From assembly GCA_026874595.1 (NCBI GenBank), contig CM049320.1, forward strand, positions 8,311,464 to 8,375,463: DNA of 64,000 bases. Direction: 5' to 3'. Under the pieces are notes generated by a model. The model was not told the DNA's origin. It searched no databases and saw nothing but the letters and a program-made list of their open reading frames with translations. Source of the DNA: Sipunculus nudus. Lineage: Eukaryota; Annelida; Sipuncula; Golfingiida; Sipunculidae. Each line of letters opens with the position of its first letter. Position 1 is the stretch's first letter. Of this stretch, positions 1 to 64,000 are shown in pieces. Position numbers and translations under genes: made by a program.

Positions 1-3000
1 AAGTAGTCACTGTGACCTGTATCTTATATAGTGCCGCTGATAAAGTGTTAAATTGAGCTTGTCCTGTGGGTAAAATAGTTATTAGAATGATACATTATCT
101 TTATTTACCAAATAAAGCATATTCCGTAGCAATACATTTTGTCTATAATTCTCTCTCCTGTACGGAACACCTGCCACGGTAAGGTCACAGTATAAAAGAA
201 TGAACCGACTTTATCTTCTGTATACATCAATTAACCTTAGGACTTGGTCCGGACTTGGAATGCGCTAACGGCTAACATTTACCCATTTCATTCCCACAAT
301 GTGTTTACCAGTTCAGACTTTTAAGAATTAATGATATTCCGTTACTAAATGTAATTGCAAATAGGGGCTGATTGACAGACTTGCTGAGTCTGTTGACCAT
401 TTCAGCGCCAACACGCACCAATGGTGAACAAGTAAAGATCCAGATTTTTCTGTTGATTTTATTAAGCAATCCGACAACATTTATTAGAATTCAGTATAAT
501 CTTATTGACTGTCTCGCCTACCCATGCGTCGCGCAGCAGGATAGGGCGGCCGTTTTGTAACTTTCTTCCTGTTGCAGACGACATCATTAGTAGACTGGCA
601 CCCGTCTCAAATTACTTGAGAATCTTCTTCTCGTTCCTCTCTGCTCAAATGCTCAAATAAATTATCTCAGGTATCCAGTGCAATCCGCGAGAAGGGATGC
701 ATCATTAGCTTTGGAACAGAGGATTCGCCTTCCATTTTCTTTTGTTTTTTTTTTTTCTTTTTTCTGCTCTGACGAATTTCATCTGTATTTCTGCTTGTCA
801 CTTCTATTTCCACCAACTTTAGAATGGCATTTTACAATAACACTTAATAAAGTACCAATTTTCTTGTTGCGGTTTGTCTTATTGAACTATTTTCCTTGAT
901 ACCCGTGGCTATTATTGACTAAAATCAGACAGTAAAAAGATTATATTAGACAATAATTCAATAATAAGACACATTTTTATTTATATTTATTTCTGACCAT
1001 TTCATAAACATAACACATAGGGAAAAATATACTTCAGATTTTTATTAACAAAATTACATAAAGAAAAAGTTTATTGCTTTTACAAGTTCCACAAGGAGAA
1101 CGTCTTTATAGAAACTTGACTCGTTGGCACTACACTTGACTCATCGGCAGAGCAAAACAATAATTAGATTTGGCAAAACGATGCTTGCTTGGAGGGAGAA
1201 ATCTATCGTCTACTTTGAATTACTAGACTTAGAATTACTGGAGGACAGTTACATTCGGAATTAAATCTATTCCCGTTTTGTCAATAATAAATCTAATTAA
1301 TTACACCTGGGGCGCTGTGATTAAGGTACGGCTGTAAAATGACACTATTAAGATTATCTCATTTTTTTATTATCTCATTTAGTACAGCATTGTAAGTTGA
1401 CAGCCAAATCGAAGTGATTTCCCAGGGCGGTCTGCCTTTTACTCTTACAAATCACGGCAACACGACACAACTGACCAATTCAAGCAGATATCAAGAATTT
1501 GCGACTTCCATTCCTGTAAGTTAACGTATTACTTGCACGTATTGATGTATGTTTATTATTCTTTTTTATTCATATCAGCAATAATTGTTTATTCCTCATT
1601 CTTACTAGCCACATTATTTTTATTTATTTACTCATTTTTTTGTATTCAGTTTTATTCTTCTTCGGAAAAGTTGTAGCCTTACAAATAATAACACTACCTG
1701 CTTTTTGGCTATGAATATTTATTATCCTGTTTATAGGGGATGGTTGTGGATTGTTATACTTAATTAAGCTTTTTATCGTTGTTTTTTTTTTTTGCTTCAT
1801 TGAGGTACACGTTTGTAAGCAAGGGCATTTAGTGAAAAAAATATCAGCATGATATCATGTTAAATAAATCAAACAGTTGTCAGTCTGACCAAGCGTTAAA
1901 AATGTGTATTCACATTAGTCCGGGAATTTAATCATGATGAATCGTTTATGGGACACGAAAAAAACACAAGAAAACTTATTAAATTATGAAATAGACTCTC
2001 TCTCACCTCTTTGCAAGAGAGGGGAAGTATGATACAGCCAAAGGCATTCCTTATGAATTAATGCTCATACAGTAATTCCGACTTCAGTATTATTACAGAT
2101 GGAGACGGGGGTATAAATACAGTCATTTGATCGACAATAAAGACCATTTTTATTTATCTCTGATGATTTAACATAATACACCTACCTTGAATTTGCCCGT
2201 GACGCCCTTTTGTGAGTTTTGTGTGTTTATTTGATTTTATTTGAATACACTTAAGATGTTGGCCTAATGGACCTGGCCACAGCCGGCGAATATTACGTAT
2301 ATGCGCACTCTCGATACCAGCCCTACCTTGTTCTGACTTAAACAGTAATTGAATAATATCATTTTTTTTATTTTGCAAAATAAAAGTACGTGTATTATAA
2401 AATAGAGTTTAGGAACTATGAAACTTTGGACCTCTGAAAAATGGCGACTTTTGATCTTACGCCTTCCCAGCAGCGCACGCAGGTCGGATGAGGGATCTCA
2501 CATGAGTGGTCTGTAGTAGCACTAACCTACAGCACCCAGGCTGAAGTATCGGGTTTTATTTTACTTTAGGGAATTTGAGGAAGCTCTAGGGAGAGTAGAT
2601 CTTAAGAATGATAAAGGCGGAATGAGACCGGGCTGACCTTGGCGGTGAAACGGGACTGTAAATTCCAGGGATGGACACTGTTTTTTTCTTGTTTTAGATA
2701 CACTTGATGCCAAGTATATATATTGTGGACATCTTCAGGGAAACGTGCTGTAAGATCGAAGAGTCTGTAGCTGCTGGGGTTGTCTCCAGTGACTGGGCCA
2801 CACTCTAAAGCATGAACGACAAGCTGCCTGCGCTCCCAGTCGCTTTTGCTACCAGAACGTTGTCAGTCAATTAGAGGTGCTTCGATGCCCAAGGTATCTG
2901 ATCGGTGGCAATAAATTCCTTGTCGATATTAAAGCTGCATGCTGGTAAACCACAACGTCTCTGGCAGCCGAAGTCTTTGTCTGGGGAAATAATATTTTAT

Positions 3001-5170
3001 AGAAGAATCCTGTATTTGTATGAGGTCGTTATCTCGCATTGTCGCATCGTGCTCTTTCGACAATTTTGAATCGCTTTCTATTTTACCTTGAACTTCAGTG
3101 ACGTCTATGTGTTATTACCTTGGCACAGGGAAAAGTTAACTGATTAAAAACATTTTATTGAACTTAATTAATATTTAATTCTCATTGACCTTCTCCAAGT
3201 TTGAACTTCACGGGCGTGCATTTTCAAAATAATACCCTGTGCTTAGTCACGTTATTTTCTATTGGCGCGGGATGATTTCTGTCCATGAATTGATCTCTAA
3301 AAAAGGTACGGCGTCCCAGTCTGGGGCTTCCTTTCAGGTGGGTTATTGGATTTTTCGTTCATTATTTCCACGAGACACTGTGTGAGCGAGCCAGAGATGG
3401 ATTAATTATTTGAGCGTGATTATTTCTGTCATGGAGTCAATGTCTTTATCAGGGTTTGTACTATGGGCGGCATAAACACGCTAAATATTTTAACAGATCA
3501 TCTGTTTGCACGATGGATTGACTATTCCAGAATATTAAAAACAAATAATTAATCACGGATATTTTTCTTGACCTGCCTTTACCGTCAAGAAGCTGTTCTG
3601 TCCTTTTGAGTAAATACATGATTTAATACATGTAATTCCAGCTCTGATGAATCAAAAATGAACCACAAAGTAATGCATCTTCCGTGAGCATGCGCATTGC
3701 GTGTAAGGACCGTCTAAGCCAGGGGTGTTGATCTGTCATATGAAAATCAGATATAAGCTGGTAACTGCGCCAGGGACCGTTCTGTAAACAACAGGAGGAC
3801 TTTTACACTGATCATTTTAAATAAATCAGGAAATTGTTGTAATTTGTCTGTCGATATATCGACCATGTCATTTGACACCAGGTGTCGCTGACGGGAAGGG
3901 AAAATTCATAAGCCTTAGTTCCTTAATTTATGTATACCGAGATGAGGACAGAGGTAACATAATTAATATCAAGCACTGACATGCAAATATATGTTAATAT
4001 ATTTAATTACATATATAATCATATCAAGGTACAAGAGTGTCCTTGTTGTCATAGTGACAACAGTGTTCATTCAAACAAAATTTACAAGGTCCAAACCGAA
4101 TACTTTGTTAAAAGAGGAAAATAGAATTGCTAATAACAAAAGCTCAAAGACTGTAAATGTCTTAGGTATAGAGCTGTCCTGAAACGTCGGTTATTGGATA
4201 CACAGTTCTATGCATGTTATAAGATTTTTTATTGTTATTTATACAGTGAATTACCTGTTAGTTCGCATTTGTAAAGCGAAAATGAGAAAAATGTCAGTCC
4301 CTTAAGGAATGTAAGTGGTAATATTTTCGATCAGATCAGAAAAAGGCATGTGAAAGGGAAAGTGAAACAGAATTTCTATCATGGAGGAAAAAGAAGAATT
4401 TACATTACGTGAACGGTTTTGTTAACAAAAAGGTTATTCAGCTATTCAGCGACGGTCTGATTAATCTGGAAGTCAAGGGAAGCCTCATCTGTTAGTCCTT
4501 TCTCTAGGACAAAGTAAATGAAAATAGAAAGGAAGTGTTCAGCACGCAGCAGCTAAATATACATTAAGTGGTCGTTTTTTGTGACATGAAGACATACGTA
4601 TTCATGATATCTAAATTAGTAAGCATGGCTAGCTGCATCCCGCACTCAGCCTGGGACCATCAGCGCAATGAGTATGATGAATTTATTTTTAGGGACACAC
4701 AAGGAAAAAAAAATTCCACAATGGTAAAATGTACGGCCCCAAATGATTGTGTAAAATATGTATTTGTGAAACTCATGAATAATGTTATTATTACTTGAAC
4801 TGGGAAGACCGGTTGGGGATGACCTGATTTTGCATATAAACCAACTGCCCTTGTCATTTTGTACCAGTGTTATGATGAATCAGCTAGGTCACGTGAATCG
4901 CTTTTTCTATCTATAATGTTGTTTTATGTAACTTTTATTTTTGAATTTTCATGAATTAAATAATCTAAACCTGCAGAAAGACACCTACAATATTTGGGGA
5001 TTAATTACACTCGAAGGTAAAATCATGATTATGAAGGGTTTTCTTCCAGGAGAACATGTGCTAAGACCTTTCTTCTGTAATGAGCAAAATCCATTAAAAA
5101 CTCTGCAGAATACGTTGTCATAAATCTATTTTCTGTAAGTTTCTTAAACCAAGCTCCGTCATGTTAATTA
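1..5170. other. No gene seen; AT-rich non-coding DNA
   Basis: Reading frames on both strands are short and lack any recognisable motif. I see only short homopolymer runs (poly-T near 735-760 and 1780-1792) and no tRNA, LTR or inverted-repeat structure that I can support. It could be intergenic or intronic. Confidence 0.6.
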
Positions 5171-5404
5171 AAATATCCAATTTATATTATATATATATAT
5201 ATTAATATAGGTAACAAAAAAGCATACCTAACTGTATGTTCATTTGCTGTATTCGAGTGTACATGCTACCTGCCATTTCCATTCTTGTGTCACTAAGGTC
5301 TCGTAACTACCGCACCTTCTAATCCAGGGTGTGTTTTCTTCAACATAGCTGGTTCAAATGTCCACACGTTATACCGAAGGACGTCTTCCGGGCTGACTGT
5401 ATCA

Positions 5405-5590
5405 AGCACACATGGAATATTCGTAATCAGTATTCGTATTTGAATGTATTCGAGTACACAATTTCGAGTATGCTTATTCGTATTCAAATACTTTTAGAGA
5501 ATTTTAAATGTTTTCGTATTCGCATTCGAATACATTGAAAATGTATTAGTATTCAGTGAATACATAATGAATACTTTATTTTGCAAACTG
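5405..5590. repeat. TATTCG-motif array (left)
   Basis: The hexamer TATTCG and its complement CGAATA recur densely, mixed with TATTCAAATAC-like words. A matching array lies at 8885-9020 and shares the string ATTCGTATTCAAATACTTTT in the same orientation. Dense subterminal motifs of this type are common at the ends of hAT-like non-autonomous DNA transposons. I see no clear terminal inverted repeat or target duplication, so the class is inferred. Confidence 0.5.
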
Positions 5591-5854
5591 ATCAACCAAT
5601 TATGATTTTGGTATTGTAATATTAATAAACATCTATAACAATAAACAATATTCTCTTTCATTTATTTATCTGACGAACACTATTGAAGAATAAAAAACAG
5701 AACTATCAGAACAGAACAAAAATCAGATATCACCTGAGCCAATCTGTGGCAAATAGGTAAAACCATTTGGAACAGAAAATTGCACTGTTTAGCTTGCTAA
5801 CCTGTTGCTTTACATCTTATCACCTCACAGGCCTAAAAAACTACATTGAAAAGT

Positions 5855-5995
5855 AATCATTACAATAACAAATATTAATTACCTCTACAAAAATATTTGG
5901 TTAACTAAATTACTTTTGGAAAAAGTAATTGCATGTAATTACTTTTCGATTACTTTATACTCAATCTACAAAGTATTTTCGTGAAAAGTATTTTC
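5855..5995. repeat. AAAGTAAT / TAATTACTTT motif array
   Basis: Short inverted words (AAAGTAAT, GTAATTACTTTT, GATTACTTTA) cluster here, including the near-palindrome AGTAATTGCATGTAATTACT. This resembles the subterminal repeats of some hAT-type elements. It lies between the two TATTCG arrays and may be a separate, nested element end. Confidence 0.4.
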
Positions 5996-5999
5996 ATAT

Positions 6000-6470
6000 T
6001 TTAAAGGTCAGTTTATTAAAAAAATAAAGGATAAACTACAACCTTAAACACGCCCGCTGATGTTATTTGCAATGGAATAATAGCTTTACTATGGAATAAA
6101 CATGATTGCTTGTAGCTCTGGCAGTATCAGGAGCTGAGTGATTTGTTAAACTAGTGTTTTTGGCAGATGGTACAGTGTCACACAATATTATGTGTTTGCT
6201 AAATATATATTCCATGCCATGATTTATCTCTTCACTTTAAGCCCTCCTACTATTGTTTTAAGATATATGCAGATGTACCACCCTTATGTGGATCTCCCCC
6301 TGAAGAGTTAACCCCTACTACAAGCCTGAGTCTCCCTTTATTGCCCTGGGTGAAAGTCTTTTACATGCCCTGGTCAAAACAGCCTATTATGAGACCCCCG
6401 CTTACCTGAAGGCTGACCACCGAACCGTGGGAGATTGTCTACATGTTTGTTGAAACTAAAGTTGATTGCA
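6000..6470. other. No gene seen
   Basis: This stretch separates the TAATTACTTT array from the 290-bp duplication. It is less AT-rich from about 6240 on, but no frame or motif is recognisable. Confidence 0.5.
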
Positions 6471-7025
6471 AGGGCCACATTAGATAACTGTAAACTGGTT
6501 CTGGTTTATTTTTCTGCTGAATGTTTTTGCTGGGGCACAAGAGACGAACTAGAAAACAGTTGGCCAGAGACACTGCTAGTGTCCAGATGGGTGCTCTGAG
6601 CTGTGAGCTAAGCACCAAGTTTACCTGTGGGTCCCATGTCACAGAGAGAGGACTTTTTGACTGTTTCCAAGTGAAGGAATTATTTTGGTCAACTTTTAAA
6701 AACTTTCTGAACATTTTTTTAGTTCTCTTCAAGCTGATGCATCACTGTTGTATCATTGTAAGGGCCACAATAGATAACTGTAAACTGGTTCTGGTTTATT
6801 TTTCTGCTGAATATTTTTGCTGGGGCACAAGAGACGAACTAAAAAACAGTTGGCCAGAGACACTGCTAGTGTCCAGATGGGTGCTCTAAGCTGTGAGCTA
6901 AGCACCAAGTTTACCTGTGGGTCCCTTGTCACAGAGAGAGGACTTTTTTACTGTTTCCAAGTGAAGGAATTATTTTGGTCAACTTTTATAAACTTTCTGG
7001 ACATTGCTGATGCATCAGTGTTTAA
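6471..7025 (+). repeat. 290-bp tandem duplication
   Basis: Two adjacent copies begin AGGGCCACA at 6471 and 6761, an offset of 290 bp. They are nearly identical through '...GACTTTTT-CTGTTTCCAAGTG...' to about 6705 and 6995. The second copy then carries a ~20-bp deletion before GCTGATGCATCA. Both copies keep a plus-strand open frame containing GHKRRT-KQLARDTASVQMG. That frame matches no family I recognise, so it may be incidental. Few differences between the copies suggest a recent event compared with the surrounding decayed repeats. Confidence 0.8.
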
Positions 7026-8090
7026 CACTGTACTACAGAGTACTACAGAGACCTATTTTACTGCTACCAAAACTTGTCGACTTGGTCTGTTCATCTACCA
7101 ATGGCTCAACTACCAATGCTATACCAGAGAGGACCAGGGACACTTGAGTCTGTATTTGGAGTTCCTGTTGGACCCTACCATATCACCCAGTATATATGGT
7201 GAGCCCTCTTTTATATGCAATACTATTCATGGGAAAATTCTCCAGGACCATCTAATATTGTCGCCCTATTAATGTTAGTCTTTTATGGTCCTTTCATATT
7301 AAATATAGTAAATATCCATAGATAGGACGCTGTTGTAATTTGCTTTGCATATATAACAAATGGAATAATGTTGGGTGTTATTCAGTTTTATCAAAGTCAA
7401 AACCAGTGTATTATAAAAATCAAATATTTAATTGGACTTTCTTTCATTCTTTCCAGTGTGGTATTCCTGGAATATTCCACCCCCACTGTGGTCTTCCATC
7501 AGTTGAGGTCACCTTTTGAGAGGGGAAGACACCCATAGACAATTTTACTATTAAGCTGTAAATACAGTTAATAAAGTTTTTTTTGTTATTCTGTCTTCAT
7601 CTGGTTTGTATGAAACTGTGATACTGTGCTGTAACATATCATTAAGGCATGAAAGAACCTGGGGCAAGGAACTTTGGGTTGTGTGAATGACCTGGGGTTG
7701 AATCCTTGACATACAGTATCTAATTTAAGCATATGTATAATGACTTTTCTATGTAGAATAGGTAAAGTATAGTTTGACCAGATATTCAAGGCCATGCCTA
7801 GGGACACAGGAAACAGTGGAGACTGTTCTGATGTAACAGTGACCAACTTAGCCTTGCTATCATGATAACTATCACTGTTTACCTCATCAGCCATGTGTTA
7901 AGGTCTTTCAGATTTCAGCCTCTCCAGCTCATCAGCCTCTTCTGTTCCTCTAGCTCTCTAAGTGTCAGTTAATTAGCAGATGTACACTGATGTTAACTTT
8001 AATCAGAACAGTATGAGTATGTTCCAGTCAATTATTTCATCCATTCTGGGGAAGTGTGAAATGTTGTTAAGCTGATACCAGAGTTTTTTT
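7026..8090. other. No gene identified; possible degraded element body
   Basis: A plus-strand open stretch runs on from the duplication to about 7269. It includes a donor-like site, ATATG|GTGAGC, near 7198. A minus-strand open stretch of about 100 codons spans 7586-7894. Neither resembles a known protein to me. This may be the interior of the element bounded by the TATTCG arrays. Confidence 0.4.
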
Positions 8091-8108
8091 AGAGCAGCTT
8101 TGCATATG

Positions 8109-8469
8109 TGTGCTTTTTGTAACCCTATAACTTTATCTACATTTATTCTGTGAATGCTCTAAAGTTAAAAAGCTATGGTCGGAAATATTTATATGGTTAG
8201 ACACCTTAAACCTGCCCTTGATATATGATAGAGATATAATACTGTTCAATGTAAGTTCTGATAAATTTTTAGACAAAATTATCCTGTTGATAAAATATTA
8301 TATTTATGTAGAAAGATGTAAAGAATACCCTTTGTCTCTAAATAATGCTGTTAAACATATAAAATTGTACTATACTATTGAGAGACAAGTAGCAATTCAT
8401 AAAGGGAAACTTGTTCAACCTAATTTATTATGGAACAGATTGAATAACTTTCTGAGTGTAGATGATTGA
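8109..8469 (+). pseudogene. LINE C-terminal remnant (zinc-knuckle tail of a reverse transcriptase ORF)
   Basis: Translation gives CAFCN at 8109, then after a frameshift FCECSKVKKLWSEIFIWL, followed by about 80 further open codons ending in LLWNRLNNFL and a stop at 8467-8469. The C-x2-C ... C-x3-C followed by (K)VxxLW is the pattern of the zinc-binding tail after the reverse transcriptase domain in many non-LTR retrotransposons. The frame shift near 8135-8150 and the absence of any upstream RT motif show that it is dead and 5'-truncated. An A-rich stretch near 8618 could be the old tail. I cannot assign the clade. Confidence 0.6.
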
Positions 8470-8884
8470 TTATAAATGTTACTCTGCATGATAAAAATAT
8501 CATATATTGAACTCTTGTTGTAAGAACATACTATTATGTATCTTGTCCGTGTGCAGTGCAATTTGTTGTTCTTTTGTACTGTATCATTACATGTTTTTAT
8601 GTATCTGTTTTGTTTTGAAAAAAAAAATTATCTACATTGTTATATAAGTATTTGAAAAAAAGTCTAGCGCAGGTCATGCTAATTATCATGCTTTTTACGA
8701 ACGGGTGAACTGTTATTCAATAATAACAAGAGTAGCACTAGCACAAATTATATTAGAGTTTAGCTATTTATTAATAATTACATGTATGGTGCCAAATATA
8801 ATTTTAATTATACATTATCATCTTTATAAACATTTTTATAATAAAAAAAAATTAATAAATGATCATTAAAATAATATAAAATAT

Positions 8885-9020
8885 TTATTCTAGAATGCAT
8901 CATTAATACATTTTGAAAGTATTCGCATTCGTATTCAAATACTTTTATTTTTACCTGTAATCGTATTCATATTCATGGAATAATTGATATTCAAATACAT
9001 TTGCAAAGTATTCGACCCTT
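8885..9020. repeat. TATTCG-motif array (right)
   Basis: This array has the same word set as 5405-5590 (GTATTCGCATTCGTATTCAAATAC and variants, read in pieces). It stops at TATTCGACCCTTG, whose complement CAAGGGTCGAATA looks like a transposon end. It could be the right end of a ~3.6-kb element or an independent insertion of the same family. Confidence 0.45.
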
Positions 9021-9049
9021 GTCTGGTATCAAGTAAACAAAATTCAAAT

Positions 9050-9522
9050 TTATTCGCTTACGGATTCTGATATATCCCTGAAACGTGAAGTAGTTTTGTG
9101 GGAGATTATATATATCCTGTACAAGATTAAAGTAGGTAGTCTTCTTGCTGTTCGTTCTTTCTGCTGCCTATGACTAGACAAGGGTATTATATTATTGGGC
9201 CATAGTGCTTTCAGACCAATTAAGTCTGTCTGGAATGTTCTTATCTTTTCTTTTTGTTTATAAATATTTAACTTTAATGATTGATATGTCATGTTTGAGT
9301 TTGGATCAATTATTCCTAATCTGATATAGGCTTGAGAACCATACAAACGTATAACGGAACACACATACATACATAAAACATGGCACAACTGTTTACTACA
9401 AATAGTAGCTATATCTCTTATGAGTAGTTGTGTCCTGATAATGTAAGTGGTAGTAAAATAAGCACAAAACTGTAACAGATTATCTTGATGATTTTAAGAA
9501 TACACAAGACTAACACATTTAT
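9050..9522. other. No gene seen
   Basis: A minus-strand open frame of about 110 codons (9050-9388) has no recognisable motif. Nothing else stands out. Confidence 0.5.
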
Positions 9523-9681
9523 TGTTACGGGGTACATAAAAAAGTGGACCGAACTCTCTCGCTAGCAAGGCTTGTTTTTTCTAGCGAAGCGGCTGGAACG
9601 CCGGACATGTGCGCTACCGACAGGAGTTCGAATCCCGGGATCAGCCCTTTATTTCCCCCTGAGCAAAATGATTCCCTAACA
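9523..9681 (+). mobile_element. Solo LTR of a TRIM family with tRNA-like Pol III promoter
   Basis: This 159-bp unit begins TGTTACGG and ends CCTAACA. It is the same sequence family, in the opposite orientation, as the two terminal repeats at 44219-44672. It contains a near-consensus A box, TAGCGAAGCGG (9582-9592), and B box, GAGTTCGAATCCC (9624-9636), in tRNA-like order. No primer binding site follows: the 3' flank is ATATAT. That makes it a solo LTR rather than a full element. Flanks TTTAT and ATATA give no convincing target duplication. Read alone it would pass for a tRNA-derived SINE; the paired arrangement at 44 kb argues otherwise. Confidence 0.65.
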
Positions 9682-9754
9682 ATATATATATATATTTATA
9701 TTTTTGTTGGATGTAACCGCCTCCATTTTTAATGCTAGCTTAACTAAGTATATT

Positions 9755-10106
9755 TACATCTGCAGAAATCCATTCCATTTTCGGACGACGTGACAGGGCA
9801 GTACCACACGCTTCCTCTCATGTTATAAATCCTGGTGTAAACCAGGTTCGATGACCACTGCACCTGCCGGCCCTGAGTCGTGAAATCCTCCCCATAGCCC
9901 GGTCTTACAACCGTGGACCCCGCGAAAGGCGCATTCGTTTGTGAGTAAAGCACGGCTGTTAGGGACGGCCTTCCCATTAAACCTGCAGACCACTCACCCT
10001 GGATGGGGGCCGACTGTGAAAAATCTGACGACCAAGGCTGAGATTCGAACTCACAATCTCCCGGCTTTGAGTCCTGTGCTCTACCCCTGAGACACAAAAG
10101 CCGGTT
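9755..10106 (-). mobile_element. tRNA-derived SINE, copy 1
   Basis: Read on the minus strand from about 10106, the head contains TGTCTCAGGGGTAGAGCACA (A-box region) and GAGTTCGAATCTC (B box), about 70 bp in total and tRNA-shaped. A body follows with 'GGTGAGTGGTCTGCAGG' and 'ACGGCTGT'-type segments shared with the copies at 23.5 and 47.3 kb. Three diverged copies with a common head and body support an interspersed Pol III element rather than a tRNA gene. The anticodon stem is mismatched. The exact 3' end is unclear. Confidence 0.75.
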
Positions 10107-10277
10107 ACAAGGCTTATATAAGAAAAATACGGCTATACTTTAATATTGCAAACCTTGGTAATAGACTTACTGTTATTGATAAGAGGGGGCTCCGTAATCA
10201 TTCATGGGAAGATCAAACATACGTTTATTCCTTCATGTACAATTACATCGAGGCAATATTATACAAACATCAAACAA

Positions 10278-10280
<3 letters not shown>

Positions 10281-10322
<42 letters not shown>
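10281..10322. repeat. (TA)n microsatellite
   Basis: Uninterrupted TA dinucleotides for about 42 bp. Confidence 0.95.
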
Positions 10323-10324
<2 letters not shown>

Positions 10325-10389
10325 TTCATTATCATAAATCATAAATATAGCCATTTATGAGTGTCTGGTCTGTAAAGAATAAAACCAGT

Positions 10390-10790
10390 GATGAAGAGCC
10401 CGAGTCCCGGACTTAGACTCAGAGGCAAGGACTTGATTGTGAAATGAGACCGACGCCATGTCGGGTCCAGAAGAGAAAGGCTCTGTCACATATTATAAAG
10501 ATTCTTATACATGCTTGAACTAGGAGCAGAAGTTTAGGACACACACTTTAATTGAACTATTTGTTTTAACAAACTTTAGTTCAGAATTGGGAGCTAAAGG
10601 TGATTTTACAGTCAACTACAGAGCATGTACCTATAAACTAATTTAAAAATACACACGATAATCTGAAATATCCAATTTAAAATTTTTATTTGAAAAATGA
10701 AATTTGTATCGTTGCCGGACCTATTAAGTTTCTCAGACTTGCACTCGAACCTCAAAGACTCGGACTTGGACTCGGATGATGTTCACTCGA
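10390..10790. repeat. GACTTGGACTCGG-motif repeat, possible MITE
   Basis: CCGAGTCCCGGACTTAGACTC near 10398 and ACTCGGACTTGGACTCGG near 10767 are variants of one GACTYGGAC motif. They sit at the two ends of a ~400-bp interval. This matches the short subterminal arrays of other elements in the window. No clear terminal repeat or target duplication is visible. Confidence 0.35.
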
Positions 10791-11108
10791 CTACGTTATT
10801 AAATAAAATACTAATAGAATATCGATCTGATACTGTTTTATGTACGTATAATGGAGATACAGTCTTATTCATAGAATCACAATTTAAGAAAAGGGAACTG
10901 TGAATCACGTAGATAAATACGTGTGTCATATTACATTAAAACAGCGATACTAATACATTCGGGGTCTATTTATTGGAACTGTGTTCGAAAGAGACGGTTG
11001 AGCATTACATATAACCGAGTGTAAAATATATAAATCCTCCAAATTTCCAGTAAACGATGCAAAGACAGCATGACATTGTTCTGTGAGGATAATAGTCTGT
11101 TCAATGCT

Positions 11109-11168
<60 letters not shown>
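11109..11168. repeat. (TA)n microsatellite
   Basis: About 60 bp of TA with one TTTA interruption near 11125. Confidence 0.95.
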
Positions 11169-11169
<1 letters not shown>

Positions 11170-11171
<2 letters not shown>

Positions 11172-12360
11172 AAAGAAGACTCAAAAATAAAACATTCGCT
11201 GAGAATTAAAAACCGATCCTCGTGGTATTAAATTGTCAATTTAATCTCCTTTATAAAACGTGCCGGTCCCAATAATGGTTACTTGATATGAATGACTTTA
11301 GACTGATCTTTATTTTACTTTCTTCTGTCAAGGAAAAAAAGAGTCAAAATGAGAGCGTAATACCTGTACGTATGTGACAATGGCATGCACGTGGAGGTAT
11401 AGAAACAGCGACTTGGTCCAGGACCGGGTGTCTCCTTGAACAAACAAATAAGACACTTCAGCCAGCTTTTCATCAAAGCCATCTGCTACATTTAATCAGC
11501 CTTTCCTCACGTTCGCCCTGACTGTACCATATTCTACCACTAGAATTCCCTGACAGTAGAAATGCTTTCCATATTTCTTGGAGGCATCTGAAAAAAAAAT
11601 CCAAAATGACCCCTCATCTATAGCTTGATTTTGACCAATTTGCAGATTGAATCAACCGATCTTCCTCGTATAATGCCCATCTCTAAACCATTGATCATAT
11701 GCTCTAGCATATTACCAATTGTTGCGCTGGAAATCGGCCGGGTTTATGCGGGATTGGGTTTACATGGGCCGAGTTCACGGGCGTAGTTTCTGATAGATGG
11801 CGTCAAACAAAGTCAAAACGTAGGTGAATAATTGAAAATAATCATCGTAGGACACTTTGCTTCATTCCGAACAGTCTAGGGACCAAAAACTGCGCTAATC
11901 AAGGTAGAAAGGAGTTATTTAAAGAAGGTCCAATGCCATCACCATCGTTAGTTACACAGAAAAGCAGACAACGAGACAGGAAACAGACATGGGCGCATAT
12001 ATATAACCCCGAACTTAGAAACAAGGAAAGGTTATAACGGTATCAGGAAAGGTATTTGGATGCAACAACCGGCATATCATGAGGCATGTCTGGGAATTCG
12101 GTTTTGCAGACCTCGCTATATCCGCCAATTAAAGGTACAGACAGTTGTGATTATATATACGCGTTAATCAACAGGACTTGGGAAAATCCAGTAGAAGGTT
12201 CGTGTTGAGGAATGGAAATGACTCTTTCATGACTTGTGTGTGGCATAAAGATGTGCTTTATTCTGTTATATAAGAAAAGGACTGGAAATCCACCGGATAG
12301 TGTTTCGAAAGCGTGTGGTTCAATTCCTTGTGATGTAAACTGATTTGAATAAATGTTTAT
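11170..12360. other. No gene seen
   Basis: No frame or repeat stands out. A lone B-box-like GGTTCAATTCC at about 12318 lacks a matching A box. The stretch ends at the left end of the hAT-like element. Confidence 0.5.
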
Positions 12361-12466
12361 CAGTGGCGTATCCAGGATTCGAAAATAGAGGGGGCGCAGC
12401 CCTATTGTCGGGAAGTGGGTTGTTCTGCGTCTTTTAAACATTATATATATATATATATATATTTAT

Positions 12467-12526
<60 letters not shown>

Positions 12527-13557
12527 TGAATGAATAGCCATGCTGATTCGTTGGAACAGAAATGGAACAGTGAACCGACTTTTCTATGCATTCATGTTCC
12601 ATTATATATATATATATTTTTTTCAGATTAATTTTGATGTTCTACAGAGCTCTATCAGTTAGAAAAAAAATATTTAAACTTGTTGGAACACATAAACAAC
12701 AACAAAAAATATTGTAAGTGAAAAATGCTCATTGACTGTTATTTACATAACATTTTCATGTTTATATTATTTTTTAAAATGCAGCTTTTAAACATGAAGC
12801 CTGGCCATCCAGCTCCAGTGACAGTAGCTGGGTATTTAGAGGTGATTTTAATTGCCCCAGAATCAAGAAACCAGAAGCTTTTCATAGTCTCTTGGTGTAT
12901 TCCAGGGTAAATTTAAAAAAATGAGACATAGCAAGCGTCTAGTGAAAGTACAAATAGCTTGCATGGATTGTTTAACAGTTTTTGGCTATCCATCATGATG
13001 TTTCATAAAGATCATAGGGTTTGGAGACTTCACTTCTGCCCACAAACAGAATAGAAAAGAGAGATAGTAAAACAATGAGAGAAATGTGTAAGTATATGAT
13101 CCCTTAACTATTTAAGTTTATTTTAGAATTTTCAAAATCTGAAACTCTTTACATTTACATTACAGACAATATCTTGCTAAACTTTTGTTCTTTCTTCAAA
13201 ATATTTCAACAAATACAACAAGAATAGTTTCTCTTTAGATCAACAGGAACCTTTAGAACTGATGATAGATATTCATTATTATATGAGATAAATATCCATA
13301 TTTACATTACAGACAATATCTTGCTAAGCTTTTGTTCTTTCTTTTTCTATGGGACTAACATTACCACACTCGTGCATAGAGAAACATGAACATATTCATT
13401 TACTTATGTGCTATATTTTATTTGTGTGTGTATACTTACACAATCGAACATAAAATTAATGCGAGTAAACAAAGATAACACTTGTCAGTAGTAGACTGGC
13501 ATAAGTGTTAGCAGAATTAAAATAGCCCTACCCCCCCCCCCTACGAATACGCCCCTA
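12361..13557. mobile_element. hAT-like non-autonomous DNA transposon
   Basis: The left end CAGTGGCGTATCCAGG is the typical end of hAT elements. The right end, read on the minus strand, is TAGGGGCGTATTCGTAGG. The two form an imperfect inverted repeat of about 16 bp. The ~1.2-kb interior has no transposase frame. It holds (TA)n and (GA)n tracts, a direct repeat of about 43 bp (13153 and 13300, offset 147 bp) and a C11-13 run near the right end. Flanks ATGTTTAT and TTTATGTA share TTTAT but are not an exact 8-bp duplication. Confidence 0.6.
12442..12526. repeat. (TA)n followed by (GA)n
   Basis: TA repeats at 12442-12480 continue directly into GA repeats at 12483-12526 with one AAA interruption. 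Confidence 0.95.
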
Positions 13558-13630
13558 TTTATGTATCTGTTTCATTTTCATGCATGGACTATTCATACGA
13601 GACGATAGATGATTCATAAAACGCATACCC

Positions 13631-13693
13631 ACACAAACACACACACACATATATATAAATATATATATACATATATATATCTATTTATATTTA

Positions 13694-13730
<37 letters not shown>
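13631..13730. repeat. (CA)n/(TA)n compound microsatellite
   Basis: A short CA run passes into about 90 bp of TA with TTTATA interruptions. Confidence 0.95.
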
Positions 13731-13733
<3 letters not shown>

Positions 13734-14455
13734 GGATCAAGGTTTTGGTCCTCTTTGTTATAAGGGGGTCAGAAGTGTGTATATATGCATGGATGTCTTC
13801 GCCTGCAGCAAGAAACAGATGGTCCAATGTTTATAAACATTTAGAGCAGCTGGAACAAAATATATCAACATCAGAAAGTATGATTCAGGCAACAAATAGA
13901 AGAGGTTATTGGAAGTAGCCATAACATAACAATACTAAGGTACCTCAAATGGAACTCACATTTCGATAAAAGACATCATGTTCTATGACATTGATTTGAC
14001 GTCTGATAAACATTTCACCGGAGAATTACAAGAAATAGATTAATGTTAGAGAAATCCGGCTCTGTCATAACATGACAATTTTGATTTGGTTTGGCGCATA
14101 AATACAGGAAACCAGTTTTCTCAAGTAAGATGTAGTTTTATGGGATTGACTTCGAAGTCGATGATCCCCAGCCAGCCAGAACATACATTGAAGTCTCTTA
14201 TTTGACATCTGGATGAGATGATTGATCTAATAACTTAATTTCACACCATGACATGTGCTTTTTTGTTATTCCCTTGCGTATGCCTGAGGGGATAATGATT
14301 ACATATTACATTTATAATATTTATCTTCATCCTCTTTCAGCTGTCAGCACCCCCTTCCGGACATGTGCCAAACTATTTTTACCAATGTTGTTGTAACATA
14401 TATATGAAGTTTTGAGCAAACGACATGAACGGTGCAGTGTTTTTGCAAAAAGGGC
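13731..14455. other. No gene seen
   Basis: Short frames only, with no motif or repeat that I can support. Confidence 0.5.
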
Positions 14456-14457
14456 AC

Positions 14458-14622
14458 AGATATCCGAATACCGAAATCAAAAAACCTATGACACGAACAT
14501 CGAAAACCCAAATATCGGAACCAGCAGATAGATTACTCGCATAACAAATCCGAACGATGACACGAATATCGAATTCCAAATATTGATAAACCGAATATCG
14601 AATATTGGGTCATATGGGTTTC
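14458..14622. repeat. CGAATATCG-motif array
   Basis: Words such as ATATCCGAATACCG, CGAATATCGAAT and AATATCGG recur about every 10-30 bp, and ACACGAAYATCGAA occurs twice. They resemble a transposon subterminal array. The region ends AATATTGGGTCAT. No partner end was found. Confidence 0.45.
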
Positions 14623-15369
14623 GATCACCAATGGGGTCATCGATAAACTAAATATTATGTAGTCATATTAAAAGTTTGGAAAACTGTATGTTTTTGAACT
14701 GGTCTGTTTAATGGTCGTGTATTCGTAAAGATTGCTGTGTGTTCAAGTTTTATTCAATCTAATCCTGTTCGAATTTTAATTTGATTTGGTTTACTCTATA
14801 GACTATAGAGGTCGTTTTGTAAGTTTGATAACAACGTGGACTCGAGAGTTGACTGACCACAGTTTCTTAGGTCTGTCTGTCTGCCTACTCACTAATTGTT
14901 CATGCGGAGCCTCTACACTCGGGGCGTTATATTGACTGTTTTTCCTATACGTCCTTGCTTCGTTTCCGTAATCAACAAGCCTTCCTAATTAAACCAACGT
15001 GGCAAGCATACAGAACCTGACCAAATCCCGGGATATATCTTGCATTAATGACAACTTACCTTCATATATAACACGCACGTTAAGTTAATTTAACCTGAGA
15101 ACATGTACAACATGTGTTATTACCCTTACACCTGTCGCTGTAACATAACTATTATGAGTCCCCGGGCGAAGAATCAGGTTTATATCAGGTTTTGTGTTGA
15201 TTCTGAGATAAAAAAAAAACAAAAAACTCACATCTGTGACTATATTAAGGTTCTTGTGATGATGATATTAAACATAAAATTGGCTTTTATTTTCATCCTT
15301 TGTACACGAAATACAAACACAGACAAAAACTCCATAAACGCAAACACGCACACAGATTATAATACTCTG

Positions 15370-15371
<2 letters not shown>
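14623..15371. other. No gene seen
   Basis: No recognisable frame or element. Confidence 0.5.
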
Positions 15372-15411
<40 letters not shown>

Positions 15412-15420
15412 TAGATATAT
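15372..15420. repeat. (TA)n microsatellite
   Basis: About 38 bp of TA followed by GATAGATATATA. Confidence 0.95.
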
Positions 15421-15798
15421 ACAATATAAAGCATGGCGTGTAAATGTATATCATATTATAAATATAATATAGTAGATAGAAAAATATTTCACCAAACATG
15501 TGTACTTAGAAACAAAGTTTACGGATATCATGTACATTTTTGTTGAAGAAATAAAGCTCGACAGACAAACCGAGAATCGACGTACAAATGGATCGATGAA
15601 AGGATGGAATGATTTATGGATGACAGGACGGAGGTATGCACAGATGAACGGCCGGACTAATGGATGGGCGTTCAAAGAAACACACGGCAGAAGGCGTTAG
15701 TATTAGCAATGGAAATGCAGGAAGAAACAAAGTTAATAATTGTCTCTAAAGCAATACTTTAAAATATATCTTGCCATGTCATTTTGCATATTTCGACG

Positions 15799-15799
15799 A

Positions 15800-15869
<70 letters not shown>
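15799..15869. repeat. (TA)n microsatellite
   Basis: About 70 bp of TA with one CAT interruption. Confidence 0.95.
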
Positions 15870-15872
<3 letters not shown>

Positions 15873-16320
15873 AAAAATAAAAAAATCTGGTCACTTGAGA
15901 CAACGGTACACATTTGGCCATGGAAACGATCTACGCATTTGTGTTCCATCAGACATGCTTTTGCTTGCCTGAACAAACCCGCCACAATACAATCGCGGTC
16001 AAATGGACCAGCAGCTGTCAGTTTAAAAAGCATTAGTAATATTCAATATTCGTGCCTCTTCTACCTTTTGTAAAAATATCACCAAAACGGACTACAGGGA
16101 CGGTGGAATTAATGCCCAGTCATCTCTGTGTCCTAATGACCTCAGCAGGACAGACGGGACCCATGCTGTTGCCATGTACCCTGAAAAATAAACTGCCGTG
16201 GGGAATAAGATGGAGACTATAGAGACGAGCCAGTTTCCCATTGATAATTTGATTTTTTTTACATTTCTTCTCTTATTTATTTCTTTAGTTCTGTCACCTC
16301 CTGTCTCTCATTCATTATTT

Positions 16321-16323
<3 letters not shown>

Positions 16324-16378
<55 letters not shown>
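16324..16378. repeat. (TA)n microsatellite
   Basis: About 55 bp of uninterrupted TA. Confidence 0.95.
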
Positions 16379-16379
<1 letters not shown>

Positions 16380-16380
<1 letters not shown>

Positions 16381-16740
16381 CATTTTAAAAGAAATCGTCC
16401 TTTTCGTGCTTTACGGATTCTCTCTTTTTTCAGAATTTTTTTCTTTCCAGAGTTCCTTTTATGATTATTTTTCAGGATTTTTATTTTTTTTATTTCTTCC
16501 TAATACCCCTTTACTCATTCCAGTTTTTTCTTCCTCTTATTCGCCTTTCTTGCTGTATTTCGTATTTCAGAATTGGTTTGCTGTTTTTAGGTGCTTTCTG
16601 GATTTCCTCATCTCAACTTTGCTTTCTTTTAGGTTTTGTTTCATGATTTCATTTCAATAGATTTTCTTTTTCCATTATTTTCTTTTATTTTCTTAACACT
16701 TTCTATACGCCTGTGTGCCTTTATTTCTTGTTGTATTCAG
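16380..16740. repeat. T/C-rich low-complexity tract
   Basis: The plus strand is strongly pyrimidine-biased (runs of TTTCTTT, TTTATTTC) for about 350 bp. Overlapping frames open here only because the composition lacks A-rich stops. Confidence 0.7.
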
Positions 16741-17403
16741 AATTTGGTTTTAAAAACAGGTTTACAAAAAGAATGAATTATTTGCCAGGAGACTTAGCAT
16801 GCTACGGATGACAAATCGCAGACACACTGAGAAATAAGTTTATAATACTACTGCAGCAAATGTGATGTTGAAATATTGCTCCTGTTCCTTTAAACATGAG
16901 CGTTTAAGGTAACAAAAAGAAAAAATATTTTACCCTCGATGGAGGAAAACGAATAATCTGTTATGAGAAAAAAAATGTAATTTTGTTAAAGATGGGTTAA
17001 TTAAATAAAGTTTACTTTATCATAAAACGCTAAAACCCTGATTTTTTCTGTTATTTCGTATTTTACTCTTAGTTGCTTGATATAAGGACCATTGATGACA
17101 ATAACTCTCAGAATATGGCTAAGCTTTCAACCACCATCTGTACTATAATTAAGGTTTGCCGATCATCTTCGCTTGATGGTTGAATCAGCACGATTTGATT
17201 GCATTTCTATAGGAAGGAAATACATGTTACCGGTAGTTGATTATTTCTTATTCTGAGTAACTTGAAAAACAAGAATGAAATTACTTTTTCAGCTTGTTCA
17301 TTACCGGAGACATAACCGGTGATATATAATAAAGGAAATATGGATTTTTCATTTTTTCAAATTATGATTACATTAGTGTCTTGATTGTTTGTATTTTTAT
17401 CCA
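16741..17403. other. No gene seen
   Basis: AT-rich sequence without a recognisable frame. Confidence 0.5.
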
Positions 17404-17479
17404 GAATGCAAGCCTCCGCTATTTTGGGTTTACTATTGTGGGAAAAAACCGTGTTTGCATTCACTTATTCGGTCCATAC

Positions 17480-18336
17480 TGTTACAGGTGCCCCTTAAAT
17501 TGGGGGCAGTGGTCTTACAGATGATTGTTTTATTGTGCACATGGATGTTCCATGTGTTGATGGCTTTACGTTTGTGTGCCACGCGTAGCTCGTGTTGTAG
17601 CGGCCTCGCTTGGCCGGATGTTGCAGGCTCGGTTTAATCCTCATTGATTGAACCCTAGATACACAGCGTTCTTTGTTCTAGCATGTTCTTTGAACATGTG
17701 TACTGTGTTAGATTCTTTAGATTGTTCGAGCAATGGAAGGTTCTCGGCTGGAGGTGAGAAGTTATAAATAGGGGGCTGTGTTTTTGGACCGAGGGGGAGG
17801 GGAGGTAAGAGAATATTCCAGCGGCCACAAAAGCGTGTATGTCGGTTTGTGGGACCTATTCCGATAAGTGCGACAATTATAGATTTTCTTCAGATTTTCT
17901 TCTGGATTTTGTGATGAATCTTATTTGGTCTTCAGTTTACTTTCTGGATTGTTACAAGAGCTTTACATTGGACTGCTATACTCCGAGAGAATTTGTGTGA
18001 ACTTTTCATCTGGCTTATACATTTTAAAGAAATTATCGCTGTGACAGTGTTGGTATCCAGGTACTCTGCACTTTGTTTATTTTACTGTGTGATTGTATTG
18101 ATTTGGTGTTATACTGCTGTGATCCTGTGTAATTGTATTGATTTAGTGTATTGTATTGTTAGGGTTGTTTTAAGAATAAATTATAGTTATTTGTTAACAA
18201 AAAAACACTGACTTCTTTATTCATTCCCCTAGACATTTCACGCTGCCTAGTGTTACAGAATCTGATTTTTTTATCTCCTTGACAAAATTTATGTTCATCA
18301 CTTATACGTGATCTGTTGATATTAGGTTCCGTATCA
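17480..18336 (+). mobile_element. Solo LTR, family L, copy 1
   Basis: It runs from TGTTACAG to CCGTATCA, about 857 bp, and is homologous throughout to 28287-29024 and 53293-54136. Internal signals appear in LTR order: TATAAATAG at 17763-17771 as a TATA box, and AATAAA at 18175-18180 as a polyadenylation signal, about 150 bp from the 3' end. The flanks ATAC and ATAT differ at one base, consistent with an aged 4-bp target duplication. No primer binding site or internal region adjoins it, so it is a solo LTR. Frames within it are incidental. Confidence 0.8.
17763..17771 (+). promoter_or_regulatory. LTR TATA box
   Basis: TATAAATAG lies in the middle of the LTR. The equivalent is at 53576-53584, and TATATAAAAG occupies the place in the 28.3-kb copy. 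Conservation in all three copies supports a promoter role. Confidence 0.6.
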
Positions 18337-19092
18337 ATATTCCGATGTTCAATCGGGCATATGTGAATGCACATTTGTGAATATTTCTGGTAATCTTTAA
18401 TGGAGCCGGACCGACACCAAAATCTAATCGATTCTTCATTTGGCTCATTCCCGAGATGCCCTCAGGTCCATTCGTGCATAAGTGACTGTACATTTATGAA
18501 TATTTTTATATGAGGTTCCAGAATCATTTGCCGGATCATTTTTAAAAATCAAACTTTGGCCCTTTCCCTAGGTACCCTGAAAATTTCAAGGGATTTTTAT
18601 TCATGACTGCGTGAGTTATGTTGCGCAACACAAACGAACTGGGATAAAAGTATACCCTCCTGGTCGAAGCAGATATATTGGTATGTGGAAGTATTATCAG
18701 TCCTTTTGCAATGAACATTTTAAGTGTGTCCGAAAACAAAATGGTTTACACTGAATGTTTGACAAGCTGCCGAAATTTAATGTTAAAAGTTGTTTTTTTT
18801 TTTTTTTTTATTCTCCTAAGATTTATTTCCAATTTTATTTTTATATTTATTATTAATCAACAGATAACATATACACGAGAGGTTTTTTTTGTGTTCCTTC
18901 ATACCGAGTATCATCTTGACCTAACAAGGGTCTAGGTTAATTAACTGGCTGACGTCTCGCGGGGGTTATTAATCCGAGTTTATAATGTGCTTCATATTAA
19001 TTAATGGTGACATCCGAGTTTCTTTGGTTTACATGTATTTTGTTATATTGGATAGAATAATAAAAGTCGGCTGTTTTTTTCATTTTCGATTG

Positions 19093-19095
<3 letters not shown>

Positions 19096-19133
<38 letters not shown>

Positions 19134-19181
19134 CATATACATATATATATATTATATTATATTATATTATATTATATATAT
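19096..19181. repeat. (TA)n and (ATATT)n microsatellite
   Basis: TA repeats with CATACATATAC interruptions are followed by about six ATTAT units. Confidence 0.95.
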
Positions 19182-19309
19182 GCAGCAGAAACATACCCAA
19201 GAATGTTATAAAATAAACGATTTCACATATCTGATTAGAATTCTTGGTTCTCTGTCAGCCCCTAGTGTGGAAACCTGGCAAACCGTGGTATAAGAAGTTG
19301 GTGATAAAG

Positions 19310-19575
19310 GTGTTTATATGATATATTTAAATTTTCCTCCATCGGTTACACATACAGTTATTCTTATCTCCTTTGCTTAAAAATCTGGAATGAACTACCT
19401 GCTAATCTAAGACCCTGTGTCCTGAATCATTTACTAGGCATTTAAAAACTCATCTAAATCATAATATTTCTCCAGTGACGGCTTTATTTTATTTAAATCT
19501 ACTTGTTTTAAATATACAGTGCATTTGATCTTTTATATAAGGAATTTCCGCTTTATAAATAAAGATTATAGTACT
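19310..19575 (+). pseudogene. LINE 3' end (C-terminal tail and 3' UTR)
   Basis: Frame pieces read YSYLLCLKIWNELPANLRPC and, after a one-base shift, SFTRHLKTHLNHN. WNELPxxLR followed by F(K/T)xxLKxxL is the usual end of ORF2 in CR1/L2/RTE-like non-LTR retrotransposons. WNELP is encoded at 19386-19400. The sequence ends in CTTTATAAATAAAGATT, typical of a LINE 3' UTR. Only the last ~270 bp is present, so it is a dead, 5'-truncated copy. Confidence 0.7.
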
Positions 19576-19579
19576 ATAT

Positions 19580-22500
19580 ATTATTATCCTTCAATAATCA
19601 TTTAGGACGCAAAATTATAAGAATCATACAAATATATACGGAGAAAGTAAGACAGAGCGAGAGACAAGGAGGAAAATATATTTCAACATATTAAAAATTT
19701 AATTTCAACCGGTCTTGCTCCTGAAAAAAAATGAGAGCAATATCAGGCATTTTGCTGTTTCTCTTAAAAATAACTTAACATTCGATGCTTTCGCAGGCTG
19801 TTTATGAGTTCTCTTAATCTAGCCGTACAGTTTTACAAATAAGCGTCCGCCTTCGATCAGATTCTTTCGAATAAGAAAAAAAATAGAGCAACCTTTGCAA
19901 TAAGTTTGGTTGTTAAAAAGAAACTTGAAGATCAACGCTTATACAAAGTTCGCTTTAATTGATTTATTTTTGCGCAGAATGATCATAGATTATCTATACG
20001 TAATTTTGGTAGTATCCTTGAAAACGTCGGAGAATTGTCTGAGGAGACTGACCTCGGAAAATTGACAGTTCGACGAGCAGAATAAAATGTAAAAGTACTG
20101 TTAGAAATGGCGTGCACATCTTCACATACTAGAATTGATGCGACCCACTCGTCTTCAGTTCATCAAAACTCGAGGTTTGAGGTGGCAGGCTGCCACCAGA
20201 ATATAAGGCGGTGGACTTCAGAACAGTAGGTGTAATATCCGGCCGAAATCAAATTGCAAGAAATCTTCCTGAAGGCATAATAACAGGTTCTGTTTCCTGT
20301 TGCATTCCAAAGGCCGCTCTCATAGAAAACCTGAAAAAGAGAGGGCTTAGAAACACATCGTTATTATAAATGATTATCTGTATCCTACTGTGTCAGACAA
20401 TGATTTCAACAGGCGATGGTACCTTCCTTTATGAACAACATATTTCAAAGTTAAATAACACGCCTTATTGATCAACAGATTCCTGCGCAGTCGAGGTGTC
20501 AGTGTGACAGATACTTGTCGTCGCGATCCCATCTTGGTTTCATCGATGGTTTTTATAAAGAATGTCGTAAAATGAGTTGTAGTTAGGTCAGCTGTTGCGT
20601 CATAGTACTTGGGGCGGTCCTGTGGTAAGGAAGACCTAGACACTGATAAGAAAAAACTGATTTCTTAATATTTTGGTTGACTGTTTTCTTAGGGAATGCT
20701 TCACCAGTATAATAATCAATATGACGCTTTTCTTTGCATGTTCGCAATATATTTGATACTTTCTAAAACATACCGGTGAACTATTTTTGCAACTACCGCT
20801 AACCTCAGGTGAATTCAGACAGTCTAATAGCTCGCCCGCCCTTTAGGCCGACTGTTTGATTCAACTGGTGGATAATATAGGAGGGCGAGGCCACCCATTC
20901 ACAGAGATAGAGAAAAAAAGGAAGAATGAGGGAAACAGTCAGACAGACAGTTCGACAAGCAGACCTCGTCAGAAAGAGAAACAGACAGAGAGAGAGAGAG
21001 TAAAAGAAGAAAAATAGACCCTTTAAAAAAAACTGTTCAATCCATTTGAATATCAGTCACATTGTACTTTGATATTAGGACAATGCCCTTGTGAACATCA
21101 GCCAATGTTAGATGGTCAATAATATTAGATTTAATCATATATGTAACGTATATAACCTCTGTATTCGGAACATCTTTTCGGAAAATGCATATTATGGGAT
21201 AAACGGGGGTACCAGTGTGGTACCAGTACTTACACTTTGTAGGTCTATACAGCAGTAAATACTCTAAGAGCTTTATGGGATATAATATCAGAGCAGAATG
21301 AAATGGTTCACTTCGAATCGTTATCAGTGTGCAGCCAGTCATTCAACTGAAAGTATCATTATAATTTCCTTTAAAGTATAACATATCCATACTTTATAGT
21401 ATAACATATTATGTTACACGGTGAAATTAGTGTAGCCCTACATGAGTAACTTCTTGTATTTCCTGACACACATTTAACACATGTGGAAATAATTAATTAA
21501 ACTCAAATGAATATAATGTTAACGACCATGATGTTTGTGTAAAAAGTATATGCTATTATAGTATATGCTTTGCCGGGCTGTTTCTCAGTTTACAGGAAAT
21601 GTGTCTAGTTGGTTCAGGAACGAACTCGGCACTGGTGAGTGCTTCATAACCAAGCAAAGTCCTGTCCTCGAGGTGTCCAGATTAAAGCAGCACATATTCT
21701 GTATACATGAAACTGGCGTAAGCTATAAATACATTTAACTAAAGGTTTGTTTAAACGCATATGATAAGAAAGTGAAACAGTTTTGGATGACCAGACAGAG
21801 TTTAAATTTTAATTTGTCTGTTTTTATATTAAATATATAAAATTTAAATTCAAATTGAACCTGCCAGTATATGAAATATACCTATTGTTTTACCTAAGTA
21901 ATCATCAGCTGTCCTAAGCTTATACAGGCTTTGTCTTAGACGTATTCATGCGGTCGACTATAGTTTTATAATACATCATGGAATTCTTCATGGACTCGCC
22001 TTTGGTGTTAGTCCTTACTCCGCACACGTCCGTGGGACCACGCTACGCTCCTGCATGATACATAAACAGATGATAATTCCAGTAACTATATGACGGAACA
22101 CGTTTAACAGGAGGGGCACTTATTAATTTCCTATATTTACGTCTTTTAAAATGACAGTTTTAAAATGTAGTGGGTCATCCCACTACAATTCCTATTAATT
22201 ACTTTTCATTCCATATTAATTATAGATGTAATAACTTCCAGCCAGATGTTTGTGATATTTTTATTCCCAGATTACAGAAGAGGGCTTAGGATAATTGGCT
22301 GCATAGAAATTACAGTAGATCGGGTCGTTATTGCCTTTCGAATTCTTCCAAAGTACCACCCTTGCTCCCTGTTTTAATGATAAAGATATTTGGTAAGATA
22401 TTAAAAATGATCTATTGCTGTTAGTAAGACTTTTTTGTTACACAATGCGTGACAATACCAACTCTTGGAAAGTTTTACTTCTAGCAAGTATTAAATAGTA

Positions 22501-23514
22501 ATACACTCAACAAAATAGCACGTTCAAGATATAAAATACCGGAAGGTAAGTGTTTATATCTGCTTAAGTATGCTCCTGGCCTAGGCAGAACGGGTCTACA
22601 TACTAAATAGCACTAACCACCGAAGTGATTAATAACAAGAGAGATATTAATCAAGTTTACATTTAATAGAAATTATATAAAAATTAGATCGGCAGCATGG
22701 ATCGACACTTTTTTATTTATATAAAAACTCAGGTCCTACCGGGATCGACCCATTTTCATCTGAGACCCCGGCGGTTTTCAACCCTATTTCTCCTTTACTA
22801 CATCCTACCCTATAGTCACTTGAAGGCACAGTTCATCCAATGCTTTATGCAGTTAATTTACGGTAGTATCACTTATACTATCGACTTTTCCTCTGTCTGG
22901 AGAAGAGGTTATTACTAGGTTATTAACGTGAGGTTATTACTAGGATAGTATCAACACGAATACTAGCCATATTAGTGATCTTTCTGAGAAGGATGTTTCT
23001 AGACTTCACTTGCAGTTGTTAGGTTTAGAAAAAAAAACATTTTATAAAGAACAAGTCATTATAGTATAGAAATACCACGGTGTTGCACGCCTCCTGTTGG
23101 TAATGATTACATCTCAAAAGTTTATTAACAGTGGGAAGACAAGAAGAAACGAAAATGAAAATATTCCTTGGTGCTTTTACGCTGGGGTGTACACATTAAC
23201 TCACTTCGGCCTTTTTCTTAACCCGGACGTTCTCTGTGTTCTCTGTGACCCAGGGGGCTTTCATGGTGCCTTATTCATCCATTTTGGTGACTTGGCAGAC
23301 TGTTTCAGAGCTTTCTACAGTGTCACAGAAAGCTGCTGTTTTCACCAATTATCCATGCATCATGGGTCTCCACATGCTTTATAACACAACAAACCACTAT
23401 TTAAACTCCGCTTTTGCTCTGACGGTATCACTTTCTTTGTGCGGGTAACCACCTCAAGTGTTTAATGCCTGACTCTTCTGATTCTTAAGCTAAGTATGTA
23501 CATCTGATCTGCCG
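19580..23514. other. No gene seen; two perfect hairpins
   Basis: About 3.9 kb without a recognisable gene or element. Within it are a 17-nt palindrome, GGTGGCAGGCTGCCACC (near 20179-20195), and a 9-bp stem hairpin at 22166-22187. The phrase GAGGTTATTACTAGG occurs twice near 22905 and 22931. Frames of 70-100 codons show no motif. Confidence 0.5.
22166..22187. other. Perfect hairpin, 9-bp stem
   Basis: TGTAGTGGG-TCAT-CCCACTACA forms a perfect stem with a four-base loop. No poly-T or neighbouring gene suggests a terminator; the function is unknown. Confidence 0.6.
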
Positions 23515-23727
23515 AGCGTTGTTTACCGCACCGTCAGGTCTTTTGTGTGTTACCATTCCTATTGCTGAGTCATAACACCAAGGAACCTCCTAGCCTTCCC
23601 ATTAATGTAAACTCTCATCCTGGGTAGGAGCCGACCGTGCCAATCTCACCACACCTTAGCTGAGATTTGAACTCACGACCTCACGGCTTTCATTCCTGTA
23701 CTCTCGACCTAGATCACAGAAGCCGAT
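23515..23727 (-). mobile_element. tRNA-derived SINE, copy 2
   Basis: The minus-strand head includes GAGTTCAAATCTC (B-box-like) and a degraded A-box region. The body shares GGTTCCTTGGTGTTATGACTC-type sequence with the 47.3-kb copy and the 'CCCAGGATGAGAG' region with copy 1. It is more diverged than copy 3 and has lost part of the middle. Confidence 0.65.
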
Positions 23728-23729
23728 TA

Positions 23730-26700
23730 CTCTGTATCGCGTGACTATCTACTGGGGATACTGTATCGTTAAGAGACCCCGCTCTACCCCTATGTTCAAT
23801 AAAGCTGAGAAATCACTATTACTTATTTCACATTACAAGCCATATCTTTCCAATTAAGAAGCGAGTGAATTCAGTATCTTCCATTTCACATTTATTCATA
23901 TTTGTTGAATTTAATGTAAAAATTATAAACTCAAACATTTTGTCAAAAACTTACAATAAAAGAACTCTGAAAAAGATTTGAACACAAAAAAATATGTAAA
24001 GTATTAGGAAGTAAATGTTTAATATTTTTAATGCGATATGAAATAACAAGCAAAATTAAACTGAAAGCGAGATAAAATACACTCGAGAGGAAATAAAATG
24101 CCTCAGCGGAAGCAGCGCTGTTCTCAGGCAGATTATTCTCCAGAATCACTTAAAGTTTTGTGACCCAGAGATTTCTATAGGTCCCCAAGGTCGTCCTGCG
24201 ATGTCATCATAACTCCTGTTTATTTTCCCGTGGACTCAACGGTAATTACAAACGTTACTAATGTCAGTTAAAAAAACAACACTGTTATCAAGAAGAGAGC
24301 TTGGATGGGAAAGAAAAGCACTTAAGTTAACAAGGAAGCTCGGCCATTACGATCAAGTGGGATTTTTTTTTATCTTACAGATCCTCACATGTTCGGGTCT
24401 TTATTTATTGCAGTCAATGAGGCGTAAAATGCAGATATAAAATAAGAGAATAGGTCGTACTTCTTCTACTCGTTTGTGGTTTTAAGAGCCTGATCACAGA
24501 GTAATGAAGTGGTAATTGAAGTGACGTAGCCCTGATTGGGTTTCCTTTAATAGCATGCCGGAAACGATATCGGGGAGGGATATAATAGCTATTGGTGTCG
24601 GGGGATTTGTGCCTAGGGCTCTGGATTGAAGAGACAACAGGTAAGGCAAAGGGCTGGCTACGTGGAGAAATGTTTATAGTCCCACAATTTTCCATCTTCT
24701 TTTTCGCTATGGGTTCAATCGTTATGGGTTACCCGCTTTTGCACTGTCCTCCGGTATCCTTTTGTTGTATTTCCATGAGACTATCAAGACTGAGTTATTT
24801 ATTCCTCGCAGGTTTAACGTAGCCGCCATTGTTTCCTTCGTGCGAATTTAAACCCGGATATTGCTAGTCAGATGTCGATACGGAACAAAACCCGGAACTC
24901 GCAAGTCGGATGCCGGAGAGTATACCATGAAAAGCGAAAACCGAAACCCGGGTAGCCTCAAACGGCAAATTAATGAAACCTCAATGGAAACTCGAACATT
25001 CACTCAAAGATTGCTCAAAGGGTATGACTTCTGTCTTATTCTTACCCTGAGGTCTTAAAAAGCCTTAGTAATGGCTTGCAGATAACAAATCATTAAAAGG
25101 TCATTGACTTATTCTAAAAATGATATTCGGCTTGGGTTTCGGTGCTCTAACTAAAAAAGAGACTCGAGCGCCGTAGTTGGACCCCGTTCACGGCGCTCCT
25201 TCAGTAACGACAAAGGTGACAGCTATAAGTGGATGTTAAGAATTTGTCAAAGATAAGAAGACATTAAAGAGACAGAGAGGAAAACTAAGACCTATATATA
25301 TTTTAATCATACAACGCTAAAACTAGCTGAAAAGTCTGCTTGCTTAGTGGATGTGATGTTAGTCTGGTTATACATAGGTTTTGGTGGGATTATGTCTAGA
25401 GGACATGCTTGTGTTCATTTGTAAAGATTTGAATTGATTTTATGTGTTTTATTCCATAGTAAGTGTTGGTGGATTGTTCTTTCCTGTGGGCTTAAAAAGT
25501 CAGTGTATTTTTCGTGCTCTATGTTCTGCACTTGCAGAAAAAAAATACACCTAAGAATCTCAGAATCTTTTAAGTTAAAGGGGTTCTGAAATATTTGTGG
25601 TTATTTTGTTTTTTAGTTGGTTAAAGTTTCGATTCTCCGAGTGTTGAAGCGATTGTTTATGCAATCGGGTTGGGCTTGAACTGCGAGTCGTGGAGAGTAA
25701 ATGCTGGAACCAGTGGCTCTGATAGCTATGTCGTCGGCCTATTGCTTCCCGTCTTATCTTCGGATGGTCTTTAACGTACATGATAAATGGTTAAGGGCCT
25801 AGCAGTGAACCTTGGGGTGTCCCAGCCTAAAGCATAATCTCTTCAGATTTTGTTCTTTTAATATTAACCATAAGGGATCTATCTTTTAAGTGATGAGGAG
25901 ATTAATCTCACCAGTTTATGTGGCAAATGAGATCTCATACCTTTGATACAGAGACCGTCAAACCACACTGCATCAAAGGTTTTTTTTTCAAGTCGGGTTG
26001 TTTACAACTCACACCATTCAAGATGGCCTGACTAAGCCGGAATATATCTTATGTCAAAATATCTTGCCCAGGCAGGGTAGCAAGCCCGATATGTTTCAGT
26101 TGTCGATCTTGTTAGGTTTCGGGATATAGTACCCAATACTCTTTACCATTCAATCGGAAAATATCTCCATGAAATGCATTGCGTATATAAATTTGCAATT
26201 CTCAATAGACAAGGTTCTGGAATGTTCTTAAGTATCTCATAAGTAAGTTTTTTTTGTGACCAGGGTCTGATCATCTACGAGTCCCACTGGTCTTCCTTCT
26301 GCGTTGCAGTCACTGTCCTCTATGTTCTGGTTTTTAAGAGGGTTATATCGTGTTTTATTTCTTAAATTATTTAGTTGCTTTTAAGAAATATCATTCAAGT
26401 CAGGGTGTGTCTAGGTTTTATGTATTTATGTTTTCAGAGTATTTGCAAATAGATCTGCACGGCATTTCGAGAAATGCTGCAAGTTCTGAAATGTGTCAAA
26501 AATCATCTCAGTTTGATTTAATATCTAAGCTTTAATATATTCCGAGCTTTGAGATCGTTTTCCGCCAAGACAGCTCGATCTACTAATCTCTTTACTTTAT
26601 TTAAAAAGCTTTGACTTCTGTGCCTCACACGTCGCCTCAAGGCTACCATCTCTTTTATTTCCTGGCTGAGGTTCCACCAGTTTCTATCCTTAACTTCTCT

Positions 26701-27775
26701 CTCTCTGGAGCTACTACATTGACGGCCTGCGTAATATCATGTGTCATGTCTGTTGAAAAGCTATCTAACTGCAAATGTGTGATTATCGTAATTTAAGAAG
26801 GATCTAACATATTATTGATGAGGAATTCCTGAAAGCGACACAGATCAGTTTTAAGGAAATTCCGAAATAATTTGGGCGGTGAAACCTGATGTTCCGGTGA
26901 CCGAGTTTTTTTTAATGAAAGATAATCTGTGAAATACAAAGAACACCTTAGTTTCTTAATCAATATTTGACGGTTCTCACATAGCAGAATTAAGTCAGCT
27001 TCAGTCACATTACACTAACATAAAAGTTGACGTTTCTACATAATTCACCAGCTGAAATTATAATGAAGACAAAATAGCAAAACTGAACTGGGAGAGGTAT
27101 TAGTTAACATAATTACTTTTAATTGTTATTCCATCGATTGTTGTTAGCCATGGATGAGTGTACCATCTGTTTACTGAGAACTGAAAATCACTAAACATGC
27201 TAATGGGAATATTTACTTTTTCTCAAAGAATTTAAAAGAATTCTCAAAGAATTAATTATTGGTATTCTTGTCTGCTGTACATGCATAAAGCAATACTTTT
27301 TGACCGTATTCAGTGTGCTTTCGAGCAGATGGCTCCGGTTCACTTCGTTAAGTGCTAAATTATAAAGTAGAATTTTAAGCTGACGATGGAGGTTCCCTCT
27401 AATTGATAAGCAGCTGTCCTGGCTCCTGGGTTATTACCAACCTCACCCACGGACGGCCGCTAATCCTCATTAACCACACATCGTCTAATGCTCTGATTCA
27501 ATAGACAGTGGCAAATGAAGGGCATGCTTCTGCATTTTAATATACGTGCAAGCATTCTTCAAAACGCATATATTTTTAAGTATAGGTCAGAGGTATTAAC
27601 GGTCCATTGGGTCTACAATTTAAATTTATTCCACCTGCTTACAGGTCTGGGTAATGTGCAAATATATTTTTTTGATTAAGAAAGTACTTCCCTGTCATTC
27701 TTCATTACCCTTTTGTGTTCTTTCGTTCTTCTCATACACATATTCATAACGAAGAAATTATCGACGTCTTTAGGC
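23730..27775. other. No gene seen
   Basis: About 4 kb with no recognisable coding sequence, LTR or inverted repeat. A CCCGGA/CGGAT-rich patch at about 24850-24960 may be another degraded motif array. Open frames up to 93 codons show no family resemblance. Confidence 0.45.
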
Positions 27776-27779
27776 TGTT

Positions 27780-27920
27780 GCTAGGCTGTTCTCTGTCTCT
27801 GTCTGTCTATCTGTCTCTCTTTCTCGTCACTCTCTTTCCATCACTACCAAATTCGTTTTGTCTTTTTATCCATTCATAAAATGAATATAATATAATTATC
27901 TCTCTCTATCTCTCTCCTTC
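27780..27920. repeat. CT/CTGT-rich microsatellite patches
   Basis: Degenerate CTGTCTCTGTCTGTCTATC and CTCTCTCTATCTCTCTC runs are separated by ordinary sequence. Confidence 0.8.
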
Positions 27921-28286
27921 TCTCTCGTGTCACATTAGCTTAGTTTTGTTCATCCGTGCATTTCTGTTATAATGAATAAAAGGATGAATATGAATATAAA
28001 TGTAAATTATTTAAGTGAACTTCTTCTGTTTGTGTCATGTGGGGAGAGAACTTTATTTCGCACAACATCATGTCACCATACCGGAAATTTCCAGTTTTGG
28101 ATCCATTTTTCTCTTAAGCCGTCCAGCAAAATACAAAATGTTCCATCCTCCGACAAAAAGAAAGAAATATCACGTTCCTATAAAAAATGGCCAATGGGAT
28201 ATGACGCTCAGCTGAATTTGACATGCAGGTGACGCATGCATTAATTATTGAGGTTAAGGTGATATCTGGTGGAAAATATTTGATAA

Positions 28287-29024
28287 TGTTATAGGTGCTC
28301 TTTTTATTATGTGAAACGGGCGTAACTCCTGTTGTGGCACTCGTGTCTGGCCGCGTATTACATTCTATGTTTAATCCGTACTGGTTGAACTCTTGTTGTC
28401 GTGCTGGCTTGGGGCGAGATCACGTGTACACCATGGTGTGTAGAGGCACGGCGATGTTTTCTAGAGAATTCCTGAAACGCGTGGTTACTGTTGAGTAGGG
28501 TCCTTATAGACTGTTCGAGAAGTGGAAAATTCTCAGTTTGGGTGTGAAAGTATATAAAAGGGCTGTGTTTTGGAACGGAAGAGAGAGCAGCAGAGCAGAT
28601 ACCAGCTGACGCAGAAGCGTGTGTCAGGACCTTATCCGACGAATGCGGCAATTATAGATTTTCAAAGACTTTCTCCTGGATTTTATGCATTTGAACTTCA
28701 GTTTACTTTATGGGTTGTTGCAAGAACTTTCCACTGGACTGTCATTCTCCGAGAGTTTACAATTAAAGGACTTATCGTGGTAACGGTGTTGGTATCCAGG
28801 TACTGTGCACATTATTTTCTATGTGATTGTATTTATGTGTTGTTATGCCGCTGTTTTACTGTATAATTGTATTGATTTAGTGTATTGAAATGTTAGGGTT
28901 GTTTTAAGAATAAATTATAGTTATTTGTCAACAACAAAAAACACTGACTTCTTTATTCATTCCCCTATCCCAAAATTTGTGTTCATCACACATACGTGAT
29001 CTGTTTATATTAGGTTCCGTAACA
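28287..29024 (+). mobile_element. Solo LTR, family L, copy 2, with 4-bp target duplication
   Basis: It runs from TGTTATAG to CCGTAACA, 738 bp, and is flanked on both sides by ATAA (28283-28286 and 29025-29028). The TATA box is TATATAAAAG at 28551-28560 and the polyadenylation signal AATAAA is at 28909-28914. It shares the GACTTCTTTATTCATTCCCC and GTGATCTGTT-ATATTAGGTTCCG tail with the other two copies. It is the most diverged copy and is shorter through internal deletions. The exact 4-bp duplication and TG...CA ends make the solo-LTR call firm; no internal region is present. Confidence 0.88.
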
Positions 29025-29039
29025 ATAAGGATCTTTGAA

Positions 29040-29950
29040 CAATGGATAGAGTGAGCGCTCAAATCATGTGTTTTGCCCATGGTCCTTAGAAGATATTCTA
29101 CACTGATCTTATGTGAGCTTTCCAAGAAGATTTTACCAGGAACTTCCTAGATGCTAAGTAAGAAGTTTCTATGTCCGACTGCTACAATTTGTGCCCATCT
29201 GACTAATAAAGTGCTAAAATCATTTTCCCTCACACAGCTCGCAGAATATAGGTCACTGTTACATTCCAGTTTCCAAGTTTTTTTTTTACAGGAACCTCTC
29301 TTGATCTTAATCAAATTGGAAGTTTCTACATCCAGCTATAATCAATCATGCAGATCTATCGTATAGGGTGCTCAAATCATGTTCTTTCACGTATCTTGCA
29401 GAATATACTTCACCATGATCTAATTTCAGATTTACCCAAAACTTCCCTGAATGTCCTGTTGGAAGATTCTCGGCCAAATGGATACAATTTGTGCCCTAAC
29501 TGACTCGGTGCTCAAAATCGTGTATTCGACCCGAAGTTCGTAAAATTTAGGTAACCATGGCCAGTATAGGCTCGGAGATTCGCCTATAGGACCTCCCTAG
29601 ATGTACAATTAGAAGTTTCTAGGTCTATCTGTTACGGTCAGAGTGCCTCATCTGAATGTCTTGACAATTCAGAAAAATAAAATCTGTAAAATTTGAAGTG
29701 AAAGCACCAGTCTTCAGGAACTGATGAAACACTCAATGATCAATATGCATGGAATGAACCATGGCAATCCATGCATTGCAGTTATTTCAGATATTATTCT
29801 GGGGGTACTTTCGAGCCCCTTAACTCGAATAATATAGGTCGCAGTGGTCTGATACAGGTTTACCAGTAGATTTTTTAAGGGCCTCCATGGGTGTTCAGTT
29901 TCTAGGACAAGCAGTTACGATCTGTGTCCTGTTAACGTAAAACCGGACGG
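29040..29950. repeat. Degenerate ~150-bp tandem repeat array
   Basis: About six diverged units recur at roughly 144-156 bp spacing. The marker GAAGTTTCTA-GTC or a variant occurs near 29162, 29320, 29463 and 29611, and again near 29905. Each is followed by TACAATTTGTGCCC, then GGTGCTCAAATCATG, then GCAGAATATAGGTCACC, then ACTTCCCTAGATG or variants. The array starts just after the LTR target duplication. Old tandem arrays of this unit size could be a decayed satellite; no coding frame runs through the units. Confidence 0.65.
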
Positions 29951-31015
29951 CCGGACTGAGTGATCGCTATATCTCAAATGACCTCAAGTCAGCCGAGCTA
30001 AAATTTAATGTTGGTCCAGCACAGATATTTAAGCTCGGTATTTTTCGTTCCTCTTTTCATTCATTATATTTCACAGCTCCTTAAAGATATGCACAAAGAA
30101 AATACCTCTTTGCATAAACGTTTTTTCAATGTGAATTGACAGTTGCTTCAGTATCTACTGATGATCAGGTCGTAGGCGGCGAGCGGTCAGGGCATTTAGT
30201 TTGGTAAATTAAGATAAAAAAAAAGCGCACTTTGAGCATATTTTAAATCAAAACAATGTTTAACTGTCCTTGGGCAAGAACTCGACAAAGCAAAACAGTC
30301 TGTGGAAAGTCTCTATTAAGCCCTTAAAGGGTATTTAGAAACAAAACTTATCAAAATAAATGCTCTGATGCAGTGCTGAACATTTTATCACAATGTTATT
30401 GTCATTTATGTTTGTTTTATAGATTGCTCATTCATTACATCACGTGACATGCTTTGAATCACACCGCCGATTGTGGTTTCGATCAATATCATCTAGAATA
30501 CAAATAACTTAAACCGAAACATGCGTTCTGTTTCGATTATTGTTACATTTGAGTCCCAGCTGCGGTTTGGTTGAAATAAGACATAATCGACTCACTGTTC
30601 AGATTTGTTATGACCATACAGAATTAACATAATGGGAATTAAACGATTCAAACATCAGGGAAGAAACGATTGTGTGATTATTATATTTCTTTTACAGGCA
30701 GCTGTTTCATTGATTGGAGAATAGAGAATTTGAAATAAAATAACCACGCGGCATTAATAAAGCGTTAAAGGTTACAACTCAACCAGGGAAATGATCTAAT
30801 GTAATATTCTATTTGATTTCTCAGAATAGTTAAAAAAGTTTATTCAACTCATTAACAGGGTTTAAATACTGAAACCTTACTTATTCTGGATAATGATGAG
30901 ACTGATAAATACTTATGGCTTATTTATTTATGGTATTATATGCAGGAGGTATTGATAATAAGCTTTAAATCTCTACAACCTGAAGAGGTTTATATATACA
31001 CTTTCATTTTACTTT

Positions 31016-31051
<36 letters not shown>

Positions 31052-32238
31052 AGCATACAAATACAACACCCAATTCAATTATATCTTCTGTCATGTAGAA
31101 AACTATTGTTTTTGAAACAAGGAAAACTAATATGGAAATAGCTTGGGAGTGTTGAAACTGCATTCACTCTTGGCATGACAGGCGGATGTGTGGCGGTACT
31201 TGCTAAAACCTTTCAGGACGTTTATTTTTAGATGCTTTTAATTTGCCGTTTCTACGAGCAGCTGATACATGGACTTTCTAGAATAGGTTATATCTTGCAC
31301 TTCCCTCTATTTTCATATTATATTCTATATAAATTATATTTTCTCTATTATTACCATCCATGATGGTACTCAATTACCATATACCAAATCACTCCAGATA
31401 ACTATGATTTAAATTGTCACTGAAGATCACCATCCTGTTAAGCGTGATTGTAGATATCTAAGCTTTAAGTGTCACATTAGATAAAGACTGCTGTAAAAGA
31501 TTTGCTAATCATGCATTACAGACACGTATTCACCTTTTCCCCTCAAAAATAGGTCACGTGACTTCTGGCTTACTTGGCTTACATATAGATAAACGCTATG
31601 TAATTCCTCTTATAATTGTTGTTAAAACGCCTCTATGGCGGGTGTATGGGCTTGTAAACACAGCAATGATGACATGTGGAAAAAACTATATAACCTAAGG
31701 AGGTTTGTGCAAAAGTTGAAAGGTCACTGGTTACAAAACGCCCTTGTCAAAACTCTGTCAAAAATCTGGCCACATGTTAGGAAAAGGTGAATATATAGAT
31801 AATGAACAGCCTGTTATTTTTTTAAAAAAAAAAGGTTCTAAAGATTATCTGTATCGGTAATAAACTTCAGATATCGGAAAGGGCAATATATTAGGATATT
31901 AATTCATTAACATATCACTGCAGATAGCCATGTTTTACAATTAAGTTTATAAGTAAATACATGTATATTTATAGAGGCCCATGAACTTTAGATGCAGTAT
32001 TTGTAACAAGCATCAGGTAATTAAATAGGTAAATAATTCTCTATAATTATAAAAGAACAATACATTCCGTATTTGAAAGTAGAAGTAGAAATTAATTTTA
32101 AATAGTCACGTGTTAAGACCTAGGTACGTGAGTCGTACATCATTCTGTGGTGCATCATCGTCACCTATAAGTCGGTGATTAACACTTTGGCCGGGACGTA
32201 ATACCGCCCACCTCGGCTATCATTTGCTGTTAAGTCTG
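29951..32238. other. No gene seen
   Basis: No recognisable gene or element apart from a (CT)n tract at 31018-31049. Confidence 0.5.
31018..31049. repeat. (CT)n microsatellite
   Basis: About 32 bp of CT repeats. Confidence 0.95.
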
Positions 32239-32844
32239 TATCTCACTGGGCTGCGACAGCTTTGCGTCAAATTGCGAATTCATTCGCGAGAGTTTCAAAA
32301 GAGTCGTTAAACATTCGCGGCGGTTCTCATTTTCTTCGCGTGATTCGCAAAGAGTCGCTAACATGTCGCAAAAATTTTGAACATGTTCAAAAAATTCGCA
32401 AAACAAAATTTTTCGCAAAATAGTCGCAGAGGCGTCGCTTGTTTCTCAAACCCGTCTCAAACATGTCTCGAACTAATCTCAAGTCAGTTTCTGCGAGTCA
32501 GGAATTCCTAGAACTGCGAGACAACTTTAAATGGGGTTTGCGACCTATGCAACTACATTGCGAATATTTGGGGTTAAAAATGAGAATCTGACATTCTTGT
32601 CGCGAATGGTAGTGCGAATATTTCACAAAATGTCGTGCGAATGTCTAGTGAACATCGCACGACATTCGCACGAAGGGAATACGAGCTCCAGCCGAATTTT
32701 GGGCCAAACACTCGTACGATGTTCGCAAACATGTCTTAAATACGATTCAGTGTGAATGCGAGTGAAAATTGTCGCTAATTCGCGTATTTTCTCGCAATTG
32801 TTGTGTCTCCAACTAGTCGAAAATTGTCGCAGCCCAGTCAGATA
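32239..32844. mobile_element. 606-bp inverted-repeat element (MITE) filled with TTCGC/GCGAA motifs
   Basis: Left end TATCTCACTGGGCTGCGACA (32239-32258) and right end, complement, TATCTGACTGGGCTGCGACA (32844-32825) match at 19 of 20 bases. The interior is crowded with TCGCAA, TTCGCG, GCGAAT and CGCACGA words on both strands, including the inverted pair GTCGTGCGAATGTC / CATCGCACGACATTC near 32630-32670. If the outer TA is the target duplication, the ends are TCT...AGA. No transposase is encoded; the frames inside exist because the motif lacks stops. It is non-autonomous and I cannot name its superfamily. Confidence 0.8.
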
Positions 32845-32937
32845 TTACCTTTAAACTGTCGCTGGTGTGACAAGAGCTACGTGTGGCTGCAGACAAGTGC
32901 TAACAGCATCTGTAGACCAGTATGTCACTGCTTTAAC

Positions 32938-33022
32938 AGCTTTCGGTAACAGCCTGTTATCTGTCGTTGACAGTAGCTGCTTCATCACAACCAATTTCAC
33001 TCAAGTAGCTGTTACCGAAATG
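32938..33022. other. Inverted repeat, 13-bp arms
   Basis: TTTCGGTAACAGC and its complement GCTGTTACCGAAA are about 54 bp apart, just outside the right end of the MITE. The AGCTGTTA/TAACAGC words recur in the loop. Confidence 0.55.
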
Positions 33023-33999
33023 ACGTCCTGAGCGAATTCTGCTTTGTTTGACACGCGGTTGAGGTTCGTTGGTTTTGTCAAACTGTGTCGCAATATTTTT
33101 TCAGTCTGAAGATAGACGTAAGCTCTTAATTTTGGAAGTGTCTAAACGACATCTTAAAATTATATATTTTGAGGTGTTTAATTATTTAAATATATTAAAT
33201 ATATTTTTTCGACTGATGCAAATAAGCATGTCAACGTTCAGATTCATCGAAGAAAATAGACCCTTTGTGTATGTTTTGTTAGAGAAAAAAAGTAAGTTCT
33301 AAAGTTTGAAGTGCTCTGATTGTAAACTGCGGATACTCAACTGAATCAGGAAATCATTCTTAATTAAAAGCAAATTCCATTAAAGATAATCAAGGATAAC
33401 ACGAATTCATTTAGAATTACTGAAACTGCGATAAGTCGAAGAAATGCTCGTAGATAAGCTGTCACTGACAGAGACTTAATGTAAATACTGGCTGTATAGA
33501 ATGATGGTTAAATGACCATAATGTTAGTATCCCGTTTTCTTAGTCTGTGTAGAGCCCGGGCTTTAAATTGAATTTAATGGGCAACATCTGGTGCATTCAA
33601 TAAACTTCAGTGGCTACGTTGTGTCAACGCGCTATTAGTCTATTTTTCCCATCACTGAAGCAGCACTTTTGTTCTCATATAAGTTTTTATACGGCCAAAT
33701 ATACTTACTTGCACAATTCTTAAATATATTTTGTTACACCATATTGTCGTAACCTGTCTAGTCGATACGTTTCTCATTTCTGTTATATTTTTTTTATCAA
33801 TCTTCCAACAGACTACATGCAAAGGTCAGAGAACAACTTATAAAAACATATGAAACATATACATAAAAACATATATTATTTATACGTATATAATAAAACA
33901 GCGTTCATACCGATCGGGTCTTTCCATTTCTTTCGTTTTTTTTTCTCACCAAATACATGTTAAACTTAAAACAGGAAATCAAATTTCATAAGTGTATTT

Positions 34000-34000
<1 letters not shown>

Positions 34001-34039
<39 letters not shown>

Positions 34040-34044
34040 TATAT
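34001..34044. repeat. (TA)n microsatellite
   Basis: TA repeat with AAAT interruptions. Confidence 0.95.
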
Positions 34045-34258
34045 GTAAAATTATAATATATGTAAGTGTGTGGGTGTGGGTGGTGGTGTCTGTGCCTTGG
34101 TGCGTGCGTGTGTGTGTTCAGAAAGAGATAGAGTCTCAAAGTATTAGTTACACAGTAGAAGTCGAAATGATCCGCGATCACAAAGCGCTCTATATTTAGC
34201 AGCAGAGCATACATTGGTATGTAATAGACCCGATAGTCTTTCGGTTTCGAATTATCCT

Positions 34259-34261
<3 letters not shown>

Positions 34262-34334
<73 letters not shown>
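34262..34334. repeat. (TA)n-(TG)n compound microsatellite
   Basis: About 42 bp of TA continue into about 28 bp of TG. Confidence 0.95.
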
Positions 34335-34336
<2 letters not shown>

Positions 34337-35492
34337 AAGAATTTCTAAATATTTCTAGTTATTTATATAAAACCTATTTTAAATCTGCCTTGACATCTTT
34401 GAAAATGAACAATGGCCATCGGCCAAAGGCGTATCCTGAGCAGGTCATAAAAACATTCAGACAGTTCTGTTTATAAGCAAATCTGTGCCTATCCCAGTGG
34501 TCCATGCTTAACTTAATACGACCCAGCGCCCGGTGTTGCCTTCCCGCTGCGAGCCACACCTTTCCCAAAATGCAGGAAGCACTTTTCTTTTCTTCGGCAG
34601 TGTCTGCCGCGTGAGTTTGGTTCTGGTTTCATTTCTACCTACAGGGCTGCCAGCTGTCTGCGGTTATAGGCATTATCTTCTCCACTTGTTGTTCAAAATA
34701 TCCCCACCCACCCTACCAAATGCATTATCGGTCCTCACCTGCGCAACAGGCTTTGTCGTTTCAAGTCTGCAGAAGTTCATTTTGTACCTAGTCAGTACTT
34801 TATTAGGGGAGCTAAAAAATATGGCTTCCTTCTTTTGATAAAACAGCCTGTGTAAATGTTATGCCCACGTGTATATTTCTTGTTACTCTCATTCATTTTT
34901 AAATGATATATATATATATTATATGTTTGTATATGTGTATTATCATTTAGATTTATAATCATCCCATAACTTCAGTCGAATAAAACATGCAATATACTCT
35001 GTTCTGAACACCTTTGTTATTGAATACAAGTAATCGATCGAACTATTTCGTCTACTATTTATTGAATTAAAATTTGTCCTTTGACTCTAATATTTCATGA
35101 GCAAAGGGATAATCACTGTGTCCCCATAAAAAAATGATAATGGCTATGGAATTTAATATGCCTTTTTTACATTTATATCAATTTCTTTAACTTCTCAACT
35201 TTGCAATTCACTTTAGTACTTTATTACAGTTCCCCTCGTGTCCATTAAAGAAATAGTATCTAGTGTTCTTTCAAGTCAGGCGTTCTCTAATCTCTTTATA
35301 ACCACTGTCTTTAACCAAAATCTGTTTCAGATACAATGGTTTAGTCATCATACCTGTCATCCACAGCCACTGGACCATGCTTATTACCTCCCATAGGGTT
35401 TTTTATCCTTTTTTATTTTTAAGTTTTGTATTTACCCGTGTTTGTTAGCGTCCATGTCCGTCTTTTAATACAACTAGCGGTATACCAGTAAT

Positions 35493-35760
35493 TGCCTCCG
35501 CCGGGAGGGTATGCGTTCATACTTGTTCGTGTGTGTGTTTTTCTGTGTTTGGTCACAACATACCTCAGGCAAACCTTAACGGAATCACATGAAATAATCA
35601 GGGCATTTCGGGAACGAGCCAGTGAAAAATCGATTGAATTTTTTGTGTTGATCCGACACATGATCCGAATTCAGAAACGCCATCGAGGAATACTCACAAA
35701 TGTACTGTCACGTGTGCACTAATAACCTGTGAATATGGACCGAATACGCGAATGCCGACA
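35493..35760 (+). repeat. Dispersed 'GGAGG..GCATTC' repeat, copy 2
   Basis: Begins GCCTCCGCCGGGAGGGTATGC and contains CAGGGCATTTCGGGAA, GAAAAATCGATTGAATTTT and ATCGAGGAATACTCACAAATG. These align with the copies at 17.4, 49.1 and 51.8 kb. Its 3' end is eroded. No Pol III boxes or coding frame are evident, so the class is unknown. Confidence 0.65.
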
Positions 35761-36189
35761 ATCATTTTTGGGAGCAGATTTCTAGTGTTGACATGCTACC
35801 AGTCACATTGGAGTTTTAGTGTGTATGAAAAATGACACCTCCCACCGGGAAAAGCTGGGGAAAAAAAAGAAACCTTCGATAAGGGATGCGATACTAAAGT
35901 ATAGCGTCAGGACGAGCATCTATCTTTGTAATCAGTTTGGTGGCTGTAGGGGACATCTATCAAAAAAGTAAGAGAGGAATAACACTTTTTTGACCACGCC
36001 CAAATCATAAAATTACAGTAGAATTTCTCGAACAGATATACAAACAATAACTGTTCGTACCGGTGGCGTATGGGCCAGAGAAGACCAAATTAAATCCTTC
36101 GGTTCTGCATATAGGTTATGATCTAGCTTCATGGTATTCATTGCCTTGGCGGGGGTGTGAGCTTTTAATTAACTCGTAGATATTGGTTT

Positions 36190-36245
36190 TAAAATCATCA
36201 TCGATGATTGAAAAATAGAAATGACCGATGATCTATTATAAATCG
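36190..36245. repeat. ATCGATGAT/AATCGATT patch (left partner of 43265-43380)
   Basis: ATCATCGATGATTG, CCGATGATC and AATCGATTATTTTG occur within 55 bp. A denser AATCGATT patch lies just beyond the right end of the 6.8-kb element, so the two may be the ends of an older element that was split by it. Confidence 0.35.
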
Positions 36246-36479
36246 ATTATTTTGTGTCCTTCATATATTACCTTGATATCTGCTGTATACTAGTACCTAA
36301 AAATTGACCCCAGTATATAGTTTGACATGTACATCGGCTTTCATAATAAAATCATCAGCCTCCCTGCATCCAAGGTCGGGTTGCCGTCGGACGATTGTTT
36401 GCTGCGCTAGGTTCAGTTCTGATGCATTTTGTTAATTGTGTTCGTGTATCTCCGACAGGATTACACTCTAAAAACTGAG

Positions 36480-37165
36480 GACATGTTTCACGTTTCTATT
36501 TAAAACACCATTCTGTCCAATGTTTCGAAACATGTTTCCAGCATGTGTCAAGACTCACTGATGTTTCAACTGCGAAAACATGTTTTTAATCCTCTTGAAA
36601 CATGTTTATATATAAAGCATGTTTCACGCACAGAGAAAATTTCATGGACAGCAAGATAAAACATGTCTCTGTGTTACATGTTTTTATATGAAATATGTCG
36701 CATATATGACATGTCTTAAGACATGTCTCATTTTTCATAAAACATGTAACTATTTAAAACGTTTGTTTATTCTAAAACATGTAGTTGTCCCATTTTTCGA
36801 AACATGTTTTCTCATAAGAAACATGTTTTAAATTTAGAGTTAAACATGTCTCAGTGTTACATGTCTTTATATGAAATATGTCACATATAAGACATGTTTT
36901 AAGACATGTTTCACTTTCATAAAACATGTAACTATTCCAAACGTCTGTTCAGCCTAAAACGTGTAGTTGTCCCATTTTTCGAAACATGTGTTTTCCAAAG
37001 AAATATGTTTTTAACTTAGAGCAAAACATGTGTTTCATGTTTTTATATGAAATATGTTTCAAACGAAAGTTTCGTTTTCCTAGAAAAAAATAACATTTGC
37101 CCATCGAAGGCATATTTGCATTTTTATCATGTCTCAAAAATGTCTACAAAATAAAACATGTTTTG
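36480..37165. repeat. Left ACATGT palindrome array with 183-bp tandem duplication
   Basis: Twenty ACATGT hexamers, mostly as AAACATGTTT or AGACATGTCT. The block from about 36655 is repeated at an offset of 183 bp (GTGTTACATG at 36671 and GTGTTACATG at 36854), with a partial third unit near 37022. Shared words include ACATGTAACTATT, GTAGTTGTCCCATTTTTCG and TATATGAAATATGT. Such arrays are typical transposase-binding subterminal repeats. Confidence 0.8.
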
Positions 37166-37169
37166 AAAA

Positions 37170-39300
37170 ATATTTAAAGTCACAGAAAATGTTCTTTGTT
37201 GTTTGTCTTTGTCGTTTTATGTCCACTGCAACCATTATGAAAACCTGACGAGGTGCTTCTGATGAAACAACTCATAAATTTACTGGAAAGATAACATTTA
37301 TTCCTTAGACAATGCTTTCTAATTTGGAGGATGCACTGAACAGGAAACGTTTCCAGTATGGGTTATCAGTTATAGGTTATTATATAAAGCTACCAGGAAC
37401 CTTCATTAATTGATTGTCTCCTTAAATTTCCCAGATCAAATACATTACAGCCAGTTGCTGAAGACGAAATCTTATCTATCATAATAATAGAAACATATAT
37501 CAAAACAGAATTACTTATTGTGGGTAAAAAAACATATTAAAAGTGATTTAAAATACCATGTATAAGTCTAAGACTCATAACTGGTCCCATATCATTATAA
37601 AAGGCAGGAACTCTTATCTCAAAAGATGATAAAAGAATATTTTACATATCAGTATATTTAAAATGGGCAATGCTGATAGGCTGATAGTCTGATGGCAGTT
37701 CATGGATTCTACAAAATTTTCGTTAGTTTAAAAATGCTTGGCATTAAATGTGGAATACATAATGCAGACCTATATCAGAAATGGCCATGTATATTATATT
37801 TGAAATACACAGTTTTCTGTAAGTGTTCTTTTACAATAGATGCAGTCATGCACATTAACAGCGATAAGATAAGGTTCATTTAGTATCTACTTAAATATCT
37901 GTTGTCTGCATGTATTCATTTATCATATCAATACTGAATGTACCAGTACTTATACAATTTTGTCTTCCCCATAGCTGTATACACAAATATTATTAACTAT
38001 GAATTACAACAATAATTAAACCTAGCAAACCTAATCTGATCTGCTGCACAATGAATAACAAGGAACTTATGGGTCATGGCGCTCAGCTGGAATTGGTAAC
38101 GAGAAAATTTGTATAAAATTCTAGTAAATGGAAATGAGGTTATATTTTATTTTTTATTAATATTTTAAAAATGTTCAGCATATAAATATACACATAATAT
38201 GCTCTACCGAGTTGTATTACTTACACATTTGGCGTGTTTGGTGTGGACTTTACAATTTTATGGACAACCTGAAAGATGCTGGGGCCTCTCATGATTACAC
38301 ATTTGTATAATTAAAGATTTCATATTCTGACTGCAACATGCATGTAATAAATACCCACTTGGACTGTGTGAAACCCTTTTTAATGTACAATTATGAAGAA
38401 AGTGGAGGTGAGCTACAGTATAATAATACACATTTAATTTAATAATTGCAATAAGGAAAAAAATTGGTGATGAAAGAATTCATTTGATTAAGAAAAATCT
38501 TAATTAATATTTCTGAAAACTGGTTTAACATACTGCCAGTTTAGCTAAAAATGAAATTATATGAACGTTTACTCAATATACCTGACTACAAGCACCAGTG
38601 CTTTGCTCAATAATGCCCAGCCAGCTTAAGAGATTTGAATGAAATGCTATAATGTATACACCAATTTGCAAGTTTTGTTTTAATATTTAATTTCAGCAAT
38701 TTAATTTAATTAAAAAAAATCAACTAAGTTGACAATTCAAGAGAAAACAGATTAAAAATATTTAAATAATGGCTAAAAGTAGCTGCTCTCATAGCTTTAA
38801 TATATAATAAATAAGTTTAAACCTATTACAATTTACAACTGAAAATATAAAATACAGCTTGCATTTAATTCTAAACACTTAAAAGCCAAAGAGTCTTAGT
38901 CAGCGAGCTAAAACTGTAAAAGTTGAATAATTATTTGATAAAAACCTCTTAAAAAGTTGCTCTTGAATTTTCTAATAGCAATAAGAACATTTAAGTGTAT
39001 CAAATTTTTCTTAACATTAAATATCTTTCTTCTTCCGAAAGAAAACTTGAAACATGCATTATATTTTATGAGTGTTAATTTTTTCATATGAAGTATATTC
39101 CTTTTAGATATTTTTTTTTATGTTGGACTGTTTTCTACAATCTAACCAAACACATCCTGAATCAGAAAACAACTTAGGTTTACTAGCATGAAAAAACTGT
39201 AAATTAAATGTTCCAATACTATAAATTTTTGCATGCACTGTAACAACTGCAAGTATTGCAATTATATAAAAGTGACTATCATATTTATATGTTTTTTGAA
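37170..39300. other. Element body, AT-rich, no gene recognised
   Basis: AT-rich sequence without clear coding signal on either strand. On the minus strand it lies downstream of the exon-like pieces described below and could be 3' UTR or intron. Confidence 0.4.
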
Positions 39301-39321
39301 GGTAGCAACACTGATCTCAGA

Positions 39322-39583
39322 TCATGAATGAGCATTTACAGAATTCAGACATACAAATATATTTACTTTCAGTGTTTCTGGCTTCAGTCTGACTACAGCC
39401 AATTTTTTACAGCCAAAAAGGGTAATAGAAAATACAGAAAAGGCTGGCATCAACAAAATCTCCCATGACTGAAGATTTCTCAGCAATTCAGCATAGTTGA
39501 GAGGCACATCAGCTGCTATTCTTATTAGTGTATCAAAAGAATCTATCAGAGCAATACTGAAAGCACCCTAATTAAACATCTAA
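39322..39583 (-). CDS. Candidate minus-strand coding segment, unknown
   Basis: A minus-strand open stretch reads GAFSIALIDSFDTLIRIAAD, then LNYAELLRNLQSW and MPAFSVFSITLFGCKK. An acceptor-like TTTAATTAG precedes it. Its composition looks protein-like rather than random. LIDSFDTL recalls the GH47 mannosidase motif LIDxLDTL, but the following residues do not, so I do not assign the family. It may be an exon of the gene suggested at 40.2-42.95 kb. Confidence 0.2.
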
Positions 39584-40254
39584 TAATTTCATAATACCAA
39601 ATCCTTGGTTTGTATCACTTTAATGTAAATTTGAAATTAGAATCCTAAAACAAGGCCTCCATCTGTAAATACTTGAAGCTTTACAAGGTTACATTTATGC
39701 AATCAATCATGACAATTAAATACTACAAATTACACATTTGCCAAATATAGCCTGTACCATCACATTTGGAACTTTAACATAAATACAAGTTTGGTGCAAA
39801 TGAAGCCTCATACAAATAATGAAAAACATGATTAATCAGCCAGATTGTACAAGAATAAGTAACTGCTGTATGTTCACAGTGATTCATCAAACATTTCCAA
39901 GAGTTGGAAAAATCCAGTTACCATAAAAAAGAGTGAAACATTTTATATATGTGAATAGTAAAATTCATAAAAGATTTCTCAGAAAATATGTAGAACACTA
40001 AGGATGTAACAAAAGAATCAAATACTAAATTATTTTAATGCAGCCACAAACTGTGGAAGAAGTCCTTATTGGGCACTTTATTTTCAAGACACTCTTCCTG
40101 AAGTGGGTTAAGAAGTTGCATGTATTGTGCTGGGTTAGTTATATTAAGAATAGAGTGCGAAGTAGGTACGAGGTTTTCCATACTGAACCATTCTCAAATA
40201 AACATATCTTCATGGAGTTACTCAAAATAGCACCTGACCTCACTTCTCCATTGT

Positions 40255-40320
40255 CTATGATAAAACAGGTGTTGGTTCTGTACCCTCTTGTGTACAAAAT
40301 GAATCTTCTTTGACATCTTT
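40255..40320 (-). CDS. Candidate terminal exon on the minus strand
   Basis: A pyrimidine-rich acceptor, CTACACCTTTTTCAG, sits immediately upstream (40321-40335). One frame reads KDVKEDSFCTQEGTEPTPVL, then S and stop TAG (40257-40255): 21 residues, acidic and S/T/P-rich as in many protein C-termini. A second frame starting one base later is open for about 33 codons (KMSKKIHFVHKRVQ...) and matches the phase left by the exon at 42066-42161. I cannot choose between them. Confidence 0.3.
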   Translation of the reverse strand, partial: KDVKEDSFCTQEGTEPTPVLS

Positions 40321-40406
40321 CTGAAAAAGGTGTAGCAATTTATCAGTAGCTAAATTGTGTTATTTCCATAGTCAGTTTGGAGAAAAAGATGAAATAGTAT
40401 TAACAG

Positions 40407-40560
40407 TCAGCAACACAGCTGACAGTTCTTAAACATGCATGCAGCTGCATGGAATGCACTGACATCAGCTAGATACTGACACAAGTCCAAAAAGAATTTA
40501 TTATAGTTATTTATATGTTGGTTTCTTTTATAAAATGAAAATGTCCACTTCTTACATTTT
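40407..40560 (-). CDS. Candidate minus-strand coding segment, Cys/Ala-rich
   Basis: A minus-strand frame of about 50 codons reads KFFLDLCQYLADVSAFHAAA then CMFKNCQLCC and stop TGA (40409-40407). The four cysteines and ordered composition suggest former coding sequence, but no clear splice acceptor precedes it and no family is recognised. Confidence 0.2.
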
Positions 40561-40939
40561 ATTCAAATACTGTTTACACCTGGTAACATAATGATGATAT
40601 ATAAGAATAAGGCCTCTAAAAGTTATACCTCTTTAATGCAATATTAATGTTTACAACAATTGAATCAAAGACCCCTAAGGAATTTAAAGCTGCTGGCTAT
40701 CAAAATATGTTGCAAGCATCTGTCATTTAATAATTCAGTGGCATTGACAATAACAAAATAAAACATCACATGTACTTTATATTTAATCGAGGATTCAAAA
40801 ATATGTTACCTGCAAATATGTTCAACTATTACCAAAAATTATACAAGAAGGAAAAATTTGCTTCCTTGTTAATAATAGAAAATTTGGATAAAGTGAAGCA
40901 AGAATTACTAAATTAAATAATCACTCTCTCCCCAAATTC

Positions 40940-41785
40940 ACTCCAGGGTAAACTGGAACCACTATACCACCATTACCACCAATATACCCACATCCAGCCT
41001 TGGTACCCTGGAAACCATCCCACCACCAATATTTACCCATCCAGCCTGGGTATCAAAAGCAGTCCCACCACCAACACTTATGTACACAGATCCAGCCTTG
41101 GTACCCTGGACTCCATTCCAACAACATCCATGTACACACATCCAACCTTGATACCCTTGACCCAATTCCAGCAACACCCATGTACACATATCCAGCCTTT
41201 GTACCCTGGACCACATTCCACAAACATCCATGATCACACATCCAGCCTTTGTACCCTGGACTCCAGTCCATCACCAGTCATGTAATCACATATCCAGCCT
41301 TAGTACCCTAGACCCAGTTCCATCAACACTGTGTGCACACAACCATCCTTGGTACCACCACCAGTCATGTTTTCACACATCCAGACTTGGTATCCTGAAC
41401 CCTATTCCACAAGCACCACCTATATGCATGCATCCAGCACTGGTACCCTGGATCCTATTCCCCCAACACTACAAATGTGCACACATCCATTCTTGGTACC
41501 CTGAACCCCATTCCACCAACACCCATGTACTTTCAACCAGCCTTGGTACCTTGGACCTAAGTTCACCACCAGTCATGTATTCGCACATCCAGACTTGGTG
41601 CTCTGAACCCAGTTCCACCAACACCCATGTACACACACCCAGCCATGGTACTCTTGACCAAAACCCACAAGCACCACACATCAAGCATTGGTACCCTGGA
41701 CTCCATTCACACATCCAGCCTTGTTACTGTGGAACCTATTCCACCATCACCACTCATGTACACACATTCAGCATTGATAAGATGC
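40940..41785. repeat. ~50-bp minisatellite, about 17 units
   Basis: Unit consensus resembles CCAGCCTTGGTACCCTGGAC followed by CCATTCCACCAACACCCATG and TACACACAT. Units are mostly 47-53 bp; two are truncated (about 38 and 28 bp). The unit lacks stop codons in several frames on both strands, so open frames up to 192 codons (41230-41808) arise without coding function. Markers ACCAGTCATGT, CCAGACTTGG, CACAAGCACC and GCAYTGGTACC recur in the same order twice (about 41349-41450 and 41565-41700), a higher-order period of about four units. Confidence 0.9.
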
Positions 41786-42065
41786 ATAAATTACCTTTTT
41801 GTTTATGATGTGCTCATGAGGTAATCTTTTAACATGCTGCAGATTTAATCTAAACAAATATAATATTGCACATAATTACAGGTTTTGAATTTGCTAATTT
41901 TATCATTCTGATCACAAATTACTTATGTTATCCTTATTCATCTTCTAAATTCAAGGTTTCAGTAAAACTGCCTTGAAAAATTTAACAAAATTATCATTGC
42001 AAAGCCTACTTCTTGAAACAGCAAAATTTTCATCATGCATCACATTTGATAAAGAAATATCTTAC

Positions 42066-42161
42066 CTACTCAGCAGCCAATACATGTATACTTGGGTCCA
42101 CAATGCACCCAAAGATGGGTCATGGTTATGCCGAACCAAATTGAATTTTGCACAGTAGTTT
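42066..42161 (-). CDS. Candidate 96-nt internal exon on the minus strand
   Basis: An acceptor, CAGCTTTTTATTAG, precedes position 42161, and the donor AGTAG|GTAAGATATT follows 42066. Between them one frame stays open for 31 codons: NYCAKFNLVRHNHDPSL, then GALWTQVYMYWLLS, plus two bases. Length and phase (1 + 93 + 2) make it a symmetric phase-2 exon. It contains no recognisable domain. It lies inside the 6.8-kb element, on the same strand as the other candidate exons. Confidence 0.35.
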
Positions 42162-42302
42162 CTAATAAAAAGCTGCTAATGACCACTTTTTTACTTTAAA
42201 AAATATAAAAACAACATGTCTATTTTAAAGCAATTTTTAAATATAAAAAGACTCCAAATTTCAAAGACTGCCACAGTCATTAGTATTTCCTGCTTGCTTG
42301 AT

Positions 42303-42620
42303 TGCCCCCTGTTAAATGTACTTACTTGCAGGGTCATCATAACCAGGGTGGTTAACACCCCCCCCCCGAAGATAAATTGACGCTACTACTTACTTGTGTT
42401 CTGGACTAACATGGAATAAGTGCACTGGAAAGTCTTATATTCAGGGGCACGGCATTGTGGGGTTGGGGGTTCCAAGGGGTCAAGAAAGCCCCCCCCCCTT
42501 TACAATGACAACCAGTGAACTATTGGCCCTTTAGAGGGCTGTATCCCATCAGCTTTTGAAAAGTAGGACTTTTATTTTGGAAATCCCCCCCCGAGGTTAG
42601 ATCCCCCCATCTTTCCAAAA
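42303..42620. repeat. Poly-C/G-bearing repeat patch with CAGGGG ends
   Basis: GCCCCCTG (near 42304), CAGGGGCAC (42442) and three C8-C11 runs lie within 320 bp. These are hAT-like end words, as in the 43545-43749 MITE, but I cannot pair them into one element. On the minus strand, CCTGCAA|GTAAGTACA near 42330 is a very good donor site. Confidence 0.35.
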
Positions 42621-42817
42621 TCCTGTACATACCCTTGTATATGAATTGTCTCATAAGTGACATTACTGTATTTGAATGTTGGTTTGTACTTTACGTTGCA
42701 TACTAATTCTTGTGAAGGTAAAATGTCGTTGTAATTTATATAAAGCATGAATATTTGTATCTCTATGAGCGATATTATGAATATATATACTGTTCACAAA
42801 CTTAACGTTTGACTCAC

Positions 42818-42946
42818 CTTTTAATTTCTGGCAAATTATATTTTGGGTTGCTACAGGAAACCTTCTCTGCGCCCTAGACTGAACATCATCCAAGGTGGAC
42901 CTGGTAATTGCTCAAAATCACGTTCCGTTTTTTCGGAAGTTTTCAT
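42818..42946 (-). CDS. Candidate first exon on the minus strand
   Basis: An ATG at 42946-42944 opens MKTSEKTERDFEQLPGPPWM, and this frame stops at a TAG after 31 codons. A second frame (TRSTLDDVQSRAQRRFPVAT then QNIICQKLKG) runs into a near-consensus donor, AAAAG|GTGAGTC, with the exon ending at 42818. The two frames do not join, so either this is a 5' UTR exon with a decoy ATG or a frameshift has occurred. It lies just inside the right ACATGT array, where a transposon promoter and first exon might be expected. Confidence 0.25.
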
Positions 42947-43064
42947 CTTTCCCGCGATCACTGACAATCAGTTTATCATATGAATGGGGAGAATATTCGG
43001 TCATGTGATCAGTGGCAAAAAATAACGGCGGTTAAAACAAGTAAAATGTAATTTTTCGCTCGAG

Positions 43065-43251
43065 ACATGTCTTAAAACATGTATTTGACATGTTTCCCAC
43101 ATGTAACGACATAGCATGATGTTTCAATGGACCCAATTTTGAAACAAACGGTGAAACATGTTTTGAAACATGTCTAAAATTGGAACATGTTTGCATACAA
43201 AACATGCTAAACATCATGTAAAACATCTGTGAAACGTCATTTTTTAGAGTG
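43065..43251. repeat. Right ACATGT array and terminal inverted repeat
   Basis: Seven ACATGT hexamers plus ACATGC/ACATCATG variants occur in about 170 bp, ending in the inverted TTTTTAGAGTG. This is shorter than the left array and lacks the 183-bp duplication. Confidence 0.75.
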
Positions 43252-43264
43252 TAGTTGTTTGCAT

Positions 43265-43380
43265 GCTTATACACCGTTTTTAATCGATTTTTGAAAAAAA
43301 ATATTCGATTTAATCAAATTTAAAAGAAAACGACCAATCTTCGATTAAATGATTAATCGGCAAACCACTATGAGCTTTAC
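43265..43380. repeat. AATCGATT-motif patch
   Basis: TTAATCGATTTTTG, TTCGATTTAATC and TCGATTAAATGATTAATCGG occur within about 110 bp. See 36190-36245 for the possible partner. Confidence 0.45.
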
Positions 43381-43544
43381 TGAGTATCATTTCGGTTCTC
43401 AATGAAGAATCTGCGTGAGAATTTTCAGTCAGTAATGGAAGCTATTATAAATCTGTCGTGAGTCACAATTCTAAAGCTTACTTTTCACACAAGATATTTT
43501 CAGCTGCATCTTAAATACAGGGATTATCACGTGGTGTCCTTTTT

Positions 43545-43749
43545 CAGGGGCGGATCCAGGTCTTTAGAAAAATTGGGCTGGACACCCTGGCTCAGATGGT
43601 CGCGTGGGCTCGGAATGTCAGCAGACGTATACATAAATAGCGCAGCAGGCAGAAATAGGGAAATAAACTTATGTTTTTCGTTTTTGATCTTCATTTCTTT
43701 CATATTCTTTGTTTGAGAAAGCCCCCCCCCCCCCCCAAATTGGCCCCTG
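43545..43749. mobile_element. 205-bp hAT-like MITE
   Basis: The left end is CAGGGGCGGATCCAGGTC and the right end, in complement, is CAGGGGCCAATTTGGGGG. A C16 run lies inside the right end. CAGGGGCGGATCCAGG is a hallmark hAT end. The flanking 8-mers TCCTTTTT and CATTTACG do not match, so the target duplication is not visible. No coding capacity. Confidence 0.7.
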
Positions 43750-44218
43750 CATTTACGTATTAATTAAGAAGCCATCAGAACGTGCTCTGCTATACCTTAT
43801 GTATGTGATTCAATATTATATTTATAGAAGACTTAGAAGACGATGAGGTTCTGAAGTTGTCAGGCGCAGTTTCCGGAAAACAGAGTGTAACAGTTTCTTG
43901 AAGCCTACGTCCTATAACCAAGACGCACAATGATATCAGTCTAAATGTTTCAGACATTTCCTTCTGCCAGTCAGAACATCAGCGTTCGTAACCAGTTCAA
44001 CTGTGGATTTTCATTCAATTCGTGAGCCTTGTTTCAGTGGGGGACGTGTCTCCTTATCATAAAGTGGGAAACTATGTACCTTTGTCGATCTCACTTCTTA
44101 ATATATGCCTAAAGGTTTTTTTGGTTTGTTGGGCTACTCAAAATGAGAAGAAAATTATATATAATATGCGGTAGTTGGCCCCTAAACCGGCGTAATCCAC
44201 AGCTCACATTACAGCTGT
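43750..44218. other. No gene seen
   Basis: Nothing recognisable between the hAT MITE and the TRIM. Confidence 0.5.
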
Positions 44219-44372
44219 TGTTACGAACACAAATTGCTCAGGGAAAAAGACTTTGCTGATCTGGATTCGAACCCATGTCGGTGGCGCTTAAGTCCGGCGT
44301 ACCAACCGCTTCGCTAGTAAAACAAGCTTTACTAGCGAGACAGTTCGGTCCGCTTTTATGTCACTCGTAACG
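44219..44372 (-). promoter_or_regulatory. TRIM 3' LTR with A box and B box
   Basis: Minus-strand A box TAGCGAAGCGG at 44316-44306 and B box GGGTTCGAATCC at 44274-44263 match the Pol III internal promoter consensus closely; the spacing is tRNA-like. Just upstream, CGCTAGTAAA-GCTTGT-TTTACTAGCG forms a perfect 10-bp hairpin that overlaps the A box. The LTR's outer TG appears mutated at the PPT side (GTGCGTTACG). Confidence 0.7.
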
Positions 44373-44500
44373 CACCCCCTCTTAAGAGTGTTCTGCTATC
44401 AGAACAAGACTATCCCAAGAGTCACACCTTCGGTGAACTAGGTGGCGTTATTATCTAATTACTTCAAACCACCATTCCCGGGGCCACAAAGTTTGCCGTC

Positions 44501-44518
44501 ATCCCGGAGGAGCCCCCA
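44501..44518 (-). other. Primer binding site, tRNA-Pro type
   Basis: On the minus strand it reads TGGGGGCTCCTCCGGGAT, two bases after the LTR's terminal CA. Seventeen of 18 bases match the complement of the tRNA-Pro 3' end as used by several LTR retroelements. Confidence 0.7.
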
Positions 44519-44520
44519 TT

Positions 44521-44672
44521 TGTTACGAAGAAAATTTGTTCAGGGAAAAAGACTGGGCCGATCCGAGATTCGAACCAATGTCGCTGGCGCTCAAGTCCGG
44601 CGTACCAACCGCTTCGCAAAGCAAGCGTTACTAGAGAGGCAGTTCGGTCCGTTTTTATGTCATCCCATAACA
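44521..44672 (-). promoter_or_regulatory. TRIM 5' LTR with A box and B box
   Basis: A box TTGCGAAGCGG at 44619-44609 has one change from the other copies, and the B box GGTTCGAATCTC is at 44576-44565. The hairpin arm is disrupted here (GTAACGCTTGCTTTGCG). A Pol III transcript started in this LTR would run through the PBS. Confidence 0.65.
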
Positions 44673-44679
44673 TTGTAAA

Positions 44680-46601
44680 CCAAACTCTAATTATGAATAA
44701 AATATGGTGTTGAAAATTGAGAAAAAAATAGCTTTTACGTAACTAATATAATTAGTTTATACTCCGTAAATATGGCGGGACTAAAGAAAATAATTATATT
44801 CGTAGGGAGAGGTTGTCTTTTTTGTCAAAAGGGGGTTGCCCGGAGAATTTCATAAATGTAGTCAATTACTTGCACAAAATGTTGCATTATGACGATGATG
44901 TATAAGCCAGAGGGGAGGTCACATGGTTATGTAGACTTCATGGAGGGACGTATCCGGGCAACATTTTTTCTTTCTCTAGTACAGTGATGAACTCAAAGTA
45001 AAATTTACGTCTCTGGTTCTGGGCTGAATTTTTAAGAAACAGTTTCATTGCCGATTTCATCCCTTGGAGAACTCGAGTCTATGCTTACCAAGGATTGATA
45101 CAGGCCGGTGCACGCACGATATAAGCCGGCAGTGATACAGACTATTCACGTAGCGTCGTATCGGAGGAACAGAAGTACCTGTACCCGGGAAGGAGGTTCT
45201 GCATCCCAATGATAGCAGGTTTGGTCGGTTATTCATATCAGATAACTAACTACCGGGCTTTCAAATTCAAGCAAAAATACCCTTCATAAGTCCGCTCTAT
45301 CAACAGACTGCTCGTTCATTCCAATATCGATTGTCGTATTTCGTATCTAACATTTAAAGAGCACCTGCTGTGTTCCTTGTTATGGATTTTTTCACAAGAT
45401 TTAGGTTTATAGTATTTTTTCAGCAGTTTTGGTAGAGTTGCAAAAAAAATAAAAAAAAGTCGGAAAAGAAGTTGCACAAATATTATTTAAATGCAGATTT
45501 ATAGGAATTAGGATTTTACAGGATTTATTAGAATTCAGTTAAACATATTGGAGACGAGAGATGGACAGAAGAGGCTGACATTGAAAGGAGGACAGTGTCA
45601 GGAGTAAAAAAAAAAGAATTTAGAAGCGAAGACAGATATCCTTATAGTCGTACGAGCATCAACACACACGCGAGCGTCTACTGTATAAGCCAAGAGTGTA
45701 GGTTTATTAAACGAAATGAGATACATACCAAATACCCCAACGGGAACATTTAAGGTTTTTAATGGTATCATTTGAATATAACAAATTTCCTTGGTGGAAG
45801 GACGGACTCGAAAACTCAGTGTCCGTCCTCGCCGACAAGTGTGGGGAAAAAGCCTTTATATTGCTAATATGAAGCCCAAGAGACGGTCCTACGACGGAGC
45901 TATGGCCGGATTATACCATATTGGTAAGCATTTCATTTTGTATTACGAGAAATGTCAAGCCACCTGAGATTTTGACTCTGGGTGGAAACGGTGTAGTCTG
46001 TCGTGGAGTACGACTGTCATGACATATTTCACGATGAGAGATTTTGTTCTACCCTTTGCTCAGCGTCCCCCACCTCTATGAATTCTATCCCTTCCTCATC
46101 TGTCTCGGTGACTCCCAGAGCATTTGAACCACTATCCGTTACGTAAATAACAATCACTGTTGATTTTGCCTAGGGGCGTTTTTTCTTTGCTGGTTTGGTT
46201 AAAAAAATACAAAATACAGTGTCGTACTTCCCTTTGTTCAGTATTTTTGCATATTTTATATCAGGTTTGCGCTGACAAGCAAGGCGATTTTCAGCATTGT
46301 TCTCCAATTGTTCTACCCTGACAGCTTCATTTCGCTTATAAGGATATAGTTCCTTAATTATTGCTGAAAACCTAATCTGTTTTCAACCAGACAGAATGGT
46401 ACTAACGAAAAAAAGTTTTTTTTTTATATTCTAATATTTTCTTTCTTCATTTCCGCGTTTTTCACCCAGTTTTAACCAAGTAATCTTAGGATTACAATCA
46501 AATTTTCGAAATAAATATAACATTTATAAGAAAAATAATAATAAAAATGAAATAATCAATTCAGATCTTGGCTTTCGTATCATCTTGTATATTAAGTTTT
46601 A

Positions 46602-46665
<64 letters not shown>

Positions 46666-47299
46666 GTAAACATTTTAATAAGATTCCTAACAAACCCCAT
46701 GATATATCGATATATCTTCTTTAAACACTGGAATTCCTTCTCTCTGCCAAAAAAAGAAGACATGTAAAATTCTTGAATAAACTTTATTTTTTCTGTTTTA
46801 TCCATCTAAACCCTTCCTTGAGACTAAGATATTCTTTTAACAATACTTACAATTTTTTAATCCCTTAGAAATTAAATAATACATGAGAGAACCATGTTTT
46901 ATAACTTCCTTTAATTAAAAGTGAAACATAAACATTTCCATTGCCATGGCACGAAATCTCCATAAACTTCTTGGTTCACTTAGTCATCAATTTGACATTC
47001 AGTAATTTTGTCTACAACTGTCACATATCTAAAACAGCTACTTTTATAGCACGTAGAAAATTGACTCACGTGTAATAGTTTGGTCGACATGTCTGAATCA
47101 ACCTGAATCAAGTCTGGAAAATCACCCTTTCAAATTCTGACACCATTCAATTTAACAACACACCAGCCATGAATATCGTCCAGTCTCCACTATAGGGGCG
47201 ATGGTGTCCCAAAGCGTTGACAAATGAAATCATTCCGGAATTCAATAAATATTAAAAGAATTGCACGATATTTGACATCAGAGGAAGTAAACGGATGTA
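44680..47299. other. No gene seen
   Basis: No recognisable coding sequence. It contains an 8-bp perfect stem, GGACGGAC...GTCCGTCC, near 45801-45829 and the (TA)n tract at 46604. Confidence 0.5.
46604..46663. repeat. (TA)n microsatellite
   Basis: About 60 bp of uninterrupted TA. Confidence 0.95.
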
Positions 47300-47556
47300 T
47301 AAGCCTACCGCACATGCAGATGCTTGGTGTGTAGTCTTCCCCATTGCTGGATCATAACACCGAGGAACCTACAAAAGACGCACTAGTTTTTGAGTGATAC
47401 ACGGCTGTGGGGTACAGCATTCCATTAAGCCTGCAGAGCGCTCACCCTGGGTTTGGGCCAACCATGAAAATCTCACCGCTCCTCTGCGGAGATTTGAACC
47501 CACGATCTCTCGGCTTTCAATCCTGTGCTGTACCCCTGGGCCACGGAGCCGGTCAC
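47300..47556 (-). mobile_element. tRNA-derived SINE, copy 3
   Basis: The minus-strand head reads CCGTGGCCCAGGGGTACAGC (A-box region) and then GTGGGTTCAAATCTC (B box). The body has GGTGAGCGCTCTGCAGGCTT, ACAGCCGTGTATCACTC and GGTTCCTCGGTGTTATGATC shared with copies 1 and 2. It is the best-preserved copy of the three. The tail towards 47300 is less certain. Confidence 0.78.
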
Positions 47557-49136
47557 TTCCATGTATGATTTAAGATGGGCTGATGTTTAACTACGTATGG
47601 TTCTGGTTAGAATCAACAGAAAATCCATAGCCCAATTTCTTACCCATGATCATTTGGCAAAAGACAAAATGCAACAGTTTCCTGGTAAGAATATAATATG
47701 TGGGTGTGATGGTTTGTGTATGTGTCAACCGATTATAAAATATACGTTAGAAGAATGAGCAACATAAGTGTTCATGTCCATCTAATTGTCCTAGACAGGT
47801 GCTAAATGCCAGATCGACATTTGACATATTCAAATATAAAATGTAACATTAAGAAATTACTTCTTCTTACCTACTTAAGTCTTAATATACAAGACGCGTG
47901 CCACAAGTCATACGGGAAAATGCACTGGGACGGCCATCTATCCTTTGCATCGATATCTTTGTAAACAGGTGATAATTTTTAACATTAGGATACGAGTGAT
48001 GAATTAACACAAAAGACATGTAAACGTGCAAACCAAAAAGTAAATCCAACCTCCAAGGTAACCAGTCATTTCCTGTGTCGCGTACAAGTTTGCTAAGCCG
48101 AGCGAGACATGCTTGTATACATTTGGTCAGAAAGTCAACAAAAATACAAGGGTATTTACCAATATGTTATAACGGGTTGAAACGGAATATTTTCCTCACA
48201 CATGGTAACTGTTTTTGGAAAAGTGTACAAATATATATAATTATTAGCTCAGCTGTGTTTTAATTGAAAACGTACCTGTAGGACGTGAGAAGTTGGCAAA
48301 ATTGACGAAAATATTTCTTACCATCTTTACTGCTATAGTCACTGCTAGACTTTACACAATATGTCTCTATGACAGGTAGTAAGTCTCCTTTATAACATGT
48401 CAATGGGGCAAAATGTAGCAATAATACAACCGTCTCGTCAATGTTGCCAATGACGGACTTTTAAAGTTTTTTTCCTAACGGATATGCTTTTAGCTTTCTT
48501 TTACTTTATGTATATAGATTGGTTTTCATAATGAAAAGGGTCGCCATGTCTGATCTTGAATTAGAAGCAAGTTTTCTTCCAAGGCCCACGAGACCACATC
48601 TTAACATTTACAATATGTTATTGTCAATTATTGTCAAAATCTAGTTTTATTCCACTACATTAACTTCACATTTGATAACAGTTCAATGTCTTCCGATCGC
48701 AAATGTACCCTTATTGTTTCTGTCCCAACTTAGCGAGACGGCTAAACTAAACGTCCCCTACCATGGCGCCAGGCCTTGACGCATTTCCGTTTTTCAATAA
48801 TTGTGTATTGTATTCACGACTGTAGTGTAGGCGGAGCTCTCTGAGTACAGCGTGACGGCCATATTAACGTATTATCACATGACTTTCTCTCTGTTTTGAG
48901 GGTATCGATGACCTGATTATCAGCAAATATCCATCCAAGGTGTGGCACTGGGATCCGGATTCTAAATAAAATCTGGATATAGATGCTTCTATTACATTGA
49001 CGTATCCCATAATTAAGTTAGTGAATATTTGGCTACTCTTCATTTACCCCTAATTATAAACAATGCAGTTTGCTGACTGGACTTTTAAGTAAAACTCTTA
49101 ATATTAAACATGTTAATCTAGAAACCTGCGTTCTAA
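47557..49136. other. No gene seen
   Basis: No recognisable gene. GGCGGAGCTCTCTGAG near 48830 and GGGATCCGGATTC near 48950 may be fragments of the dispersed repeat. Confidence 0.45.
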
Positions 49137-49358
49137 TGAGTGCAAGCCTCCGCCATTCCCTTTAACGGCCCATATTTGCATAAATGACCCTATAATTGTG
49201 AAAATAATTTGATGACGTACCTGGATCCGGATCAGTTACCGGAACCACAGCGAAATCTTATCGATTCGTCATTGGTCCATTACCGGGTCGAAATGCCCTG
49301 AAAGTTTCATGCGATTCCGTTCGTGTGTGAACAAACACACACACAAACAGGAATGAAC
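49137..49358 (-). repeat. Dispersed 'GGAGG..GCATTC' repeat, copy 3
   Basis: In complement it contains TTTCAGGGCATTTCGACC, GACCAATGACGAATCGATAA, GATCCGGATCCAGGTACGTC and ends GGCGGAGGCTTGCACTC. It starts with (GT)n next to GAACGG. Confidence 0.65.
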
Positions 49359-51780
49359 TCACACCTTCCTTGTAAACACAACTACTGCCTTGCGAAAAAG
49401 GAAGTTAGAGACAAAAGTTGAAGCGTAAAAACATTTTATCTTTCAAAGGAAGAACAAAATAATATTCAGGTTTAACAAGGACACGTTTGCATTTGAGATA
49501 TACAAGTTAATGTCCTGTTTGAGTGCTCTTTCATTTTTAATCATGTCACAAATGATCCCATTGTTTAATCAAAGCTTTTCCAGACGTCCTTGTCCAAAGC
49601 AAATTAAAAATTAAACAGAAATGTCTAGTCCACAAAACAATGGAAGGCCGCTTAGCCAGAACCTAGGCGAGTGCTATAAATAGCCCAGAGGATTGATGGC
49701 TAACTGAAAATAGGAGACGCTGAAGAGGCGGACGTGGCACATCAATGTGTGTGGGAAAGAAGACATAGGAACTGAAGCGGCCTGAGGCCATGCTTGATAT
49801 GATATGATCAAACCAGCCTTAACAATTGAACTCTTTTTGTTTTTTTTTTACAGTAAACTCTTTATACTGCCACTGTACCATGATTACCACATATTCGAGG
49901 TTACTGGACTTTTCCCCCCAGGATGCTGAAAAATAAAGCACCATTCATAGCGTAATGACAAATTTTATCCTCACATAAAACAACACTGACTTCAGGCCAA
50001 CGTTCCCACTATTAAAACATATAGGAAGTCTTTATTGTGAAGTAACTTTTTAATAATTTATTTACCCATAGAAAGATTGGCAATAACGGAAAATAATTTT
50101 AAAAACACACATTAAAAACAAACATTTTGGTTCTATTTATATTTGTAATTATTTTTATTATATTTTATTTGACGGTTCATTTTGCGAAAACAAATCCATT
50201 TAAAGAAATAATAAAGATTCAATCCATTTGACAACACAGGTGGTGTTCCCCTACCCCGCACGTACATACTGTCTACAAAATGGTATGTTTATGTTCCACT
50301 TAACTAAACTCAATTACACTGATACTGAAAAACCTTTCAATGATACAACATGTAACAGGGCTTCCAAAAGGAAGGAAAATAAATAAAAAATTTGAAGGGT
50401 TTTGGAAAATAGCATTTTTTTTTATTTTACATCAGTTTCGTATCATAATATGATAAGATGTTGCGCAATAATATCATTATTTGAATAGCGTAAAATCTGA
50501 GGCCAGTTATCAGCAGAGGGTTAACTCGATTGACTGTTTTTTTTTAGTTAGTCGGCAATAGTCAGTAACTGTTATAAGGGCCAACTTTGATCTTCTCGGT
50601 CAAGAATTTTGCAGGTCCGGTTGGACGCTTGGATCCCGAAAACCGAGCATCAGAGTCAGAATTCATGCGTCGCAGACGCTTACCCCGCGCAATTCTAACC
50701 AAATATAAAAGGATTATTCTTATAATGTTAAGTTGCTAACGAAGATCCTGATAAATTATTGCCGATAACCGAAGATGGCGCATAAGATAAGGAAAATTAA
50801 ATAAGAAATGTTAATACCTCTTAAAGGTACATAAACACTTCTTAATATTATGTGTATTATTTCATGCGATTAGTTCTTTTAAGAAGATTGCATAGGTTTC
50901 ACCGCAAAACCATCCAGGTATATGGACTTACTGATTCAAATTCACTTATGCTTTGCCCTACTGATCGCGCCCGGTTCACGTTTATTTCGACTTTTGTACG
51001 AGAGTAAGCAAACTATTTTAGAATGATATCGGCTGATATCAAATATTTTACGAAGGAACACTATACTTCATGCATAGTTAATATATCTGGTAAGAAAACA
51101 GCGTCAAGTCTTCGTTTCGCTGAACCGGTTTTGAAATTTTCTGGGATCGCGCATGTATACACACATACTAAGTAAAACTAAAACTGCGGTCGTGATTGTT
51201 TTGGTCACTCTGTGTCATTTTATTCTTTGACGAGACTATAAAGTCTTTATACATCACTTGAGCGGTGTTCTTTGGGCTAGTGATGCTGGTATTAATTGCC
51301 GTAAGCTGACTGCCACAACCTGATATTGATAGACTGTCAGACGTTCACCATGGTGGTGACTAATTAATGCGCTTCCGTCTCAGATGCTCATTATAACTTA
51401 ATTAGTGGCGCTATTTTGCAATCATCAGCATCTGAATAAAACAGATGGATCTTTTCGTGAGAGTTTTGAAGTGTCAGCGATGATTGAAGCCTTTGTCAAG
51501 CACTTTAAGGAAAAAATAACAAAGTGATAACATCGTGTTATTGTGAAATGATATTAATTTATTAAATGCCATTCTCATTTGAAATGAAATCGTTAAAGCT
51601 CACACATAAACACACACAAAAAAAAATTAAAAGCAATTCATCTTTGTTCAAGATTTTATCAAGTTCTTCTTTACATAACCTCGTTTTGAATTGTCACTTA
51701 GTAGACTTTTTTCATCGTTTGGCAACTTTGAAAGTTTACTTCCTGCAGGTATAGACATTTTGTCGGATGGTAGTTTGTTG
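49359..51780. other. No gene seen
   Basis: About 2.4 kb with no recognisable gene or element. Confidence 0.5.
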
Positions 51781-52097
51781 CCTTTGCCAGGAGGGTAGGC
51801 GTTCATCCCTGTTTGTGTGTGTGTTTGTATGTTCTGTTCACTACTTAACTCACGCAATCAATACCCAAATCTCGTTAAATTGTCAGGTTATTTCGGGAAT
51901 GGGCCAATGAAGAATCGATTAGATTTTGTAGATCCAGCGCATTATCTGGATTCTGGAACGTCATCAAGGAATATTTACAAATGTAGTCACTTAAGCACGA
52001 ATGAACCTGGCAATATTGGCCGAATAAGTGAGTGCAAACACGGTTTCACGAGTATCCAGCAATAGGGCCCTCAACATCGCGGAGGCTTGCATTCCTA
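51781..52097 (+). repeat. Dispersed 'GGAGG..GCATTC' repeat, copy 4 (most complete)
   Basis: Runs from CCAGGAGGGTAGGCGTTC to GCGGAGGCTTGCATTCC, about 317 bp. It includes GGTTATTTCGGGAATGGGCC, AATGAAGAATCGATTAGA, TGGATTCTGGAACGTCATC and AATGTAGTCACTTAAGCACG. The other three copies align along it. Both ends carry GGAGG..T.GC.TTC, so short terminal direct repeats are possible. No Pol III boxes or frame. Confidence 0.7.
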
Positions 52098-52184
52098 AGA
52101 ACGCAGAATTCTAGTTTGCAGTATTGTTTTGAACTAACTTTATATTACAAATGACGCTTGAGGTATTAGCAAAGAATAAGGTAC

Positions 52185-53290
52185 TTTTACATTTTTATTT
52201 ATTTATTTATACATAAATTTTACCAGGATGGCCCATTCAGCTTGTTCAGCTGTTTTTATAGGGTCCTTGAATTATCACAGAGAAATATACATTCACAAAG
52301 AGATATACATTACATGCTCACATTTATACAGTCATGGAAATAAAATAATGATCTAAACATATACATATTTAAAATACTAAGATTGCTAAATATGACACAA
52401 TTATAAACATATAGAATTATAAAAGTCGATGTGTAACTAAAATTCTTAGCTTTATTCATGGAAATCATTGTTGTAAAGAATTGTATGGTTGTTTAAAAGG
52501 CTTAACATCAGTGACGTGTCTTAAATCATTTGGAAGTTGATTTCAATTTGCGTACCTGCATAACGAAAGCTTCATTTAAACCTGCCAGTTCTTGGTTTTA
52601 CGATGGCAAGATTGCCACTGGCCGTATGTCGTGTGTTATACGGGTTACGTGCCTATTTTAGGCCACGTCTAAAAGTAGGAGGTGCATCACCAAATAAACA
52701 TTTAAAAACTAAAAGATTTATATTATGGTGATATCTCTGTTCCACGGTCATCCAACCTAGCTAAATGATTAGTGATGTTAGATAAGTATTTATATCGGAG
52801 TTTTTGTTTTTCAACAATACGAGCCGCTTTATTTTGGAGTCTCTGGAATTGTGACTTGTACAATTTCAAGCCTTCAACCAAAACAAAAATGCAGTTGACA
52901 ATGTGGCTTTGAATAAGAGAATGATATATAGGTATAGTCGGTAAAGGTCATGTAATTTTGTGATCATTTTATCGTAAATATAATCCACATGATCTTTCCC
53001 TTTTAAGTGGGAGTCGACGATCAAGCCCAAAAGTTCTGAAAAGTTTTTCAGGAATTAATGTAACATTATTATTGTTAATATTTTTAGTAAAATTAGAGTT
53101 ATGACTGAATATCACATTACTTGATGTAGTAGGGTTGATACATAAATGATTTACGCTGAACCATTTTAGGGTAATGTCATTTACTTTGTAAATTGCAGAT
53201 CGCATTATCGACAGAATCAGCACAGGTTAGCAATGTTATATCGTCAGCTTAAAGTATACACTTATTATTCATATAACTCGGGATATATAT
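52185..53290 (-). pseudogene. Broken LINE (RT domain end to 3' tail)
   Basis: Read on the minus strand, pieces in order are SYMNNKCIL*ADDITLLTCA (the active-site Y of YADD is a stop, + 53249-53251), NDITLKWFSVNHLCINP, RLQNKAA, YNTR (near 52629-52645) and TGRFK. These are the order and motifs of a CR1/L2-like non-LTR retrotransposon from the RT core to the C-terminus. Several frameshifts and stops separate them. The 3' UTR ends GGGCCATCCTGGTAAAATTT and an (AAAT)n tail at about 52190. The 5' side stops where the LTR begins. Confidence 0.8.
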
Positions 53291-53292
53291 AT

Positions 53293-54136
53293 TGTAACAG
53301 AAACCCCTTTTATTGTGTGCAGCGGTCTTACAGATGGTTGTTTTATTGAGCACACGGATGTTCCATGTGTTGTTACCATTTTGTTTGTGTACTACACGTA
53401 GCTCGTTTTGTAGCGGCTTCGCCTTGCCGGATGTTACAGGCTCGGTTTAATCCGCGTTGGTTGAACCCTAGAAACACAGCTTTCTTTCTTCTAGTATGTT
53501 CATTGAAGGTGTGTACGGTGTTAGATTCTTTAGATTGTTCGAGCAATGGAAGGTTCTCGGCTGGAGGTGAGAAATTATAAATAGGGGGCTGTGTTCTGGA
53601 GCCGGGAGAGGGGTGAAAGAGTGTTCCAGCGGACACGTAAGCGTGTTAGTCAGTGAGTTGGACCTATCCGATTATCCAGTAATTTCAGAGATTCTACTAT
53701 TACTAACACTTTACAATTTATTGCTGCCTGTCTCAAGTTACTTTCTGGATTGTTACAAGAGCTTTACATTGGACTGTTATTCTCCGAGAGAATTTGTGTG
53801 AACCTTTTTATCCGGCTTATACATTTTAAAGAACTTGTCGCTGTGACAGTGGTGGTATCCAGGTAGTGTGCACTTTTTTTTTACTGTGTGATTGTATTGA
53901 TTTGCTGTTATACTGCTGTTATACTGTGTGATTGTATTGATTTAGTGTTTTGTAATGTTAGGGTTGTTTTAAGAATAAATTATAGTTATTTGTTAACAAA
54001 AAACATTGACTTCTTTATTCATTCCCCTAGACATTTCACGTTGCCTAGTGTTACAGAATCTGATTTTTTTTTATCTCCTTGACAAAATTTATGTTCGTCA
54101 CGCATGCGTGATCTTTTGATATTAGGTTCCGTAACA
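53293..54136 (+). mobile_element. Solo LTR, family L, copy 3
   Basis: From TGTAACAG to CCGTAACA, 844 bp. TATAAATAG at 53576-53584 and AATAAA at 53974-53979. It is closer to the 17.5-kb copy than to the 28.3-kb copy. Flanked by ATAT on both sides, though the context is TA-rich and this could be chance. GATTGTATTGATTT is tandemly repeated near 53888-53945. It abuts the LINE, whose reading frame runs up to its edge; no further LINE sequence is recognisable on the far side. Confidence 0.82.
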
Positions 54137-56509
54137 ATATATATATATATAGCTGTTTTTCTCCGAGAAACCTATTTTGATTCCCTAAAATTCCATGCCA
54201 AGTTCAATCTTTATTCATGTCTTTGTTGACACACAGGATGGCTTAGAACTGTACAACATCAGAGACCTTTCATTTATTGTTCCGAGTGAAAGAGATATCT
54301 GAACCTCAAAAGTCTGGCGTTCTCATTTTTCAAATTATGTCTTTGTTGGAGAGACAAAAAGACATGTCATTCTATAATACATCAATCTTTTCTAGCCTCT
54401 TGAGCCTGATATGTTCAACTATCTATACTCGACCTCTATTTGACAGCTGATTAGTTTTATAAATCCTAGTTATGTGGTTTCTCTTTGTCCTTTGTATTTT
54501 ACTGAGGTCGATACAATGGTATAGAAAACGCTGACGACATGGGGCCTTTGACAAAACCCCGCAAAGCCTCTCTACGAAAAGAGGAAGGAATAACGCCGCC
54601 ACGTCCGTTGGACAAAGAAGACATCTTTAGAGATAATGAAACTGAATTCTCTTCATAGACGAAATGAATCTGTTTAAAATTCAATAAAACAACCATGGTC
54701 TCATTATTTTACCAGCTATAATAACATTTTTAGTGACAATCTTTCTGCTTCTTCAAACGTACTTTGTGTAGATAGACCTCAGCTTTCATCACAAGGATAG
54801 TCACACAGATCTTTCACACTCTTGAAAGACGAAGGATACTGAACTCTGTGAATCAAAATTCTGTCTCCGCGCTTGATGTAACGACATTTTTTTTTATCTA
54901 TTCTAGTTATCATGAGGCCGCTGGTGGTGTCAATCACGAGGTCAAAAATAGATGTTTTGTTCAATTACGGTCTTGCCTGTTATTGACCTGTTTTGACACT
55001 GCACAAGAGTAACAGGCGTGGCTTGTCAGAAGGATTGAAATCTAACCTTTTGCTTGGTAGAAAAATAACCCAAAATAAAACAAGTACATATGAGATAAGC
55101 GTTATGAGCTTTGCAGCTACTTGTTTATAATATGCGAGATCAACAGTTAGGCAAACTTAGTATTGATAGAGAAAATTAACAATAAATATACTGAATATCG
55201 ACGTTTCTGACAATACAGACTTCACAAGTTGGTATCAGAGACATATCAGATTTCTGTTTCTTTTTCAATATATCGCACGTAAAATATTAAAACAGAGAAC
55301 GTGAGAGTCCATCATGATAATTCTTAGCAAAGTAAGTACAGCTTTATGAAAATGCATTTGACACGCACCCTGTATGTTGTCTTTATGAAGGCAATCACCC
55401 TTCCGTTAGAGGTGTTTATACTCAAAACATATGTCTTCCTATTGGGCGCTGTTGGATGGCCGGGACTACTTGGCAACTTAATCCTGGACAGGAGCGCTAT
55501 TTCAGTCCTTTGATTCCATACCCTCATAATCAACGTAGTGTTATTTTATCAATAATCGGCCAAAGGACAAATACCGATAACGTAATGATGGAAAGAGAGG
55601 TGAAAATTTTGAAATAAAGAATGCAACATATAAACGATATCAGTAATTAAATAGTCAAATTTTCTTGAAGCTCTGAAATAAGTGAAAGTTAAAATCTGAC
55701 ATTGACAGATTGTTCATTCATTCTATGTACAGATTTAAGAGATATCAGCAAAATGCAACCTTCAGTATGAAAGCCGTATTTACCTACCATCTTAAAGCAA
55801 CGACTTCAATTAAATTAGTCTAACGCCCTCCCTCTCTCTCCTCCTCTCTTTCTCTCTCTCTCAAACACACACGCACTCACTCTAACTGACAGTGACAAAT
55901 GTTGACTCTCCGGTTAACATCCGGTATGCTGGGTTAAACTTTCTACCCCGAGTTGGATCAGTCGCAGTTATGAAGACTTGGATGATTGTATGTATATCCG
56001 TATCTACCACAAGAAGCGAAAGAGATGAGGCGTCGATGGTTCTAATGGCGCCGGGTACAAGTCTATCCTAATAATCTCAGCCGTACCTGAGACTTTTCAG
56101 GTGGTTTTAATTAGGAGTGGCTGGCCCCTCCTTAAATCGGGGTAACAGGGGCACAAAGGAAGCCTATGTTTATGTCTTACGGAAGGCATTGAAATGATCG
56201 TTAGGAGGTATATACTGTGTATCCGTTTTATTCCGACGGAAGGTCCTATAGGTCCCATCAATCATGATGCAAAAACAACATTTTAGAAGAAAATTATACC
56301 AAAACAAAGCACGATATCATTGATCTGATTGGCCAGTGCTGATATATTTCTAACATGGTGGGCGCAAAATGTTCGTTCTCCTTTGATAAATTAAGGCCTA
56401 CGTATGGCGTTAGACAAGCATATGCTTAGAGGAAATGCTTAAATGCTTTAAAATGAGAGAAAACTATTACTGTGACAGAAAATGATGATATTTAATATAA
56501 TTTCTACAG
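54137..56509. other. No gene identified
   Basis: Minus-strand frames of about 60-70 codons at 54499, 54779 and 55324 have no recognisable motif. A (CT)n tract lies at 55826-55862. Confidence 0.45.
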
Positions 56510-56722
56510 CAAGGAAATAAAACATTTGGATTCAGCGAAACATGAGAAAGAGGACCGTATAGAAAATAAAATAACGCCGGAAAATATTACCTCAACATCG
56601 TCTACCAAAGCGGAGAAAGTCAACAATCACCAGTTAAAATCGAGACTGATTGAAAACCTGTCCAGCCCACCAAGCAGATGTATGGTTCAGCTGCCAGGAC
56701 TCGTCACGTGTAGACCCTTTGG
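56510..56722 (+). CDS. Candidate 213-nt internal exon, unknown protein
   Basis: Acceptor TTAATATAATTTCTACAG ends at 56509 and donor TTTGG|GTAACTG follows 56722. The frame between is open for 70 codons: KEIKHLDSAKHEKEDRIENK, then a Ser/Thr-rich stretch (ITSTSSTKAEK) and SRCMVQLPGLVTCRPF. Phase is the same at both sides (1 + 210 + 2). The hydrophilic, low-bias composition looks more like protein than its surroundings. It may be an exon of a host gene whose introns fill this window, or chance. Confidence 0.25.
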
Positions 56723-56726
56723 GTAA

Positions 56727-58283
56727 CTGTATGAAACAGGATAGGCGTATTGTCAGATAACAATACCAGTCATTTCTCTTTGTGTTGACAAAGTATTTCA
56801 GCTTTTAAAATGCGGAGCACCCTTGCTGAAACCAAGTGGAAGCAATAAGTTGAATTAGGCATCGGTTAAACATGTCTGTATTTCAAGAACTGAAGGAATT
56901 TATGTCTTATTTTAAAGTCATTGTAATTTCTGTTACTCTAATAAATTTTGAGTGATCTTGAGGAATATTTTTCCTGAAAAGACTTTGGCATGTGCAGTTT
57001 TGAATGTTGCTCTCCTAACAGCTGTTAGGCAAATAGCTTGTCCTGCAAAAAAATGTCAATTTTTTACCCCAGGGGGTTGTCTGTTCAGGTTACTGATATG
57101 ATATATTATTTCAATCAATCACGTGAAAGATACGAGATTTATTAGATGAAATCAATCTGATTTACTAAGAATTAATAATCGTACGGCCGTTGATTCAGCA
57201 ATTTAATTTATGCGTTAAAACAGGTCCTTTCAGCATAACCAGTCTGAACTCTTCTCAGCTTATATAAGTTTAAAAAACTTGCATTGGTCCACAATTCAAA
57301 AGTGGTTTTACATTCTCAGACTCATCCCGCTCTTGACCACTCTATACCAGATAGATAAAAATAGCGGACCTGCTTCTGCCTAGTGTCGTGAAGCCTTCCT
57401 CACAGCAGCTTCAGTCAATTTATCTTCACGAGGGGGGGGGGGGGGTGACTTGTAAGAGTGGAAGAGTAATGACCCACCCTTTTCATAAACACCCACTCAA
57501 ATATATATATATATATATATTATAATTATCTTTGTGACACATGTCAAATTTATAACAATCAAGTATAAGGTTTTGAAAATAAGGTATTATGTTTCCAGTA
57601 TATGCTCATTCTAAAGCAGGTTGAGACATATAATATTTCATAATAAACTCAAAAATGGAACCAAACTCCATAATTCATATTATTAATAAAAAGGAATTTC
57701 ATTTGTAAAATAAAAATATTATTCTCTGAATATCAGGGGAGATGATTATTTTGACCATCCACCCTTGCTACAAAATGGGGGGCTTCAAACGACAAAAGTA
57801 TGTATTTATTTGTGAATATATTTTTTAGGAAAATTATTTTACCCAACACCCCCTTGTTTTCTAAATCACACGACAGGGATTCATATTTTTGTACCATCCC
57901 ACGCGGAAAGGTGACAACGGGTTTGATGTATAGCCTATCAGCGTCCAATTTACTTACACAATCCTGCACAACCCCCTCCTCTCAGCTGGATTGCAGTGGC
58001 GACAAAATAGCCTTCGGTAAGATTTTGCTATAATCTCCAGCAAGGCTAAGCAGACTTGGCGAAGAAATCCCTTCGGTGGTTGACAAATCTGGCATGAGCA
58101 CTCTAATCAAACGACAAATCTATTTGTGTAACGTGGTGAACAGACGTGTACAGGTGCACAGGAATGTTCTATAAGTTTTAGACGCATACTTGGCCTAAGC
58201 TTCTTAGGAATTAAAGATAACCTTATCTACCTCACCGATCACCCCACCACAAAAATATATTAAGATGGCATAAACGCTTGCTG

Positions 58284-58285
<2 letters not shown>
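56727..58285. other. No gene identified
   Basis: Includes a G14 run near 57433-57446 and a short (TA)n at 57500-57520. Overlapping frames on both strands near 57733-58033 show no recognisable family. Confidence 0.45.

Positions 58286-58341
<56 letters not shown>
58286..58341. repeat. (TA)n microsatellite
   Basis: About 55 bp of TA. Confidence 0.95.
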
Positions 58342-58345
<4 letters not shown>

Positions 58346-58511
58346 TTTAATTGTCACATGGTATATATATAATCTGTCCTTTTTTGAACAACCACCTGTC
58401 TTATCAGACCACCCTTGATTGAACCGAAAGCATTCGCTTTGGGTATAACTGACCTGTCTAATAAGACCTCTTTGGCTAGTCCCACTGGTGGTCCTATCAC
58501 ACAGGTTTCAT

Positions 58512-58531
58512 TATATATATATATATATATA
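58512..58531. repeat. Short (TA)n microsatellite
   Basis: About 20 bp of TA. Confidence 0.9.
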
Positions 58532-58936
58532 CTTTGTCTGTGCGTTTGTGTTTGTGTGGTTTATATGCTTAAGGTAAACTGAACTGCTAAACATTTGTGT
58601 GAAACCATACGCCATGCCACCTCATATCGTCCCCCTTCCTAACAATGTATAGCATTTCCTAACGGTTGAGAAGTACATGAAGGATTGCGTTGGATCAATG
58701 GTAGCTGTCTTTCTGCAGCAGGTGCTGATGGTATGAAGTCGTGTGGCCAAGAGCGCGGAGGGAGCTGTAAAAGAACGTCGTAATCACCTGAGGTGAGAAG
58801 AATCGCGATAGAAGGTCATCGTGGTCCTTCGGAAAAACTGGCAAACTTTACCACAATATGTGAAAAACACGTATAAAGATGTCTCATGGACGTTGTAACC
58901 TGTAAAAAATCCTTTCGGTAAGAAAACGGTAGACTG

Positions 58937-58938
<2 letters not shown>

Positions 58939-58979
<41 letters not shown>

Positions 58980-59037
58980 CTGACATATATATATATATAT
59001 ATTTATATATAACTGACATATATATATATATATATAG

Positions 59038-59077
<40 letters not shown>

Positions 59078-59151
59078 CGTTAAATCGCTCTGGCCTTTTC
59101 TGAAGGCCATAGAGCACTTTACACCGGAGGGTAACTCAACCTTTGATATAT

Positions 59152-59214
<63 letters not shown>
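58939..59214. repeat. Clustered (TA)n arrays around a hairpin
   Basis: Three TA arrays (58939-58978, 58985-59076, 59146-59214) are separated by TAACTGACATATA repeats and by a unique island. In the island, GCTCTGGCCTT-TTCTG-AAGGCCATAGAGC (about 59088-59116) forms a hairpin with one small bulge. Confidence 0.9.
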
Positions 59215-59217
<3 letters not shown>

Positions 59218-60153
59218 TTCCCGCGGGCCGTCCACTGTGACGCAGTGGTTCTTCACTACATGTTTGCAAGAACCATTAAACATTGATATGATTAAAAAAA
59301 CAAATACGATCAAATTGAAACCCTGCACACTCATTGCAGTGGCTACACAGCTGTGTCACACTGAAATAAAGATCAAGTGATCTTTACATTGATTACCTAC
59401 AGTTGAGTTTAAGTATCATTTTTACCTGTCTGTTCCCGCCTGTCGATCTCTTTTGTATATCTGTCTCTATGCAAGGAGTTGTCACTTAAGTTTGGGCAGG
59501 AAATAGTAACTTTCAATACAGGCGAGTGTAACTCCTTTGATGCAGTTAAAAACCCAAAGCCTTGGCGCCGTTACACTGTGGTGGATTACTATCTAGTTCA
59601 AACGGATGCGAAATAGCAAAGTGGTCCTTAAGTGTCATAGTGTCGAGACAGACTTTTAAGCAACCGAATCAGTCATGTCACACATATAGTGATTTAAACG
59701 ATATGGGCCTATGATAATTTGTTGTTTCATCGTTAAGAGCTAAGCTTAATTCCTAATTATATCAGTAGGCACTTACTGGAAGAACATTGTATACGTTTTC
59801 CCTTGCTTTATTCAAATCATAGGAACTGTAAACACTAGTAGGTAGTGCAATATTAATTGGGTTTGTGCTTGTCATTTCCATTTGGGAAAAGTTGAATTAA
59901 TTCAAGAATATTCCAGGAATCGGGGAACTGATTAGGAAAACCTATAACAGATACAGCTATATAGAGCTAATTAATATTCTCGATAGATCAATCAATTTTC
60001 TACAAAACACCTTTAATACATTGACAAATGATTAAGTTACATGAGAAATAATATGTCAATATTGCCATATCGATCCTGAAAATATTGTACATCTTTCTTT
60101 CAGGTGTCGAACAATTCGTCAGTTTTGAACAACAATTAACTGGTAGGCCTATA

Positions 60154-60159
<6 letters not shown>
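59215..60159. other. No gene seen
   Basis: No recognisable frame or element. Confidence 0.5.

Positions 60160-60247
<88 letters not shown>
60160..60247. repeat. (TA)n microsatellite
   Basis: About 88 bp of TA with one GTA interruption; the longest in the window. Confidence 0.95.
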
Positions 60248-60249
<2 letters not shown>

Positions 60250-60869
60250 TGACTTAAACAAAGCGATCAGTGAGAGATTAATCTGAGGTATTAGGGGTAT
60301 CAGAAAAAAAACTGAATGTGGAGGTAAAGGCGAGAAAATGTATGTGTATATCACTCTGGGAATGCATATTGAATAAAAAATACACTAAACAGGTAAAAAA
60401 TTATTTATCTGGATCCAAAAGGTAAAGCAAATGAAATATTTTATTAGCATTCAACTATGGTATAGAAAAATTTAAATTCATTCAAAATGATAAATGTATC
60501 ATTTTACTATGTTTTATTTCACATTTCTCATTTTTCTTTTGTATTGTTATAACGTAAAGTTTTGTTGTCTTCACCGTTATAGTTGTATAATCGATTATAT
60601 TGTTAAATATATGTAGGGCCTACTCTACCAATCTGCCTATCATGATAAAAAATATATCAATAATCCGCCCTACCAATTAATTATTATCATGTAACCTGCC
60701 TTGTGACACGCTCTATGGCATTAGTATGACGTCAACTAATTCGAAAGAGAGGTTATGTTGTTGACACAGCTTCCATGTTTATTTTACTACATGTACGGAG
60801 TGCCCATGTAGGTACGATTTGCATTGCTAATCATACAGCGCGATACACGATACCTATCAGTTTATTATG

Positions 60870-61200
60870 CGCCCTGCCACGTCCGGGGGAGACATCGTGC
60901 CATCGTCTGTAGAATATCGTGATAACTTTTGAAGCGCTGTATATTTTTTTTAATGAAAATGGAAACACAAATTCTTTCTACCAAAATCTCGGAAGAGTTC
61001 GAAAACTGGTGACCTTGACCTTGATCTTCAAGGTCAAAACTGTGGAAATGTAACATATGTGTGAACCAAATAAAGTATTGCACAGTCTGTCCCTAAATTG
61101 AACACACTTGTTTCAATCAAGTTCGCAGACGACTTTGAAAACTATTTACCAAGGCCAGGATCCTCAAGGTCAAGACACTTAAAACAAATTTTTAATCACT
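60870..61200. repeat. Dispersed-repeat-like patch with AGGTCA half-sites
   Basis: TGACCTTGACCTTGA and TCAAGGTCA form an inverted pair at about 61010-61036, and CAAGGTCAAGACA follows near 61165. Sequence before each cluster is similar (TCGGAAGAGTTCGAAAAC and TCGCAGACGACTTTGAAAAC), so two diverged copies of one ~150-bp unit are likely. TCAAGGTCA is also the extended half-site bound by ERR/Ftz-F1-type nuclear receptors, but nothing here shows use as an enhancer. Confidence 0.45.
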
Positions 61201-62390
61201 TTTTTAAGCAACATTAGGTTTACAGCTCCACACGGAACTTTCAGATTGTAACCAAAGATAGGCCAAATATTAGCAGATCAAGTAGTCAAAACATCGTGAA
61301 ACTCAGTATTATAAATTAGGTGGAGGACGGAAGTCTAACTGCTTCCCTGAATTCACCAGATAATTCTAATTACATTCCAACCATTTCAAAATTTAACAGA
61401 CCATCAGTTACATCTTGTATTTCTTGTATCGTCTTCTGCAGGCTTCAGCTGGTTTTTAAATCACCGGGACTATGTTTCAAAGCGGGGTTTTGATGATATT
61501 TTTTCGCATGAACTAACTTAATGTTTGTTGTTCTCTGTCACATCAAGCCTAGAACCGTGTGAAATATAATCCGTAAAGTGTCTAGGTGTCACCTACCTAA
61601 TAATACAGGTAATATAAAATCAAGTGCTGTCGATGAGATTCCGATCTTTTTCGACTCGAGAAATAAATGGGCCATCGGGAAATTAAGTATATACAAAATA
61701 TCAAAAGGTGACGAAGTCTAAAAATAGGGTTTCATGGATATAATCCAATGAATTACTGTGGCGTAATCGGAATGTCCGAAATGAAATGTTATATTTGGAA
61801 ATGACTCATTTTTGGAGCTGAAGTAAACCTGTGATTCGATCATAGTATTGAATTTCTGCAATTATAGTAGTCTAATGCGGATTAAGAGATTTTTGTGATG
61901 ATTTGTTCTTTTTTTTTATTAAATTGGTTCCATTTCAACGCAACCGATGAGCATTCACGCTTATAATAGCAGGTAATATTATATCTAAACAGGTAATATT
62001 ACCCGGGAAAAATAGTATTTGTCTCACAAAGCCATAACCATGCAGCTGATTTTGAAGTTTAAACAACCTTGTCGTTACTTGCTTTATGTTATGTGACTGG
62101 TGTTGGTATTTAAATAAGCCTAGATTGTACGTGTTTTTATTTTATCTTATTTTCTTTTAAATCATCAACGTCATCATTAAATGTCTTCTGGAAGGGTTTT
62201 TTACCGACGTCCCACCATGTCGAGGAAAGTCCTGATACCTCAATTTCTCATTCTTTTTGCAAAGACATGTTTAGAGGGGGCTCAGGGGGCGCAACAGCAA
62301 TTATTTTTGACCTGAAAGTCTGGGAAATGTAATAATATACGCCTTAGACCGAGAAGCAGCCCCAAATGTTGCGTGTGGCACCGTCGTATT
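61201..62390. other. No gene seen
   Basis: No recognisable frame. CAGGTAATAT words recur near 61610, 61971 and 61991. Confidence 0.5.
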
Positions 62391-62393
62391 TCC

Positions 62394-62453
62394 AGACCCG
62401 GTCGTGGCTCTGTAGAATATTCATTGTATAAACGGCAGAGCCACAACTGGGTT
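62394..62453. other. Imperfect inverted repeat, 18-bp arms
   Basis: GACCCGGTCGTGGCTCTG pairs with CAGAGCCACAACTGGGTT (14 of 18 matched, inner 9 bp perfect), with a loop of about 23 nt. No associated gene. Confidence 0.55.
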
Positions 62454-63700
62454 TATCGTCTCCCCTAAACTTCTGCATGTATAAAGACTTCTATTCTACG
62501 GGTATTCCCGTCAAACTTGTTCACATGTGCGGCGATGTTCAGCCCCATCGTTCTCAGATCCGGTATCCACAGTTTTTTTTTTTTAATTTAAATTATCATG
62601 AATTAATCCATGGATTATTCGATAGTTATCAATCATTGCTATCATTTTCTTTCAATCAGCTTGATTTATTTATTTCCTAACAGTTATAATTAAGTCCGAA
62701 AGGTAATCTGGAAACTTTGAGTATCAGCAACATGTTTTATGGTTTATTACTGATACAGTTCAAAATGTAAAAGGCAGATTCTAAAACTCTTTCTGTGCCA
62801 CAACACTTGTTATATTTTATTAATGTTTTAACAGGTAAGAATAAACAAAAACGCGTCTTTTACTTCTCAGTTGAAAATATCATGAAGCCGTGTATAACCA
62901 GGTATAAAAAATTTCTAAGCTGAAAATGTAACTAATGAGTACAATACAAAGGTTTTTAAGAAAACTTATAATCATGATAATGTATAATCAGAGATTAATA
63001 TCATCATTTGTATAATTGTTTTAGTTTCTGCCTTATGGTAAGCGATTGCATACAGTGCCTTAAACTCTTTAATTCTTCAGGCTTTCACTTTACAGACTAC
63101 TTGGAACACCTTAGCATCTATATGTCTGTCATTACTTACTTTTAATGATTGTCATGTACTATGATTCATCACTGTCATCATTCAATGCGTCTTCCAACCT
63201 GCTGACATCAGCATTTTTTATCTTATCGGAATTGTGAATCCGGCAGGGTCTTCAAAGGTACCACAATCAAGGCATACAAATGTTACACGATGTCTTTGCA
63301 GGTCCTCGTTCGCCAAATTCCAAGTTTATCACAAGAAATATCAGTATTACAGTATTTTGAATCATAAACAGCAATAAAGACGCAGCGTTAGTTATAAGAA
63401 GCAGATTTGCGGTACAGCTTGAAGCAGAATAGCGAGGTGGCTGAACATGTTTATACCTGCTTATTATGATCCGGTGGAATTGGACATCAAACAATAGTTC
63501 GTGATGAACTCCGCACCGTTCATTGGACTTAGGCCTTTTTGTCTGATATCGTGTTCGTCGATCTGGATTACACATATCAACACATCTATACACACACTCC
63601 CTCTCTCTCTCAAAAATGTATTTACATTTAAGTTTACAAAGATCAATCCTTACTAAATAAGTTGAATCAAACATTTTTGTGTGTAAGATCTTCAGAAATA
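62454..63700. other. No gene identified
   Basis: A minus-strand frame of 135 codons (63267-63674) is open, but it shows no recognisable motif, has skewed composition and crosses a CT-rich tract. I regard it as chance. Confidence 0.45.
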
Positions 63701-64000
63701 CAGTGAAACCTCGTTGTGTCGAACTCGGTTAGGTCGGATTCCCGCTTGTGTCGAAGTCGAATAAGGAGTCCCTGCAAAAGAGTTAAAACCTTACTAAATT
63801 AACTCCTTTTGTGTCGAACTCGGATGTGTCGAAAACCCTGATGTATCGAAGTGTTTTGTTGGTCCCCAGCTAATATTTCTATCGCTTATCTCGAAGTTTG
63901 GTCGGGTGAATGTTTGGATAACAGTTGTGCATGGCCAGTCAATCGTAATCGGGATTTGATGACCAGTTATACCGGTAGGCCTAAGTAATTAATACCGACA
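63701..64000. mobile_element. Left end of a pogo/Tigger-like DNA transposon (partial)
   Basis: It starts CAGTGAAACCTCGTTGTGTC right after TA, the form of pogo/Tigger terminal repeats with TA target duplication. TGTCGAACTCGG/TGTCGAAG words repeat at about 63719, 63751, 63811, 63827 and 63845. The element continues beyond the window, so its right end and any transposase are unseen. Confidence 0.65.

Follow-up and report, generated by a model that had tools for sequence, protein, structure and literature searches.

A probable Helenus-type miniature LTR retrotransposon of Sipunculus nudus, its LTRs bearing tRNA-like Pol III promoter motifs

The element, its priming sites and a related solo LTR

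The DNA analysed here is a 64,000-nucleotide stretch of the Sipunculus nudus genome (GenBank assembly GCA_026874595.1, contig CM049320.1, positions 8,311,464 to 8,375,463 of the forward strand), called the window below, with a G+C content of 35.8%. On its minus strand, from 44672 to 44219, we found a 454-bp non-coding element of the LTR type, which consists of the following parts:

44521 to 44672, minus strand: 5′ LTR, 152 bp, TGTTAT...CGTAACA
44501 to 44518, minus strand: primer-binding site (PBS), 17 of 18 bases matching the 3′ end of tRNA-Pro
44375 to 44520, minus strand: internal region of 146 bp, in which no coding sequence was recognised
44375 to 44383, minus strand: polypurine tract (PPT), AAGAGGGGG, abutting the 3′ LTR if this LTR starts at TGCGTTACG
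44219 to 44374, minus strand: 3′ LTR, 156 bp if its first base is at TGCGTTACG and about 153 bp if it is at GTTACG, the start being uncertain by about 3 bases

Alignment of the two LTRs showed 128 identical bases among 151 aligned, with 6 gap columns, and blastn between them gave an E value of 1.3e-43. Both LTRs end in GTAACA and, given the boundary chosen here, both start with TG. An earlier, sequence-only reading of this DNA had placed the element at 44219-44672, which is correct, and had described paired terminal repeats of about 153 bp. The pair is confirmed by the alignment, the actual lengths are 152 bp and 153 to 156 bp, and the strand, absent from that reading, is minus. If both LTRs derive from one insertion, the pair is old, since 23 of the 151 aligned positions are mismatched (about 15% divergence). 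The 4-base flanks of the element, CTGT and TTGT, agree at three of four positions.

The PBS begins two bases (AA) inside the end of the 5′ LTR, that is, at the +3 position. Its 17/18 match to what we take to be the tRNA-Pro 3′ end is the best in the 64-kb window on both strands, whereas ten dinucleotide shuffles gave best matches of 12 (five shuffles) or 13 (five shuffles). The tRNA-Pro PBS claimed at this place therefore holds. The purine tract claimed ahead of the 3′ LTR was also found again, as AAGAGGGGG directly adjoins the LTR when the first of its two possible starts is used.

We looked for mobilisation proteins among the stop-to-stop frames of at least 70 aa that overlap the element. 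None of the three (78, 84 and 92 aa, the first queried as 77 aa) matched a Pfam family at E 0.1. A search for relatives by one exact 23-base pattern gave no match in GTDB genome contigs and none in IMG/VR.

Within the 64-kb window, the LTR has one further copy:

9523 to 9681, plus strand: related solo LTR of 159 bp (TGTTAC...CTAACA); A box TAGCGAAGCGG, B box AGTTCGAATCC

No internal region was detected at this place. The solo LTR is identical to the 5′ LTR at 115 of 152 aligned positions and to the 3′ LTR at 117 of 156, and the three LTRs differ from each other by 15-25%. Its 4-base flanks (TTAT and ATAT) agree at three of four positions, in AT-only sequence where such agreement is little informative. 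Directly 3′ of it stands an AT repeat, which we interpret as a genomic microsatellite; repeats of this type are frequent in the window.

tRNA-like promoter motifs in the LTRs

The sequence-only reading had claimed an A box plus a B box in each LTR of the element. Both boxes were recovered, with one A-box base differing in the 5′ LTR, and each LTR also carries a run of five T (T5):

44609 to 44619, minus strand: A box of the 5′ LTR, TTGCGAAGCGG, LTR positions 54-64
44568 to 44576, minus strand: B box of the 5′ LTR, GGTTCGAAT
44545 to 44551, minus strand: CTTTTTC in the 5′ LTR, candidate Pol III terminator
44306 to 44316, minus strand: A box of the 3′ LTR, TAGCGAAGCGG
44263 to 44273, minus strand: B box of the 3′ LTR, GGTTCGAATCC, its first base lying 43 bases past that of the A box
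44243 to 44249, minus strand: CTTTTTC in the 3′ LTR, candidate Pol III terminator

The offset from A box to B box is 43 bases in all three LTRs (5′, 3′ and solo), which is close to the distance of about 44 found in a tRNA gene. A strict A+B pattern (TRGCNNAGY, 0-2 nt, GG, 24-50 nt, GGTTCRA) had a single match in the window, which lies in the 3′ LTR, and none in 200 shuffles, while a relaxed pattern allowing AGTTC matched the 3′ LTR and the solo LTR, with a mean of 0.01 matches per shuffle (200 shuffles); both patterns were composed after inspection of the sequence, and their match counts and shuffle figures are descriptive. The 5′ LTR escapes both patterns because its A box, TTGCGAAGCGG, is one base off. 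Searched alone, GGTTCGAATC has two matches in the window, one in each LTR of the element, against a mean of 0.05 per shuffle.

When the three LTRs are compared, 41 of the 54 columns from A box to B box are invariant, as are 36 of the 59 columns upstream and 27 of the 46 downstream; in each box, 9 of 11 positions are invariant. The higher conservation of the span goes in the expected direction, but the difference is small and comes from three sequences. The CTTTTTC motif sits shortly 3′ of the B box in both LTRs of the element. In the solo LTR the T run is interrupted (TTTATTT), and a stop at this place is therefore not strictly conserved. Runs of four or more T are absent from the internal region, which is unremarkable for 146 bases. 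All three LTRs also contain a TATA-like ACATAAAA upstream of the A box, a motif that would allow Pol II transcription as well.

ARAGORN called no whole tRNA in the 64-kb window at default settings, nor did the three LTRs give a call when the threshold was lowered as far as 80%. At 70-75% of the threshold, four different calls appeared in the LTRs, of which two lie on the opposite strand; shuffled versions of the 3′ LTR gave 0.15-0.42 calls each. At 70%, 700 bases of the region gave five calls. Since no whole tRNA is called at default, the LTRs contain no recognisable tRNA gene but a promoter-like remnant. A functional tRNA was rejected on the same ground and because the relaxed calls are few, inconsistent between copies and near the shuffle rate.

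Other structural candidates were discarded as well. In the 3′ LTR (44219-44374, minus strand), an inverted repeat of the A-box arm gives a very stable fold (z about -4.9 over 61 bases). Shuffles of this 61-base region were as stable in 0 of 300 cases for the 3′ LTR, 81 of 300 for the 5′ LTR and 167 of 300 for the solo LTR, and an A-box hairpin, strong in the first and not in the other two, was thus not retained as a family feature. The fold of the whole 3′ LTR was equalled in 0 of 200 shuffles, and in 1 of 300 in a second run. A structured internal region was rejected (z -0.30, 72 of 200 shuffles equally stable), as was a known structured RNA or ribozyme (the retrozyme idea), since nothing in the window reached an Rfam gathering score.

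Other features of the window

Among 126 frames of at least 70 aa in the window, ten were picked by eye. None of them matched a Pfam family at its cut-off, and two had weak matches that fell well short of it (E 0.042 and 0.098). For one LINE-like frame, none of 6 candidates qualified as a homologue at E 0.001.

A further tRNA-like stretch (CTCAGGGGTAGAGCAC ... GTGAGTTCGAATCTCAG), spotted by eye at 9834-10105 on the minus strand, is possibly the head of a SINE. At 40962-41805 lies a degenerate tandem repeat of about 50 bp with long reading frames open on both strands, and at 6465-7005 a 251-bp direct repeat whose two copies are 96% alike and stand 290 bases apart, start to start. Another repeat is dispersed over three places (17476-18340, 28698-29028 and 53289-54140), its first 300 bases being present in two of them. 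Its pieces are 68-95% alike to the reference copy, and nothing was recognised by eye in the six-frame translation.

Transcription, rival readings and known systems

The LTR pair, the PBS, the PPT and the boxes support the structural part of the earlier proposal, namely that this is a miniature LTR retrotransposon whose LTRs have tRNA-like Pol III promoter motifs, with a logic similar to that of Cassandra. That reading knew of no described animal family of such design, but one exists in Helenus, reported from six animal phyla (PMC10886601). Helenus elements are TRIMs with tRNA-derived sequence in their LTRs, for which a class TRIMp3 was proposed (Kojima 2024, PMC10886601). The design has thus been in print since 2024, and our element looks like this known kind. 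In the literature searched, the name Helenus or TRIMp3 is used in the TRIM sense by that paper and by a 2026 meeting report citing it (PMC12859917), further hits appearing unrelated from their titles. Judging from its sequence features, the element is probably an old copy, presumably dead, of a TRIM of the Helenus type, with a type-2 Pol III promoter of tRNA origin in its LTRs. That its structure alone is of the Helenus type, whichever polymerase transcribes it, is very likely.

From the promoter motifs, we infer that the element may be transcribed by Pol III. Transcription would start in the 5′ LTR, slightly upstream of its A box, pass the T5 run there and terminate at the T5 run of the 3′ LTR, so that both ends of the RNA share one segment (R). 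A host tRNA-Pro would then prime first-strand synthesis at the PBS, strand transfer would proceed via the R repeats, and the second strand would be primed from the PPT. The enzymes and the integrase would be supplied in trans by an autonomous LTR retrotransposon using the same primer; in the published animal cases this partner is Gypsy (PMC10886601).

Because a T5 run is present in both LTRs, a full-length Pol III transcript would require read-through at the first stop. We consider it conceivable, though unlikely, that the element belongs to an as yet unlisted Helenus family, from a host missing from the published list, whose LTRs both carry a T5 Pol III stop; full-length RNA would depend on read-through of the first stop, and the start-to-stop segment would act as R. 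If true, such an arrangement would be for Pol III what the 5′ poly(A) site problem is for retroviruses. Should the element be transcribed in the way outlined above, it becomes a testable question how Pol III gets past the stop of the first LTR and ends in the second. The element adds a case of an LTR element that has apparently acquired a SINE-like Pol III promoter.

The main rival to this transcription is a Pol II start from ACATAAAA. The TRIM would be the same, but transcribed by Pol II as in any ordinary Gypsy derivative, and its boxes would be left over passively from a SINE that had inserted into the LTR, with no part in driving transcription. The TATA-like motif, found upstream of the A box in every LTR examined here, fits such a start, and the Helenus paper, by its own account, provides no experimental validation of Pol III transcription (PMC10886601). 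However, the 43-base offset between the boxes has been kept in three LTRs despite 15-25% divergence, and we regard a Pol II-driven element with relic boxes as unlikely.

A tandem or nested pair of tRNA-derived SINEs, spaced by about 300 bp, could also account for units of about 150 bp with tRNA-like boxes, another of which stands alone at 9523-9681, and the AT repeat that follows the solo unit could, taken alone, be read as a simple tail. Such a pair would nevertheless leave aside the GTAACA ends, the PBS two bases past the first unit and the purine tract ahead of the second, and the ends of the two paired units lack an A-rich or simple tail. On account of the termini, the PBS and the PPT, we disfavour the SINE pair and rate it very improbable. 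An assembly of the repeats and motifs by chance is hardly credible, given the blastn E value between the LTRs and a PBS match of 17/18 where the best of ten shuffles reached 13. We retain the Helenus-type TRIM as the preferred reading and compare it below with published systems.

Helenus comprises 113 families in Pucciniales fungi, further families in six animal phyla, with 51 in pteriomorph bivalves, and one family in the plant Selaginella moellendorffii (PMC10886601). We compared the element with the published description of Helenus. The element shares with Helenus a short LTR pair, and its 454 bp, with LTRs of 152 and 156 bp, lie within the published range of 311-1263 bp, where the screen was limited to under 1000 bp and the longest family reaches 1263 bp (PMC10886601). 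It also shares a PBS that lies just inside the 5′ LTR and matches the 3′ end of a tRNA; bivalve Helenus families use tRNA-Lys, His, Ile, Pro, Glu or Ser as primers, tRNA-Pro thus being among them (PMC10886601). A PPT adjoining the 3′ LTR, the lack of coding sequence and the solo LTR in the window are further likenesses, solo LTRs having been published for Helenus, and the predicted tRNAs of many Helenus families are non-functional (PMC10886601).

The A and B boxes are present in all three LTRs, with slight departures from the published wording, which gives GGTTC in box B, YGG in box A and, in most families, TRGCY (PMC10886601). Unlike most Helenus families, the element has TRGCG in box A (TTGCG in the 5′ LTR), and the box B of the solo LTR reads AGTTC instead of GGTTC. 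Animal Helenus families have 4-bp target duplications (PMC10886601), whereas in the old copy described here the duplication is inexact. Hairpin, palindrome and TATA are unmentioned in the available text of PMC10886601, where a terminator appears once, for Cassandra.

Among other animal TRIMs, biv-TRIM of bivalves differs from the element by longer repeats (202-218 bp), a shorter internal domain (77-80 bp), the lack of an unambiguous PBS, and a PPT that is GGGGAGA in most cases (PMC6934838). Cassandra of plants is, like the element, a TRIM with a Pol III promoter in its LTRs; its promoter is 5S rRNA-derived. Its PBS is a different one, TGGTATCAGAGC (PMC7215508). Ajax of nemerteans resembles the element as an animal TRIM with Pol III-type promoter sequence in its LTRs, and differs from it by a 5S rRNA-derived promoter, a PBS to tRNA-Leu and 5-bp duplications (PMC10886601).
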